From the NCBI RefSeq assembly GCF_008017755.1, contig NZ_VRTS01000004.1, positions 1-64,000 of the forward strand: DNA of 64,000 nt. Direction: 5' to 3'. The stretch comes from Alkalisalibacterium limincola. GTDB taxonomy: Bacteria > Pseudomonadota > Gammaproteobacteria > Xanthomonadales > Xanthomonadaceae. The notes below the pieces were generated by a model. The model did not search any database, was not told the origin of the DNA, and saw only the letters and a list, made by a program, of their open reading frames with translations. Position numbers and translations under genes: made by a program. Shown piece by piece: positions 1 to 64,000 of this stretch. Position 1 is the first letter of the stretch. The number at the start of each line of letters is the position of its first letter.

Positions 1-690
1 GTCGCCGACGAACAGCCAGTCGCGCACGTTGCTGCCGTCGCCGTAGACCGGCAGCGGCTCGCCGGCCAGCGCCTTCTGGATCACCAGCGGGATCAGCTTT
101 TCGGGGAACTGCAGCGGGCCATAGTTGTTCGAGCAGTTCGTCGTCAGCACCGGCAGCCCGTAGGTGTGGTGGAACGCACGCACCAGGTGGTCGGATGCCG
201 CCTTGGACGCGGAGTAGGGCGAATTCGGCGCGAACGGCGTGTCTTCGGTGAACTTGCCGGTCTCGCCCAGGCTGCCGTAGACCTCGTCGGTGGACACGTG
301 CAGGAAGCGGAACGCCTCGCGCCGGCCCTCCGGCAGCGTGCGCCAGTAGTCGCGGGTGGCCTCCAGCAGGGCCAGCGTGCCGACCACGTTGGTCTGCACG
401 AACGCGGCCGGGCCGTCGATGGAACGGTCGACGTGGCTCTCGGCGGCGAAATTCACGACGGCGTCGGGCTGGTGCTCGGCCAGCAGGCGGTCGACCAGCG
501 CGCGGTCGCCGATGTCGCCGTGCACGAAGACGTGGTCGGCATCGTCCTCCAGCGGGGCCAGCGAATGCCGGTTGCCGGCATAGGTGAGCGCGTCGAGGTT
601 GACGATCCTCGCCTGGCCGCGCGTGCGCGCGCCGAGGACGAAGTTGCCGCCGATGAAACCGGCGCCGCCGGTGACCAGCCAGGTAGCCAT
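1..690 (-). CDS. rfbB: dTDP-glucose 4,6-dehydratase (C-terminus beyond window)
   Basis: Converts dTDP-glucose to dTDP-4-keto-6-deoxyglucose, the second step of dTDP-L-rhamnose synthesis for LPS or exopolysaccharide. The visible 230 residues form the NAD-binding half of an extended short-chain dehydrogenase: GGAGFIG at residues 8-14, the STDEVYG segment carrying the catalytic Asp-Glu pair, and YSASK with the catalytic Tyr and Lys. The start ATG at 690 follows an AAGGAAGG ribosome site. The gene runs off the left edge; rmlA, rmlC and rmlD would be expected beyond it. It lies downstream of, and in the same direction as, the ETF dehydrogenase, an arrangement I know from Xanthomonas relatives. Confidence 0.95.
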
Positions 691-734
691 CAAAGCCTTC
701 CTTGAATCCAGTTCAGGGCCGGAATGGTACTAGA

Positions 735-748
735 CCCGCCCGGGCGGG
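735..748 (-). terminator. GC-rich palindrome after the ETF dehydrogenase gene
   Basis: A perfect 14-base palindrome (CCCGCCCGGGCGGG) lies between the ETF dehydrogenase stop and the rmlB start. It could form a short hairpin, but there is no loop or U tract, so termination is only a possibility. Confidence 0.25.
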
Positions 749-785
749 ACATGGCGGCGGGCCGGCAAGGGTTCAGCGCGCAGCC

Positions 786-2414
786 TCACAGGTTCTGGTA
801 ATTGGGCCCCGCGCCACCCTCCGGCGTGACCCAGTTGATCACCTGGTAGGGGTCCTTGATGTCGCAGGTCTTGCAATGCACGCAGTTCGCCGCATTGATC
901 TGCAGCCGCTTCTCCCCGGCCTCCTCGACCACCTCGTAGACACCGGCAGGGCAGAAGCGCGTGCAGGGGTTGCCGTATTCCTCGGCACATTTGGTGAAGC
1001 ACACCGAGGGGTCCGTGATCTGGAGATGGACCGGCTGGTCCTCGTCGTGCTCGGTGGCGGCGAAGTAGACGCCTGCAAGGCGATCGCGCGGCTCGAGCGT
1101 GCGCGGGCCCCAATCCCGGTCGGGCGAGGTGTGCTCGGCCAGCTTCTCGGTCGCCTTGTAGTCGGCCGATACCCGCATCGTCCACGGCGACGCGCCGCCG
1201 ACCAGCGTTTCCCATCCGGCGTTGGCGAGCCCGAACCACAGGCCCTTCTTGAAACCGGGCTTGATGTTGCGGACCTTGCGCAGCTCGTCCATGACCACCG
1301 ACGAGCGCAGCCGGGCATCCCAGCCGGCGCTGCTGCCTCTTTCGACCAGGTGTTCGGCGGCCAGCATGCCCGAGCGCAGCGCCTGGTGGACGCCCTTGAT
1401 CTTGGGCACGTTGACCAGGCCTGCCGCGCAGCCCACCAGCATCGCCCCCGGCATTTCGACCGTGGGCAGGCTCTGGTAGCCACCGGTGGTGATCGCACGG
1501 GCACCCGCGGAGAGGATGGTGCCGCCCTCGAGCAGCGGCTTGATGCTCGGGTGGTGCTTCCATTGCTGGAATGCCTCGTAGGGACGGAACTCCGGATCGC
1601 GGTAGTCCAGCCCGGCGACGAAACCCAGTGCGATGCGGCCCTTGTCGAGGTGGTAGAGGAAGCTGCCGCCATAGGTGCCGGCATCCAGCGGCCAGCCCAG
1701 CGAGTGCACGATCCTGCCCGGAGTGACCCGTTCCTCCGGCACCTGCCACAGCTCCTTGATGCCGATCGAATAGCTTTGCGGGTCGTGGCCGTCGGCCAGG
1801 TTGAATCGTTTGATGAGCTGCTTGGAAAGATGGCCCCTCGCACCTTCACCCAGCACCGTCGTCCTGGCCCGGATGTCGATGCCCTGGGTGTAGCCGGGCT
1901 TGTGCGAACCATCCTTGGCCACCCCCATGTCACCGATGCGCACACCGCATACGGCACCGTCGGCGTCGAACAGCGGTTCGGCGGCGGCGAAGCCGGGATA
2001 GATCTCCACGCCCAGCGCCTCGGCCTGCGGGGCCAACCAGGCGCACATCGCGCCGAGGCTGACGATGACGTTGCCATGGTTGTTCATCTGCGGCGGAACG
2101 AACGGTGCCTTGGTGCCCTTGGCCTTGGACAGGAACCAGAACTCGTCCTGCGTGGCTTCCACGCACACCGGTGGGGGATTGTCCCGCCAGCCCGGCAGCA
2201 GCTCGTCCAGGGGGGCGGTTTCAATGACTGCGCCGGAGAGCACGTGCGCACCGATGGTCGAGGCCTTCTCGATCACGCACACGCTGGTGTCCGGGTTGAG
2301 CTGCTTGAGCCGGATCGCGAAGGCGAGGCCGGCCGGGCCGGCGCCGACCGTCACCACGTCGTACTCCATGACGTCGCGTTCCGGGGCTTGGGCTGCGCTG
2401 CTGTTCTCGCTCAT
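786..2414 (-). CDS. Electron transfer flavoprotein-ubiquinone oxidoreductase
   Basis: Inner-membrane-associated flavo-iron-sulfur enzyme that passes electrons from electron transfer flavoprotein (fed by acyl-CoA and amino-acid dehydrogenases) to ubiquinone. The 542-residue product matches family length (about 550). It has the FAD dinucleotide motif GAGPAG at residues 24-29, a central FAD/quinone domain, and a C-terminal 4Fe-4S domain with the cysteine clusters CTRFCPAG and CVHCKTC. The start MSENSS at 2414 is chosen because the FAD motif follows at the usual distance; the open frame continues upstream only as non-conserved sequence. A promoter and palindromic operator lie directly upstream, suggesting repression linked to fatty-acid oxidation. 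Confidence 0.95.
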   Translation of the reverse strand: MSENSSAAQAPERDVMEYDVVTVGAGPAGLAFAIRLKQLNPDTSVCVIEKASTIGAHVLSGAVIETAPLDELLPGWRDNPPPVCVEATQDEFWFLSKAKGTKAPFVPPQMNNHGNVIVSLGAMCAWLAPQAEALGVEIYPGFAAAEPLFDADGAVCGVRIGDMGVAKDGSHKPGYTQGIDIRARTTVLGEGARGHLSKQLIKRFNLADGHDPQSYSIGIKELWQVPEERVTPGRIVHSLGWPLDAGTYGGSFLYHLDKGRIALGFVAGLDYRDPEFRPYEAFQQWKHHPSIKPLLEGGTILSAGARAITTGGYQSLPTVEMPGAMLVGCAAGLVNVPKIKGVHQALRSGMLAAEHLVERGSSAGWDARLRSSVVMDELRKVRNIKPGFKKGLWFGLANAGWETLVGGASPWTMRVSADYKATEKLAEHTSPDRDWGPRTLEPRDRLAGVYFAATEHDEDQPVHLQITDPSVCFTKCAEEYGNPCTRFCPAGVYEVVEEAGEKRLQINAANCVHCKTCDIKDPYQVINWVTPEGGAGPNYQNL

Positions 2415-2437
2415 CGGGGACTCCAGGACGGATGAAT

Positions 2438-2447
2438 CAAACGTTTG
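2438..2447 (-). promoter_or_regulatory. Palindromic operator CAAACGTTTG at the ETF dehydrogenase promoter
   Basis: Perfect 10-base inverted repeat, one base downstream of the predicted -10 hexamer, so it should cover the transcription start. From memory, TetR-family regulators of fatty-acid oxidation such as PsrA use CAAAC/GTTTG half sites and control ETF genes in other gammaproteobacteria. The position fits repression; the regulator itself is not in this window. Confidence 0.5.
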
Positions 2448-2448
2448 G

Positions 2449-2477
2449 ATTGTCGGGCATCGCGGCGGGGGCGGCAA
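2449..2477 (-). promoter_or_regulatory. Sigma-70-like promoter of the ETF dehydrogenase gene
   Basis: On the minus strand TTGCCG (2477-2472) and GACAAT (2454-2449) are separated by 17 bases. The predicted start of transcription is near 2442, giving a leader of about 28 bases to the ATG at 2414. Confidence 0.5.
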
Positions 2478-2526
2478 ATTGCGGCCGTAGCAACCATAAT
2501 GAGGGCTGATTTCGAAGGAGTGGGGC

Positions 2527-3888
2527 ATGAGTTGTGATCCAGACGCGTTGCGGCGCGCACCAATGGTTCGCGTGCTGCGCGCCTTGGCATTGAGGGAGGT
2601 GTCGTCGGAAGCCCTGGTCGGGGCGTGCCTGTCCGCGATCGAGCGTGACAACCCCTCCCTGCATGCGTGGACCCATGTCGGCGCCGACGCGGCCTTGCGT
2701 GACGCCCGGGCCTCGGACCAGCGCCGGGCGCAGGGCGCCGCCCTCGGGCGGCTGGACGGCGTTCCAGTCGCGCTCAAGGACAGCTTCGACGTCGAGGGCA
2801 TGCCGACTTCGCTGGGGCTGCCCCCGCGCGACGCCTGGCTGGTCCATGACGACGCCAGCGCGGTATCGCGCCTGCGCGGCTGTGGCGCCGTCATCCTCGG
2901 CAAGACCGCGATGGACGAGCTGGCCTTCGGCACGATGGGCAGCAACCCCCATGGAGGCGATGTCGGAAATCCGTCCTTGCCGGGGCGGGCCAGCGGCGGG
3001 TCCTCGGCGGGCGCCGCCGCCGCCCTGGCGGCCGGCCATGCCACGGTGGCCCTGGGCACCGACACGCTGGGCTCGGTCCGGATTCCCGCTGCGTTCTGCG
3101 GCCTGGTCGGCCTGAAGCCGACCTTCGGCGAAGTCAGCCGGGTCGGCATGGCGCCGGCCCTGCGCCGCCTGGACTGCCCCGGTGTTCTCGCGCGAAGCGT
3201 CCAGGACGCGGGGATGGTGCTCAAGGTGCTGGCGGGTTACGACGCCGGCGACGTGGCCTGCCGCGCACGTCGCGTGCCACTCGCGTTGCCGGACTGGGAC
3301 CCGGCCGCACTGCGGGTCGGCCTGGTGTCCGACCTCCGCTCGCTCGGGGCCGCTCCCGAGGTGGTGGATGCGTTCCGCGCCGCAGTGTCGGCAGCCGGGG
3401 CGACGCTGGGCCACGCCCGACCCGTCTCACTCGACCTGGCCCCGCTGGAAGTGGCGGCCAGCCGCCGGGCGGCGCTACTGCTGATGGAGGCCGACATCCT
3501 GGCCGCCCATGGCGATCGGGTGGAGCATGCCTCCGATCGCACCAGGGGCCTGCTCGAATACGCACGCAGCCGGACCGCGGTCGAGGCGATGGCCGCCGAG
3601 CAGCGCCTGGATGGCCATGTGGTGGCGGTGCGGCGCCTGTTCGAGGAGTTCGACGTGCTGGTGCTGCCGACCGTTCCCACCGCGCCGCCCGCACTGGGTG
3701 CGGCGGAGCCGGCCAACCTGGCCGACTTCACGGCCCTGGCCAGCCTGGCCGGCTGTCCGGCACTGAGCCTGCCTCTGCCGGGGGGCATGGGGTTGCAGCT
3801 GGTCGGGCCCCGCGGCAGCGACCTGCGTCTCCTGGAACTGGGCGAGGTGGTGCACTCGGTGATCGAGGCGACGCTGGAGGCCTCCTGA
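2527..3888 (+). CDS. Amidase-signature family hydrolase
   Basis: A 453-residue amidase-signature enzyme, which hydrolyses amide bonds of an unknown small substrate in the cytoplasm. The catalytic set is recognisable: Lys near residue 83 (VALKDSF), the glycine/serine loop with the cis-Ser near residue 159 (SGGSSAG) and the nucleophilic Ser near residue 183 (LGSVRIPAAFCG). The usual DTGGS reads DTLGS here, a mild deviation. The start ATG follows AGGAG by six bases. The gene stands alone, divergent from the ETF dehydrogenase gene. GatA is longer (about 485 residues) and sits with gatB/gatC, so this is more likely a stand-alone amidase; the substrate cannot be inferred. Confidence 0.88.
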   Translation: MSCDPDALRRAPMVRVLRALALREVSSEALVGACLSAIERDNPSLHAWTHVGADAALRDARASDQRRAQGAALGRLDGVPVALKDSFDVEGMPTSLGLPPRDAWLVHDDASAVSRLRGCGAVILGKTAMDELAFGTMGSNPHGGDVGNPSLPGRASGGSSAGAAAALAAGHATVALGTDTLGSVRIPAAFCGLVGLKPTFGEVSRVGMAPALRRLDCPGVLARSVQDAGMVLKVLAGYDAGDVACRARRVPLALPDWDPAALRVGLVSDLRSLGAAPEVVDAFRAAVSAAGATLGHARPVSLDLAPLEVAASRRAALLLMEADILAAHGDRVEHASDRTRGLLEYARSRTAVEAMAAEQRLDGHVVAVRRLFEEFDVLVLPTVPTAPPALGAAEPANLADFTALASLAGCPALSLPLPGGMGLQLVGPRGSDLRLLELGEVVHSVIEATLEAS

Positions 3889-3906
3889 CCCCGCAGCTCG
3901 ACGGAC

Positions 3907-4638
3907 TCAGCGCGAAGCAGCTTCCCGCTCGCGCGGGGGCTCGCCGCCCTCGCGCGAGCGTTGCTCCTCCTGGCGCTCGCGGAAGCGTTCCTCGCGCCAC
4001 TCCTGGAGTCTCGGGCCCGCGCCCTCACCTTCCTCCAGCGTCCAGCCGATCAGCTCGTCGATGAAGGTCCGGGTGCCCAGCGTGAAGGCATCCACGACGC
4101 TGGACACGTCGGTGCCGCTGCTGCGCTGCCAGTGCCGGAAGGTCCGCGCGGACACCACGCGCGTGGAGGCGGCGTGGATCAGCTTCGCGTGGATCTGGAT
4201 GTCGGCGGCCGGAGTGGGCTCGCCGTCGTAGACCGCCTCGAAGGCGCGGATGTCCAGTATCAGGCCGAAGCGGGCGCGCATGGCGCTTGACTGTCGCGTC
4301 ACCGCGTCGATCCGCCCGGAGTCCTCGAACGCACGCAGCAGCATGCTGTGCAGCAGGTCCGGCAGGGAGTCCGCCCAGCTCGATCCGCCGTAGACCTGCA
4401 GCCGACTGGCTTCGGGGCGCACGAGGATGCGCTGGGAGTCGTGCATCTGGTCGGCATTTGGCCGGACCACCATCAGTTGCCAGTCCACGTGCGGCCAGTG
4501 CTCCTGGGGCTGGACCTGCACCACCGGCGAGTAGATCTGGACCGGCGTGCTCGTGCCGGTGAGCAGGCAGCCGCCAAGCCCCAGCAGGCTGGCCAGCAGT
4601 CCCACGCGGGCGATGGCTCGAAGGGGGTGCTGGTTCAT
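3907..4638 (-). CDS. ABC-type transport auxiliary lipoprotein of the MCE operon
   Basis: A 243-residue lipoprotein at the end of the MCE transporter operon. Residues 1-24 form a lipoprotein signal with lipobox LGLGGC, so the mature protein is probably anchored to the outer membrane. The middle of the protein resembles the ABC-type transport auxiliary lipoprotein component (the PqiC/LptA-like family), including a YGGSSWADSLPDLL segment. The last 40 residues are highly charged and Arg/Glu rich, probably disordered. It overlaps the 3' end of the MCE gene by four bases. It probably helps the MCE bridge dock at the outer membrane; I infer this from family and context. Confidence 0.82.
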   Translation of the reverse strand: MNQHPLRAIARVGLLASLLGLGGCLLTGTSTPVQIYSPVVQVQPQEHWPHVDWQLMVVRPNADQMHDSQRILVRPEASRLQVYGGSSWADSLPDLLHSMLLRAFEDSGRIDAVTRQSSAMRARFGLILDIRAFEAVYDGEPTPAADIQIHAKLIHAASTRVVSARTFRHWQRSSGTDVSSVVDAFTLGTRTFIDELIGWTLEEGEGAGPRLQEWREERFRERQEEQRSREGGEPPREREAASR

Positions 4639-5600
4639 CGCGGATCGAACTCCTCTGGCTGGTCGCCTCCCAGCAGGAAACGGGTGGGATTGGTTTCCAG
4701 GCGGCTGCTGAGCCGCGACAGGTCGCGGATCAGGACGCGCAACTCGAACAGGGTCGGCCCGATCTGGCCCAGTGCGGTGTTGCCGAAGCTCGACAGTGCG
4801 TCTTCATTGTCGGCCAGCAGGTCGTCGGCGCGGCGCGTGAGCGATTCGAACTGCCCGATCGCACGGCGCAGGTCCTGCGACATCCGGGGCAGCTCGTCGA
4901 TCAGCTCCTCGTTGATCGTGCGCATGCTGTGGTCGATGCGGTCGACCACCACGGTGGTCTTGCCCAGGACCTCCTGGAGGTGCTGGCTGGCCTGGTTGGC
5001 CGAAGTGATGAGCTGCGAGATCTGCTCGCGCTCCTGGGCGATCGCCGAGGTGAACTCATCGATATTGGTCAAGGTCTGGCTGACGCGCTCGGCGTTCTCC
5101 TCGCTCATGATGTCGCGGATGCGCAGCAGAACGTCGCTGGTCGTGGTGGCGATGTCCTCGCCTGCCGACAGCAGCTTCTGGATCGCCGACTCCTCGGCCT
5201 GGATGACCGGGATCTCTCCGCGGCTGGTCACCAGGTTGCGGCTGCCCGGCGTGCCGCCGGACAGCTGGATGATCGCCACGCCGGTGAGGCCGGTGAATCC
5301 CAGCCGGGCCACGGTGTCGACCCGCAACGGCGCCTCGGCATCGATGCGGATGCGTGCGATGACCTTGCGCGGATCGTCCGGTGCGAGCGACAGCCGCCGC
5401 ACCGAGCCCACGGTGATGCCGTTGTACTGCACGACGCTGCCGACCGACAGGCCGGTGACGGCTTCGGTGAACACGACGTCGACTTCCTGCCAGCTGCGCG
5501 CGGCGGAAAAACTCGCCGCCCACAGGGCGAACAGCAATGCGGCGACCGCTGCGGCCAACGTGAAGGCGCCGATCAGCACGTGGTTGGCTCGGGTTTCCAT
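4635..5600 (-). CDS. MlaD-family MCE protein (long C-terminal helix type)
   Basis: Substrate-binding periplasmic component of an MCE (Mla-type) lipid transporter. Residues 8-31 are a single N-terminal membrane anchor, followed by one MCE beta-barrel domain (about 38-115, with GLSVGSVVQYNGITVG and the hydrophobic GLTGVAIIQLSGG). The remaining 200 residues are predicted helical and hydrophilic. At 321 residues it is much longer than E. coli MlaD (183), fitting a protein that extends a helical tube across the periplasm. It sits between the ATPase gene (29-base gap) and the lipoprotein gene (overlap). Confidence 0.88.
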   Translation of the reverse strand: METRANHVLIGAFTLAAAVAALLFALWAASFSAARSWQEVDVVFTEAVTGLSVGSVVQYNGITVGSVRRLSLAPDDPRKVIARIRIDAEAPLRVDTVARLGFTGLTGVAIIQLSGGTPGSRNLVTSRGEIPVIQAEESAIQKLLSAGEDIATTTSDVLLRIRDIMSEENAERVSQTLTNIDEFTSAIAQEREQISQLITSANQASQHLQEVLGKTTVVVDRIDHSMRTINEELIDELPRMSQDLRRAIGQFESLTRRADDLLADNEDALSSFGNTALGQIGPTLFELRVLIRDLSRLSSRLETNPTRFLLGGDQPEEFDPR

Positions 5601-5629
5601 GCGTCAGGGGGACCTCTCGGCGAGTGGGT

Positions 5630-6433
5630 TCATCGTTTGGGGCGGGCTGCGCTGCGATCGCGCGCGGCGACGGCTGCGCGGGCACGCGGCCCATGGAAGT
5701 ATTCCTGTACCCACGGGTGATCGTACTCCTGTACCTCCTGTATCGGTCCGATGGCGAGCAGGCGCTTTTCCGCCAGCACGGCAACGCGATCGCAGATGGC
5801 ATACAGGGTATCGAGGTCGTGGGTGATCAGGAACACGGTCAGCCCGAGTGCCTTTTGCAGCGTCGCAAGCAGGGTGTCGAAGGCGGCCGCGCCGATCGGG
5901 TCCAGGCCGGCGGTCGGCTCGTCGAGGAACAGCAACTGCGGATCCAGCGCCAGTGCCCGCGCCAGGCCGGCGCGCTTGCGCATGCCGCCGGAGAGTTCGG
6001 AAGGGTATTTGGTGCCCGCAGAGCCCGGCAGGCCGGACAGCGCGATCTTCAGCCGCACCAGTTCTTCGCGTAGCGACACCTCGAGCTCGGGGTGGTGTTC
6101 CTTGAGCGGCACCGCGACGTTCTCGGCCACGGTCAATGACGAGAACAGCGCGCCGTCCTGGAACAGCACGCCCGTGCGTTGCTCCAGCATCCGGCGCGCC
6201 TGCTCGCTGCCGTCGAGCACGTCGACACCCAGCACTTCGATGCTGCCGGCCTGGGGCCGGCGCAGGCCGAGGATCGTGCGCATCAACACCGACTTGCCCG
6301 AGCCCGACCCACCGACGATGCCGATGATCTCGCCGCGCCTGACGTCCAGTTCCAGCTCCTGGTGCACCACCTGGCTGCCGAACTGGTTGCGCAGCCCGTG
6401 GATCCGGATCGCCATCTCCTCCTGCCCGCTCAC
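5630..6433 (-). CDS. ABC transporter ATP-binding protein, MlaF type
   Basis: Cytoplasmic ATPase that energises the MCE lipid transporter. All nucleotide-binding motifs are intact: Walker A GGSGSGKS near residue 41, Q-loop FQDGALFSSLTV, signature LSGGM, Walker B LLFLDEPTAGLD and the switch histidine ITHD. The phrase FQDGALF before the signature is typical of the MlaF subfamily. The 267-residue length matches MlaF. The ATG overlaps the stop of the permease gene (ATGA), indicating translational coupling. Confidence 0.92.
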   Translation of the reverse strand: MSGQEEMAIRIHGLRNQFGSQVVHQELELDVRRGEIIGIVGGSGSGKSVLMRTILGLRRPQAGSIEVLGVDVLDGSEQARRMLEQRTGVLFQDGALFSSLTVAENVAVPLKEHHPELEVSLREELVRLKIALSGLPGSAGTKYPSELSGGMRKRAGLARALALDPQLLFLDEPTAGLDPIGAAAFDTLLATLQKALGLTVFLITHDLDTLYAICDRVAVLAEKRLLAIGPIQEVQEYDHPWVQEYFHGPRARAAVAARDRSAARPKR

Positions 6434-7539
6434 CAGCCCATCTCCATGAAGAAGATGGCGAACACCGCATCGAGGATGATCACCAGGGAAATGCTCTGGA
6501 CCACGCTGGAGGTGGTGCGCTCGCCAACCGACTGCGCGGTGCCACCCACCTTGAAGCCCTCCAGGCAGCCGACCACGGCGATGACCAGTGCGAAGACGGG
6601 TGCCTTCGAAAGGCCCACCAGGTAGTGCCGCAGCTGGATCGTTTCATCCAGCCGGGCGATGAACATCTCCGGGCTGATGTCCAGGGACAGCACCCCGACC
6701 AGCATGCCGCCGGCAAGGCCCGCCAGCACCGCCAGGAAGGCCAGCAGCGGCAGCATCACCAGCAGCGCCAGCAGGCGCGGAACAACCAGCAGTTCGATCG
6801 GGTCCAGCCCCAGCACGCGGATCGCGTCGATCTCCTCGCGCGCCTTCATGGCACCGATCTGGGCGGTGAAGGCACTCGCGGTGCGGCCGGCCAGCAGGAT
6901 CGCGGTGAGCAGCACGCCGAACTCGCGCATGAACGCGAACCCGACCAGTTCCACGACGAAGAACTCCGCGCCGAATTCCCGCAGGACCGTGGCGCCGAGG
7001 AAGGCGATGACCGCGCCGACGAGGAAGTTGAGCAGCAGGATGAGCGGCACCGCGTCGAGGCCGGTCTGCTGCATGTGGAACACGGTGGAGGTGACCCGCA
7101 GTCGCTTCGGACGGACCAGCACACCGGCCAGCGTGGAGAGGGTCAGTCCGAGGAAGCCGACGAGGGCACGGCCCTGGGTGAACAGGCCATGCACGCTGTA
7201 GCCGACCTTGGCCAGCATGTCGCTCCAGGCCCTCTGCGGCGGCGGCGGCTCCAGTTCCGCCCGACCGGCTTCGAGCAAGGCCTGCGAAAGCGCCTGGTGC
7301 TCCTCGCGCAGGGAGATCGCCTCGGGCTCGAGCGAAAGACGCTCGCCCAGTCGATGCAGTTGCAGGGCGCCGGCGGAATCCATCCGGGAGACGCCACGGG
7401 CGTCGATCTCGCGGATGCCCTCATAGCCGCTGCGGGCGAGCCGGTGCAGGTCCGCGACACGTTCCAGCGTCCACTCGCCGCGCAGTTCGAGCCGCTCGGG
7501 AAACTCGGGGTTGTGCTCCGCGGAAGGGGCTCGATTCAT
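6430..7539 (-). CDS. MlaE-family permease with N-terminal STAS domain
   Basis: Inner-membrane permease of the MCE transporter. Residues 1-100 form a cytoplasmic STAS domain, which in E. coli is the separate protein MlaB that regulates the ATPase; residues 110-369 are the MlaE permease with about five membrane helices and the conserved GRTASAFTAQIGAMKAREE loop that contacts the ATPase. It is the first gene of the four-gene operon. No MlaC-like periplasmic carrier is present nearby. The start at 7539 lacks a strong ribosome site. The transporter probably moves phospholipids between membranes; direction and substrate cannot be read from the sequence. Confidence 0.9.
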   Translation of the reverse strand: MNRAPSAEHNPEFPERLELRGEWTLERVADLHRLARSGYEGIREIDARGVSRMDSAGALQLHRLGERLSLEPEAISLREEHQALSQALLEAGRAELEPPPPQRAWSDMLAKVGYSVHGLFTQGRALVGFLGLTLSTLAGVLVRPKRLRVTSTVFHMQQTGLDAVPLILLLNFLVGAVIAFLGATVLREFGAEFFVVELVGFAFMREFGVLLTAILLAGRTASAFTAQIGAMKAREEIDAIRVLGLDPIELLVVPRLLALLVMLPLLAFLAVLAGLAGGMLVGVLSLDISPEMFIARLDETIQLRHYLVGLSKAPVFALVIAVVGCLEGFKVGGTAQSVGERTTSSVVQSISLVIILDAVFAIFFMEMGW

Positions 7540-7678
7540 TACGTGCGTCTTTGCACCGGGGAGGGTCCGCGCCTACGGTACCAGCACCCGGCACGGCTGT
7601 GCGCTGTCGCCGCCCCGGGCGCCAGGCCCGCAGGTGTTCGTGCGACCATGGGCGCCGACCCCGGCCGGCGATGCCACG

Positions 7679-8926
7679 ATGTCCGAAAGCCTTGCGAGTT
7701 TCGTTGATCGCACCGACTTCATCCTCGAGCTGGCCCGGCGCCTGCATGCCTACGGCACCACGGCCCAGCGGCTCGAGCGCGGCATCAACGCGGTCGCCCA
7801 GCGGCTCCAGGTCGACTGCGAGATCTGGTCGAACCCGACCGGCATCATCCTGAGCTTCTCCGACCCGATGCGTGGGCCGTTCTCCGACACCACGCGCGTG
7901 ATCCGCCTGGAGCCGGGCGACATCGACCTGGCCAAGCTGTGCAAGGTCGACGCGATCGCAGAGCAGGTCCTTGGCGGCGAGATCGGCATCGATGCCGGGC
8001 GTCAGGCCCTGCGGGCGCTCGACGCGCCTCCGGGGAGCTGGGCGCGCTGGCTGACCGCATTGAGTTTCGGACTGGCCTCGGCATCGGTGGCGGGCATCCT
8101 GCGCACGAGCTGGGCCGATATCGCAACGGCGGGCAGCATCGGCGTGCTGATCGGCCTGCTGCACATGCTCTCCCAGGGGCGGCCCCGACTGTCGGAGGCC
8201 CAGGAGGCGATAGCGGCGCTCGCCGCCACGTTCCTGGCGGCGGTCGTGGCGACCTATCTGGTTCCACTGTCGCTGCGCTCGGTGGTGGTGGCCTCGGTGA
8301 TCGTCCTGTTGCCCGGCATGATGCTGACCAATGCCATTTCCGAACTCACCAGCCAACACCTGGTGTCGGGGACGGCGCGTTTCGCCGGTGCGATGGCCAC
8401 GCTGTTGAAGCTGACGTTTGGCACGATCGCGGCGATGCAGGCGGTCGCGCTGCTGGGGTGGACGCCGCAGGAAGCGGTATTGGCCACGCCGCCGCCCTGG
8501 GTCGAGTGGATGGCCCTCGGCCTTGGCGCGCTCGCCTTCGCGGTGCTTTTCCGCGCCGAGCCGCGCGATTACCCGGTGGTTATGTTTTCCGTCGCCATCG
8601 GCTATGTGGTGACCCGCGGCGTCGGCGAGTGGGTCGCGGACGAACGGAGCTTTTTCCCGATCGGGGTGTTCGTTGCCGGGATGCTGGTCACCGTCCTGAG
8701 CAATCTTTACGCACGCTGGGCGAATCGCCCGGGTGCATTGGTCCGGGTTCCGGGAATCATCCTGCTGGTGCCGGGAAGTACTGGTTTCAGGACCCTGACG
8801 CACGTAATGGAGGACGACCTGGCGCTGGGCCTGGATACCGCATTCGTCCTGTTCAAGGCGCTGGTGGCGCTGGTGGCCGGCCTGCTTTTCGGAAACCTCG
8901 TGGTCAGCGCGAGGCGCAGTCTGTAG
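7679..8926 (+). CDS. Threonine/serine exporter family protein (ThrE type)
   Basis: A 415-residue integral membrane protein with the two-part architecture of ThrE: a ThrE/DUF1212 N-terminal half (FILELARRLHAYGTTAQRLE, then about five membrane segments) and a C-terminal ThrE_2 half with another five. In enteric bacteria these halves are separate proteins (YjjP and YjjB). The family exports threonine, serine or, for YjjPB, succinate; the substrate here is unknown. The start MSESLASF at 7679 is preferred because homology begins just after it, although no ribosome site is visible; the frame is open further upstream. Divergent from the MCE operon. Confidence 0.85.
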   Translation: MSESLASFVDRTDFILELARRLHAYGTTAQRLERGINAVAQRLQVDCEIWSNPTGIILSFSDPMRGPFSDTTRVIRLEPGDIDLAKLCKVDAIAEQVLGGEIGIDAGRQALRALDAPPGSWARWLTALSFGLASASVAGILRTSWADIATAGSIGVLIGLLHMLSQGRPRLSEAQEAIAALAATFLAAVVATYLVPLSLRSVVVASVIVLLPGMMLTNAISELTSQHLVSGTARFAGAMATLLKLTFGTIAAMQAVALLGWTPQEAVLATPPPWVEWMALGLGALAFAVLFRAEPRDYPVVMFSVAIGYVVTRGVGEWVADERSFFPIGVFVAGMLVTVLSNLYARWANRPGALVRVPGIILLVPGSTGFRTLTHVMEDDLALGLDTAFVLFKALVALVAGLLFGNLVVSARRSL

Positions 8927-8936
8927 TTGCAAGGAC

Positions 8937-8963
8937 AAAAAAACGCCGGCCAGGGGCCGGCGT
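8937..8963 (-). terminator. Rho-independent terminator of hns
   Basis: Nine-base perfect stem (ACGCCGGCC / GGCCGGCGT) with a three-base loop, followed on the minus strand by seven U residues. It lies just beyond the hns stop and also next to the end of the convergent exporter gene. Confidence 0.85.
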
Positions 8964-8993
8964 GGAAAATCTCATGGGCAGACCAAGACCAGG

Positions 8994-9317
8994 TCAGATA
9001 GCCAGGTCCGATTCCTTCTTGCCCTTGGCCAGCGCGTCCTTGAACCAATTGGGGCGCTTGCCACGGCCGCTCCAGGTCTGGCTGGGGTCGGCGGGATTGC
9101 GGTACTTCGGCGGGACCTTGGTGCCGGTCTTGCGGCCACTGCGCCCGGCGGTGCCGAACAATTCCTCGATCGTATAGCCCTCGGCCTTGGCCTGGGCGGT
9201 CAGCTTGCGGCGAACATCGTTGATTCGCTCACGGTGGATTTTCTTCTTCTGCTGCTCGGCCTTGACGATAAGCTCATTGAGCTGTTCCGGGCTGAGTTCA
9301 CCAAGATTAATAGCCAT
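8994..9317 (-). CDS. H-NS family nucleoid-associated DNA-binding protein
   Basis: A 107-residue histone-like silencing protein that binds AT-rich DNA and oligomerises. The first 50 residues form a charged dimerisation helix; the C-terminal domain has the hallmark PKYRNPADPSQTWSGRG segment and a basic tail with RPNWFKDAL. This matches the short H-NS proteins of xanthomonads and beta-proteobacteria. The ATG is preceded by AAGGAGG at ideal spacing. It is a single-gene unit with its own terminator, and its upstream region is noticeably more AT-rich than the surroundings, which would suit autoregulation. Confidence 0.93.
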   Translation of the reverse strand: MAINLGELSPEQLNELIVKAEQQKKKIHRERINDVRRKLTAQAKAEGYTIEELFGTAGRSGRKTGTKVPPKYRNPADPSQTWSGRGKRPNWFKDALAKGKKESDLAI

Positions 9318-9371
9318 GACGCCTCCTTGAGTCCGTTGCGTGGGAAAGACCGGTCAAGCCGGAATGGCTCC

Positions 9372-9400
9372 ATTAAAGCCTGATATCGCGGAAATAGAAA
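9372..9400 (-). promoter_or_regulatory. Weak promoter candidate of hns
   Basis: TTTCTA (9400-9395) and TTTAAT (9377-9372) with a 17-base spacer on the minus strand, inside the AT-rich gap upstream of hns. The -35 match is poor. Confidence 0.3.
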
Positions 9401-9480
9401 CACCGGGATTAATGGTTTCCCCGCTTCGCCGCTTCCATTTATCCCGCAGTCAGTCTTTTCTCCCGAACCCACCCGTTGAT

Positions 9481-11184
9481 TCAGGCCAGCCCGAGCCGCT
9501 GTTCCAGTGTTTCGAGCGCAATGGATTCGCTTTCGGGCTCGTTGCGCTCGCGATATTCATACGTGCCCGCCGCCAATCCCCGTTCGGACACGACCACGCG
9601 CTGCGGTATGCCAATGAGCTCGATATCCGACAGCATCGGCCCGGGACGCAGGCCGCGATCGTCCAGCACCGCGCTGATTCCCGCGTCTTCCAAACGGGCG
9701 TGCAGGGCCGCAGCCGCTTCCTCGACCTCCGGGGCGCCCTTGGGATTGATCACGCACACCGCAACCTGCCACGGTGCCATGGGTGCCGGCCAGGAAATGC
9801 CCGCGCCGTCGTTGTTCTGTTCGATGGCCGCCGCGACGATCCTGCTCACGCCGATGCCATAGCAGCCCATGTGCATGACCTGGGCCTTTCCGTTGTGGTC
9901 CAGCACGGTGGCGCCCATGGCCTTGGCATAGGTCTGGCCGAGCTGGAACACATGACCCACTTCGATCCCGCGGGCGATTGACAGGCGGCCCTTGCCGTCG
10001 GGCGAGGGGTCGCCTTCGATGACATTGCGCACGTCGGCGACCAGGCCGGGCTCCGGCAGGTCGCGCCCCCAGTTGACGCCGGCGAGGTGGAAGCCGGTTT
10101 CGTTGGCACCGACGATGAAATCGGCCATCGCGGCGACACTGCGGTCGGCGATGACGGTGACGGGCAGGCGCGTGTTCACCGGCCCGAGGAAACCCGGCTC
10201 GCTGCCCAGGTGTTCGGCGATCTCCGCTTCGCTCGCCAGCCTGTAGTCGGCCAGGCCCTCGAGCTTGGCCAGCTTGAGCTCGTTGACGCTGTGGTCGCCG
10301 CGCACCAGCACCAGGACGAAGCCCTGCTTGCCGATGACGGCGATCGATTTCACCGTCCGGCCCAGCTCGATTCCCATCAGCGCCGCGACGTCCTCGCAGG
10401 TGCGCTGGGTTGGCGTGTCGACCCGGCGCATGGACTCCACCGGCACCCCGCGCGGCGCCGAGGGGGCCACCGCCTCGGCCAGCTCGACGTTGGCGGCGTA
10501 GTCCGAGCCGTCCGAGAAGGCGATCGCGTCTTCGCCGGAGTCGGCGAGCACGTGGAACTCGTGCGAGGCGCTGCCACCGATGGCGCCGGTGTCGGCGGCC
10601 ACCGCGCGAAAGCGCAGTCCCAGGCGCTCGAAGATGCGGGTGTAGGCGTCGTACATCACGCGGTAGGTGCGTGCCAGGCACTCCGCATCGAGGTGGAAGG
10701 AGTAGGCGTCCTTCATCAGGAACTCGCGCGCGCGCATGACGCCGAAGCGCGGCCGGATCTCGTCGCGGAACTTGGTCTGGATCTGGAACACGCTCAGCGG
10801 CAGCTGCTTGTAGGAGCGCAGTTCGTTGCGGGCGAAGTCCGTGACCACTTCCTCATGGGTCGGGCCATAGCAGAACTCGCCGTCCTTGCGGTCGCGCAGC
10901 TTCAGCAGCTGGCCGCCGAACTTCTCCCAGCGGCCCGTTTCCTCCCACAGCTCGCGCGGCTGGATCGACGGCATCAGCATTTCGACCGCGCCAGCGCGCT
11001 CCATCTCCTCGCGCACCACCGATTCCACCCGGCGCAGGACCCGCAGGCCAAGCGGTGTCCACGTGTAGATGCCGGCGGCGTGCTTGCGGATCATGCCCGC
11101 GCGCAGCATCAGCTGGTGGCTGGCCACCTCGGCGTCGGCGGGGGTTTCGCGGGTGGTGGAGAGATGGAACTGGGAGAGGCGCAT
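9481..11184 (-). CDS. proS: Prolyl-tRNA synthetase
   Basis: Class II synthetase charging tRNA-Pro. The 567 residues match bacterial-type ProS (E. coli 572). It begins with the typical [19 protein letters not shown], contains motif 1 around [15 protein letters not shown], motif 2 around [17 protein letters not shown], an inserted YbaK-like editing domain (about residues 225-385), motif 3 with [12 protein letters not shown], and the C-terminal anticodon-binding domain. The start is the ATG at 11184; the open frame upstream is not conserved. A TACAAT -10 hexamer lies 30 bases upstream. Confidence 0.97.
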
Positions 11185-11213
11185 GGGCGGGACCGGCTGG
11201 CGATTGACCGGCG

Positions 11214-11219
11214 ATTGTA
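11214..11219 (-). promoter_or_regulatory. Possible -10 element of proS
   Basis: TACAAT on the minus strand, about 30 bases before the proS ATG. No convincing -35 hexamer at 17 bases, so this is tentative. Confidence 0.35.
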
Positions 11220-11251
11220 GCCGTGCGCGGGTGGCGCCCCCAAACAGTGCC

Positions 11252-11548
11252 TCAGTCGCGGTCCACCGGCACGCCGAGCGGGATGATGTTGCGGTCGAGG
11301 TCGATGTCGACCCGCTCGTAGGCCTGTCCGCCGGAAGGGGGCTGCTGGGCGACGTGCAAGACCCCCTGTGCGTCCCGCCAGCGGTACAGCACGGGCGCAT
11401 CTTCCGGCGCAGCCCGGGTGGTCGACGGGCCTGCGGAGGTGCGCTGGCCCCCGGAAAACGGGAGCCAGCGCGACTCCGCAGGCGTCAGCCACCACGCCAG
11501 CGCGGCGCCGCCCAGGACGCCGATGGCAATGGCCAGGCCCAGCCGCAT
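11252..11548 (-). CDS. DUF4124 domain protein, membrane-anchored
   Basis: A 98-residue protein with one N-terminal hydrophobic segment (residues 3-21, a signal anchor or signal peptide) followed by a linker and a DUF4124 core recognisable from [18 protein letters not shown], the family's Y-W-D-G-x-hydrophobic-x-QxPP pattern. Function unknown; the domain is found in periplasmic proteins of gammaproteobacteria. The ATG at 11548 is chosen because the signal begins there. It lies 13 bases downstream of a second DUF4124 gene, probably in one operon. Confidence 0.75.
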
Positions 11549-11561
11549 CGCCCTGGACTGC

Positions 11562-11999
11562 TCAGTCGCGACAGAAAAGCGCGACCTGGCGCTGTGCGAT
11601 CTCGATCTGCTCGGCGCGCTGGCCGGCATCCAGCGGGCTCGGTTCTCCGCCGTCCGCGGACTCCAGGTGCACCTCGACCTCGGATTCGAGCGCGACCAGG
11701 TTGCGGCGCGCGGAGTCACAGTATTCTTGGCGCTCCTGGTCCGCCGGTGTCTGCGGCGCCTGCGCCCCGCTCTCGGCCTGGCCGACGCCAACGGGCTCCT
11801 GCGCCTGCTCCGCGCTGCGCTGCTGGCCGCTGGACCCCATCCGCACGGTTTCGTAGTTGCGGGTCCCCGCGGGCGGAGTCTGCGTGTACTGCGTCACACC
11901 GCGCTCGTCGGTCCACTTGTAGACGGTGTTCTGGGCGAGGGCATTCGATGCAAAGGCAATGGACACGACCATCAAGGCAACCTTCAGGGCAATGCGCAC
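11562..11999 (-). CDS. DUF4124 domain periplasmic protein
   Basis: A 145-residue secreted protein. It starts with GTG at 11999, eight bases after AGGAG, and has a clear signal peptide ending in ASNALAQ. The mature part begins with the DUF4124 signature TVYKWTDERGVTQYTQTPP, continues with a Gln/Glu/Ala-rich linker, and ends in a helical stretch with two cysteines (EYCDSAR and ALFCRD) that may form a disulfide. Function unknown. First gene of a pair with the other DUF4124 gene, divergent from pssA. Confidence 0.78.
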   Translation of the reverse strand: MRIALKVALMVVSIAFASNALAQNTVYKWTDERGVTQYTQTPPAGTRNYETVRMGSSGQQRSAEQAQEPVGVGQAESGAQAPQTPADQERQEYCDSARRNLVALESEVEVHLESADGGEPSPLDAGQRAEQIEIAQRQVALFCRD

Positions 12000-12059
12000 G
12001 TGAAATCTCCTGCTGCGTGGAACCGGGGAGCGGGCGGACCCGCTCGGGGGACTACAGGG

Positions 12060-12065
12060 TACACT
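12060..12065 (+). promoter_or_regulatory. -10 element of pssA placed for a leaderless transcript
   Basis: TACACT ends seven bases before the pssA ATG and no Shine-Dalgarno sequence is present. Transcription would start at or next to the start codon. The -35 region is weak. Confidence 0.45.
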
Positions 12066-12072
12066 CGCAACA

Positions 12073-12875
12073 ATGACGACGCCTCCATCCGACAACACGT
12101 CCACGCCCCAGGCCGCGGCGCGCGGCGCCGACGGGGCATCTACCTGCTGCCGAACCTGCTGACGACCGGCGGCCTGTTCGCCGGCTTTTTCGCGATCATC
12201 TCGGCCTCGCAGGGGCAGTTCACCAGCGCCTGCATCGCGGTGTTCGTGGCTGCGCTGCTGGACGGGCTCGACGGGCGGGTCGCCCGCCTGACCAACACAC
12301 AGACCGAGTTCGGGGTGCAATACGACTCGCTGGCCGACCTGGTCAGCTTCGGAATGGCCCCGGCACTGGTCATGTACCACTGGGGCCTGTCCGAGCTCGT
12401 CGCCGACGGCAAGGTCTGGGCCAAGGTGGGCTGGGTCGCGGCCTTCCTCTACGCCGCCTGCGCGGCGCTGCGCCTGGCGCGCTTCAATACGCAGACCGCG
12501 GTGGCCGACAAGCGCTGGTTCATCGGGCTGGCCAGCCCGGCGGCGGCCGGCCTGATGATGGCCTTCGTCTGGACCGCGGTCGTGAGCGGGTTCACCGGCG
12601 CCGAGCTCCGGTTCCTGGCCGTCGTGGTGACGGTGCTGGCCGGCCTGCTGATGGTCAGCCGCCTGCGCTACTTCAGCTTCAAGGCCGCGCCGCGCGGTGA
12701 CCGGGTGCCCTTCCTGTTCATGGTGATCGCGGTGTGCGTGTTCGTCGCGCTGGCGATCGACCCGCCGCGGGTGCTGTTCCTCGTCGCGCTTGTCTACGCG
12801 CTTTCGGGGCCGGTCCAGGCGGTCGTGTCGCGGATGCGACGGCGCGCGGCCGGTGCCTCCGACGGCAGGGACTGA
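12073..12875 (+). CDS. pssA: Phosphatidylserine synthase (frameshift near N-terminus)
   Basis: Membrane CDP-alcohol phosphatidyltransferase making phosphatidylserine from CDP-diacylglycerol and serine, the first step to phosphatidylethanolamine. The catalytic CDP-alcohol signature is clear as LLDGLDGRVARL then FGVQYDSLADLVSFG (the D-G-x2-A-R-x8-G-x3-D-x3-D pattern), followed by about six membrane segments. The only good start, ATG 12073 (MTTPPSDNTSTPQ), is in a different frame from the conserved body that begins RRGIYLLPNLLTTGG near 12132; one base is missing between 12080 and 12135, perhaps in the CCC run at 12103. No ATG, GTG or TTG in the body frame offers an alternative start before the catalytic region. 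Confidence 0.88.
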
Positions 12876-12882
12876 CGCAGCC

Positions 12883-13194
12883 ATGGGTCTGGCCTTGAGT
12901 CCGTCGCAGCTGGCCATGTTGAAGGCGATGGATCTGTCGCCGATGCGCTTGCGCGATGCCGGCGTCGAGTCCCCGGGCGATGCGGTGGCAACCGGGGAGA
13001 TCGACTTCGACCACCCGTTGTTCGCTGCCGTATGGCGCGCCTCCGGCCTCGACCCGGCACGGCCAAGCGAGTTCGACTGGATGGCATGGGCGCGGGCGGT
13101 CGAACTGCCGGCGCTAGATCGGCTGGCACGCGATCCGCAGGCCAAGCGCCTGCTGTGGCGTCGCCTGCGTGCGCTACGTGGACGTCCTGCGTGA
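12883..13194 (+). CDS. Probable DNA polymerase III psi subunit (HolD-like)
   Basis: A 103-residue protein of no obvious annotated family. Two stretches resemble E. coli HolD (psi, which joins chi to the clamp loader): an N-terminal QLAMLKAMDLSPMRLRD, like the HolD helix that binds the clamp-loader collar, and a C-terminal LARDPQAKRLLWRRLRAL, like HolD's final helix. The gene ends in a GTGA overlap with rimI, exactly as holD precedes rimI in E. coli. Length is somewhat short (HolD 137). Similarity is from memory and reading, so identification is moderate; otherwise it is a hypothetical protein. Confidence 0.5.
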   Translation: MGLALSPSQLAMLKAMDLSPMRLRDAGVESPGDAVATGEIDFDHPLFAAVWRASGLDPARPSEFDWMAWARAVELPALDRLARDPQAKRLLWRRLRALRGRPA

Positions 13195-13670
13195 ACGCCC
13201 GGGTCTCGCGGTCGCTGTCGATGCGGCCGATGACCGTGGACGACATCGGTCGGGTCATGGCGATGGAGGTTCGCGCCTACCCGTTTCCGTGGACTGCAGG
13301 CATCTTCAGCGACTGCCTCCGCTCCGGCTATGCGTGCTGGTTGCTCGAGGATGAGCGGGGCCTGCTCGGCTACGGTGTGCTGAGCGTGGCCGCGGGCGAA
13401 GCCCACCTGCTGAACCTGTGCATCGGTCCGCAGTCGCAGGGGCAGGGCCTGGGCGCCTACCTGTTGCGCAAGATGGTCGAGCTGGCGCGCTGGCACCATG
13501 CCCAGCGCGTGTTCCTGGAGGTGCGCCCGTCGAACCCCGCCGCGCTGGCGCTGTATGAGCGGGCCGGGTTCAACGAGATCGGCCGGCGTCCGAACTACTA
13601 CCCTGCCCGCAACGGCCGGGAGGACGCACTCGTCCTCGCCCTGGAACTGCTGCCGGACGAGGCGGCCTAG
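13191..13670 (+). CDS. rimI: Ribosomal protein S18 alanine N-acetyltransferase
   Basis: GNAT acetyltransferase that acetylates the N-terminal alanine of ribosomal protein S18. Of its 159 residues, residues 10-150 carry the GNAT fold: [19 protein letters not shown] at the start, the acetyl-CoA loop [12 protein letters not shown] (Q/R-x2-G-x-G/A) and the family-typical [19 protein letters not shown] then RRPNYY. A GTG start at 13191 overlaps the preceding stop (GTGA) and gives a length near E. coli RimI (148). It converges on valS, with the two TAG stop codons sharing the palindrome CTAG at 13667-13670. Confidence 0.9.
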
Positions 13671-16492
13671 AGTCCGGCCAGGCCCTGCAGCTGCTGTTGC
13701 AGCCCTTGGAGCTGGGTGTTCCAGTCGGCCAGCCGGGTCCGCTCGAGCTCGACGACGGCGGCGGGTGCGTTGGCCACGAAGGTGGCGCTGCCGAGCTTGC
13801 CGTTGCACTTGGCGATCTCGCCCTGCACGCGCTTGATCTCCTTCTCCAGTCGCGCCCGTTCGGCGGCCACGTCGATGAGGCCGGCCAGCGGGATGAGCAC
13901 GCGAAGCTCGCCGATGACCCCGGCGGCGGCGGGCGGCGCGTCTTCGCCGGCTTCCAGCCATCTCAGCGACTCGATCCGTGCGAGGAAGCGCAATGCCCCG
14001 TCGAAACGCTTCGCGCGCTCGCGGTCCACCTCGCGACCGCCGGCCAGCAGCAGCGGCAGCGGCTTGCCCGGGGAGATGTTCATTTCGCTGCGGATGCGGC
14101 GCAGCGACGAGACCACGGCCTTGAGCCATTCGATGTCGGCGGCGGCGGAATCGTCGGTCTCGATGTCGCTGGCATCGGGGTAGGGCCGGCGGCTGATGCT
14201 GTCCGCTTCCAGTCCCAGCCTCGGCTTCACCGACTGCCAGATCTCCTCGGTGACGAAGGGCACCAGCGGATGCAGGGCACGCAGCACCCCCTCGAGCACC
14301 CACAGCAGCGTGTGGCGGGTGGAGTCGGCGGCGTCCCGGTCGGCACCCTGCAGCGCGGGCTTGGCCAGCTCGAGGAACCAGTCGCAGAACTCGTTCCACG
14401 TGAACTCGTACATCGCCTGGCTGGCGAGGTCGAAGCGATAGGCGGCGAACTGGGTCTCGACCTCGCTGCACATCGCGGCGAAGCGCGAGAGGATCCAGCG
14501 CTCGGCATCGGTCCTGGGTTGCGGGGCCCCGCTGGCGGAGAACCCCTCGCAGTTCATCAGCGCGAAACGGGCGGCGTTCCACAGCTTGTTGCAGAAGGCC
14601 TTGTAGCCCTCGCAGCGCTGCAGGTCGAACTTGATGTCGCGTCCGTGGGTGGCGAGGCTGGCGAAGGTGAAGCGCAATGCGTCGGCACCGAAGGCCGGGA
14701 TGCCGTCGGGGAATTCCTTGCGCGTGGCCTTCTCGATCTTCGCCGCCATCTGCGGCTGCATCAGCCCGCCCGTGCGCTTTGCGACCAGTTCATCCACCCC
14801 GATCCCGTCGATGAGGTCGATCGGGTCGAGCACGTTGCCCTTGGACTTCGACATCTTCTGGCCGTGGCTGTCGCGTACCAGGCCGGTGATGTAGACGTCC
14901 TTGAACGGCACCTCGCCGGTGAACTTGTCGGTCATCATCACCATCCGGGCGACCCAGAAGAAGATGATGTCGAAGCCCGTCACCAGTACCGAGGAAGGCA
15001 GGTAGCGCTCGTAGCCACGCTCGGCCATGGCCGCTTGGTCGGGCCAGCCCAGGGTCGAGAACGGCCACATGGCCGAGCTGAACCAGGTCTCGAGCACGTC
15101 GTTGTCCTGGTGCAGGTCCCCGGCGTAACCCTTCGCCCGTGCGTCGGCGCGTGCCTCGGCCTCGTCGCGGCCGACGAAGATCTCGCCGTTCTCGCCATAC
15201 CAGGCCGGGATCCGGTGGCCCCACCACAGCTGGCGCGAGATGCACCAGTCCTGGATGTTGGCCATCCAGTGGCGGTAGGTGTTGATCCAGTTCGGCGGCA
15301 CGAAGCGGATCGAGCCATCCTCGACCAGCTGCAGCCCGCGGCGGCCGAACTCGTCCATGCGCACGAACCACTGGTCGGTCAGGTAGGGCTCGATGACCTG
15401 GCCGGTGCGGTCGCCGCGCGGCACCATCAACATGTGTTTCTTCTCCTCGACCAGCAGGTCCTGGGCCTCCAGGTCGGCCAGCACCGCCTTGCGGGCGTCG
15501 AAGCGGTCCAAACCCCGGTACTTCTCCGGCGCGGCCTCGTTGATCCGTGCCTCGGGGGTGAAGATGTTGATCATCGGCATGCCGTGGCGCTGCCCGATCT
15601 GGTAGTCGTTGAAATCGTGGGCCGGCGTGATCTTGACGCAGCCGGTACCGAAGTCGCGCTCGACGTAGTCGTCGGCGATGACCGGGATCTCGCGGCCGCC
15701 CAGCGGCAGGCGGATCGACTTGCCCACCAGGTGGGCGTAGCGCTCGTCCTCGGGGTGGACCGCCACGCAGGTGTCGCCCAGCATCGTCTCGGGGCGGGTC
15801 GTGGCCACCACCAGGTAGTCGCGGGTCTCGCGCAGGGTCTCGTGGCCTTCGCTGTCGCGCTCCACGTGCTCGTAGCTGTCGCCCTCGGCCAGCGGATAGC
15901 GGATCGACCACATCCGGCCTTCCTCTTCCTCGCTCACCACCTCGAGGTCGGAAATCGCCGTCTTGAGCACCGGATCCCAGTTCACCAGCCGTTGGCCACG
16001 GTAGATCAGGCCCTCCTGGTACAGCCGCACGAAGCACTCGATCACCGCCTTCGACGGCATCGCATCCATCGTGAACACCGAGCGCTCCCAGTCGCCCGAT
16101 GCACCCAACCGGCGCATCTGCCGCTCGATCGTGTCGCCGGAGTGCTGCTTCCACTCCCACACCTTGCCGATGAAGGCCTCGCGTCCCAGGCCGTCACGGG
16201 TCTGGTTTTCCGCAGCCAGGTTGCGGCTGACCACCATCTCCGTGGCGATTCCGGCGTGGTCTGAACCGACCTGCCACAGCGTGTCGCGACCCTTCATGCG
16301 CTGGTGGCGCACCAACGTGTCCATCAGCGTGTGCTGGAACGCGTGGCCCATGTGCAGCGTGCCGGTCACGTTCGGTGGCGGCAGCAGGATCGTATAGGGC
16401 TCGCCCTCGCCGCTGGGGCGGAAGCAACCGGACTGCTCCCAATGCTGGTACCAGCGGGTTTCGAAGGTTTGCGGCTCGTAGCTCTTGTCCAT
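13667..16492 (-). CDS. valS: Valyl-tRNA synthetase
   Basis: Class I synthetase charging tRNA-Val and editing Thr-tRNA-Val. The 941 residues match E. coli ValS (951). It shows the HIGH motif as HMGH near residue 48 ([15 protein letters not shown]), the large CP1 editing domain in the middle, KMSKS in [14 protein letters not shown], the anticodon-binding helices, and the C-terminal coiled coil after [13 protein letters not shown]. The start [11 protein letters not shown] at 16492 matches the family; sequence upstream in frame is not conserved. It lies downstream of pepQ in the same direction. Confidence 0.97.
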
Positions 16493-16623
16493 GGGCGGTT
16501 TCGTGTCTGGGGAAGGGCCGGTGGGTCGGGTCCCGGGGGCGGAGCGGGGGCTGTAGCCAGCCGTCCGGGCAGCCGCAAAGCCTATCATTTGTGGTCCCGG
16601 GGCCCCCTCCAGGGCTCCCGGCG

Positions 16624-17937
16624 TCAGAGTGCGGCGAACGCGTCGCGACTGAGGTTCTCCGGTGCCGCCTCGGTACACACCACGTCGTCCTCGATCCGCA
16701 CGCCGCCGAAGGGCTTGAGCTCATCGACCAGCCCCCAGTCGACCACGTCCTTGTGCGGTCCGGCGGCGAGGTCGGCGAGGAAGCTGTCGATGAAGTAGAT
16801 GCCGGGCTCGATGGTCACCGCATGGCCGGCTTCCAGGGGCCGGGTCAGGCGCAGGAACGGATGGTCGGCCGGGCGTTCGCGCAAGCCACCTTCCGGGCCG
16901 GCGAGATGGCCGCCGACATCGTGCACCTGCAAGCCGATGAAGTGGCCCAGTCCGTGTGGGAAGAAGCGCGTGGTGATCCCGGCCTCGACCTGGTCGTGCG
17001 GCGCCATCCTCACGATGCCGAGCCGCTCGAGCACGCCACCGAGCCGCTGATGGCATTCCAGGTGCAACTGGGCGTAGTCGCGCCCCGGTCGCACGCCATC
17101 GACCAGGGCGCGCTGCTCGCTGTCCACTGCATCCACCAGGGCCTGGAAGCGCTCGTCGCCATTGCCCCAGGTACGGGTGATGTCGGCGCAGTAGCCACCC
17201 ACGTCCGCGCCGGCATCGATCAGCAGTGAGCGGCTCGTGCCCGGCTTGTCCGCCCGGTGGTGCTGGTAGTGGAGTACGGCACCGTGCTCGTTGAGGCCGA
17301 CGATGCTCTGGTAGGGCAGGTCGTGGTCGGAATGCCCGGTCGCGGCAAGGTAGGCCCGATGGATCTCCAGTTCCGAGCCCCCCTCCGAGAACGCCCGGCG
17401 GGCGGCTGCGTGTCCCTTGACCGCGCGGGCATTGGCCTCGCGCATCAGGCCGATCTCGTACTCCGACTTGGTGGCGCGGTCCCAGTGCAGCCGCGCGAGC
17501 AGCCGCTCGGGGTTGTTGGGCGTCACCCCGGGAATCGCGGCATCGGCTTCGGCGACGACCGCACAACGCCCCGTGGGGAGGTGCTGGGCGGCGTCGCGGG
17601 CATTGCGCACGATGCGGATGTCGAAATGCTCTGCCCAGTAGCCTTCCGGCGCCTCCGGCGGCAGGTGCCAGAAATCGTCCGGCTGCACGTAGACCAGCAC
17701 CGGCCGCCGGCCCGGGGTGTATGCAATCCAGCAACCCGGGTGCGCGGTCAGTGGCAGCCAGTGCTTGAAATGCGGATTGGGCCGGAACGGATAGGGTCGG
17801 TCGTCGAGGAAGCTGAACTTCTCGATGCCGGCACCCACGAGGAGATGGTCGAAGCCGGCCTCCTCGAGCGCCCGGTCTGCACTGGCGCGGACGCGATGCA
17901 GGTGTTCGGGGTAACGTTTGGCATGGGACTGGGGCAT
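16624..17937 (-). CDS. pepQ: Xaa-Pro dipeptidase
   Basis: Metallopeptidase of family M24B that splits dipeptides with C-terminal proline. The 437 residues match E. coli PepQ (443). The five metal ligands are visible: two Asp in [20 protein letters not shown], His in [16 protein letters not shown], Glu in [10 protein letters not shown] and Glu in RIEDDVV. The start ATG at 17937 follows AGGAGCC. Family members also hydrolyse organophosphates, but that activity is incidental. It precedes valS by 131 bases. Confidence 0.95.
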
Positions 17938-18070
17938 GGGGGCTCCTGGGTATCGTTGCCGACCGGCCCGCCGGGGGCGTGAAGGAGCTGGGCATGGCGA
18001 TCGGGGCGTGTGATTCTGCCGCAACGGCGCGTCGGGTGCAGGCATTGGACAGGATGGACCAGGGGGCGTG

Positions 18071-20692
18071 ATGGACGAGGCGCGAAGGGTCGGCCGGCGA
18101 GCCTGGGTCTGGGTGGGGCTGGCGCTGGCGTTGGGCCTGCTGGCGAGCGCCTTGCTGGCCACCCAGCATCATCGCCTGTTGCAGGGCACGATGCGCGATG
18201 CCCAGCTCAGCCAGGTCGACCGTGTCGAGGCCGCGATCACGCAGCAACTGGGGAACGCGGCGCTGCTTACCCGCTCGGTCCAGTCCCTGTTCCTCGCATC
18301 CGACCAGGTGACGCCGGAGGAATTCCAGCTCATCTACGAGAATCTGCAGCCGCGCGAGACGTTCCCGAGCCTTCTTGCCTTCGCCTATGCCGAGCGCGTG
18401 GCGCAGCCGGGGCGGCCGGACCGGTACCCGACCACGATGGTGGCCCCGCTGGAAGGCAACGAGCAGGTGATCGGGCTCGACGTCATGTCCCAGCCCGGGA
18501 ACCTGGCCGCGGTGATGCGTTCGCGCGACACCGACGAGCCGGTCGTCTCCTCGGCCTTCACCCTGGTCCAGACCGGCGAAGACGGCCTGATCATCCGGCT
18601 GCCGGTGTTCGTGCCCGGTTCGATACCCGATTCCACGCCCCGGCGACGCGAACAGATGGTCGGTTCGCTGGGCATTTCCTTCCATGCCCGGGGCCTGATC
18701 GCGGCGGCCTTGAACGACGAGCTCACCGCAGCCTTCGATCTGCTGGTCGTCGACGAGGGGGTCGTCGACCAGGTCGGGGAGGGGGGTGGCTACGTCCTGT
18801 TTGGCACCCCCTGGCAGGCCGGGGAGGAGGCGCTGCACGTGCGGCACATCGAGTTCGGCAGCCGTCGTTGGCGACTGGAGCTGCAACCCCGGCCGCAAGT
18901 GTGGGTCGAGTCGCACTGGCCCTGGCTCACGTTCGCCGTGATGGGGGCGGCCAGCATCCTGCTGGCGCTCCTGGTGTGGTCGCTGCTGGCCACGCGCGAG
19001 CGCGCGCTGAGGCTGGCCAGCGTGCTCTCGAGCCGCTTCCGGGACAGCGAGGCGCGCTTCCGCCGGCTCAACGACCTGCTTCCGGCGCTGGTGCTGCTGT
19101 TGCGTGGTGAGCAGTTCCTCACCGTGTATGCCAACCACGCGGCAGTGCAGAAGCTGGGAACGGACGTGACCCGGACTGGCCGTCCCCTGGCGATCGCCTC
19201 GCCCCAGGCGCAGCTGGGTGCGCAGTTGCGCTCCGTCCTGGCCAGCGGCGTGGCGGTGGATGCCCATCCGATGGAGATCCCCGGTGCGGCGGGCTCGTTC
19301 TGGGCGAATGTTTCCGCAACGCGCGTGGAACTTGATGGGGAGCTGCACGTACTGGTGCTGGCCAACGACATCAGCGAGTTGCGCGAACTCAACCAGCAAC
19401 TCGGCTACCAGGCCAGCCACGATGCCCTGACCGACATGCTCAACCGCCGGGAATTCGAGCGCCGGCTGGCGAAGACCCTCGAAGTCGTGGGGCGGGGCGA
19501 GGCGACGGCCGCCTTGCTCTATCTCGACCTGGACCAGTTCAAGCTGATCAACGACACCTGCGGGCATGCCGCCGGCGACCAGATGCTCGCCGAGGTTTCG
19601 CGATTGCTCAAGGCGTCGGTGGCGTCGGGCGACGTGCTGGCGCGGCTGGGTGGCGATGAGTTCGGGGTATTGCTGCAGCGCACGGGCGCGGACGATGCCG
19701 TGGCCGTGGGCGAGCGCCTGCGTGAAAGCATCGAGTCGTTCGTGTTCGCCTGGGAGCGCCGCAACTTCAGCCTCAGCGTGAGCATTGGCGCCGTCGTGCT
19801 CGATCGTGCGGGACTGAGCCTGCGCGAGGTGCTGTCGCAGGCCGACCAGGCCTGCTACATGGCGAAGGAGCGTGGGCGCAACAAGGTGCAGCTCTACGTG
19901 GAGTCCGATGCCGAGACGGTGAAGCGCCGCAGCGAGATGGAGTGGGTGAACCGGGTGCGCGAGGCGCTCAAGGAAGACCGGATGTGCCTGGATTACCAGC
20001 GCATCGAGCCGGCGCGACCCTCGCGTCGGTCCAGCGGGCTCCATCTCGAGCTGCTGGTACGCATGCGCGACCGCGACGGCCAGGCGATCCAGCCCGGAGC
20101 CTTCATACCTGCCGCGGAGCGCTTCGGGTTGATGTCACAGGTCGACCGCTGGGTGGTGGAGACCGCGCTGGCGAACTTCGACCGCCTGCTGCCCGACGCC
20201 GACACGATCGAGCTTTGCACGATCAACCTCTCCGGCCTGACCGTGGACGACGACGCCTTCGCCGGGCACGTGCTGTCCTTGCTGGAGCGCTACCCGGTGC
20301 CGCCGCACAAGCTGTGTTTCGAAATCACCGAAACCGTTGCGGTCAACAACATGACCCGCGTGGTGGCCTTCATGCAGCGCCTGCGCCAGGTGGGCTGCCG
20401 CTTCGCCCTCGACGATTTCGGCGCCGGCGCGGCTTCGTTCGGCTACCTGAAGAACATGCCGATCGACATCATCAAGATCGACGGCAGCTTCATCCGCAAC
20501 CTCGAAACGGACCCGGTGAGCTATTCCATCGTGCGCGCCGTCACCGACATCGGGCACCAGATCGGCCTGGAGGTGGTCGCGGAATGGGTCGACAGCGAAC
20601 GGACCCGCGAGCTGCTTCGCGGCCTGGGCGTGGACTACGTGCAGGGCTTCCACATCCATCGCCCTGAACCGACGACGCTATCGAAACCCTAG
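18071..20692 (+). CDS. CHASE-GGDEF-EAL bifunctional c-di-GMP signalling protein
   Basis: Membrane sensor that makes and/or degrades cyclic di-GMP. Domain order: helix 1 (about 11-31), periplasmic CHASE sensor (about 40-270), helix 2 (about 285-310), a PAS-like region (about 325-440), GGDEF (about 445-610) and EAL (about 640-870). The cyclase motif GGDEF is intact at about 526-530, but the inhibitory RxxD site upstream reads ASGD. The phosphodiesterase motif is ELLVR with the metal-binding Glu kept, and EITE, DDFGAG and KIDGSF are present. An adjacent GTG at 18068 is an alternative start. Convergent with the PilZ gene, with a shared hairpin between. Confidence 0.9.
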   Translation: MDEARRVGRRAWVWVGLALALGLLASALLATQHHRLLQGTMRDAQLSQVDRVEAAITQQLGNAALLTRSVQSLFLASDQVTPEEFQLIYENLQPRETFPSLLAFAYAERVAQPGRPDRYPTTMVAPLEGNEQVIGLDVMSQPGNLAAVMRSRDTDEPVVSSAFTLVQTGEDGLIIRLPVFVPGSIPDSTPRRREQMVGSLGISFHARGLIAAALNDELTAAFDLLVVDEGVVDQVGEGGGYVLFGTPWQAGEEALHVRHIEFGSRRWRLELQPRPQVWVESHWPWLTFAVMGAASILLALLVWSLLATRERALRLASVLSSRFRDSEARFRRLNDLLPALVLLLRGEQFLTVYANHAAVQKLGTDVTRTGRPLAIASPQAQLGAQLRSVLASGVAVDAHPMEIPGAAGSFWANVSATRVELDGELHVLVLANDISELRELNQQLGYQASHDALTDMLNRREFERRLAKTLEVVGRGEATAALLYLDLDQFKLINDTCGHAAGDQMLAEVSRLLKASVASGDVLARLGGDEFGVLLQRTGADDAVAVGERLRESIESFVFAWERRNFSLSVSIGAVVLDRAGLSLREVLSQADQACYMAKERGRNKVQLYVESDAETVKRRSEMEWVNRVREALKEDRMCLDYQRIEPARPSRRSSGLHLELLVRMRDRDGQAIQPGAFIPAAERFGLMSQVDRWVVETALANFDRLLPDADTIELCTINLSGLTVDDDAFAGHVLSLLERYPVPPHKLCFEITETVAVNNMTRVVAFMQRLRQVGCRFALDDFGAGAASFGYLKNMPIDIIKIDGSFIRNLETDPVSYSIVRAVTDIGHQIGLEVVAEWVDSERTRELLRGLGVDYVQGFHIHRPEPTTLSKP

Positions 20693-20698
20693 GCGTCG

Positions 20699-20722
20699 GC
20701 CACCACGCTCACGCGTGGTGGC
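20699..20722. terminator. Bidirectional hairpin between the GGDEF-EAL and PilZ genes
   Basis: Ten-base perfect stem (GCCACCACGC / GCGTGGTGGC) with loop TCAC; it overlaps the PilZ stop codon at 20709. Neither side has a long U tract. Confidence 0.55.
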
Positions 20723-21056
20723 TGCCCGGTGCCTGCGCCCAGAGGCGCAGGAAGTCGGCGTCCTTGTTCGCCACGTCGATGAATCGCAGCCCGATCCAGT
20801 GCTGCCCGGGCGCCGAAGCGTCGTCGTCCCAGAGCATGTGGGCGCCGACATTGACCTGGCGCTCGCGCCCGGCACCGTCACGCAGCTCGAAGCGCAACTG
20901 GTAGAGGCCGTCCTCGACCAGGGACCGGTGCGAGATCAACAGCATTCCGCCCTGCGAGAGATTGCCGATTCGGCCGACGACCGCATCGGTCATCACATCC
21001 ATGACCTCGATGTGCTCCCCGACCTGGCGCCGTGGTGCGCGTCGATGATCGTTCAT
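20709..21056 (-). CDS. PilZ domain c-di-GMP-binding protein
   Basis: A 115-residue single-domain PilZ protein. Both ligand motifs are intact: RxxxR in RRAPRR (residues 5-10) and the D/NxSxxG motif as NLSQGG (about 33-38), so it should bind c-di-GMP. The typical beta-strand with GLRFID follows. The ATG overlaps the stop of the DUF1631 gene (ATGA), so the two are translationally coupled, and the neighbouring convergent gene makes or breaks c-di-GMP. Its output partner may be the DUF1631 protein; that is inference. Confidence 0.88.
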   Translation of the reverse strand: MNDHRRAPRRQVGEHIEVMDVMTDAVVGRIGNLSQGGMLLISHRSLVEDGLYQLRFELRDGAGRERQVNVGAHMLWDDDASAPGQHWIGLRFIDVANKDADFLRLWAQAPGSHHA

Positions 21057-23400
21057 GCCTCGCCCTCCCGTCCGTCTTTGGCCGCCTTGCCCTGGAAGCC
21101 CTTCAGAGCGGTCACGATCGCGCCCCAGGCCCGGTCGATCAGGTTGCCCTTTTCCGAGTTCATCACGCGCACCTGGCCCTTCGCCATCATCCGTGCAAGT
21201 ACCTCGATGGTGTAATCGCCGACCCGATGCCCGCGCGCATTGACGAAGACCGCGTGACCGGTGAGCGTGCTGTACCAGGACATGCGGCGCCGCGCGACCT
21301 CACCCTGCTGGTTGATGACGAATTCCAGCCAGCAACCGAACGGCAGCGCCTTGATCTGCTCCAGGCAGGCCTTCTCCCGGGCATCGAGCGGGGGCTGCTT
21401 GGGGTCGCTGCTGGCCTTCACCTCGCCGCCCAGGCGCGAGTGGGCCTTGAGGCGAAGTGCCAGCTCGGTGCGCGAGGCGGGGTCGTCGGGTCCGGCCTCC
21501 TCTTCGTCCTCGATGCTGGTGAGCCGGGCGGCGATCGCCTTGGCATCCTCGGCGTGGTAACCCACCTGTGCCAGGGACTGTTCGATCTCTTCGCGCAGTT
21601 CCAGCGCCTCCCCGCGCTCCAGCCCGCTGCCAGGGGCCTGCGGGCGCGCCGCGGCGCGCACGAGCCGGTCGGCGATCTCGAGTTGTCGACGGAAGCCGTC
21701 AGAATCCTCGCCCTGGCGCAGGAGGCTCAGCGCGAGGACGTCGGTCCAGGCCTGGGTCAGCAGGGTGTGCACGAAACGGGGGATCTTGTGGCCCTTGATC
21801 CGGGCGCTCACCGCTTCGCTTGCCTGCAGCCGTGCCAGCGCCAGCTTCTCCTTGCCGCGCGCCGCCTCGACGTGACGGCGTTCGGCCACTTCGGCCTTGC
21901 GCGCCAGCGTCTGCAGGTGGCTGCCAAGGTCCTCCGAGAGCGTCTCGAACATGCCCACGTCGCCATCGAACTCACCGACCACGCGGTCGACCACGGAGCG
22001 CATCTTGTCGACCGTCGCCCGGTCGCCATCGTCTTCGTCGCTCCAGTAGGCCCCGGTTTCAGCGATGGCACTGAGCATCTGCCGCGCCGGGTGGACCTGG
22101 CGGGTGAAGAAACCCTTGTCGCGCATCGCCACGCGCATCAGCGGAACCTGCAGCTTCGCCAGCAGGCCGGCGGCCGGGCTGTTCGGCCGGATCTCGCGCA
22201 TGATGAAATCGAACAGCATCGACACCAGGTCGATCGTGTCGGAGTCCTCCTGCGCCAGCGCGGGTGTCTTGCCCTGCGGCGTCATCTGCCGCAGTTGCGC
22301 CAGCAGTCCTGCTTGACGTGCTGGACCGAACGCAGCGAGGGCTTGCCATCGACCAGCACCGAGGCAGAAGGCTTCTGCTGCAGGACGCCGAGCACCGATT
22401 CGACATCGGTCTGGCTGGCCACGTACACGTCGCGTGCTGGCGAAGCTTCCTGGCCCGAAAGCTTCCCGGTCAGTTCGCGGCGGGAGGCCAGCAACTGCCT
22501 GAGGAGCGTGAAGATCTCCTCGTTGTGCTTGTCGCCGTCGTCCGCCGCGGCCTTGCGGTCGCCAGTCGCCTCGCCTGGCCAGCCGGTCTTCGCGCGGGAT
22601 CGGGGAGCGCCTGGCTGGCTGTCCTTGGCGGGTGCCTTGGCAGTGGGCTTGGCCGGCTGCGGCTCGCCCTCGCTGCGTCGCACCCGCATCGGCACGTAGG
22701 CGAGGGTGGCGAGCACGCCTTCCTCGGCGAGGAAGCGGTTGATCGCATCGACGAAGTCGCTGTAGACGGCCAGCACGTGACGCTCGAACTGCCGGAACAC
22801 CAGCACCCGGGTTTCAACGGGGACTTCCAGGCAGTCGGTCGCCTTGCGCAGGATCCGGCACAACGACTGCGGGCCGACGGGGAGTGTCTCGGGTTCGAAC
22901 GCGGGGCCACCTGCGAGGACGCCGAAGCGTTGACCCAGCAGGTACAGCGGCAGGCTGGAACGCACTTCCGCGCGGCTTGCGATCGAGTACAGCGCGGCGT
23001 TCTCCTCCATCTCGCGCTCCCCGACCAGGCCCAACTCTCCCGTGGGGGAGGCATCCGAGGCGCGCAGGGGGGCGGCGGAGACCACATCCTTGATTCCGGC
23101 AAGCGCGGCCTCCAGCCCGATCATGAAGCGCGGGGTGAAGTCGGATCGACTGCGCTTGACCGCGCGCAGGGACTCGAAGCACGCCTGCTGGACCTCGTTG
23201 CTGCGCGCCTGCTCGGCAAGCTTGAAGAGTTGCTGCTCGACCTCGTTGAGTGTCGCGGCCAGCCCGCGCTCGAGCTCTTCGGTCGCGTATTCGAGCACGC
23301 CCTCCAGCAAACGGCGCACGCGCGGCGGGAAGGGCCGCGATGCCAGTGTCGGCGGCGGCAGTTCCACGGGAGCCCGCGTCGGGGCGGTTGGAGCAGGCAT
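21053..23400 (-). CDS. DUF1631 family protein (single-base frameshift)
   Basis: A large cytoplasmic protein of unknown function; about 782 residues once the frame is restored. The N-terminal frame runs from ATG 23400 to a premature stop near 22282, and the C-terminal frame continues without a break in homology. Inserting one G beside 22307 converts QDCWRNCGR-stop into QDLLAQLRQMTPQGK, the expected family sequence, so the break is one missing base. The protein is helical; its C-terminal 120 residues (FGCWLEFVINQQGEVARRRMSW and on) look like a beta-rich domain reminiscent of degenerate PilZ domains. Coupled to the PilZ gene by a four-base overlap. Confidence 0.8.
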
Positions 23401-23544
23401 GCAGCGTCTCCAGAGCGTACGAATCGTCCGATTCTATGCCTGCAGCACTCTGGAAGGTAGCGCGGCGGGCCCAGACTAATTCGCGGCGGGGGCCGGACGT
23501 GATCGCGCTCCCACTGGCCGGACCTCGCCATCCGACCGCTGCAA

Positions 23545-23730
23545 TCAATCCCCGCGCGAGGCCTTCAGGGCGGACACCGTGCCGTCATCGGAAAAGCGCA
23601 GCAGCATCTGGATGGGTCGACAGCACACCGGACAGTCTTCGATGTACTCGGCATCACCGTTGCCGGGATCGACCGCGGCCTCGAAGTCCTCGCCGCAGTA
23701 GGGACACGCCATGTGGACGAACTCGAGCAT
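23545..23730 (-). CDS. CPxCG-motif cysteine-rich small protein
   Basis: A 61-residue zinc-ribbon-like protein with two cysteine pairs, ACPYCGED near residue 9 and EDCPVCCRP near residue 32, the hallmark of the CPXCG family found across gammaproteobacteria. Function unknown. The start ATG at 23730 has no Shine-Dalgarno sequence, but CATAAT lies exactly six bases before it, suggesting a leaderless transcript. It lies 54 bases downstream of hemW. Confidence 0.85.
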   Translation of the reverse strand: MLEFVHMACPYCGEDFEAAVDPGNGDAEYIEDCPVCCRPIQMLLRFSDDGTVSALKASRGD

Positions 23731-23736
23731 GGGCCG

Positions 23737-23742
23737 ATTATG
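23737..23742 (-). promoter_or_regulatory. -10 element placed for leaderless transcription of the CPxCG gene
   Basis: CATAAT on the minus strand followed by exactly six bases and then the ATG. No ribosome site is present between them. The -35 region is not obvious. Confidence 0.45.
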
Positions 23743-23784
23743 CCCCCCCGACTGGCATTGCAGGCCGGGACCGATGTCGTCGGT

Positions 23785-24929
23785 TCAGGCCAGGAACAGA
23801 CTGACCAGGTCGTTGTTGAAGCGCTGGCCCAGGGGGGTGGCCGGATCCGGCCGTCCAAGCGTTCCAGCCAGCCGGCATCGATCGCGCGCGCCAGCGCTGC
23901 TCCGATCGAGTCGATCGGCAGGCCGGTGCGTTGCTCGAAGTGGGCCGGATCAAAACCCTCGAGCAGCCGCAGCGCGTTGAGCATGAATTCGAACGGGCGC
24001 TGCGGGGGCGTGACGCTTTCTTCGCCGGCAATGCCCGCCGGGGTGCCGGCGGCGTCGATGTAGGCGCTGGGGTGCCGGGGCTTGTGGCGGCGGACGATGC
24101 GCCCGTCGTGGCCGAGGCTGAGCTTGCCGTGGGCACCGGCACCGATGCCGAGGTAATCGCCGAAGCCCCAGTAGTTGAGGTTGTGCCGGCACTGGCGACC
24201 CGGCCGGGCGTAGGCGCTGATCTCGTATTGCGCGTACCCGGCATCGGCCAGCATCGTCTGGCAATGCTCCTGGATCGCCCAGGCGTCGTCGTCGTCGGGC
24301 AAGCCCCGGGGTGGCCGGGCGAAGAACAGCGTGTTGGGCTCCAGCGTCAACTGGTAGTGCGAGATATGGGTCGGCGCCAGCGAAACCGCCCGGGCCACGT
24401 CGTCCTCGGCCATCGCCCGGTCCTGGCCGGGCAGGGCGTACATGAGGTCGAGGTTGATGTTGTCGAAGCCGTCGTCCTGGGCCATCTTCACGGCGGCGTC
24501 GGCTTCGGCGCTGTCGTGGATGCGACCCAGGCGTTTCAGGCAGGTGTCGTCGAAGCTTTGCACGCCGAAGCTCAGCCGGTTCACCCCGGCAGCCAGGTAG
24601 TTGCGGAATCGACCGTGTTCCGCGGTGCCGGGGTTGGTTTCCAGCGTGATCTCCGCGCCCGGCGCGAAGCGCAGCCGCGCCGACGCGCCGTCGAGGATCG
24701 CGCCGATCGCCTCGGGCGGGAACAGGCTCGGCGTGCCGCCACCGAAGAACACGCTGTGCACGGTGCGCCCCCAGGCCAGGGGCAGGTCCTGGTCCAGGTC
24801 GCCCAGCAGTGCGGCGACGTAGGCGTCGACGGGCATCGCGCCCTTGAGCCCGTGCGAATTGAAGTCGCAGTAGGGGCATTTGCGAACGCACCACGGAATG
24901 TGGATGTAGAGCGACAGCGGCGGCGGCAT
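23785..24929 (-). CDS. hemW: Radical SAM heme chaperone HemW (frameshift near C-terminus)
   Basis: Radical SAM protein, formerly called oxygen-independent coproporphyrinogen oxidase-like, that binds and delivers heme. The 4Fe-4S motif CVRKCPYC (C-x3-C-x2-C) is near residue 14 and FGGGTPS, FGVQSFDD and NLDLMYALPGQ follow as in the family. The C-terminus is broken: in a run of six G at 23832-23837 (plus strand) one base is missing. Restoring it gives PLGQRFNNDLVSLFLA and a stop at 23785, the normal HemW ending; without it the frame runs on into unrelated sequence. Restored length about 381 residues. Follows rdgB in a likely rph-rdgB-hemW operon. Confidence 0.92.
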
Positions 24930-24967
24930 CAGCGCCACCGTCGCTTCGAAGGGTGTGGCCGTGGCGC

Positions 24968-25570
24968 TCACAGCGGCTGTTCGCGGAGCCTTTCCAGCAA
25001 CCGGGCAAGCGCACGGCCACGGTGGCTGAGGCGGTTCTTGGCCTCGGGGCCCAGTTGCGCGGCGCTGCAGCGGTGTCCGGGGACCTCGAAGAGCGGGTCG
25101 TAGCCAAAGCCGCCTTCGCCCTGCGCGGCCTCGAGGATCCTGCCCGGCCAGATGCCCTCGGCGATCAGCGGCTGCGGGTCCTCGGCGTGGCGAAGCAGGA
25201 CCAGCACGCAATAAAAGCGCGCCGTGCGTCGCCCCGGCACCACGCCCTGCAGCCGTTCCAGCAGCAGGGCGTTGTTCGCCGCATGGTCCACCGGCGATCC
25301 TGCGAAGCGGGCGCTCTTGAGGCCCGGCTCGCCACCGAGCGCGTCCACGATCAGGCCCGAGTCGTCGGCCAGTGCCGGCAGGCCGGTCGCGCGTGCGGCG
25401 TGCCTGGCCTTGATCAGGGCATTTTCGAGGAATGTCAGGCCGTCTTCCTCGACGTCGCCGACGCCATGCTGGTCCTGTCCGTCCACGGCGATGCCGGCAT
25501 CATCGAGGAGGGCGCGAAGCTCGGCGAGCTTGCCCGGGTTGCCGGTGGCGACGACCAGGCGCGTCGTCAT
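24968..25570 (-). CDS. rdgB: RdgB/HAM1 non-canonical purine NTP pyrophosphatase
   Basis: Hydrolyses dITP, dXTP and ITP to monophosphates, keeping deaminated purines out of DNA. The 200-residue protein starts [20 protein letters not shown], the substrate loop of the family, and contains [29 protein letters not shown] and the C-terminal LSHRGRAL, all typical. The ATG at 25570 lies one base after the rph stop, so the two are surely co-transcribed, a widely conserved pairing. Confidence 0.95.
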
Positions 25571-25571
25571 C

Positions 25572-26300
25572 TCAGGCGTCCGCCAGCGCCGCACGTTGCG
25601 CGGCCACCAGTTCGGCGATGCCCTTCTCGGCCAATCCCAGCAGCGCGTCGAGTTCGTTGCGGCGGAACGCATGGCCTTCGGCCGTGCCCTGCACCTCGAT
25701 GAAACCACCGCCATCGTTCATGACGACGTTCATGTCGGTGTCGCAGGCCACGTCCTCGGCATAGTCCAGGTCGAGCACCGGCGTGCCGCGCCACATGCCC
25801 ACGGAGATCGCGGCGATCGCACCGTGGATCGGGTCGCGGGTGATTTCACGGCGCTTGAGCAGCCCGTTGACGGCATCGACCAGCGCCACATAGGCGCCGG
25901 TAATCGCCGCCGTGCGGGTGCCGCCGTCGGCCTGCAGCACGTCGCAGTCCAGTGTGATGGTGCGCTCGCCCAGTGCCTTGCGGTCGATGCAGGCGCGCAG
26001 GCTGCGGCCGATGAGGCGCTGGATCTCGAGCGTGCGTCCGCCCTGCTTGCCGCGCGCTGCCTCGCGATCGGAGCGGGTGTGGGTGGCGCGCGGCAGCATG
26101 CCGTACTCGGCGGTCACCCAGCCCTCGCCCTTGCCGCGCAGGAAGCCCGGCACGCGGGTCTCGACGCTGGCGGTGCACAGCACCCGGGTCTCGCCGAAGC
26201 AGGCCAGCACCGAGCCCTCCGCGTGGCGGGTGAAATGGCGCTCGAGGCGCACTTCGCGCAGCTCGTCGGCGGCGCGGCCGCTGGGGCGGGGGTCGGACAT
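25572..26300 (-). CDS. rph: Ribonuclease PH
   Basis: Phosphorolytic 3'-5' exoribonuclease that trims tRNA precursors. The 242 residues match E. coli RNase PH (238). Recognisable segments include [36 protein letters not shown], the basic [15 protein letters not shown] phosphate-binding region, [16 protein letters not shown] and [18 protein letters not shown]. The start [12 protein letters not shown] at 26300 is preceded by AGGAAACC. First gene of the rph-rdgB-hemW group and divergent from yicC, with which it is also linked in E. coli. Confidence 0.97.
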
Positions 26301-26385
26301 TCGGGTGGTTTCCTGCTTCGGGGCGCGAAAGTTTACCATTCGCCCCCTGCCCGACGTTTCGGGCGGGCCAAGGGAGAGCCACGGG

Positions 26386-27249
26386 ATGATCCGCAGCATG
26401 ACCGCCTTTGCCGCTGGCGAGCGCAGCACCGAATGGGGTGCGCTCTCCTGCGAGATTCGGGCGGTGAACCACCGCTTCCTCGAACTCGGGGTGCGGCTGC
26501 CCGATGAATTGCGCACGCTCGAGCCGGCGCTGCGCGAGCGGGTCGCCGGCCTGGTCTCGCGAGGCAAGGTCGACGTGGGCTTCCGTTTCCGCCCGGCGGG
26601 CGCCGCCCAGGCCGACATCAGCCTGAACCGGCCGCTGGTCGAGCGGCTCTCGTCGGTGGCGGTGTCGTTGAGCAACAGCTTCCCCGGACTCAAGACCGAT
26701 TTCACCGACCTGCTGCGCTTCCCGGGCGTGCTCGAGGAGGCGCGGCTGGACCAGGCCGGGCTGCAGGCGGAGGCGCTTGCGCTGCTCGACGAGGTGCTCG
26801 GGGGATTCATCGAGGCGCGTGAGCGCGAGGGCGCCAACCTGGGCCGGGCACTGGCCGAGCGCCTGGACGGCATCGAGCAGGTGGTCGCGCAGGTGCGCGG
26901 CTGGCTGCCGGAGATCCGCGCGGCGCTTCAGGCCAAGCTGAACGCGCGCGTGGCCGACCTTCCGCAGCCGCTGGAGCCGGGCCGTCTGGAGCAGGAGTTC
27001 GTGCTGTGGCTGCAAAAGCTCGATGTCGACGAGGAGCTGGTTCGGCTCGACAGCCACGTCGGCGAAGCCCGGCGGGTCCTGGGGCTCAGCGAAGCGGTGG
27101 GCAGGCGCATGGATTTCCTCTTGCAGGAGTTCAATCGCGAGTCCAACACCCTGGGCTCCAAGTCGGTGGACAGCCGCACCACGCAGGCCGCCGTCGAGCT
27201 CAAGGTACTCATCGAACAGATCCGCGAACAGGTGCAGAACATTGAATGA
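26386..27249 (+). CDS. yicC: YicC/YloC family endoribonuclease
   Basis: A 287-residue protein with the YicC family start MIRSMTAFA and C-terminal signature [21 protein letters not shown] followed by a helix ending the protein. Family members are endoribonucleases (E. coli YicC acts on RyhB small RNA). The start is preceded by AGGGAGAG. It lies six bases before gmk, a common pairing, and divergent from rph. Confidence 0.95.
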
Positions 27250-27255
27250 CCACGA

Positions 27256-27924
27256 ATGCCGTCCACACGCCCTGACCCCGACGCCCCACGGAGCAGCGCG
27301 GTGAGTCCGCGCGGCAACCTGTTCATCGTCGCGGCGCCTTCGGGCGCGGGAAAGTCCAGCCTGGTCAATGCGGTGCTGGCACGGCAGCCCGACATCGCGC
27401 TGTCGGTCTCGTTCACCTCGCGGCCGCCGCGGCCCGGCGAGGCGAACGGCAAGCATTACCACTTCGTCAGTGCCCAGTGCTTCCGGGACATGGTCGCGGC
27501 CGGCGATTTCTTCGAGTTCGCCGAGGTCCACGGGGACCTCAAGGGCACTGCCCGGCAGTCCGTGCAGCCGGCCCTGGAAGCCGGCCACGACGTGCTGCTG
27601 GAGATCGACTGGCAGGGCGCCCAGCAGGTCCGGGCCAAGCTGGAAGGATCGGTGTCGGTGTTCATCCTGCCGCCCTCGCGCCAGGCCCTGGAGCAGCGCA
27701 TGCGCAAGCGCGCCCAGGACAGCGAGGAGGTCATCGCCCGGCGCCTGGCGGCGGCCCGAGAGGAGATGTCGCACTTCCACGAGTTCGACTACGTCATCGT
27801 CAACGACGATTTCGACACCGCGGTCGACGAGCTCGAGGCGATCTTCGTGGCCCACCGGCTGCGCCGCGAGGTCCAGGCCGAGCGCCACGCGGCCCTGCTG
27901 GCGACCCTGCTGGCCCCGGAGTGA
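27256..27924 (+). CDS. gmk: Guanylate kinase
   Basis: Phosphorylates GMP to GDP, feeding GTP and (p)ppGpp synthesis. The P-loop APSGAGKSS is at residues 27-35 from the upstream ATG; the GMP-binding SFTSRPPRPGE and the LLEIDWQGAQQV strand follow. From ATG 27256 the protein has 222 residues. A GTG at 27301 would give 207 residues and a start (VSPRGNLFIVAAP) that aligns better with other guanylate kinases; neither has a strong ribosome site, so the start is uncertain. Confidence 0.95.
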   Translation: MPSTRPDPDAPRSSAVSPRGNLFIVAAPSGAGKSSLVNAVLARQPDIALSVSFTSRPPRPGEANGKHYHFVSAQCFRDMVAAGDFFEFAEVHGDLKGTARQSVQPALEAGHDVLLEIDWQGAQQVRAKLEGSVSVFILPPSRQALEQRMRKRAQDSEEVIARRLAAAREEMSHFHEFDYVIVNDDFDTAVDELEAIFVAHRLRREVQAERHAALLATLLAPE

Positions 27925-27929
27925 TGCAT

Positions 27930-27958
27930 TTGCGGGGGCGCCGGGCTGGGCTTACACT
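27930..27958 (+). promoter_or_regulatory. Sigma-70-like promoter of rpoZ
   Basis: TTGCGG (27930-27935) and TACACT (27953-27958) with a 17-base spacer in the gap between gmk and rpoZ; predicted leader about 50 bases. Confidence 0.5.
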
Positions 27959-28014
27959 ATGCGGTCATCCCCGCTATTAGATGAAGTCGGTCCCGGCCGG
28001 CCTCAGGAGAACCC

Positions 28015-28310
28015 ATGGCCCGTATCACCGTCGAAGACTGCCTGAACGTGGTCGACAACCGTTTCGAGCTGGTGCTTATGGCATCCAAGCGCGCCCGCCA
28101 GCTGTCCAAGGGCGTCGAGTCGACGCTGGACAACAGCGGCAATGACGACAAGCCGACCGTCCTGGCGCTGCGCGAGATCGCCGCGCGCTCGATCGACGAG
28201 GCGACTATCGATGCGGTAGAGCGTTCCGAGCGCGAGCGCGCCGAGCGCGAGCCCTGGAATGGGCTGCCGCGGAAGTGGTCGACGACGACAAGGTCGGCGA
28301 CGACATCTGA
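28015..28310 (+). CDS. rpoZ: RNA polymerase omega subunit (single-base frameshift)
   Basis: Small subunit that assists RNA polymerase assembly and forms part of a (p)ppGpp site. It starts [20 protein letters not shown] with the ribosome site CAGGAGA, and continues through [11 protein letters not shown] and [11 protein letters not shown], all typical. Near 28250 one G is missing (GAGCCCTGG for GAGGCCCTGG); restoring it yields [19 protein letters not shown] and a stop at 28308-28310, giving 98 residues, close to other omega subunits. Without it the frame runs on and appears fused to spoT. The fusion is an artefact or a mutation, not a natural architecture. Confidence 0.92.
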
Positions 28311-28314
28311 TCCG

Positions 28315-28372
28315 GCGGCCCCGACGGGGCCGCAACCGCCCTTCACATCGCGCCCCGGCAGCTGTCGGGGCG
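28315..28372 (+). terminator. Two hairpins between rpoZ and spoT
   Basis: An eight-base stem GCGGCCCC/GGGGCCGC with loop GAC at 28315-28333, and a second near-perfect inverted repeat at 28351-28372 followed by TTGTCG. They probably end or attenuate the rpoZ transcript before the separate spoT promoter. Confidence 0.5.
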
Positions 28373-28384
28373 TTGTCGTGGGCG

Positions 28385-28413
28385 TTGCCGGCGCCCGGAC
28401 GCGCGCGTACGCT
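28385..28413 (+). promoter_or_regulatory. Promoter of spoT placed for a leaderless transcript
   Basis: TTGCCG (28385-28390), 17-base spacer, TACGCT (28408-28413), then six bases to the ATG at 28420. Transcription would start on the start codon, and no Shine-Dalgarno sequence is present. Confidence 0.5.
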
Positions 28414-28419
28414 CCTTGG

Positions 28420-30582
28420 ATGACTTCCACGCCTTCCGCCGCAGCCGTGCCCGGCTCGACGCTCCCGGCCTATTACCGGGACCTCGAGCGCAGGTTATCG
28501 GAATACCTCTCCGCCGATCATGTGGCGAAGGTGCGGCGCGCGTTCGAGATCGGCGCCGACGCCCACGAGGGCCAGGCCAGGCGCAGCGGCGAGCCCTACA
28601 TCACCCATCCGGTCGCGGTGGCGGGGATCCTGGCCGAGCTCCGGATGGACTGGGAGACGCTGGCTGCGGCGATCCTGCACGATGCGCTGGAGGACACGCC
28701 GCTGCCGCGCGAGGTGATCTCCGGCGAGTTCGGCGAGCCCGTCGCGGAGCTGGTCGATGGCGTCACCAAGCTCGACAAGGTGCGCTTCCGCAGCCGCCAG
28801 GAGGCCGCCGCCGAGAGCTTCCGCAAGATGCTGCTGGCGATGGCGCTGGACCTGCGCGTCATCCTGATCAAGCTCGCCGACCGCCTGCACAACATGCGCA
28901 CGCTCGATGCGATGCGGCCGGAGTCGCGCCGTCGCATCGCCCGCGAGACGCTGGAGATCTATGCCCCGATCGCCCAGCGCCTGGGCATGAACAAGATCAA
29001 GTCCGAACTGCAGGACCATGGCTTCCGCTCGCTGCACCCGTGGCGCTACGAGGTGGTGTCCAAGCGCATCGCCAGCCAGCCGGTGGTGCGCCGCGAGTCG
29101 ATGACCAAGCTGGAGGTGCAGCTTTCCCACAAGCTGGCCAGCGAGGGCCTCAAGCATCGCCTGATCGGCCGGGTGAAGTCGCCCTGGAGCATCTATTCCA
29201 AGATGCGCAACGAACACAAGAGCTTCGACCAGGTCATGGACGTGTTCGGCTTCCGCGTCGTGGTCGAGAAGGTCTCGGACTGCTATCTCGGCCTCGGCGC
29301 GGTGCATGGCCTGTACAAGCCGGTGGACGCGCGCTTCCGTGATTTCATCGCGATTCCCAAGCTCAACGGCTACCAGTCCCTGCACACCGTGCTCTTCGGG
29401 CCCTACGGCTCGCCGGTCGAGGTGCAGTTGCGCACCGAGGAGATGGACCTGATCGCCGAACGCGGCATTGCGGCCCACTGGATGTACAAGTCGGGGAGCT
29501 CGGCCAGTTCCAGTGCCCAGAACCGCGCCCACGACTGGGTGCGTGGGCTGCTGGAGTCGCAGCAGGACGCGGGCTCCTCGATCGAGTTCCTGGAGAACGT
29601 CAAGGTCGACCTGTTCCCGGACGAGGTCTACCTGTTCACGCCGCAGGGCGACATCCTGTCGCTGCCACGCAATGCGACGGTGCTGGATTTCGCCTACGCG
29701 GTGCACACCGACGTGGGCAACCACGCCGTGGCCGCGCGCGTGGACAAGAAGCTGGTGCCGCTGCGTTCCCAGCTCAGTTCCGGCCAGACGGTGGAGATCA
29801 TCACCGCGCCTTCGGCGGCGCCGGGGCCGCAGTGGCTGGAGTACGTGGTCACGTCCAAGGCGCGCACCGCGATCCGCCACCATCTCAAGCGCCTGGAACA
29901 CGAGGACGCGGTGAAGCTGGGCCACCGGATGCTCGACCGCGCGCTCGAGGCGCTCGACACTTCGCTCGACCGGGTGCCTTCGGCGCGTTTCGAACGCTAC
30001 CTGGGCGAGCAGCGCTACCGCCGCATGGAGGACCTGCTGGCGGACATCGCGCTGGGCAACCGCATGCCGGCCCAGGTGGCGCAGGTGCTTTCCGCCGAGG
30101 GCAGCGCCACGCCGGCCCAGCCCTACGGCGGTGGCATGGCCAGCGAGCAGATCCTGATCACCGGCACCGAGCGCGGCGTGCTGAGCTTCGCCGGCTGCTG
30201 CCATCCGATCCCCGGTGACGACATCATGGGCTACCTGACCACCGGCAAGGGCGTGGTCGTGCACCGCCTGGAATGTCGCAATGTGTCGGAGTACCGCAAG
30301 TCCCCCGACCGCTGGGTGCCGATCGGCTGGGATCGCCAGGTCGAGGGCGACTACAAGGTGGCCCTGATCATCGAGGTCGAGAACCGGCCCGGGGTGCTGG
30401 CCCAGGTGGCGGCCGCGGTGGCCGAGAGCGACTCGAACATCGACAGTGTCGAGTACCGCGAGCGCGACGTGTCGATGGCGGTGCTGCACTTCATGATCGA
30501 GGTGCGCCACCGCAAGCACCTCGCCGACGTGATCCGCCGCCTGCGACGCCTGTCGGTGCTGCACGGGGTACAGCGCCTGTAG
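28420..30582 (+). CDS. spoT: Bifunctional (p)ppGpp synthetase/hydrolase SpoT
   Basis: RelA/SpoT-type enzyme controlling the stringent response. Over 720 residues: N-terminal HD hydrolase domain with ILHDALEDT near residue 85, synthetase domain with [18 protein letters not shown] near 305-320 and [24 protein letters not shown] domain near 400-460 ([16 protein letters not shown]), and a C-terminal ACT domain. The hydrolase motif is intact, as expected for SpoT. The ATG at 28420 is chosen because it starts the conserved [22 protein letters not shown] region; it has no ribosome site. Followed by ridA and recG. Confidence 0.96.
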
Positions 30583-30623
30583 CGGCTCCGGTAAGCTTCC
30601 CTTCCTGACAACGAGGAAGCGCC

Positions 30624-31007
30624 ATGAGCAAGACCGCGATCTCCACCGAGCAGGCTCCGGCCGCGATCGGACCTTACTCCCAGGCCGTTCGTGCCGGCAA
30701 CACGGTCTACCTGTCCGGCCAGATTCCGTTCGTGCCGGCCACGATGGAGCTGGTCAGCGGCGACATCGCCGCCGAGGCGCGGCAGGTGTTCGACAACCTG
30801 CGGGGTGTGTGCGAGGCGGCTGGCGGCTCGCTCGACCGGATCGTTCGCGTAGGCATCTACCTGACCGACCTTGCCGACTTCAATGCGGTCAATGAGGTGA
30901 TGGCCTCGGTGTTCGCCCAGCCCTTCCCGGCGCGCTCCACGATCCAGGTGGCTGGCCTGCCGCGCGGTGCCAGGGTCGAGGTCGATGCGGTGATGGTGCT
31001 GGACTGA
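30624..31007 (+). CDS. ridA: RidA family reactive enamine/imine deaminase
   Basis: Cytoplasmic trimeric enzyme that hydrolyses reactive 2-aminoacrylate-type enamines released by PLP enzymes. The 127 residues match the family, with [19 protein letters not shown] at the start and the C-terminal [13 protein letters not shown] containing the catalytic Arg. The ATG follows GAGGAAG. It lies between spoT and recG, as in other xanthomonads. Confidence 0.95.
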
Positions 31008-31018
31008 GCCGCTCGCAG

Positions 31019-33136
31019 GTGGCCGCCCGGCGCAGTGCCGCACCACCGTCGGCGATGGCCCGTGGTGCCGATGCCAGCGTGACCGGCTTGCCGGGCGTTG
31101 GGCCCAGGGTGGCCGCCAAGCTTGCTGCGCGCGGCATCACCCGGCTGCAGGATCTTTGGCTGCACCTGCCGTTGCGCTACGAGGACCGCACCGCGATCAC
31201 GCCGATGCGTGACTTGTTTCCCGGCGGCGTGGCCCAGGCGGAAGGCCGGATCGAGGCGGTGGAGCGGGGTTTCCGCTACCGCCCCACGCTGCGCGTCGTG
31301 CTCGCCGATGGGTCGGGGGCCAGCCTGGTCCTGCGCTTCTTCCATTTCCGCGCCGCGCAGGTCGCCCAGTTCCAGCCGGGCCGGCGCATGCGTGTCTACG
31401 GCACGCTGCGTGCCGGAGGGCAGGGGCTGGAAATCGTCCACCCGAGCTACCGGCTGCTTGCCGACGACGAGGACCCCGCGCTCAACGACACGCTCGATCC
31501 GGTCTACCCCGCGATCGAAGGGGTCGGGCCCGGCGTCGTCGTCCGATTGGCCGCGGAGTCGCTCAAGCAGCTTCCGCCCGCCGACGAGCTGGAACTGGTG
31601 CCGGCACGGATGTGGCCCGGCCTGGACTTGCCCGGCCTGCGCGAGGCGCTGCTGACGATGCACCGCCCGGCCCCGGGCACCTCGCTGGTGGCGCTGTCGG
31701 AGGGTCGCCACCCGGCGCAGCGGCGCCTTGCGCTGGAGGAGTTGCTGGCCCATACGCTTAGCCTGCGGCGCCAGCGCATGCAGTTGCAGCGCCACGGAGC
31801 CACGCCGCTCGGTGGATCGGGGCGCCTGCCTGCGGCCTTGCTCGAGGTGCTGCCCTTCGCGCTGACGGCGGCACAGCGACGCGTGTTCGACCAGGTCCGC
31901 GTTGACCTGGGCCGTGGTGAGCCGATGCTGCGCCTGGTCCAGGGCGATGTCGGCTCGGGAAAGACCGTGGTGGCCGCGCTGGCGGCTGTGATGGCGGTCG
32001 AGGCCGGTGCCCAGGTGGCGCTGGTGGCGCCGACCGAACTGCTGGCCGAGCAGCACCTGGAGAACTTCCGCGGCTGGTTGCAGCCCCTGGGCATCAACGT
32101 CGTGTGGCTGGCGGGCAAGGTGGCGGGCAGGGCCCGCCGCGAGGCCCTGGCCGCGATGGCCGATGGCAGCGCCCAGGTCGTGGTGGGGACCCACGCGCTG
32201 ATGCAGGAGGGGGTCGCATTCGCGCACCTGGCGCTGTGCATCGTCGATGAGCAGCATCGCTTCGGCGTGCACCAGCGCCTCGCCCTGCGCGACAAGGGAC
32301 GCGGTGGCGACAGCGTGCCGCACCAGCTGGTGATGACCGCCACGCCGATTCCGCGGACGCTGGCCATGACCGCCTATGCCGACCTGGACGTGTCGGTCAT
32401 CGACGAACTTCCCCCCGGACGCACCCCGGTGCGCACGGTGGCCGTGAGCGCCGACCGCCGCGACGAGGTCGTCGAGCGCATCCGCGGCGCCTGTGCCCAG
32501 GGCCGGCAGGCCTACTGGGTATGCACGCTGATCGAGGACAGCGACGAGGTCATGGCCCAGGCGGCCCAGTCCACCTTCGAACAGCTCGGGAAAGCCCTGC
32601 CGGAACTGCGCGTGGGCCTGGTGCACGGGCGCATGAAGCCGCGCGAAAAGCAGGAGGTGATGCGTGCCTTCAAGGCCGGCGAGCTCGACCTGCTGGTGTC
32701 GACGACGGTGATCGAGGTGGGGGTGGACGTGCCCAACGCGTCCCTGATGCTGATCGAGAACGCGGAACGGCTGGGCCTGGCGCAGCTGCACCAGCTGCGC
32801 GGGCGGGTGGGGCGGGGTGCGGAGGCCTCGACCTGCGTCCTGCTGTACCAGGCGCCGCTGTCGGCCCTGGCGCGTGACCGCCTCGAGGTGATGCGCGAGA
32901 CCAGCGATGGCTTCCGCATCGCGGAGAAAGACCTGGAGCTGCGCGGTCCGGGCGAGCTGCTGGGGACGCGCCAGACCGGCCTGGCCCAGTTCCGCGTCGC
33001 CGACCTGGCCCGCGACTGCGACATGCTGCCCGTGGTCCGCGATCTCGCCGACCGATTGCTGGAAGAATGCCCGCAGGTAGCCGACGCCGTGGTCGAGCGC
33101 TGGATCGGCAGTGCGGTAAGGTTTGCCGGCGCATGA
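31019..33136 (+). CDS. recG: ATP-dependent DNA helicase RecG
   Basis: Branch-migrating helicase that processes stalled replication forks and Holliday junctions. Of 705 residues (E. coli 693), the N-terminal wedge domain contains GVGPRVAAKLAARGITRLQDL and an OB fold; the motor has Walker A QGDVGSGKT near residue 308, the DEQH box IVDEQHRFG, motif III ATPIPRTLAMTAYADLD, and the C-terminal QLHQLRGRVGRG. A GTG start at 31019 is close after ridA; an ATG at 31055 is an alternative. Its stop overlaps the next ATG. Confidence 0.95.
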   Translation: MAARRSAAPPSAMARGADASVTGLPGVGPRVAAKLAARGITRLQDLWLHLPLRYEDRTAITPMRDLFPGGVAQAEGRIEAVERGFRYRPTLRVVLADGSGASLVLRFFHFRAAQVAQFQPGRRMRVYGTLRAGGQGLEIVHPSYRLLADDEDPALNDTLDPVYPAIEGVGPGVVVRLAAESLKQLPPADELELVPARMWPGLDLPGLREALLTMHRPAPGTSLVALSEGRHPAQRRLALEELLAHTLSLRRQRMQLQRHGATPLGGSGRLPAALLEVLPFALTAAQRRVFDQVRVDLGRGEPMLRLVQGDVGSGKTVVAALAAVMAVEAGAQVALVAPTELLAEQHLENFRGWLQPLGINVVWLAGKVAGRARREALAAMADGSAQVVVGTHALMQEGVAFAHLALCIVDEQHRFGVHQRLALRDKGRGGDSVPHQLVMTATPIPRTLAMTAYADLDVSVIDELPPGRTPVRTVAVSADRRDEVVERIRGACAQGRQAYWVCTLIEDSDEVMAQAAQSTFEQLGKALPELRVGLVHGRMKPREKQEVMRAFKAGELDLLVSTTVIEVGVDVPNASLMLIENAERLGLAQLHQLRGRVGRGAEASTCVLLYQAPLSALARDRLEVMRETSDGFRIAEKDLELRGPGELLGTRQTGLAQFRVADLARDCDMLPVVRDLADRLLEECPQVADAVVERWIGSAVRFAGA

Positions 33137-33879
33137 ATCCACTACGAAGACTCCGCTCCGGCCTGCGGCTGCTGCAGCCGCGGCAGCTTCGCGTCCGCGG
33201 CGGCACCTGTCCTTTCTGCGGGCCGACGTTCCTGGTGCGGCTGCGCGCCGAGGAAACCGGCGTGCGCTGCCTGCGCTGCGCCGCCAGCGCGGTGCATCTG
33301 TCGATGGGATGGGCCCTGCGGCCCTTCGCCGGGACGATCCCGCGCAGCGACGCCTATGAGCTGTCCTCGCGCGGGCCGCTGGTGGAATGGCTGCGGAGGC
33401 ACTCCCGGTCACTGCAGGTGTCGGAGTACTTCGACGACGTGCCTGCAGGGCAACTGCGGGATGGGGTCCGTTGCGAGGATGTGCAGGCGCTGGGGCTTCC
33501 CGATGCCAGTTTCGACCTGGTGACCCACACCGAGGTGTTCGAGCACGTTCCCGATGACCGGCGTGGGTTCGCCGAACTGTTCCGCGTGCTCAGGCCCGGC
33601 GGCGTGATGGTGTTCACCGTGCCGCTGACCGCCAGTCCGGGCACCATCGAGCGCGCGCGCATCGCCGGGGGGGAGCTCGAACACCTGCTGCCACCGACCT
33701 ACCACACCGACCTGTTGCGCGGAGAGGGCCGGGTGTTGTGCTTTCGTGACTACGGGCTCGATGTCGTCGAGCGCGTCGCGCAGGCGGGCTTTGGCCAGGT
33801 GCGCCTGCTCGAGCCGGACCCGCGGGTACCCTGGGGCTACGGCCGCCGCGTAGTGACCGCCATCAAGGAACGCCCATGA
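33133..33879 (+). CDS. Class I SAM-dependent methyltransferase with N-terminal zinc-ribbon-like motif
   Basis: A 248-residue methyltransferase of unknown substrate. The N-terminus is basic and carries two cysteine pairs, CPFC near residue 24 and CLRC near 46, likely a zinc ribbon. The catalytic half has DASFDLVTHTEVFEHVPDD and FRVLRPGGVMVFTVPL, typical class I motifs, while the usual glycine-rich SAM loop is not obvious. The ELSSRGPLVEWLRRH and SEYFDDVP phrases look familiar from uncharacterised proteobacterial methyltransferases. ATGA overlaps with both recG upstream and the nucleoside hydrolase downstream make the three a translationally coupled unit. Confidence 0.75.
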   Translation: MNPLRRLRSGLRLLQPRQLRVRGGTCPFCGPTFLVRLRAEETGVRCLRCAASAVHLSMGWALRPFAGTIPRSDAYELSSRGPLVEWLRRHSRSLQVSEYFDDVPAGQLRDGVRCEDVQALGLPDASFDLVTHTEVFEHVPDDRRGFAELFRVLRPGGVMVFTVPLTASPGTIERARIAGGELEHLLPPTYHTDLLRGEGRVLCFRDYGLDVVERVAQAGFGQVRLLEPDPRVPWGYGRRVVTAIKERP

Positions 33880-34799
33880 GCCGACCCCTGCTGATCGACA
33901 CAGACCCCGGCATCGACGATGCGCTGGCCCTGCTGATGGCCTTCGGGCACCCCGACGTCGAGGTGGTCGGACTGTGCATCGCGGCGGGCAACGTGGGGTT
34001 GTCCAATACCGTGGCCAACGCGCTGAAACTTTGCGAGGTCGCGGGCGTCGACGTGCCGGTGTTCCCGGGGTGCGCCACGCCCCTGGTCCATGCCGCGGCG
34101 GATGCGTCCTACGTGCATGGGCGCGATGGTTTCGGGGACACCGGTTTCCTTCCCGCGAAACGCGCACCGGAGTCCGAGCACGCCGCACTGGCGATGCTCC
34201 GCCTGAGCCACCGGCATGCCGGCGAGCTGACGCTCGTCACGCTGGGTCCGATGACCAACCTGGCGCTGGCGTTGCGCCTGGACCCGACGCTGCCCTCGCG
34301 GATCAAACGCCTGGTGGTGATGGGCGGGGCGGTCACCGGGCAGGGGAATACCCTGGTGCCGACGGAGTTCAACATCGGATTCGATCCGGAGGCGGCGCAT
34401 GTCGCGCTGTCGGCGTTCGAGCGCTACGAGCTGGTCGATTGGGAAGCGGTGCTCAGGCACGGTCTCGACCGGTCGGAGTTCGAGCAGTGGCTGCAGGCGG
34501 GTGACCACCGGGCGGCGTTCTATGCGGCGATATCGCGCCAGACCCGCGACTGGTCGGCAGACCGGCGCGGCGAGCGCTGGCTGTGCGCCGACGCACTGGC
34601 GATGGCCCTCGTGCTCGAGCCCTCGCATGGCGAGCTCGACTGGCGGCCCCTGCAGGTGGAGACCGCAGGACATGCCACCCGCGGTGCGACGGTGGTCGAC
34701 TGGCAACGGCGCAGCGGCCGGCCGGACTCGGCCGGGATCCTGGCCCGCTACGACCAGCAACGATTCGAGGCGCTGGCGCGTTCGGCGCTGGGAGCCTGA
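33876..34799 (+). CDS. Nucleoside hydrolase
   Basis: Inosine-uridine-preferring type N-ribohydrolase that splits nucleosides into base and ribose for salvage. The calcium-binding motif DTDPGIDDALALL is at residues 8-20; GNVGLSNTVANAL and LGPMTNLALAL (binding-site loops) and PTEFNIGFDPEAA follow, and the 307-residue length matches the family. Base preference cannot be assigned. The ATG overlaps the methyltransferase stop. A hairpin follows the gene. Confidence 0.92.
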   Translation: MSRPLLIDTDPGIDDALALLMAFGHPDVEVVGLCIAAGNVGLSNTVANALKLCEVAGVDVPVFPGCATPLVHAAADASYVHGRDGFGDTGFLPAKRAPESEHAALAMLRLSHRHAGELTLVTLGPMTNLALALRLDPTLPSRIKRLVVMGGAVTGQGNTLVPTEFNIGFDPEAAHVALSAFERYELVDWEAVLRHGLDRSEFEQWLQAGDHRAAFYAAISRQTRDWSADRRGERWLCADALAMALVLEPSHGELDWRPLQVETAGHATRGATVVDWQRRSGRPDSAGILARYDQQRFEALARSALGA

Positions 34800-34805
34800 G
34801 CCAGG

Positions 34806-34825
34806 CCCCGCCGCAGACGGCGGGG
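34806..34825. terminator. Bidirectional hairpin between nucleoside hydrolase and MscK genes
   Basis: Eight-base perfect GC stem (CCCCGCCG / CGGCGGGG) with a CAGA loop, between two convergent genes. No U tract. Confidence 0.55.
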
Positions 34826-34836
34826 ACGAGGTCGGC

Positions 34837-37800
34837 TCAGGTGGCGGCCGTGGATGCCGCCTCGCCGTCGTCGGACTCCCGCTTGGGGGGTGGCCGGCGC
34901 GGCGGCAGGTCGCGCACGTGCAGGTCCATCTGCGGGAACGCGATCTCGATGTCGTGTTCGGCGAACAACTCGGCGATGCGCATGTTGAGTTCGTTGAGCG
35001 CGACCAGCCGGTCCGCGAACGAGCTGACGAAAACCCGCAGCTCGAAGTCGAGCGAACTGGCGCCGAAGGCCATGAACCAGCTGGCCGGGCCGGGGTCCTT
35101 CATGACCAGGGGGTGTTCCTCGGCCGCCCTGCGCAGCAGTCCATGCACCTTTTGCGGCGGCGTACCGTAGGCAACACCCACCTTCACGGTGATGCGCGTC
35201 CGGGTGTCGGTCAGGGTCCAGTTGATCAGCTGGCCGGTGATGAAGGTCTTGTTGGGAACCACGATCTCCTTGTTGTCGAAATCGCGCAGGGTGGTGGCCC
35301 GGGTGCGGATCTTGGTCACGGTGCCGGTGAGTTGATCGCCAACCGTGATCACGTCTCCGACCCGGAACGGTCGCTCGAACAGCAGGATGATCCCGGAAAT
35401 GAAGTTGGCGAAGATCTCCTGCAGGCCGAAGCCAAGACCAACGGTCAGCGCCGCGGCCATCCACTGCAGCTGCGACCAGCGCACCCCCAGCAGGCCGACG
35501 CCGATCATCATGCCGGTGATGACGATGAGGTAGCGGCTGATGCTGGTGATCGCGTAGCGCGTCGGCGCATCGATCGCTTCGCTCGAGAGCAGGCCGATCT
35601 CGACCAGGCCGGGCAGGTTTCGAGCCGCGATGAACGTCAGCACCAGGGCGAAGAGCCCGAAGAGCACCGCCTTGAGGCTGATCGCCTCGAGGACGCCGAC
35701 GCCGGATCCATCCACGGCGGACACCTGCCACAGCACGATCTCGTCGAGCCGGCCCAGGGCCGGAAGCAAGCCTGCCCACACCCACACCAGCCCGATGCCG
35801 AGCAGGGTGATCACCACGGCGCGCAGCAGGCGACGGGTCTGGGCATTCACCGACTGCAGCGTGACCTCGTCGGGCTCGATGTCGGGGATGACCTCGCCGG
35901 ACTCGGTCGTCACCTCCACCTGTGCCTCCGCGTCGGTTTCGCTGGCCTTGCGCTCGAGGTAGCGACGCATCGCCAGGCGACGTTCGCCGAGCAGCAACCA
36001 GCGGGCGGCCAACGCGTGCAGGATCCCCAGCGCCAGCAACAGCACGGCGGTCTGCCAGAAGTTCAAGACCAGCATGGCCGCCGACAGCATGTACCCGGTA
36101 AGCACCAGCACGGCCATGACCGCGAGCGACCCGGGGACGAGGACACGCGCGAAGCGGCGCATGCGATGGTGGCTGCCGCCTTCGCTGGTCACCCACAGAC
36201 CGTCGGGGGCAAGGACCCGCCAGGCAAGCCAGCCCAGGACCACGCACAGCGCCAGCAGTGCGTCGCGTCCAGCGGTGTCCAGCGCCGGATCGAGGTTGCG
36301 GATGAAAGCGAGGCCAAGCGTGAACTGCAGCGGCACCACCGCCCACAGCAGCCAGCGGCGTGCAAGCTTCAGTGCCCGCAGTCGCGCGTCGGTCCAGCGG
36401 AAATGCACCGAGGCGAGACCCGAGGGTCGGCACAGCCAGTAGAGCAGGCTGCTGACGTAGATCGTCGGCACGACCCCGGACAACGCGCGGCCCAGTGAAT
36501 CGCTGTAGCGTCCCGCCTCGCCCACGTTCTGCAACATCCATGCGAGCGAGAACACGGCCATTGCCAGCGGCAGGGCAGCCACAAGGGTCAAGGCCAGCGT
36601 CATGGCGGTGTAGCGGAAACGGTCGTCGTTGACGTGACGCAGGTGCCGCGCCCATTCGGCCAGGCGCTGGGGAACCCGGCGGCGCATCAGGGGAATGACC
36701 GCCAGCAGCAGCACGCCGGCCAGGGCGACGTCCCAGTGCTCACCCATGGCCCTGCGGAGCAGCCTCGCGGTGGTCGGGAAACGGCTCGGCTTGTACAGGT
36801 CGTACCATCCCGCCGGGTGGCGGGCCAGCCACGCCAGGTCGACCGTTGCATGACTCGGGATCCACAGCAGCCGGCGGTCCAGCAGGGTCTCGAGCTCAGC
36901 GGTCACGGCGATCTGCTCCTGCAGGCTCGTCTCGTGCTCGGCGAGCGCGCCGACCAGCTGCTGGGTGGTCTCCAGCAGCGAGGGCAGCAGTTGTGCGCGC
37001 GTGTCGAGCAGCTGCTCGAGCGCCGAAAGCATCGCAGGGTCGCGCTCGGCCGAGGCGGCGTCCTCGTCGCCGGCGTCCTGCTGGGCCCGGGCGATCGCGG
37101 CATCCACGTCGTCGAGACCGATCATCCGGTCGTTGAGGTCGAGCGCGGACAGCCTGGCATTGGCCAACTGGCGCCGGACCTCGTCGAGTTCTCGCTGCAA
37201 CCGGCGCAGGTCGGGAAGGCGTCGCCTTTCGGCCAGCAGCACCAGTCCAAGGGCCTCGTCGGTGCCTTCCAGGGCAAGACGCGAACGCGTGCTCCTGAGT
37301 ACGTCCTCGGTCGCCTGCATCTGCCGGGCGCTGGCCTCGGCATCCTGTCGGCGTGAGGTGAGCCGTGACTCCAGGCGCTCGAGGCGTTCGATCAGTTCCA
37401 GGTTGGTGTCGACCTCGTCGCCCAGCTGCGGCCATTCGCCGGCGATCTCCTCCTGGGCCGCCAGCAGGCTGCTCTGGCGTTCGCGCGCGGCTGCGTCGCG
37501 GAAGCGCTCGGCGCGGTCCTGCAATACGTCCAGGCGTTGCTGCCCCAGCGAGACTTCGCGCTCAAGGCTGCGCCGCCGGGCTTCGAGCAGCCTTTGCCGC
37601 GAGGGCAAGGTCTGTTGCCTTGCTTCCAGCAACCCCACCTGGGCTTCGGTCCGCCTTAGCGCCGCATCGGCGGCGACAAGCCGCGCGCGCTGCAGCATGG
37701 TCGCGTCGGACGCTGCCGTGACCGCTGCACTTTCGCGACGGTCGCGTCGTTCCTCAAGCGAATTCCTGGCCTCTGAAAGCTCGTCCACCAGCGCGCGTGG

Positions 37801-38265
37801 TTGGGCCAGGAGGTCGGCCAGTTCCGACTGGAGCCGGGAGAGGGCGCGGCGGCTGGCTTCCAGGTCGGCGCGTGCCGTCTGGAGACGGCTCTCGGCGCTT
37901 TCCACGGGCTCCTGGTCGGGAAGCAGCGCGAGCCATTCGTCGAGGTCGCGGCGATGGTCGCGGGCGCGGCGCGCCTCCAGTGCCGCGACCTGGGTCGCTG
38001 CGACCTCCGCATCGCCACGCAGGCGCCGGGCTTCCTCGATCGCCGCCTCGGCGGCCGCATCGTCGGCCTCGGCCTGGCTCAACAAGCCCTCGAGGTTCTC
38101 CGCCTCCGGAGCCGACAGCCCTGCCGGGAGCTCGGCGCGCAGGGACTCGATCTCGGGGCCCAGCGACTCGCGCGGCGGGGCCCCCAGGGCGAAGGTTGTG
38201 GCCACGCATAGCGTGAGCGCCCACCACGCGCCCGCGATCCGACCCTTTCCGATGGCTCCATTCAT
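34837..38265 (-). CDS. MscK-type large mechanosensitive channel
   Basis: Inner-membrane channel that opens under membrane tension and releases ions during osmotic downshock. The 1142 residues fit the MscK (KefA) class (E. coli 1120). Order: signal peptide ending near residue 28, a periplasmic domain of about 490 residues rich in Glu, Arg and Leu and strongly coiled-coil, about eleven membrane helices (540-960), then the MscS core with the pore helix [16 protein letters not shown], the beta domain [15 protein letters not shown], and [15 protein letters not shown]. The last 25 residues are basic and proline rich. The start at 38265 is the first ATG before the signal; its ribosome site is weak. 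Confidence 0.9.
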
Positions 38266-38283
38266 ACCGTTTCGCGTACCTAC

Positions 38284-38313
38284 TTGCCCGTGGCTTGGCA
38301 CACAAGCTATCAT
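38284..38313 (+). promoter_or_regulatory. Possible promoter of rpmE2
   Basis: TTGCCC (38284-38289) and TATCAT (38308-38313) with an 18-base spacer, giving a leader of about 27 bases. Confidence 0.35.
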
Positions 38314-38346
38314 GGCAGTCTTTTCTCACGCACTTGGACTTATGCC

Positions 38347-38589
38347 ATGAAGGCCGACATCCACCCCAACTACGGCCCCGTCGTCTTCCAGGACGTGTCC
38401 TCCGATTTCGCTTTCCTGACCCGCTCGACGATCTCCAGCAAGGAGAAGATCAAGTGGGAGGACGGCAACGAGTACCCGCTGGTCAAGCTCGAGGTCACCT
38501 CCGCGTCCCACCCGTTCTACACCGGCAAGCAGAAGTCGCTTGACGTGGGTGGCCGCGTCGACCGCTTCCGCAAGCGCTACGCCAAGTAA
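38347..38589 (+). CDS. rpmE2: Ribosomal protein L31 type B
   Basis: An 80-residue large-subunit protein. It begins [16 protein letters not shown] and ends with [15 protein letters not shown], as in L31. It has no cysteine, so it is the zinc-free (C-minus, type B) paralogue. In many bacteria this form replaces the zinc-binding L31 under zinc limitation and is repressed by Zur; I see no convincing Zur palindrome here. Single-gene unit with its own strong terminator. Confidence 0.95.
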
Positions 38590-38634
38590 GCCTGCGTCCG
38601 CCTGCGGGCGGGTGCGCGCATCATCGCGTGGACA

Positions 38635-38663
38635 GACAAGCCCCGCCAGTGGCGGGGCTTGTC
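38635..38663 (+). terminator. Terminator after rpmE2
   Basis: Thirteen-base perfect stem (GACAAGCCCCGCC / GGCGGGGCTTGTC) with an AGT loop, followed by GCGTTGGTTTT. Confidence 0.8.
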
Positions 38664-38735
38664 GCGTTGGTTTTCCAGCCTCGATTGGACGTGCGCAAGG
38701 GGTCCCTGCGGCCTCCGGCGTGTGGACCCGGTGCC

Positions 38736-38764
38736 CTGACGGATACGCCCTCGTATGCGATAAT
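38736..38764 (+). promoter_or_regulatory. Extended -10 promoter of gltA
   Basis: CTGACG (38736-38741), 17-base spacer, GATAAT (38759-38764), with TGC directly before the -10 giving an extended -10 element. The leader would be about 110 bases. Confidence 0.5.
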
Positions 38765-38880
38765 GCCGGGATAGGTTCGCTGGCTTGCCCGGGCGTGCCT
38801 CTACCCCTCACGCGGCTGGTTGGCGCCTTGTCGATGCGTCCAGGTGCCCTGGCCGACCGATCGCTCCAAGGAGACCGCCT

Positions 38881-40179
38881 GTGTCCGACACCAAGTCCGT
38901 GGTGCTGAAAGACCCCGCTTCCGACACGTCCATCGAGATGCCGATCCTGACCGGCTCCATGGGCGCGCCGTGCGTGGACATCAGCCGCCTGCCGAAGGAA
39001 ACCGGCTACTTCACCTACGACCACGGCTTCACCGCCACCGCCAGCTGCAAGTCCGCCATCACCTACATCGACGGCGACGAGGGCGTCCTGCTTTACCGCG
39101 GCTACCCGATCGACCAGCTGGCGGAGAAGTCGAATTTCCTGGAAGTCAGCCAGCTGCTGATGGACGGCGAGCTGCCGACCCAGGCCGAGTTCTCGAAGTT
39201 CGAGCACGAGGTCACGCATCACACGATGATGCACGAGGCACAGAAGACCTTCCTGCACGGTTTCCGGCATGACGCGCACCCGATGGCGATGCTGTGTTCG
39301 ATGGTCGGCTCGCTGTCGGCCTTCTACCACGACAACCTCGACCTGGAAGACCCCGAGCAGCGTCGCATGGCGGCGATCCGCCTGATGGCCAAGGTGCCGA
39401 CGATGGCGGCGGCCTGCTACCGGCATTCGATCGGCTGGCCGGTGCGCTACCCGCGCAACAACCTCGAGTATGTCGACCGTTTCCTGCACATGATGTTCGA
39501 GGTGCCTGCCGAGCCCCTGGAGCTCAAGCCGGTGGCAGCCAAGGCGCTGGACCTGCTGTTCATCCTGCATGCCGACCACGAGCAGAACGCCTCCACCTCG
39601 ACCGTGCGCCTGGTCGGGTCCACTGGCGCCAATCCCTATGCCTGCGTGGCGGCCGGCATTGCCGCGCTCTGGGGGCCGGCCCACGGTGGTGCCAACGAGG
39701 CGGTCCTCAGGATGCTCGAGGAGATCGGCAGCCCGGACAAGGTGTCCACGGCCGTCGACCGCGCCAAGGACAAGAACTCCGGATTCCGCCTGATGGGCTT
39801 CGGCCACCGCGTCTACAAGAACTTCGATCCGCGCGCGAAGATCATCCGCGAGATGTGCCACAAGGTGCTCGAGGAGCTGGGCGTGGACGACCCGCTGCTG
39901 GAGGTCGCGATGCGCCTGGAGGAGGCCGCGCTCAAGGACGACTACTTCGTCCAGCGCAAGCTCTACCCGAACGTGGATTTCTACTCCGGCATCATCTACA
40001 AGGCGCTGGGCATCCCCAAGGAGATGTTCACGGTGATGTTCGCCATTGCCCGCACCGCCGGTTGGGTGTCGCACTGGCTCGAGCAGCAGGTCGATCCGGA
40101 GGCCAAGATCGGCCGTCCGCGCCAGATCTACACCGGTGCCACGCCACGCGATTACCTGGCGGTCGATCAGCGCGGCTGA
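38881..40179 (+). CDS. gltA: Citrate synthase (type II, hexameric)
   Basis: Condenses oxaloacetate and acetyl-CoA to citrate, entry step of the TCA cycle. The 432 residues match gammaproteobacterial GltA (E. coli 427). Catalytic residues are in place: the first His in [14 protein letters not shown], the second in [15 protein letters not shown], and the Asp in YPNVDFYSG. The start is GTG at 38881 ([11 protein letters not shown]), preceded by AAGGAGA; the upstream open frame is not conserved. An NADH-sensitive allosteric type is likely by family. Confidence 0.97.
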
Positions 40180-40207
40180 CGCCACAGGCCATGCGGATGC
40201 GGACGCC

Positions 40208-40225
40208 GCCCGGGGCTGCCCGGGC
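40208..40225. terminator. Hairpin between gltA and the convergent hypothetical gene
   Basis: Seven-base perfect stem GCCCGGG/CCCGGGC with a GCTG loop, then GCGTCTTGCT on the plus strand. Confidence 0.45.
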
Positions 40226-40286
40226 GCGTCTTGCTGTCCGGGCAACCGATCCGGCATATCCCCGGCGGCAGTCGGAACGCTTGGGC

Positions 40287-40865
40287 TCAGCGCAGGTCGG
40301 ACAATGCCTGCACCGTGCGCAGGTCGGCACGCTCGGCGACACTGGCGCCGTTGGCATCCAGCGGCCCGGTGGGGAGGAAGGCCAGCGGCAGTACGGTGAG
40401 TTCGAACGCGATGCCGTCGGCCTGGAAGCCGTGCAGCGGCACGTCGATGCCGCCGCCGCCGGGCTTGTATACGCGGCGGCCGCGCACCTTGGTGGGGATA
40501 CGGTGCTCGATCAGGAAGCGATCCACCGATTCGGCGTCGTCGGCGTGAAGGTGCAGGCAGACGGCACTGTGGACGTCCGCCGTGCCCTCGAGCACCGTAC
40601 CGGTCAGGCGCGGGTGGAACGCGGCGAAGAACCGCATCGCCTCGACCGCCGCCAGGCGCCGGGCAGAGAGCGCGTCCGTCTTGGCTTCGCCCCGGAACAG
40701 GCGCTGGTGCTCGGCAAGGGCGTCGACGATTTCCGCGTCCTCCGGCCATGCGGCGCGGTCGCGGATCCCCAGCCGGCTTGCCGCCTTGCGCAGGACCCGC
40801 GCGCGGTCCTCGTCGCCTGATTCGCTGATGATCCTGGCGGCCTCGGCCGCCAGCGCCGCCGGGCC
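40287..40865 (-). CDS. Uncharacterised protein, possibly nucleotidyltransferase-like; start not found
   Basis: An open frame of 193 codons directly after the PBP1A stop with protein-like composition (EAARIISESGDEDRARVLRK near the start, FHPRLTGTVLEGTADVHSAV in the middle). The middle segment recalls nucleotidyltransferase-fold proteins of unknown role in xanthomonads, but I cannot assign a family. No ATG, GTG or TTG occurs in the first 75 codons; the first ATG is at 40637. Either an unusual CTG at 40853 is used, or one base is missing in the CCC run at 40861-40863, which would join it to an upstream GTG or TTG start overlapping PBP1A. Confidence 0.5.
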   Translation of the reverse strand, partial: GPAALAAEAARIISESGDEDRARVLRKAASRLGIRDRAAWPEDAEIVDALAEHQRLFRGEAKTDALSARRLAAVEAMRFFAAFHPRLTGTVLEGTADVHSAVCLHLHADDAESVDRFLIEHRIPTKVRGRRVYKPGGGGIDVPLHGFQADGIAFELTVLPLAFLPTGPLDANGASVAERADLRTVQALSDLR

Positions 40866-43370
40866 TCAGAAGATTTCAAAAGCTTCCTGCTGGGTCGCCC
40901 GCTGCTCCTCGGCCGGATCACGAACCTGCATCCGGTTGAGGTCCTCGCTCTTGAAGAACTCGCTGATCGCCCCGGGCGTACCGGCCGGCACCAGCCATCC
41001 CGATTCGGGATTGATCCAGGCGGTGGTCACGCCCTCGGGCGGCTCGAACTCGCGCTCGGCCACGTCCTCGAGCGCCGCCCCCATGAAGCCGTTCCAGATC
41101 GGCAGGGCGGCACGCGCACCAAACTCACCAGCGCCGAGTGTCGAGAAGTCGTCCATGCCGACCCAGGCCACGCCGACCAGGCTGTCACCGAAACCGGCGA
41201 ACCAGGCGTCGCGGTGCTCATTGGTCGAACCGGTCTTTCCGCCAAGGTCTTCGCGGCCGAGCACCAGGGCGCCGCGTCCCGTGCCACGCCGCACGACGTC
41301 ACGCAGCATGGAATTGATCAGGAACGCCGTGCGCGGATCGATCGCCTGTTCGGCCAGCACCCGGCCGGCCTCGCCGTTGGCCAGGGCCAGGTCGTCGGAT
41401 TCCGGTCGCTCCTCGGCAGGTGCCGCGGAAGGCGCCGGTCCCAGGTCGAAGCCGTCGATCGCCGTGGGCGCGGCACCGTTTCGGCCGCCACGCTCGGGGC
41501 ACCTGGCGCAGGCAAGGGCGGGGTTGGCTTCCTCCACGACGGTGCCATCGCGGTCGACCACCCGCTCGATGAACCAGGGTTCCACCAGGTAGCCGCCGTT
41601 GACGAACGGTGCATAGCCCGTGGCCACCTCCATCGGCGACAGGGCCGCGGTGCCCAGCGACATCGACAGGTTTTCCGGGATGCTCTGCGGGCGGAAGCCG
41701 AAGTTGAGGATGTAGCGGTGCGCGTAGTTCACGCCGATCGCGTCGAGCAGCCGGACCGACACGAGGTTGCGCGAGGTGACCAGCGCGTTGCGAAGCCGCA
41801 TCGGGCCGGCAAAGGTGCGGTTGTCGTTCTGCGGGCGCCACTCGTTGCCGGCGCGGTCGACGAAGACCACCGGTGCGTCGAGGACGATCGAGGCCGGGTG
41901 GAAGCCGCGCTCGAAGGCCGCGGCGTAGACGAAGGGCTTGAAGCTCGAGCCTGGCGGGCGTTGTGCCTGGGTCGCACGGTTGAACTTGTTGGCACCAAAG
42001 CTGAAACCGCCGACCAGCGCGCGCAGCGCGCCACTCTCCGAATCCAGGCCCACGAAGGCACCCTGCACCGCGGGAATCTGCGCCAGGCGCCAACCCTCGA
42101 TCTCCTCGGTGGGCGGACGCACGCGGACCACGTCGCCCGGGGCCATCACGTCACTGGCGCGCTGCGGGGCCGCGCCGCGGCGGTTGGCGTCGATGTAGGG
42201 GCGCGCCCAGCCCAGGTTCTGCAGGGGGATCTCGACCTGGGCGCCATCCCGCATCAGCACGGTCGCGCTGCCGGCGCTGCTTTCCAGGACCAGGCCCGGC
42301 TGCAGCGTTCCAAGGACCGGGATGCCACGAAGGCGCGCGGCCAGCGTCTCGATGTCGCTCGCGTCCTCGATCTCCCACTGGGCTTCCGGACCCCGGTAGC
42401 CGTGTCGGCGGTCGTAGTCGAACAGGGACTCGCGCAGGGCCAGGTTGGCCGCCTCCTGGGCATCACCGTCGATCGTGGTGTGGACCTGGTAGCCGGCATT
42501 GAGGACGTCGGCGCCAAAGCGCTCGGTCATGGCCTGGCGCACCATCTCGGCCACATAGGGGGCTTCGATCTCGACCGGCGGCTCGTGCGGCCTCGCGGTG
42601 ATCGGGAGGGCCTGGGCGATGCTCAGCGTCGTCTGGTCGATGAAGCCGACCTCGTGCATGCGGTGCAGCACGTAGTTGCGACGGATCAGCGCGCGCTGCG
42701 GGTTCACGATCGGATTGCCGCTGGACGGGAACTTCGGGATCGAGGCGAGCGTGGCGGCTTCGTCGAGGGTCAGCTCGTCGAGCGACTTGCCGTAGTAGAA
42801 CTCCGCGGCTGCGGCGATGCCGTAGGCGCGGTTGCCGAAGAAGCTCTTGTTGAGATAGAGCTCGAGGATCTCGTCCTTGCTCAGTTCCCGCTCCATCTTC
42901 AAGGCCAGGAAGATCTCGGTGGCCTTGCGGGTGTAGGAGTACTCGGGGCTCAGGAAGAACTGCCGGGCCACCTGCTGCGTGATCGTGCTGCCGCCCGGAA
43001 CACGTCGGCCGTCGGTGGTGGCCAGCAGCCAGACCGCCCGCGTGATGCCACGCCAGTCGATGCCGGGGTGCTCGTAGAAGCGTGCGTCCTCGATCGCGAT
43101 GAAGGCCTGGCGCACCTGCGCCGGCACCTCCTCGATGCTCACCGGGTAGCGCCGCGTCTCGCCGAACTGGGCGATCATGCGGCCCTCGCTGTCGTAGACG
43201 CTCATCGGCACCTGCAACTCGATCGTGCGCAGGGTGTGGACGTCGGGCAGGCGCGGTGCGATCAGCCAGTACAGCACGCCGACTCCGGCCACGCCGAGGC
43301 ATACGACGAGCAGGCCCAGCAAGGCTGTCCATTTGATCAGGCGACGAATTCGGGGCATCCGCAGGACCAT
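40866..43370 (-). CDS. mrcA: Penicillin-binding protein 1A (glycosyltransferase/transpeptidase)
   Basis: Bifunctional peptidoglycan synthase anchored in the inner membrane. Residues 12-36 are the membrane anchor; the GT51 domain has IEDARFYEHPGID with the catalytic Glu, GGSTITQQVARQFFLS and LYLNKSFFG; an OB-like insert follows, and the transpeptidase has SSFKPF (SxxK), SRN (SxN) and KTGS (KTG). The 834 residues match PBP1A. The ATG at 43370 has a second in-frame ATG four codons on. Divergent from pilM, as in Pseudomonas and Xanthomonas. Confidence 0.96.
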   Translation of the reverse strand: MVLRMPRIRRLIKWTALLGLLVVCLGVAGVGVLYWLIAPRLPDVHTLRTIELQVPMSVYDSEGRMIAQFGETRRYPVSIEEVPAQVRQAFIAIEDARFYEHPGIDWRGITRAVWLLATTDGRRVPGGSTITQQVARQFFLSPEYSYTRKATEIFLALKMERELSKDEILELYLNKSFFGNRAYGIAAAAEFYYGKSLDELTLDEAATLASIPKFPSSGNPIVNPQRALIRRNYVLHRMHEVGFIDQTTLSIAQALPITARPHEPPVEIEAPYVAEMVRQAMTERFGADVLNAGYQVHTTIDGDAQEAANLALRESLFDYDRRHGYRGPEAQWEIEDASDIETLAARLRGIPVLGTLQPGLVLESSAGSATVLMRDGAQVEIPLQNLGWARPYIDANRRGAAPQRASDVMAPGDVVRVRPPTEEIEGWRLAQIPAVQGAFVGLDSESGALRALVGGFSFGANKFNRATQAQRPPGSSFKPFVYAAAFERGFHPASIVLDAPVVFVDRAGNEWRPQNDNRTFAGPMRLRNALVTSRNLVSVRLLDAIGVNYAHRYILNFGFRPQSIPENLSMSLGTAALSPMEVATGYAPFVNGGYLVEPWFIERVVDRDGTVVEEANPALACARCPERGGRNGAAPTAIDGFDLGPAPSAAPAEERPESDDLALANGEAGRVLAEQAIDPRTAFLINSMLRDVVRRGTGRGALVLGREDLGGKTGSTNEHRDAWFAGFGDSLVGVAWVGMDDFSTLGAGEFGARAALPIWNGFMGAALEDVAEREFEPPEGVTTAWINPESGWLVPAGTPGAISEFFKSEDLNRMQVRDPAEEQRATQQEAFEIF

Positions 43371-43395
43371 CCCGGGGGTTCATGGGTGATCCCGA

Positions 43396-43424
43396 AGTAT
43401 AGATGTCGTGGCGATCCCGGGTAA
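43396..43424 (-). promoter_or_regulatory. Promoter of mrcA
   Basis: On the minus strand TTACCC (43424-43419) and TATACT (43401-43396) with a 17-base spacer; leader of about 20 bases. Confidence 0.55.
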
Positions 43425-43551
43425 GCTTGGATCGTGGTCGGACGTCACAAAAGGCATCGACAATGTCGTCCGGATCACGTAAACAGGGGGCGTGGGGAAG
43501 ATTCGGGGATGTGGGGAAGGCGTGCGAAAGTCACTGCCGCGGCGCGGAAGG

Positions 43552-43581
43552 TTGCCATTTTGCGCGAAACCATTATTTAAT
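43552..43581 (+). promoter_or_regulatory. Promoter of the pilMNOPQ operon
   Basis: TTGCCA (43552-43557) followed after 18 bases by TTTAAT (43576-43581), in a locally AT-rich stretch; leader of about 43 bases to the pilM GTG. Confidence 0.45.
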
Positions 43582-43606
43582 GTTCTTGCGTAACAAGCGC
43601 GTGTAA

Positions 43607-44688
<1,082 letters not shown>

Positions 44689-44689
<1 letters not shown>

Positions 44690-45288
44690 TGGCCAAGATC
44701 AATCTCCTCCCGTGGCGCGCGGAGCGTCGCAAGCAGCGACAGCAGGAATTCGTCGCGATGGTGGTCGCTTCCGTCATCGGGGCCGGCATCGTGTTCTTCC
44801 TGATCCTGCAGTACCACAACGGCCAGATCGAAGGTCAGCAGGCGCGCAACCAGCTCCTGCAGCAGGAAATCCGCCAGGTGGACACGAAGATCACCGAGAT
44901 CGAGGCGCTGGAGCGCACCCGCGCGCAGCTGATCGCGCGCAAGGAAGTCATCGAGCAGTTGCAGGCCAGCCGCTCGCAGATGGTGCATCTGTTCGACGAG
45001 CTGGTGCGATCGATTCCCGACGGCGTGCAACTGTCGTCGATCCAGCAAAGCGGTCGGCAGCTGACGCTTGAGGGCCACGCCCAGTCCAACGCCCGGGTCA
45101 GTGCCTACATGCGCAGCCTGGAGGCCTCGGAGTGGATGACAAGTCCGGACCTCTCGATCATCGAGGCGCGTGATGGGCCCAATGCCCTGCCGTTCGCGTT
45201 CATCCTGCGAGTCCAGATGGCCACGCCGGGGCAGAACGAGGACAGCGGCGTGATCATTGACGATGGTACGGCAGGGGGGGCGCTCTAA
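44689..45288 (+). CDS. pilN: Type IV pilus assembly protein PilN
   Basis: Inner-membrane protein linking PilM to PilO. Starts MAKINLLPWRAERRKQRQQEF, whose INLLPWR motif inserts into PilM, followed by one membrane helix (about 21-42), a coiled coil and a periplasmic ferredoxin-like domain. 199 residues. Overlaps pilM and pilO by one base each. Confidence 0.95.
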
Positions 45289-45929
45289 TGGCCAACGTGG
45301 ACCTGAAGGACTTCAGCAACGCCGGAACCTGGCCGCTGGGCTACAAGGTGATGGTGTGCGTGTTCGTCGCCGCGCTCATCCTGCTGGTGGGCTGGTTCGC
45401 CCTGATCAACGACAAGCGCGACCAGATCGAAAACCTGGAGCGTACCGAGCAGAACCTGCGCACCGAATTCCAGACCAAGCAGGAGCGGGCATCGAACCTG
45501 GAGCCGCTCAAGGAGCAGCTGGCGCAGATGGAAGTGATGCTGCAGCAGATGTTGCGGCAGCTGCCGAGCCGGACCGAGATGCCCGACCTGATCGTGGACA
45601 TCTCGCAGACCGCGCTGGCCAGCGGCATTTCCAACGAGTTGTTCCAGCCGGGGCCGGAAGTGCCGCGGGAGTTCTATGCCGAGAAGCCGATCTCGCTTCG
45701 CATGGTGGGCAGCTACCATCAGTTCGGCGCGTTCGTCAGCGGCGTGGCCTCGCTGCCGCGGGTCGTCATCATGACGATGCACGATATTTCACTGCAGCCG
45801 CGTGCGGGTGGCACGATCACCTCCGCCTCGGGTGCCCTGGTGCTCGAGGGCACGGTGCGCACCTACCGCTACCTCGATGACGACGAGATTGCAGAGCAGG
45901 CGCAGCCTGCCGCCGGTGGGAGTCGCTGA
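45288..45929 (+). CDS. pilO: Type IV pilus assembly protein PilO
   Basis: Partner of PilN in the inner-membrane alignment complex. A 213-residue protein with a short cytoplasmic N-terminus, one membrane helix (about 20-42, VCVFVAALILLVGWFALI), a coiled coil with repeated Glu-Gln-Leu, and a periplasmic domain containing LPSRTEMPDLIVDISQTA and SYHQFGAFVSGVASLPRVV, both typical of PilO. Starts on the pilN stop codon. Confidence 0.95.
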   Translation: MANVDLKDFSNAGTWPLGYKVMVCVFVAALILLVGWFALINDKRDQIENLERTEQNLRTEFQTKQERASNLEPLKEQLAQMEVMLQQMLRQLPSRTEMPDLIVDISQTALASGISNELFQPGPEVPREFYAEKPISLRMVGSYHQFGAFVSGVASLPRVVIMTMHDISLQPRAGGTITSASGALVLEGTVRTYRYLDDDEIAEQAQPAAGGSR

Positions 45930-45931
45930 TC

Positions 45932-46453
45932 ATGCAGATGACGATTAAGCCTTACGCCAGGGTGACGCTGGTGGCGCTGGCCCTCGTGGCGGTGACCGGC
46001 TGCACCCGCAGCACGAACGACCTGGAGAACTGGATCGCCGAGGTGAAGGCGCGACCCGCGCCGCCACTCGAGGGGATCCCGGTCATGCAGCAGTTCGAGA
46101 CGTTCGAATACGCCGCGCAGGGGCTCCGCGATCCGTTCAGTCCGCCGATCGCGCAGCGCGATGGTGCCGGCGACGGTCCGCGACCGGATCCCGACCGCCG
46201 CCGCGAAGAGCTCGAAGCCTTCCCGCTGGACAGCCTGAAGATGTCGGGCACGCTGGGCGGGACGCAGCAGCAACGGGGATTGGTAATGACGCCTGACCGG
46301 GTAGTCCACAGGGTTCGCGTGGGCAACTACCTCGGGCAGAACGAAGGCCGTATCACGGCCATCAGCGAAGACCGGATCGATGTGGTCGAGCTGGTGTCCG
46401 ATGGCGCGGGTGGCTGGCTGGAACGCCGGGCGTCGATCGCCCTGGAAGATTAA
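45932..46453 (+). CDS. pilP: Type IV pilus assembly lipoprotein PilP
   Basis: Inner-membrane lipoprotein connecting PilNO to the secretin PilQ. A 173-residue protein with a lipoprotein signal ending in the lipobox VAVTGC near residue 23, a disordered linker with the pattern GLRDPFSPP that binds PilNO, and a C-terminal beta domain (LDSLKMSGTLGG, GNYLGQNEGRITAISEDRI) that contacts PilQ. Two bases after pilO. Confidence 0.94.
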   Translation: MQMTIKPYARVTLVALALVAVTGCTRSTNDLENWIAEVKARPAPPLEGIPVMQQFETFEYAAQGLRDPFSPPIAQRDGAGDGPRPDPDRRREELEAFPLDSLKMSGTLGGTQQQRGLVMTPDRVVHRVRVGNYLGQNEGRITAISEDRIDVVELVSDGAGGWLERRASIALED

Positions 46454-46471
46454 GTGATTGGGGGAAATACG

Positions 46472-48571
46472 ATGACCGCGACGATCATGACACGCCAGGG
46501 AGCACCGCTGGGGCGCTTCGCCGGCCTTGCGGCGGCAGCCATCGCGCTGCTTGCTTTCACCGTGCCTGCCTTTGCGGAGAACATCCTGCAGCAGGTTCGC
46601 CACGAACCGGGGGCTGGCGGGCAGGTGGATATCATCCTGCAGTTCTCCGGACCCGTGGGCGACGTTCAGTCGTTCACCACCGAGAGTCCGCCGCGCATCG
46701 CCTTCGACCTCGCCGATACCCGCAATGGGCTCAGCGAGCGCCGGGTGGTGGTGGGTACGGGTGCGACCAGCGCGGTGAGCGCGGTGGAAGCCGGTGGGCG
46801 AACCCGGGTCGTGGTGGACCTGTTCCGCCCGGCCGACTACCAGACGCGCACCGAGGGCAACAACCTGGTGATCAGCGTTGGAGGCTCCCAGGGTGGGGCG
46901 GCCGTGGGCACCACCGCCTACTCGGCCGACCCGTCCAAGCGCCTCCCGGCGGATGTCGAAGTCTCCAACGTCGACTTTCGGCGCGGTGAGGACGGCTCCG
47001 GGCGACTGATCGTCAGCTTCAGTGGCGACGGGGCTGATGCGCATCTGCGCACGGAGGGCGACAAGCTGGTGCTGGACGTGCCCAATGCACGCCTCGGTGC
47101 CGGGCTGGAGCGCCGTCTCGACGTCGTCGACTTCGCCACGCCGGTTCAGACCATCGAACCCCGTGCCCACCAGGGGGCGACCCGGTTCACCCTCAGCACC
47201 GCAGGTGCCTACGAGTCGATGGCCTACCAGACCGGCAACCAGTACGTGCTCGAAGTCTCGCCACGTGCGGAGGCCACGGTGGCCGCGCCGACCGGTCGTC
47301 CGGCCCCGCGCGAATACAGCGGTCGCCCGGTCACCTTCAACTTCCAGGACATCCCGGTGCGCACGGTCCTGCAGTTGATGGCCGAGGAGTCCGAGCTCAA
47401 CATCGTGGCGTCGGACTCGGTGCAGGGCAATGTGACGTTGCGACTGGTCAACGTGCCGTGGGACCAGGCCATGGAGATCGTCCTGCGCGCCAAGTCGCTG
47501 GACCAGCGCCGCGACGGCAACGTGATCTGGGTGGCGCCGCAGAGTGAGTTGGCGGCGTACGAACAGGCCCGCGAGGATGCCCGGATCGCACTCGAGCAGC
47601 GCGCGGAACTGATTTCGGAGTATGTCCCGATCAACTACGGCAGGGCCGAGGACATCGCTTCGCTGCTGACCGAGGAGAGCAAGACCTCCCAGGGTGGCGG
47701 TGCCGGCGCTGGAGATAGCCAACAGGGGTTCCTTTCGCCTCGCGGCAGCGTCAGCTTCGACCGTCGCACCAATACCTTGCTGATCGTCGACATCCCGCAG
47801 AAGGTGGACGAGGTCAAGGCGCTGGTGGCGATGCTCGACCGGCCGGTGGAGCAGGTCCTCATCGAAGGCCGGATCGTCATTGCGACCGAGGATTTCGCCC
47901 GCGACCTCGGTGTCCGTCTGGGTGCAAGCTCAACGAACATCCGTAACCCGCGTGGTGATTTCGAGTCGGGTGGATTCGATGTGAACCTTCCCATCACCAA
48001 TCCCGCGGGAGCGATCGGTTTCAGCCTGCTGCGCGGCGGTTTCACGCTCGACCTCGAGCTGGCGGCCCTGCAGTCCGAAGGCCGCGGCGAGGTGATTTCC
48101 AATCCCCGAATCATCACCGCCAACCAGCAGGAGGCCGTGATCAAGCAGGGTGACGAGATCGGCTACGTGACCCTGCAGCAGGGCGCCGGTGGTACCGGAA
48201 ACTTCACCGTCGAGTTCAAGGAAGTCGTCCTCGAGCTTCGGGTGACGCCGACCATCACCCAGGATGACCGTGTCTTCCTCGACATGAACATCAAGAAGGA
48301 CGAGGTCGAGGGCTTCACCACGACCCCGTTGTACAGCGTGCCGAACATCTCCAAGCGCGAGATCACCACCGGCGTGCTGGTCGACAACGGGCAAACCGTG
48401 GTCATCGGCGGCGTGTACGAGTTCTCCAGCCGCGAGGATCTCAGCAAGGTGCCGTTCCTCGGCGACCTTCCGGCGCTGGGCAACCTGTTCCGTCGCAAGG
48501 GCAACACGAGCACCAAGGCCGAGTTGCTGGTCTTCGTCACGCCAAGGATCCTAAAGATCGAACAGCGCTGA
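46472..48571 (+). CDS. pilQ: Type IV pilus secretin PilQ
   Basis: Outer-membrane secretin channel through which the pilus passes. About 699 residues: signal peptide ending VPAFAEN, two AMIN peptidoglycan-binding domains (about 30-130 and 155-265), STN domain (about 290-345, VTFNFQDIPVRTVLQLMAEE), secretin N1 domain (about 375-445) and the secretin barrel ending with VVIGGVYEFSS and LVFVTPRIL. I prefer ATG 46472, nine bases after GGGGG, over a GTG at 46454. Last gene of the operon, followed by a strong hairpin. Confidence 0.96.
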   Translation: MTATIMTRQGAPLGRFAGLAAAAIALLAFTVPAFAENILQQVRHEPGAGGQVDIILQFSGPVGDVQSFTTESPPRIAFDLADTRNGLSERRVVVGTGATSAVSAVEAGGRTRVVVDLFRPADYQTRTEGNNLVISVGGSQGGAAVGTTAYSADPSKRLPADVEVSNVDFRRGEDGSGRLIVSFSGDGADAHLRTEGDKLVLDVPNARLGAGLERRLDVVDFATPVQTIEPRAHQGATRFTLSTAGAYESMAYQTGNQYVLEVSPRAEATVAAPTGRPAPREYSGRPVTFNFQDIPVRTVLQLMAEESELNIVASDSVQGNVTLRLVNVPWDQAMEIVLRAKSLDQRRDGNVIWVAPQSELAAYEQAREDARIALEQRAELISEYVPINYGRAEDIASLLTEESKTSQGGGAGAGDSQQGFLSPRGSVSFDRRTNTLLIVDIPQKVDEVKALVAMLDRPVEQVLIEGRIVIATEDFARDLGVRLGASSTNIRNPRGDFESGGFDVNLPITNPAGAIGFSLLRGGFTLDLELAALQSEGRGEVISNPRIITANQQEAVIKQGDEIGYVTLQQGAGGTGNFTVEFKEVVLELRVTPTITQDDRVFLDMNIKKDEVEGFTTTPLYSVPNISKREITTGVLVDNGQTVVIGGVYEFSSREDLSKVPFLGDLPALGNLFRRKGNTSTKAELLVFVTPRILKIEQR

Positions 48572-48589
48572 CTTGCACTGAGCAAACCA

Positions 48590-48620
48590 GGACAAGGGCC
48601 GCCAAGTGCGGCCCTTGTCC
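48590..48620 (+). terminator. Terminator after pilQ
   Basis: Thirteen-base perfect stem (GGACAAGGGCCGC / GCGGCCCTTGTCC) with a five-base loop; only GTT follows, so the U tract is poor. Confidence 0.7.
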
Positions 48621-48680
48621 GTTCCGGGACAGGCTCGGGAACCTCGAACGGACCCCGGGGTCGATCCAACCGAATCCCGT

Positions 48681-48686
48681 TACCCT
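48681..48686 (+). promoter_or_regulatory. -10 element placed for leaderless transcription of moxR
   Basis: TACCCT followed by exactly six bases and the moxR ATG at 48693; no clear Shine-Dalgarno sequence. The -35 region is weak. Confidence 0.38.
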
Positions 48687-48692
48687 AGAGCC

Positions 48693-49699
48693 ATGGACAT
48701 GCCCGACACGCAGGCCCTCGCCACGGCCACGCACCAACACTTCCTCCGCCTTCGCGACCGGCTTGGCGAGAGCATCATTGGCCAGCGGGCGCTGGTCAGC
48801 CAACTGCTGATCGCATTGCTGGCGACGGGCATCTGCTGGTGGAGGGGGCTCCCGGCCTGGCGAAGACGACCGCGGTGAAGGCCCTGGCGCGGCACCTGCA
48901 CGCGCCGTTCCAGCGCATCCAGTTCACGCCCGACCTGCTCCCGGCGGACCTGACGGGCACCGATATCTGGCGCCCGCAGGAGGGCCGGTTCGAGTTCCAG
49001 CCGGGCCCGCTCTTCCACAGCCTGCTGCTGGCCGACGAGATCAACCGGGCGCCAGCCAAGGTGCAGTCGGCCCTGCTCGAAGCCATGGGAGAGCGGCAGG
49101 TCACGGTGGGTGGCCGGACCTATGCCTTGCCTGCGCTGTTCCTGGTCATGGCCACGCAGAATCCGATCGAGCACGAGGGCACCTATGCGCTCCCGGAAGC
49201 ACAGCTCGATCGCTTCCTGATGCACGTGAAGGTCGGCTATCCGGACGCGGCGATGGAAAGCCGCATCCTGGCGCTGGTGCGTGGCGAAGCGCGTCATCTG
49301 GCAGCCGGTACGGCCGCGGACGTGCCCGAGGGCGAAGGCCTCGATACCCGGATGGTGATGCAGGCGCGGGCCGAGGTGCTCGACCTGCACATGGCCGAGC
49401 CCCTGGAGCGGTATATCGTCGAGATCGTTCTGGCCAGCCGTGATGCGCAGCCCTACGACGCCACCCTCGCCGCGCGCATCGCCTGGGGCGCGAGCCCGCG
49501 CGGAACCATCGCGCTGGAGCGCTGCGCGCGCGCGCATGCCTGGCTGGCCGGGCGGACGTTCGTCACGCCGGAGGATGTACAGGCCGTGGCACCGGACGTG
49601 TTGCGGCACCGGATACTTCCCAGCTACGAGGCGAGCGCCGACGGCTGGGACGGCGGCAGGCTTGCCGAACGCCTGCTGGAACTGGTGCCAGTGCCCTGA
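48693..49699 (+). CDS. MoxR family AAA+ ATPase (single-base frameshift)
   Basis: AAA+ chaperone-like ATPase that acts with VWA proteins. The N-terminal frame gives MDMPDTQALATATHQHFLRL and IIGQRALVSQLLIALLATG, then the frame breaks near 48831: one C is missing in GGCATCTG. Restoring it gives GHLLVEGAPGLAKTTAVKAL, containing the MoxR Walker A (G-x-P-G-x-A-K-T). Walker B LLADEINRA and the sensor segment MATQNPIEHEGTYALPEAQLDRF follow. Restored length about 335 residues. First gene of the Bat-type operon. Confidence 0.9.
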
Positions 49700-49708
49700 G
49701 GGCCGCAC

Positions 49709-50629
49709 GTGCCGGCATCCACCGTCCAGCATGGTCCAGCAGGCGGCGTCGTGGCCCCGACGCTTGCCGAACTCGTCGCCTTGTCGCAGCGGGTGGTCGC
49801 GTGGCCCGTCACGCGCCGGGCCTCGGGCGGCCAGTCGGCCCTGGCCCACTCGCCCTTGCGCGGGCGCGGCATGGAGTACGCCGAGTCACGGCCCTATCTT
49901 GCCGGGGACGATGCAAGGCACATCGACTGGCGCCTGAGCGCGCGCACCGGCAAGGCGCACAGCAAGCTCTTCCATCCCGAGCGCGAGCGCACGACGCTCC
50001 TGGTGTGCGACGCCTCACCGGCGCTGCGCTTCGGGACCCTCGTACGCTACAAGTCCGTGCAGGCCGCGCGTGCAGCGGCACTTGCCGCCTGGGCGGCGTC
50101 GCGCGCGGGAGAGCGCGTCGGCGCGGTCGTAGCCGCCGAGGTGGTCAAGCCCGGCACCGGTCAGCGGGGGGTGCTGCGAGTGCTTCGCGCCGTCTCGGAC
50201 GCCTACCGTGAACCCGCACCCGAAGCCGCTCCCGACCTCGGGCAGCTCCTGGTCAGGGCGATGCGGTTGGCGCATACCGGCGCGCGGCTCATCGTCCTCG
50301 CCGATCCCGGCTCGGTGCACGAATTGGCCGACGGGATGCTGGCCGGGCTTGCGCGTCACAACGATGTCCTCGTGGTGATGTTGGCCGACGCGTTCGAGCT
50401 CGACCCCCCGTGCCGGCCCATGCCTTTGACGTGGGCGGGCCATAGGGAAGTGCTCGACCTGTCCGACGACGGGGTCCGCGAGGCCTGGCATGCCCGCTTC
50501 ACCCAACGCATCGAACGCATCACCGCGAATCTCGAACGTCTGCGCATCGGATGCCTGGTGCTGGCCACGCACGAGGATGGCGCTACCGTTTTGCAGGCCA
50601 TGCATTCGGGCAGACCGGTCGCGTCATGA
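49709..50629 (+). CDS. DUF58 domain-containing protein
   Basis: A 306-residue cytoplasmic protein with the DUF58 signature GRGMEYAESRPYLAGDDARHID then WRLSARTGKAH, followed by a vWA-like fold (TTLLVCDASPALRFG). Members always accompany MoxR ATPases and may be their targets. Starts with GTG at 49709, ten bases after moxR; a second GTG at 49751 is possible. Its TGA overlaps the next ATG. Confidence 0.88.
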   Translation: MPASTVQHGPAGGVVAPTLAELVALSQRVVAWPVTRRASGGQSALAHSPLRGRGMEYAESRPYLAGDDARHIDWRLSARTGKAHSKLFHPERERTTLLVCDASPALRFGTLVRYKSVQAARAAALAAWAASRAGERVGAVVAAEVVKPGTGQRGVLRVLRAVSDAYREPAPEAAPDLGQLLVRAMRLAHTGARLIVLADPGSVHELADGMLAGLARHNDVLVVMLADAFELDPPCRPMPLTWAGHREVLDLSDDGVREAWHARFTQRIERITANLERLRIGCLVLATHEDGATVLQAMHSGRPVAS

Positions 50630-51093
50630 CAGCCGGGCCACAGCTTCGCGACATCCACCTGCCCGCTGAGCCCGGTTGGTGGCCGCCGACCTTGGTCGCG
50701 CTGCTCCTGCTGGCAATCGCCCTGGTGGTCCTGGTCGCCGCGCTTGCCTGGCTCGGGCAGCGGGTCCGCCGGTGGCGTGAGGTGCGCAGGCTGGCGCGCT
50801 TCTTCGACGATGAAGTGGCAGTGGCGCGAAACGATGGGGAGCGACTGCAGCGAGCCTCCTCGTGCCTGCGTCGCGCGGTGGCCCGCACTCGTTCCGAAGC
50901 GGTGGCGCTGACCGGCGAGGCGTGGTTGGCGGTGCTCGACGGCGACGACCGGTCGCACCCCTTCACCCGGGGACCGGGTCGCTTGCTGGCCGAGGGGCCG
51001 TTCCGGGGCGACGTGGCGCCGGGCGAGGCCGACGCCGCCGTTCTGCTTGCCCGCGCGCGTTTCATCCGTCTCGGGGCAGGTCACGATGCCTGA
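50626..51093 (+). CDS. DUF4381 domain-containing membrane protein
   Basis: A 155-residue protein with LRDIHLPAEPGWWPP at residues 8-22, the DUF4381 hallmark, then one membrane helix (about 24-45) and a cytoplasmic helical tail. Function unknown; a standard member of MoxR/Bat operons. Overlaps both neighbours. Confidence 0.88.
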   Translation: MTAGPQLRDIHLPAEPGWWPPTLVALLLLAIALVVLVAALAWLGQRVRRWREVRRLARFFDDEVAVARNDGERLQRASSCLRRAVARTRSEAVALTGEAWLAVLDGDDRSHPFTRGPGRLLAEGPFRGDVAPGEADAAVLLARARFIRLGAGHDA

Positions 51094-52098
51094 ACTCCTC
51101 TGGCCCTGGATGCTGTTGCTCCTCGTGCTGCCGTGGCTGGCACGCTGGGCCATGCCAGCCTACGGTGAGCGCAGATCGCAGGCCCTGCGGCTGCCCATGA
51201 CGGCCGGGGACCTCACACCGTCATCCCGGCGTCGAGTTGCTCCCGGCCGCCTGCCCGTGATGTTGCTGCTGGCCTGGATGCTGCTGGTGCTGGCGGGTGC
51301 GCGCCGCAGGTGCTCCAACCGTTCGCCGCCGCACCCGAACCCGCGCGCGAATTGATCCTCGCCGTCGACCTCTCCGGCAGCATGGCCGAGGCCGACATGC
51401 GCCTGGGCGGGCGCCCGGTGGACCGGCTCACGGCGGTCAAGGCCGTGCTGTCGGACTTCCTCGAGCGCCGCCGGGGTGATCGCGTCGGACTGGTCGTCTT
51501 CGGCAGCCGTGCCTATACCCTGGTGCCGCTCACGACCGACCTGGCGACCGTGGGGGAGCAACTGGCGGACATGGATATCGCGATGGCCGGGCGCGAAACC
51601 GCCATCGGCGATGCGCTCGCGCTTTCGGTGCGTCGACTTCGAGAAGGCGAGGAGGGCGCGCCTGCGCAGGGGCGCGGCGAGACAAGTCGTGTCGTGGTGC
51701 TGCTTACCGACGGCGTCAACAACGCCGGCGTGATTCCACCCGAGCGCGCGACCGCCCTGGCGGTGGCCGAGGGCGTGAGGGTACATACGATTGGATTTGG
51801 TCGCGAAGGCGGCGCCCCCGGTCTGTTCGGCGCGATGATGCCCCGCGCCGAGGCGGAGATCGACGAGCCGGCCCTGCGCGCGATCAGTGATGCGACAGGG
51901 GGTCGCTACTTCCGCGCGCAGGATACCGGCACCCTGTCGGAGATCTATGCCGAGCTCGACCAGGTCGAAACGCGATCGGCCGAGGCGCCACCGGCCATGC
52001 TGCGCCGGGAAGTATTCCATTGGCCGCTGGCTGCTGCGTTTGCCTTTCTGCTGGCGTCCCTGGCCTTGCCTTCGCGCGCACGGCGGGAGACGCCATGA
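51086..52098 (+). CDS. batA: VWA domain membrane protein, BatA type (single-base frameshift)
   Basis: Membrane protein with a periplasmic von Willebrand A domain; partners of MoxR in aerotolerance or envelope stress. The first frame gives MPELLWPWMLLLLVLPWLARW and a second membrane helix, then breaks near 51306, where one C is missing (GCGCGCCGCAGG). Restored, LAGARPQVLQPFAAAPEP leads into the MIDAS motif VDLSGSMAEADM and TDGVNNAGVIPP. A C-terminal membrane helix (about 310-330) ends the protein; restored length about 337 residues. Overlaps DUF4381 and batB. Confidence 0.86.
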
Positions 52099-53946
52099 CC
52101 GACGCCCTCGGCCAATGGTTCGAAGCCTTCGTGTTCCTGCGACCCTTGTGGTTGCTGGCGCTCGGAGGCGTTCCACTGGCCTGGTGGGCCTGGCATCGGC
52201 GCCTGGCGAATGCGTCGCCGTGGCATGGGGTGGTCGACCCGGCCTTGCAGCCCCACGTGCTGGACGGAGCCGTGGGCCGCGGCGCGCGATTGCCCTGGCG
52301 TTGGGCCACCCTCTACCTGCTGGCAGTACTCGCCCTGGCCGGCCCCGCGTGGAAGGAGGTCGGCAACCGGTGCTGGTGTCGAGCGATGCGCTGGTGGTTG
52401 CGCTGGACCTGTCCTCCTCGAGTCGTGCCGCGGACCTGGCTCCGGACCGGGCGACGCGGGCACGGCTGAAGCTGGCGCGTCTGCTGGAGATGCGGCAAGG
52501 CGGTCAGCTTGGACTGCTGGCCTTCGCCGGGTCGGCCCACGTGGTGTCGCCGCTGACCCACGACGCGCGCACGCTGCGTCGCTCGTCGACGCGCTGGAGC
52601 CCGGGCTGATGCCGGTGGACGGACACCGCGTCGATCTCGCCATCGAGCGGGCAAGGGCCATGATGCAGGGAGCGGGGGAGGCCAGCGGACGGATCCTGGT
52701 GTTGACCGATCGCGCGGATGCCGCGGCCGTCTCCGCGGCGCGCAGCGCGCGCGATCTCGGCTTCACGGTGCACGTGCTGGGCCTCGGCACGCCCGAGGGC
52801 GCTCCGGTGCGCGCGCCAAGCGGTGGGTTCACCCGCGACACGTCCGACCGGCTCACCATGGCGCGGTTGGAGCCGGCCTCGCTGGAGCGGCTGGCTGCCG
52901 CTGGCGGCGGCCGATTCGCCGCCCTGCGCGCCGATGATGCGGACCTGGACGCGCTCGGTGTGCTGGAAGTCGGGGCAGTCCGCACGGACGATGCCGGCAG
53001 ACTTGGCGCACAGCGACGTGACGAGGGTTTCTGGCTGGTGCTGCTGATGCTGCCACTGCTGCTTCCGGAGTTCCGTCGTGGCGGCGTGATGGCGTTGGCG
53101 GCCCTGCTGCTCCTGGCACCCGCCACGCCGGCAGTGGCCACGGACCTTGCCGCGGTGTTCAAGCGCGACGACCAGAGGGCCTGGGAGGCGCTTGCAGAGG
53201 GTGAGGCGGAACTCGCATTGTCGCTGGCCCGTGACCCGGCCCTGCGCGGGGCGGCGGCGTATCGGCTGGGCGACTTCGAAGCGGCCATCGAAGCCTTCGG
53301 CGAAGCCGGTGGACTCGATGGCGCATACAACCTGGGCAATGCGCTGGCCGGGGCCGGACGGTATCAGGAGGCGCTGGACGCGTGGCGGGGCGTGCTCGAG
53401 CGCGACCCTGGCCACGAGGATGCGCGGAGCAACCTCGAGGCGCTGGAGCAGTGGTTGCAACAGCAACCACGGCCGCCGGAGCACGATGAGACCGCGGCCG
53501 GCGAAGAGGATCCAGAGGCCAGCCGTGCGCCGGGTGACGGCGAGGAGGACGCCGCCGCGCAGGACCCCGGCACGGGCGAACGAGCGGATACCGCCGAAGA
53601 CGCCGGTTCCGACCAGCCCGACGAGGGACAGCCATCCGGGGAGCCGGGGGACGAGGGCGACGGCGAGGCGGCAGGCGGGCCTCCCGAGCCGGGTGATCCC
53701 GACGAGCAGGCGGCGGCGGAGCAGGCGGTGCGCGACGCGATCGAGCAGGCGCTGCAGGAGCGCGAGGAACAGGAAGCTTCCGCGGCGGCCGCCGCCGAGG
53801 CGCCCGATCCCGAGGCGCTTGCCGAGCGCGAGGAGGCCGAGGCGATCGAGCGCTGGTTGCGCCTCGTCGATGACGATCCTGGCGCCTTGCTCAGGCGGAA
53901 GTTCATGATGGAACACCAGCGGCGCCAACGCGGAGGAGGGGAATGA
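52095..53946 (+). CDS. batB: VWA-TPR fusion, BatB/BatC type (two single-base frameshifts)
   Basis: Fuses a BatB-like VWA membrane protein (two N-terminal helices, MIDAS as ALDLSSSSRAAD, a third helix near EGFWLVLLMLPLLLPEFRRG) to a BatC-like TPR segment (AYRLGDFEAAIEAFGEAGG, YNLGNALAGAGRYQEALDAW) and a long acidic, low-complexity linker, then a conserved end WLRLVDDDPGALLRRKF typical of BatC. Two bases are missing, near 52361 (GTCGGCAACC for GTCCGGCAACC) and 52576 (CTGCGTCG for CTGGCGTCG). About 618 residues once restored. Note the MIDAS reads DLSSSSR rather than DxSxS with a following T/D context, so metal binding should be checked. Confidence 0.82.
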
Positions 53947-55613
53947 TGGGCGAGCGGATGCGCTGGGGCCTGCTGCTTGGACTGGCATTGATCCTCTCGC
54001 CACTGGGCGGCGCCGCGCAGGCGCAACCGGTGGCCAGCCTGGACCGCGAGCGCATCACGCTCGGGGAGTCGGTGGTGCTGCGCATCGAGGCGAGCCGCCT
54101 GGTCGGGGCGCCGCCTGACCTTTCGCCGCTCGAGGGCCGGGTCGAGGTGCTGCAGCGCTCGGGTCGTACCGAGTTCAGCCGGGGGGCGAGCCACAGCGTG
54201 TGGGAGTTCACCCTGCTGCCGCGCGAAGAGGGTGTTGTCGGGATCCCGGCACTGGATTGGGCTGGCGGGCGGACCGCTCCGCTGAGCCTGACGGTGCTGC
54301 CGACGCGGTCCGGGTCGGCGGGGGCCGGCGACCCGATCTTCATCGAGGTGGAGATCGATGACCAGACACCCTATGTGCAGCAGGCGCTCACCTACACGCT
54401 CCGCCTGGGCTACCGGGTCACGTTGCTGGAAGGTCGCCTGGACGCGCCCGACGTGGGGGATGGCGCAAGCCTGCGGCAGTCGGGGGAGGACGTGAGCTAC
54501 CAGCGCGACATCGACGGCCACCGTTACCGGATCGTGGAGCGTCGATACGTGCTGGTGGCCGATCGCAGCGGCGAAGTCCGCGTGGGTCCCCCACGGTTCC
54601 AGGGGCGGGTCCAGCCACCGGGCTCGCCGTTCGGTGCGTTCCAGAGCGTTGCCCAATCGGGAGAGGCGCTGACCCTGCAGGTTCGGCCACGCCCGCCGCA
54701 GGCCGCCTCGCCCTGGCTGCCGGCGCGTTCACTGCGCGTCCGTCTGGCGCCGCCGCCGGATACGCTCAGGCAGGGTGAGCCGGTGACCCTGGCCTTGCGG
54801 GTCAGGGCGGAAGGGGCCACGCGCGACCAGCTGGCCGGGCTGGCCTTGCCCGAGGGTCCGGGTTACCAGGTCTACCCCGAGGCGGCCGAACTGAGCGAAC
54901 GTGTCGAGGATGGGCGCCTGGTGGTCGAGGGCGTCCGGCGCTTCGTCGTGGTGCCGCTGCTCGGCGAGCGGCTGGTCATCCCGCCATCGACCCTGCCGTG
55001 GTGGGACGTCGCGAACGACCAGCCGGCCCAGGCGGACATCCCTGGACTCGACGTCCTCATCGAGCCGTCCGGGGCGACACCCCCGGGCACCCGCGAGGTG
55101 CCGGGGGCAGGCACCGATGCTGTGCTGCTTGTGGAGCATGACGTGCCAGACGCACGGTTGTGGAAGGGGCTGGCGCTCCTGCTGGGGCTGGCGTGGCTGC
55201 TGACGCTGGTGGTCCTGGGCTCGATGCTGTGGCGTCGGCCTGCCACGGGTGGGCGCGGCGAGCCGCTGTCCCCGCACGGCGCGGAACCGGGCCGCCGCAG
55301 GGGGGCGGGCATGAAGCTGCGTCGCGCGCTCGACGAAGGCGATCTGTCCGGGGTCGAGCACGCGTTGCTCGCCTGCGCCCCCGGCCATTGCAGTGGCCTG
55401 GCGGAGGTCATCGCGCTGCTGGCCGACCCGGCACAGCGCGATGCGGCTCAGCTGCTGATGCAGGCGCGCTGGGGAGGCGGCGACCCGGCGCAGGCACGCG
55501 AGGCGGCCCGCCGGGCGTTCCGCCCGGGGCCGCGCTGGCGCCCCGCGGGACCTTCGGGTGCCGGCGCGGTTCAAGACCCGGTGCCGCCGCTTTACCCCGG
55601 CAGCCACTCCTGA
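53943..55613 (+). CDS. batD: BatD-family protein
   Basis: A 556-residue envelope protein. A signal peptide (ending GGAAQAQ near residue 28) is followed by several beta-rich immunoglobulin-like domains with DRERITLGESVVLRIEA and DDQTPYVQQALTYTLRLGY (the second is a BatD landmark), a membrane helix (about 405-425) and a short cytoplasmic tail. It closes the moxR operon. Starts MMGERMRWG, overlapping the previous stop. Confidence 0.88.
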   Translation: MMGERMRWGLLLGLALILSPLGGAAQAQPVASLDRERITLGESVVLRIEASRLVGAPPDLSPLEGRVEVLQRSGRTEFSRGASHSVWEFTLLPREEGVVGIPALDWAGGRTAPLSLTVLPTRSGSAGAGDPIFIEVEIDDQTPYVQQALTYTLRLGYRVTLLEGRLDAPDVGDGASLRQSGEDVSYQRDIDGHRYRIVERRYVLVADRSGEVRVGPPRFQGRVQPPGSPFGAFQSVAQSGEALTLQVRPRPPQAASPWLPARSLRVRLAPPPDTLRQGEPVTLALRVRAEGATRDQLAGLALPEGPGYQVYPEAAELSERVEDGRLVVEGVRRFVVVPLLGERLVIPPSTLPWWDVANDQPAQADIPGLDVLIEPSGATPPGTREVPGAGTDAVLLVEHDVPDARLWKGLALLLGLAWLLTLVVLGSMLWRRPATGGRGEPLSPHGAEPGRRRGAGMKLRRALDEGDLSGVEHALLACAPGHCSGLAEVIALLADPAQRDAAQLLMQARWGGGDPAQAREAARRAFRPGPRWRPAGPSGAGAVQDPVPPLYPGSHS

Positions 55614-55674
55614 CCATTGCCGGGGCTGGTGTATGCTCCGGCTCTTGCGACATTTCCTTTGGGGGGAAACCTGA

Positions 55675-57213
55675 ATGCCGTTTCGATTGCTGGCCGCGCT
55701 GGCTGCCCTGCTCACGACCTTTTCCGTGCACGCGCAGGATGCGCCCGGCCTCGACGAACGAATCAATACCGCGTTCACGCCGGTGGCCGATGCGATCTCG
55801 GCGCTCATCTTCTACTCGGTGCCGGTCAACGGCGCCCAGTTCCCGTTGATCGTCGGCTGGCTGATCTTCGCCGGCCTCGTGTTCACGCTGTACTTCCGCT
55901 TCATCAATATCCGGGCCTTCGGCCATGCCTATCAACTGCTGCGCGGGCGCTACGACAACAAGAACAGCCCGGGTGAGGTCACTTACTTCCAGGCGCTGAG
56001 TTCCGCGGTCTCCGGCACGGTCGGGCTGGGCAACATCGCCGGCGTCGCGGTGGCGATCACCATCGGTGGCCCGGGCGCGGTGTTCTGGATGATCGTGGCA
56101 GGCCTGCTGGGCATGACGACGAAGTTCGTCGAGTGCACGCTGGGCACCAAGTACCGGCTGGTGAAGGCTGACGGCACGGTGTCGGGTGGGCCGATGTACT
56201 ACCTCACGCGCGGCATCAAGGAGCAGTACCCGAAACTCGGTGGTGTGGGCTGGGTGCTGGCGATCATCTTCGCGATCTGCGCCATGCTGGGCGCGATCGG
56301 TGCTGGCGCGATGTTCCAGGCGAACCAGGCCTACGCGCAGCTGGCCAACGTCACCGGCGGTGCTGACGGCTTCTTCGGCGACAAGGCCTGGCTCTTCGGC
56401 CTGGTCTATGCCGGCATCGCCGGCGCCGTGGTGATCGGCGGCATCAGCCGCATCGGTGCGGTGACGGCCAAGCTCGTACCGACGATGGCGGCGATCTACA
56501 TCCTCGCCTGCCTGGTCGTGCTGGGCTTCAATGTCGGCGCGATCCCTTCGGCGATCGGCACGATCGTCTCGGGCGCATTCAGCGCCGAGGGCGTCACTGG
56601 CGGCATCATCGGTGCGCTGATCCAGGGCTTCCGCCGCGCCGCGTTCTCGAACGAGGCCGGCCTGGGTTCCTCGGCGATCGCCCATTCGACGATCAAGACC
56701 CGCGAGCCGGCAAGCGCTGGCCTGGTCGCGCTGTGGGAACCGTTCGTGGACACCGTCGTGATCTGTTCGATGACGGCGATGGTCATCGTGATCACGGGCG
56801 TCTACATGACCGGCGAAGGCGTGGAGGGCGTGCAGCTCACGTCGGCGGCGTTCGCCACGGTGATGCCGTGGTTCCCGTACCTGCTGGCCTTCCTGGTCCT
56901 GCTGTTCGCGTTCTCGACCACGATCACCTGGGGCTACTACGGGGCCAAGGCCGCCAGCTTCCTGGCTCGCGAGTCCAAGGGCGTGCTCTACGGCTTCAAG
57001 TTCTTCTACCTGGTCATGGTGGTGGTCGGCTGCACGATGTCGCTGGGGGCGATCGTCGACCTGGCCGATGGACTGCTGTTCCTGATGGCGATCCCGAACC
57101 TGATCGGTCTGTACCTGCTGGCGCCGGTGGTCAAGCGCGAGGTCAAGGGCTACTTCGAACGGGTGAAGAGCGGCGAGTTCGAGACCAAGGCCTCGCGGGG
57201 TCCCGACGCCTGA
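55675..57213 (+). CDS. Sodium:alanine symporter family protein (AGCS)
   Basis: Sodium-coupled amino acid importer of the alanine/glycine:cation symporter family. Of 512 residues, the core has about ten membrane helices with ALSSAVSGTVGLGNIAGVAVAI, GPGAVFWMIVAGLLGM, GGPMYYLTRG and NEAGLGSSAIAHS, all AGCS landmarks. Unusually, a cleavable-looking signal peptide (residues 1-20, ending SVHAQ) precedes the first core helix. The ribosome site GGGGGGAAA is seven bases from ATG. Its stop codon lies in the loop of a strong hairpin. Confidence 0.93.
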   Translation: MPFRLLAALAALLTTFSVHAQDAPGLDERINTAFTPVADAISALIFYSVPVNGAQFPLIVGWLIFAGLVFTLYFRFINIRAFGHAYQLLRGRYDNKNSPGEVTYFQALSSAVSGTVGLGNIAGVAVAITIGGPGAVFWMIVAGLLGMTTKFVECTLGTKYRLVKADGTVSGGPMYYLTRGIKEQYPKLGGVGWVLAIIFAICAMLGAIGAGAMFQANQAYAQLANVTGGADGFFGDKAWLFGLVYAGIAGAVVIGGISRIGAVTAKLVPTMAAIYILACLVVLGFNVGAIPSAIGTIVSGAFSAEGVTGGIIGALIQGFRRAAFSNEAGLGSSAIAHSTIKTREPASAGLVALWEPFVDTVVICSMTAMVIVITGVYMTGEGVEGVQLTSAAFATVMPWFPYLLAFLVLLFAFSTTITWGYYGAKAASFLARESKGVLYGFKFFYLVMVVVGCTMSLGAIVDLADGLLFLMAIPNLIGLYLLAPVVKREVKGYFERVKSGEFETKASRGPDA

Positions 57214-57224
57214 GGCGTCGGGAC
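57200..57224 (+). other. Intercistronic hairpin with the stop codon in its loop
   Basis: Eleven-base perfect stem (GTCCCGACGCC / GGCGTCGGGAC) whose three-base loop is the TGA stop of the AGCS gene. The 3' arm abuts GGGAGG, the ribosome site of the next gene, so the fold could limit read-through transcription or gate translation of the DAACS gene. Confidence 0.55.
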
Positions 57225-57238
57225 GGGAGGACTCCGGG

Positions 57239-58521
57239 ATGAGCGGCTCGATGCCCCTGCACACGCGCATGCTGATCGGCTTCATCGTCGGCATCAGCGC
57301 CGGCCTGATGGCGAACTTCATGTTCGCGACGCGCAATGGCTGGGTTGGCTGGTGGCCTACGTCACCGACCCGGTCGGCCAGATCTTCCTGCGGCTGCTGT
57401 TCATGCTGGTGGTGCCGCTGGTGTTCTCGGCGCTGATCCTGGGCGTGGTCGAGATCGGCGATCCGCGGGCGTTGGGTCGCATCGGAGGACGCACGCTGGT
57501 CTTCATCCTCACCGTCACCACGCTGGCGGTCACGATCGGTCTGATCGCGGTCAACGTACTGCAACCGGGCACCGGCATTCCCCCGGAAGTCACCAGCACC
57601 TTGATGGATGCTTCCGCGGAGCGTGCCGGGCAGATCGCGGCGGGCGGAGAGCAGGTTTCCCTGGTCAACCTGATCATCAACATCGTGCCGCGCAACCCGA
57701 TTGCTTCGGCGGCCAACGGCGACCTGATCGGCATCATGTTCTTCTCGCTGATGTTCGGCATCGCGGCGACCGTGCTGCAGACCGCGGGCACCCGGAGTTT
57801 CGTCGGCGCGGTGCAGGGCGTGTACGACATCTGCCTGAAGCTGATCGGCTGGGTCATTGCGCTGGCACCCTACGCGGTGACGGCACTGCTGTTCACGATC
57901 ACCGCGCAGCTGGGGCTGGACGTGCTCGTGCAGCTGGCCCGCTACGTCGGCACGGTGGTGCTGGCCCTGGCCATCCACATGTTCATCGTGTTTCCGCTGC
58001 TGCTGCGCTTCTTCGGTGGCATGAGCCCGCTGTTCTTCTTCCGGGGTGCGCAGCCCGCGATCCTCACGGCGTTCTCGACCTCCTCTTCGGCAGCCTCCTT
58101 GCCGACCACGCTGAAGGTGGCCGAGGAGAACCTCGGCGTGCCGCGGCGCGTCGCCCGCTTCGTCTGCACCCTCGGCGCCACCGCCAACATGAACGGCACG
58201 GCGCTGTTCGAGGGCATCACCGTGCTGTTCCTGGCCCAGTTCTTCGGCGTGGAACTCTCGCTGCTGCAGCAGGGCGTGATCCTGGTGCTGTGCATGCTGG
58301 GCGCGATCGGCGCGGCCGGCGTGCCGGGGGGCTCGCTGCCAGTGATCGCGATGATCCTGGCGATGTTCGGCATCCCGCCCGAGGGCATCGGCCTGATCCT
58401 GGGCGTCGACCGCTTCCTCGACATGTGCCGAACCACGGTGAATGTCAGCGGCGACCTGGTCGGCTCGGTCGTGGTGGCGCGCTACGAGGCCCCGCAGGAG
58501 ACGCTGCAGACCCAGGCCTAG
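57239..58521 (+). CDS. Dicarboxylate/amino acid:cation symporter (DAACS; frameshift)
   Basis: Proton- or sodium-coupled importer of dicarboxylates or acidic amino acids. The core shows [16 protein letters not shown], the serine-rich [12 protein letters not shown] loop, and [14 protein letters not shown], all typical of the GltP/DctA family. The N-terminal frame starts at ATG 57239 ([22 protein letters not shown]) after GGGAGG, but breaks near 57340: one base, probably a G of the GGG run before TTGGCTGG, is missing. Restored, [18 protein letters not shown] joins the two parts; about 427 residues. Downstream of the AGCS symporter, so the pair may form a nutrient-uptake operon. Confidence 0.9.
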
Positions 58522-58618
58522 CACCGGGGCCGGGCGGCTTCAACCGCGACATCGACGACGCGCTGGGGGACAATGTCGCCCCGTCGATCCCCGATTCCGC
58601 CGGAACCCCGCCAACGCC

Positions 58619-60622
58619 ATGACCCAGAACCGCCGCGAGCTCGCCAACGCCATCCGCTTCCTGTCCATGGACGCCGTGGAGGCGGCCAAGTCCGGCCACC
58701 CCGGTGCGCCGATGGGCATGGCCGACATCGCCGAGGTGCTGTGGAACGACTTCCTCCGGCACAACCCGGGCGACCCGACCTGGTTCAACCGCGACCGCTT
58801 CGTGCTTTCGAACGGCCACGGCTCGATGCTGCTTTACTCGCTGCTGCACCTGTCGGGCTACGACCTGCCGATCGAGGAGTTGAAGAACTTCCGCCAGCTG
58901 CATTCGCGCACGGCCGGACACCCCGAGTACGGCCACACGCCGGGCGTGGAGACCACGACCGGTCCGCTTGGACAGGGTTTCGCCAACGCCGTGGGCATGG
59001 CACTGGCCGAGCGTGTCCTGGCGCAGCGCTTCAACCGCCCCGAGCACGAGGTCATCGACCACAACACCTATGTCTTCCTGGGTGATGGCTGCCTGATGGA
59101 GGGCATCTCGCACGAGGTCGCCTCGCTGGCGGGCACCTGGAAGCTCGGCAAACTGATCGCGTTCTGGGACGACAACCGCATCTCGATCGACGGCGACGTG
59201 CAGGGCTGGTTCACCGATGACACCGCGGCGCGCTTCGAGGCCTACGGCTGGCGGGTGATCCGCGGCGTGGACGGGCACGATCCCGAGGCGGTGGCGGCTG
59301 CGATCCGTGCCGCCCAGGACGACGTCGGCGCGCCCACGCTGATCTGCTGCCGCACGACGATCGGGTTCGGTGCCCCGAACAAGCAGGGCAGCGAATCCAC
59401 GCATGGCGCACCGCTGGGCAAGGACGAGATCGCCGCCGCGCGCGAACACCTGGGCTGGGCGCACGCGCCGTTCGAGGTGCCCGAGGAGGTCTACGCCGGC
59501 TGGCGTGCCGGGGGTGCTGGTACCGCGCGGCAGGCGCAGTGGGAGCAGGCGCTGGACAAGTATGCCGACCAGTACCCGGCGGAAGCGGCCGAGCTCAGGC
59601 GCCGCATGGCGGGCAGCCTTCCGGAAGACTTCCAGGAGCAGGCCCAGGCCTACATCGAACGCCTGCAGGCGGAGGGACCGACCGTGGCCTCGCGCAAGGC
59701 CTCGCAGATGGCGCTCGACGCATTCGGTCCGCTGCTGCCCGAACTCATCGGTGGCTCGGCCGACCTGGCGCATTCCAACCTGACGCTGTGGAAGGGCTCC
59801 ACGTCGGTGACCGACGTCGAGGCGCGCAATGCGAATTACATCCACTACGGCGTGCGCGAGTTCGGCATGAGCGCGATCAGCAATGGCGTCGCGCTGCACG
59901 GGGGCTTCGTGCCCTATGACGCCACCTTCTTGGTGTTCTCGGATTACTCGCGCAATGCGTTGCGCATGTCGGCACTGATTCCCACGCATACGATCCACGT
60001 GTTCACCCACGATTCGATCGGCCTGGGCGAGGACGGCCCGACCCACCAGCCGGTCGAGCATCTGGCCAGCCTGCGCCACATCCCCAACAACGAGGTCTGG
60101 CGGCCGTGCGATGCGGTGGAATCGGCGGTGGCATGGAAGGTCGCGATCGAGCGTCGCGACGGGCCCAGCTGCCTGGTGTTCAGCCGGCAGAACCTGGCCC
60201 ACCAGGCGCGCGGCGCCGAGCAGCTGCAGGCCATCACCCGCGGCGGCTACGTGCTGTCCGACCCGGAGGGCGGTGCCTTCGACGTGATCCTGATCGCAAC
60301 CGGATCCGAGGTCGCGTTGGCGACACAGGCGGTCGGTCGGCTGGCCGATGCGGGAATCAAGGCGCGCGTGGTCTCGATGCCGTCGGCCGAGGTCTTCGAC
60401 CGGCAGGATGCGGGCTGGCGTGAGTCCGTGTTGCCGTCCTCCTGCCGCGCCCGCGTGGCGATCGAGGCCGGCGTCACCGACTACTGGCGCAAGTACGTCG
60501 GCCTCGATGGCCGCGTGGTCGGCATCGACAGCTTCGGCGCCTCGGCGCCGGCGGCAGCGCTGTTCGAGCATTTCGGAATCACGGTCGACGCCGTCGTGGA
60601 CGCGGCCCGGTCCCTGGCCTGA
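58619..60622 (+). CDS. tkt: Transketolase
   Basis: Thiamine-diphosphate enzyme moving two-carbon units in the pentose phosphate pathway. The 667 residues match E. coli TktA (663). Features: [18 protein letters not shown] near the start, the ThDP motif [13 protein letters not shown] to [12 protein letters not shown], the pyrimidine domain with [16 protein letters not shown] and [17 protein letters not shown], and the C-terminal domain. ATG 58619 matches the family; the upstream open frame is not conserved. Confidence 0.97.
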
Positions 60623-60655
60623 CCTTCCATCCCCGGTTCGGCGCTGTGCGATGGC

Positions 60656-62613
60656 TCAGCGCTGGGTTTCCTGCAGTGCCAGGGCCAGCAGGCGCGCGCT
60701 TATCCGTTCACGCGTGCCGGAGGGGGTGGCCAGGTCCATGCGCTCGAGCGCTTCGGTGTCTGCATCCGCGTCCGGTCGTGATCGCAGGGCCGCGATCACG
60801 GTGCCCAGCATGCCCGTGGTGGTGGCGGTTCGCTTCTTGAGCCAGCCGAGGGCCCGCACCAGGCGTTGTTCGACTTCGGTGAAGTCGCTTCCCATCGGGT
60901 AATCGGGCAACTGTTGGGGATTGCGGAAGGGGGCAAGTCGACGAGCGAGCGTTTCGGGCCGGTTCTGTGACCAGGCGTCCGGGGGGTGGAAGTCGGTGGA
61001 CAGCTTGCCGGCGGTCATGGCCTTGGCCATCAGCTCGTCCTGGAACCGGGCATCGGTGATCGCCAACATCGCCTTGATGCAATCCTCGTCGCTGCGCCCA
61101 CGCAGGTCGGCCACACCGTATTCGGTCACGACGATGTCGCGCAGGTGGCGCGGGATCGTCGTGTGCCCGTAGTCCCACAGGATGTTCGAACGGACCCGTC
61201 CGCCGCTATCCCGGGTGGAGCGCAGCATCAGGACGGAGCGGCCGTCGTCGAGGGCGTGGGCCATGGCCACGAAGTTGTATTGACCGCCGACGCCGGACAC
61301 GACCGTGCCGTCGTCAAGCGCATCGGAAGTGGCGGCACCCAGCGTGGTCATCATCATCGCGGTGTTGAAGAAGCGGGCATCCCGCCGCTGCAGCTTCTCC
61401 AGCGTCTCCGAACCCCCGTAGAACTCGTTGATGCGCGAAACCCGGGTCATCCCGATGGAATTGCGCAGCGCGTCGGGCAATTCGCGAAGCCAGCAGTAGA
61501 AATCCACAGATCCCAGGAAGAATGCGGCCTGTAGGATGTTCCCCTCGCGCCGCAGATGCTCCTTGTCGCCGACGCTCGTTGTCCCGGCCGCATCGCGCTC
61601 CATCAGCGCCACGTCGTCGAAGACCGGCCGCGTGATGACACCGGCCTGGACCAGGTGCTGGAATCCGTCGGTGATCATTTCGCTGGCCCCGAACAGGCCT
61701 TGTTCAAAAGGTCCGGTGCCTCCCCAGCGCTTGCAGATCTCGCCGCAGGGAACGCCGGCATCGATCGCCGCCAGTGCCTGCAGGTAGGCACGATTGTCTT
61801 CATGGCGCAGCGCCAGGGCACGGCACAGCCCATCGGAGAGGGCACCGATGCCGATCTGGAGCGTGCCGCCATCGCGTACCAGGCGGCTTGCGTGCAACCC
61901 GATGGCATAGTCGGTGTCGCCGACTGGCTTGCGGGGCATGGCGAACAGGCGGGGCGCAGGGGCCTCGACCGACTCCACCCGGTCGAAGAACTTCCTTGGC
62001 ACCGCCGCCTCACCTCCCAGCCATGGCAGGTCGGGGTGGATGATCCCCACGGTGCAGGGCCGCGGCTTGCCAAGCGTTCGACTTCGTCGAGCAGGTCAAG
62101 CGTCACGTCCGGGTTGCAGCTCAGGCTCAGGCGGTCGTCGTTGGCAGACTGGGCCACCCACTGCAGCACGACGTTGACCCCACGCTCGACCACCGCGCGG
62201 GCCACATGCGTGTAGTTCAGGCTCACATAATGACGCTGCGCCAACTCCGAGCGCAGCAGCAGCCCGGACTGCAGGTAGAACTCCTCGATCTTTATATTGG
62301 ACGGCAGCTTGCCCTTGCGCTGAGCGTCGACATGCAGGAGCCGTTCGAAATCATCGCCGTACAGCCTTGAGACGAACGGATCCATGAATCGCCGCTCCAT
62401 GTCGCTGTTCGGCGAGGGCGGAGTCAGCGACAGTGCGGTCAGCAGGTGCAGCGACAGCGATGCGTCGTTCGCAACGCGCCGGTAGAGCGCATTGATGACG
62501 TGGTGCGGTTTGCCCAGCCCCAGTGGAGCCGCGAGGATCACGTGCGGGCCGGTGCGCTCGAGGATCCAGTCGACCAGCGCTTCGAGCTTGGCAGCAGACG
62601 CGGATTCAGTCAT
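60656..62613 (-). CDS. Acetyl-CoA hydrolase/transferase family protein (frameshift)
   Basis: Coenzyme A transferase-type enzyme acting on acetyl-CoA or another short acyl-CoA. About 652 residues when repaired. The N-terminal frame (MTESASAAKLEALVDWIL, then AAPLGLGKPHHVINALYRR) breaks near 62085 where one base, probably C, is missing; the second frame continues with VGIIHPDLPWLGG, GIGALSDGLCRALAL and the C-terminal half with TALGAATSDALDDG-like and GVGGQYNFVAMAHAL segments typical of the family's C-terminal domain. Acyl specificity unknown. The ATG has no ribosome site but TATAGT ends six bases before it. Convergent with tkt. Confidence 0.85.
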
Positions 62614-62619
62614 GGGCCA

Positions 62620-62625
62620 ACTATA
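62620..62625 (-). promoter_or_regulatory. -10 element placed for leaderless transcription of the acetyl-CoA hydrolase gene
   Basis: TATAGT on the minus strand, exactly six bases before the ATG at 62613; no Shine-Dalgarno sequence. The -35 region is weak. Confidence 0.48.
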
Positions 62626-62701
62626 TCGGCTCATCCGTGAAGCCATACCGAAGCACCAGTGCGGCGCCGGGAGGGAACGGGTCGTGCCCTCCGCGCGGTG
62701 G

Positions 62702-63313
62702 CTAGAAACGCCAGCCCAACGTCAGCGCGTAGACCATCGGATCCACGTGGGCCTTGCCGACATTCGCGCCGTCGACGCTGACATCGACCGAAATGTCGAT
62801 GTAGCGCGCCTCCAGCACCAGCTCCATCGCCTCGCCCAGTCGGAACGCCAGCCCGGCTTGGCCGGCGAGTCCCCAGCTGTTCCCGAGCTTCACGTCGGCT
62901 CCGGCGACCGGTCCACGGGTGGACTCGCTCCAGGTGCGCGTGTAGTTGAGACCGGCGCCGATGAAGGGCGACACCGGCGCCGACGGGGCGAAGCGGTACT
63001 GCAGGCCGAGCGTCGGCGGAAGGTGCTTGAAGTCCACCGCCTCGACGCCGTTGAGACTGACGGTGTGCTTGAACGGCGAGGCGGCCAGAAGCTCGACGGC
63101 CCAGTTGTCGCTCAGTTGGCGACCCAGGACCAGTCCAAGCTGCGTATTGGCGTCGATGGTCGTGGCCAGGGCACCACCAGCGAGGCTGCCATTGTCCGAC
63201 TTCGGGTCGACGTGGGCGGCGCCCAGTCGCACGAACCACTCATCGGCGAACGCGGGTGCGCTCAGGCCCAGGGCGAGGGCGGTGAGGATGAGGTTGCGGG
63301 GGAAGTGGTGCAT
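62702..63313 (-). CDS. ompW: OmpW family outer membrane protein
   Basis: An eight-stranded beta-barrel of the outer membrane, thought to pass small hydrophobic molecules. The 203-residue precursor has a signal peptide ending APAFA, then EWFVRLGAAHVDPKSDNG, the strand pairs typical of OmpW (LPPTLGLQYRF, ISPFIGAGLNYT-like), and a C-terminal phenylalanine (LGWRF) required for barrel assembly. The start at 63313 follows AAGGACC. An FNR/ANR-like box lies about 60 bases upstream. Confidence 0.9.
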   Translation of the reverse strand: MHHFPRNLILTALALGLSAPAFADEWFVRLGAAHVDPKSDNGSLAGGALATTIDANTQLGLVLGRQLSDNWAVELLAASPFKHTVSLNGVEAVDFKHLPPTLGLQYRFAPSAPVSPFIGAGLNYTRTWSESTRGPVAGADVKLGNSWGLAGQAGLAFRLGEAMELVLEARYIDISVDVSVDGANVGKAHVDPMVYALTLGWRF

Positions 63314-63373
63314 CTTGCGGTCCTTGGGTGGTTGGGATGCGCGCAAGTCTGCGCCGACCGCACGTCGGTCGGA

Positions 63374-63387
63374 TTGAGGATGATCAA
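63374..63387 (-). promoter_or_regulatory. FNR/ANR-like box upstream of ompW
   Basis: On the minus strand TTGAT-CATC-CTCAA, one mismatch from TTGATNNNNATCAA. It lies 61-74 bases before the ompW ATG, a plausible activator position. OmpW is under FNR-type oxygen control in other gammaproteobacteria, as I recall. Confidence 0.45.
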
Positions 63388-63420
63388 GTGGAGAGGACGC
63401 GGCGTCGCGGGTGGTACCGG

Positions 63421-63852
63421 TCAGCGACCGGACCGGGGGCGGAACAGGTCCGACGCCAGCATGCCCGCGATCATCGCCGGGACGAACCACAGGCTTTCAG
63501 CTGCGATGCGCCCCAGTCCCGCCACGGCCGGGCCCGGGCAATAGCCGGCCAGTCCCCAGCCCATGCCGAACAGCGCGGCACCCAGCAGCAGGGGAAGGGT
63601 GATGGTGTCCTTCTCGGGCAGCTGCAGTGCCTCGGCCAGCACCGGGCTGCCGCGCCGCCTGACCCAGGCATAGCCGGGCACGGCGACTGCCAGTGCGCCC
63701 GCCATCACCAGGCCGAGGCTCGGGTCCCAGCTGCCGAAGACGTCGAGGAAGTTCAGAACCTTTTCCGGCTGGGTCATCCGTGCCACCGCCAGGCCCAGGC
63801 CGAAGACGAGTCCACTGACAAACGCCGCGAGCGGAATGAGTGCCCGGTTCAT
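63421..63852 (-). CDS. YeeE/YedE family protein, DUF6691 type
   Basis: A 143-residue membrane protein with four helices and the motif GYCPGPAVAGLG, the second-half signature of the YeeE/YedE sulfur-transport family, which moves thiosulfate or related sulfur compounds. It is a half-size unit that pairs with the adjacent upstream YeeE/YedE half (one base between the stop and this ATG). Together they probably form one transporter; such pairs often accompany sulfide- or persulfide-response genes. Confidence 0.85.
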   Translation of the reverse strand: MNRALIPLAAFVSGLVFGLGLAVARMTQPEKVLNFLDVFGSWDPSLGLVMAGALAVAVPGYAWVRRRGSPVLAEALQLPEKDTITLPLLLGAALFGMGWGLAGYCPGPAVAGLGRIAAESLWFVPAMIAGMLASDLFRPRSGR

Positions 63853-63853
63853 C

Positions 63854-64000
63854 TCATGCCCCCAGCCCGTGGCGGACCACGGTGACGGTTACCACGCCGA
63901 CGCCCATGAACGTGACCACAGCCACCAGGGAACGCGGGGAGAATCGGGCCAGGCCGCAGATGCCGTGTCCACTGGTGCAGCCCGATCCGACCCGGGTGCC
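63854..64000 (-). CDS. YeeE/YedE family protein, first half (N-terminus beyond window)
   Basis: Only the last 48 residues are visible. They include [21 protein letters not shown], the cysteine-containing signature of the YeeE/YedE family, then a final membrane helix. It is the upstream partner of the DUF6691-type protein and probably part of the same operon. Confidence 0.82.

Follow-up and report, generated by a model that had tools for sequence, protein, structure and literature searches.

The window analysed here, a 64-kb stretch of DNA, carries on its minus strand an intact gene for ETF-ubiquinone oxidoreductase (ETF dehydrogenase, ETF-QO; positions 789–2414, 542 aa), with Pfam matches to Fer4_ETF_QO (144.5 bits) and ETFQO_UQ-bd (127.4 bits). 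ETF-QO orthologues are found in 59 of 60 relatives. A divergent amidase gene (2527–3888, plus strand; 453 aa; Pfam Amidase, 287 bits) occupies the other side of the same intergenic region, and adjoins ETF-QO in other relatives as well, among them the locus L018 of genome G026, from another genus.

The ETF-QO promoter and its palindrome

Read along the minus strand, the upstream region consists of a -35 element TTGCCG (2477–2472) inside the conserved sequence ATTTGCCG, 17 bases (2471–2455), a -10 element GACAAT (2454–2449), a single C (2448), and then a perfect 10-bp palindrome without spacer, CAAACGTTTG (2438–2447), with the ETF-QO ATG downstream of it at 2414. This confirms the layout given in an earlier sequence-only reading of the window, which placed a perfect palindrome one base after GACAAT, itself 17 bases from TTGCCG. 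A generic sigma-70 scan made no calls for this promoter; its support comes from conservation of the -35/-10 pair, with the position of the -35 element kept among relatives and either GACAAT or GAAAAT at the -10. A window-like pair, by a pattern of our own, is present in 99 of 152 Lysobacterales ETF-QO upstream regions. They comprise regions from 142 of the 158 genomes of the family that gave an ETF-QO match (the others were fragmentary, divergent or unlisted) and ten regions belonging to other families of the order. Because L020 and L293 duplicate one locus, 151 of the 152 are distinct; L226 and L299 were kept although they failed a frame check.

Judging by the position of the -10 element, transcription would start inside the palindrome. 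The flanks beyond CAAACGTTTG are asymmetric and do not pair. The decamer occurs once in the window, against 0.02 copies expected from dinucleotide shuffles, of which 2 in 100 contained it. The window has 111 perfect 10-bp palindromes, and no other among them has six or more A/T. On the amidase side, ATTATGGT (2493–2500), also found in L018, becomes ACCATAAT when read in the direction of the amidase gene, for which it is a possible -10 element. The palindrome lies upstream of this candidate element and could act on both genes.

Conservation among relatives

By comparison of the 152 upstream regions, the ETF-QO promoter is old, unlike the palindrome. Intact CAAACGTTTG is found in the window only, and CAAAC-N0-6-GTTTG with at least 9 of 10 matches in just four regions (the window, L018, L012 and L016). 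Absence from relatives at this gene, which the sequence-only reading had named as an argument against an operator, is thus largely what is seen; the site is nevertheless kept in one other genus. At the equivalent place L018 has GACAATCCAAACGCTTGATTC, and the two loci have in common the block GACAATCCAAACGTTTGATTC (minus strand, 2434–2454) with one C/T difference. Written as GACAATCCAAACGYTTGATTC, the block fits both loci at 21 of 21 positions; the closest of the other 150 regions differs from it at 7. The single change in L018 breaks the 10-bp symmetry, giving CAAACGCTTG, and leaves the rest of the block as it is. The conserved property is therefore not the 10-bp symmetry, and the block, given its retention and the distance to the next best region, is probably functional. 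The intergenic DNA of the two loci has otherwise diverged, with only short blocks in common, including ATTATGGT and ATTTGCCG.

A three-gene tree, built from the 16 genomes in which all three proteins could be parsed, joins G000 (the genome of the window), G021 and G026 with support 0.997, whereas in an ETF-QO tree (56 of 59 loci parsed) L018 is not beside L003. Taken together, the trees suggest that the block either dates from a common ancestor, with losses among closer relatives of the window, or arose on two occasions.

PsrA and its operators in the family

The half sites of the palindrome had been recognised in the sequence-only reading as resembling those of PsrA, a regulator of the TetR type, and they do match the PsrA consensus G/CAAAC-N2-4-GTTTG/C given in the excerpts of PMC10304680 and PMC13104628 used here; the exact decamer carries both. 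The genome encodes a PsrA orthologue (G000:C14:303482–304057) with TetR_N and TetR_C_30 domains, the latter being the only TetR_C_30 match in the whole genome. Matches to this protein were obtained in 57 of 60 relatives, the weaker ones including other TetR proteins. A 3-hydroxyacyl-CoA dehydrogenase gene follows psrA, and the homologues Smlt2053 of Stenotrophomonas and XAC2014 of Xanthomonas are likewise described beside such a gene; Smlt2053 is reported to bind its own promoter, and long-chain fatty acids to have an effect (PMC10304680, in part). In the assembly, the psrA reading frame (L117) is broken by a frameshift near its start. The genome's etfB (L147) is likewise split between two frames near its start. 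Two such splits in conserved genes suggest sequencing errors, although real loss may be the cause.

Upstream regions of psrA could be parsed for 27 of 30 loci (in G035, G030 and G032 the start region was not found by the patterns). CAAAC-N4-GTTTG is perfect in 20 of the 27, and at least 9 of 10 positions match in 24, against 0.6 expected. The family operators start immediately where the -10 element ends, typically as TACGATCAAACAAGCGTTTGATTCA; in the window the start is one base further on. The genome's own psrA operator is a degenerate N4 box, CTAACGACCGTTTG.

The palindrome as such, with no spacer, fits neither the published two to four bases nor the four of the family. At four-base spacing, however, the site can be read as CAAAC-GTTT-GATTC (2434–2447, minus strand), with 8 of 10 matches to CAAAC-N4-GTTTG, the second half site matching at 3 of 5 positions. 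A 17-base weight matrix was made from 26 family psrA boxes with 11 distinct cores (G009 was dropped, and the G010 box re-placed by hand). By this matrix the window 17-mer scores 17.6 bits, the highest in the 64 kb and the highest of the 152 ETF-QO regions, only three of which reach 12 bits (L018 has 12.9 and L012 has 12.3). This is below all real psrA operators, which score 20.1–31.9 bits in a leave-one-out comparison, and 7 of 100 random 64-kb windows score as much. When the operators of the genome itself and of G026, G021 and G004 are left out of the matrix, the N4 register scores 13.75 bits, a value reached by 25 of 100 random windows and lower than the window's top match at 15.5 bits. With 7–25% of random windows scoring as high, the matrix score alone is weak; it is strengthened by position, gene and retention in L018.

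Possible readings of the site

The reading we favour, tentatively and at somewhat short of an even chance, is that the palindrome forms part of a PsrA-type operator over the transcription start of ETF-QO, read as CAAAC-GTTT-GATTC, in which a perfect half site and a weakened one are separated by the four bases usual in the family. The best account of the site appears to be a weak PsrA operator that two lineages have kept. A PsrA dimer would occupy the DNA from just after the -10 element to about +10. When long-chain fatty acids are scarce, bound PsrA would hinder RNA polymerase at ETF-QO; when they are plentiful, PsrA would leave, and ETF-QO expression would rise with beta-oxidation. Binding by PsrA, repression and the ligand are here what we infer; the sequence itself, the promoter, the PsrA orthologue of the genome, the psrA operator pattern in relatives and the retention of the block in L018 are direct observations.

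This reading agrees with the PsrA operators of Pseudomonas, Stenotrophomonas and Xanthomonas in the CAAAC/GTTTG half sites, in the place over -10/+1 and in a regulator encoded beside a 3-hydroxyacyl-CoA dehydrogenase gene. ETF genes had been said to belong to PsrA regulons, and this is reported for P. aeruginosa, where PsrA controls etfBA negatively and the ETF-QO gene PA2953 positively, both directly (PMC13104628, in part, citing Kojic et al.). The proposal that the palindrome blocks the start of transcription finds no support there, the P. aeruginosa ETF-QO promoter being described as activated by PsrA, and the signal reported in the excerpts of PMC10304680 and PMC13104628 is free long-chain fatty acids rather than the long-chain acyl-CoA that had been suggested. 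Of the proposed PsrA-like operator itself, the half sites, the presence of the regulator and the nearly equivalent place of its own operator relative to the -10 element stand; the missing spacer, against four bases in the family, does not fit. Among the genera examined, the PsrA-type ETF-QO site is confined to two.

It is also possible, though we think it somewhat less probable, that there is no operator: the block would then be simply a -10 element with its transcript start, and the palindrome a coincidence of A/T-rich start-site DNA. Its absence from nearly all relatives and a PsrA matrix score within reach of chance are consistent with this, as is the copy number, about one exact copy being expected per 3.03-Mb genome (from the scaled shuffle rate) and two found, including that in the window. 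Against this, the fifteen bases past the -10 element are common to the window and a distant genus, with none of the other 150 regions near, in DNA whose spacer and leader have diverged.

Exact and spaced searches of the genome turned up three places, the two without spacer and one with a one-base spacer, the last within a predicted coding frame. Beside the second exact copy are, by our own annotation, a short frame resembling a lipoprotein and a putative restriction endonuclease frame; this copy was not seen at a fatty-acid gene. Of the genome's other fatty-acid regions that were compared, neither the etfB promoter nor the tfmR-fadE region has a PsrA-type or comparable site. The degenerate N4 pattern recovers the psrA box and two weak places.

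Unlikely, in our estimate, is a different dimeric repressor with a short operator lacking a spacer, either of LacI type or another TetR protein, that binds the 10-bp palindrome itself. The core of LacI/PurR-type operators is AAACGTTT, the central eight bases of the window palindrome; perfect symmetry and a central CG fit such cores, and the block is retained in L018. The flanks beyond CAAACGTTTG, however, form no extended symmetric arms around AAACGTTT, the base change in L018 breaks the symmetry (to CAAACGCTTG) with the rest kept, and the frames beside the second exact copy include no recognised fatty-acid or regulator gene.

Operators at other ETF genes

The other fatty-acid-responsive TetR regulator of the order, TfmR, controls fadE, mhpC and fadH in Xanthomonas (PMC6637906, in part). 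In the comparison, CAAAC-N4-GTTTG has a counterpart here in CATAC-N6-GTATG, found with at least 9 of 10 matches in 14 of 15 tfmR-fadE regions (L333–L347, chosen from 35 genomes with a match), against 0.2 expected. In two of these, L337 and L338, two GCGTTTGA direct repeats lie just inside the fadE-side transcript, on the fadE side of the TfmR-type site. At the same threshold this CATAC motif is found in 5 of 29 etfB regions (G013 was dropped, its start region not being found by the patterns) and 5 of 152 ETF-QO regions, against 0.1 expected in each. Its presence at both tfmR-fadE regions and some etfB and ETF-QO promoters suggests that TfmR controls ETF genes in some lineages; a term search of the available parts of two TfmR papers (PMC6637906, PMC11173191) returned no mention of ETF.

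For the window, TfmR is a most improbable occupant: the operator deduced here is likewise a palindrome on fatty-acid oxidation promoters, and is present at ETF genes of some relatives, but differs from CAAACGTTTG in both sequence and spacing. A TfmR operator at this site was rejected, as the window's ETF-QO region has no CATAC-N6-GTATG match of 8 of 10 or better.

Among the ETF genes compared, the clearest site of PsrA type is that of G017 (L292, near base 405), where a perfect CAAAC-N4-GTTTG box, CAAACGCGCGTTTG, lies between ETF-QO and etfB and scores 20.4–21.7 bits. A third element, the inverted repeat TTTGC-N10-GCAAA, was found in the -35/spacer portion of ETF-QO promoters, exact in 35 of the 152 upstream regions (L003–L032 and L177–L299) and with at most one mismatch in 54. 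At spacings of 4–9 or 11–16, no exact copy of the repeat occurs in these regions. The window (2459–2478) and L018 keep only its left arm. A longer version of the pattern is found at 11 places in 36 genomes, three of them at ETF-QO by coordinates and one upstream of psrA in G010.

These distributions could mean that control of ETF-QO turns over between operators within one family, having been repeatedly re-wired to the fatty-acid sensor at hand: PsrA-like in the window and L018, TfmR-like upstream of the gene in another genus (L004, L177–L179) and in some etfB promoters, and through the undescribed TTTGC-N10-GCAAA element in the core promoter of many others. We consider so general a scheme rather doubtful. 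PsrA control of ETF-QO is already known in P. aeruginosa, so the window site would join a known type of control and adds modestly to it. If the PsrA-type reading is correct, the last electron-transfer step of beta-oxidation would be tied to the sensor that governs the fadBA-type operon in this lineage, a link also present in P. aeruginosa. From the broader survey come candidate TfmR operators at ETF genes that can be tested, together with a promoter element conserved at ETF-QO.
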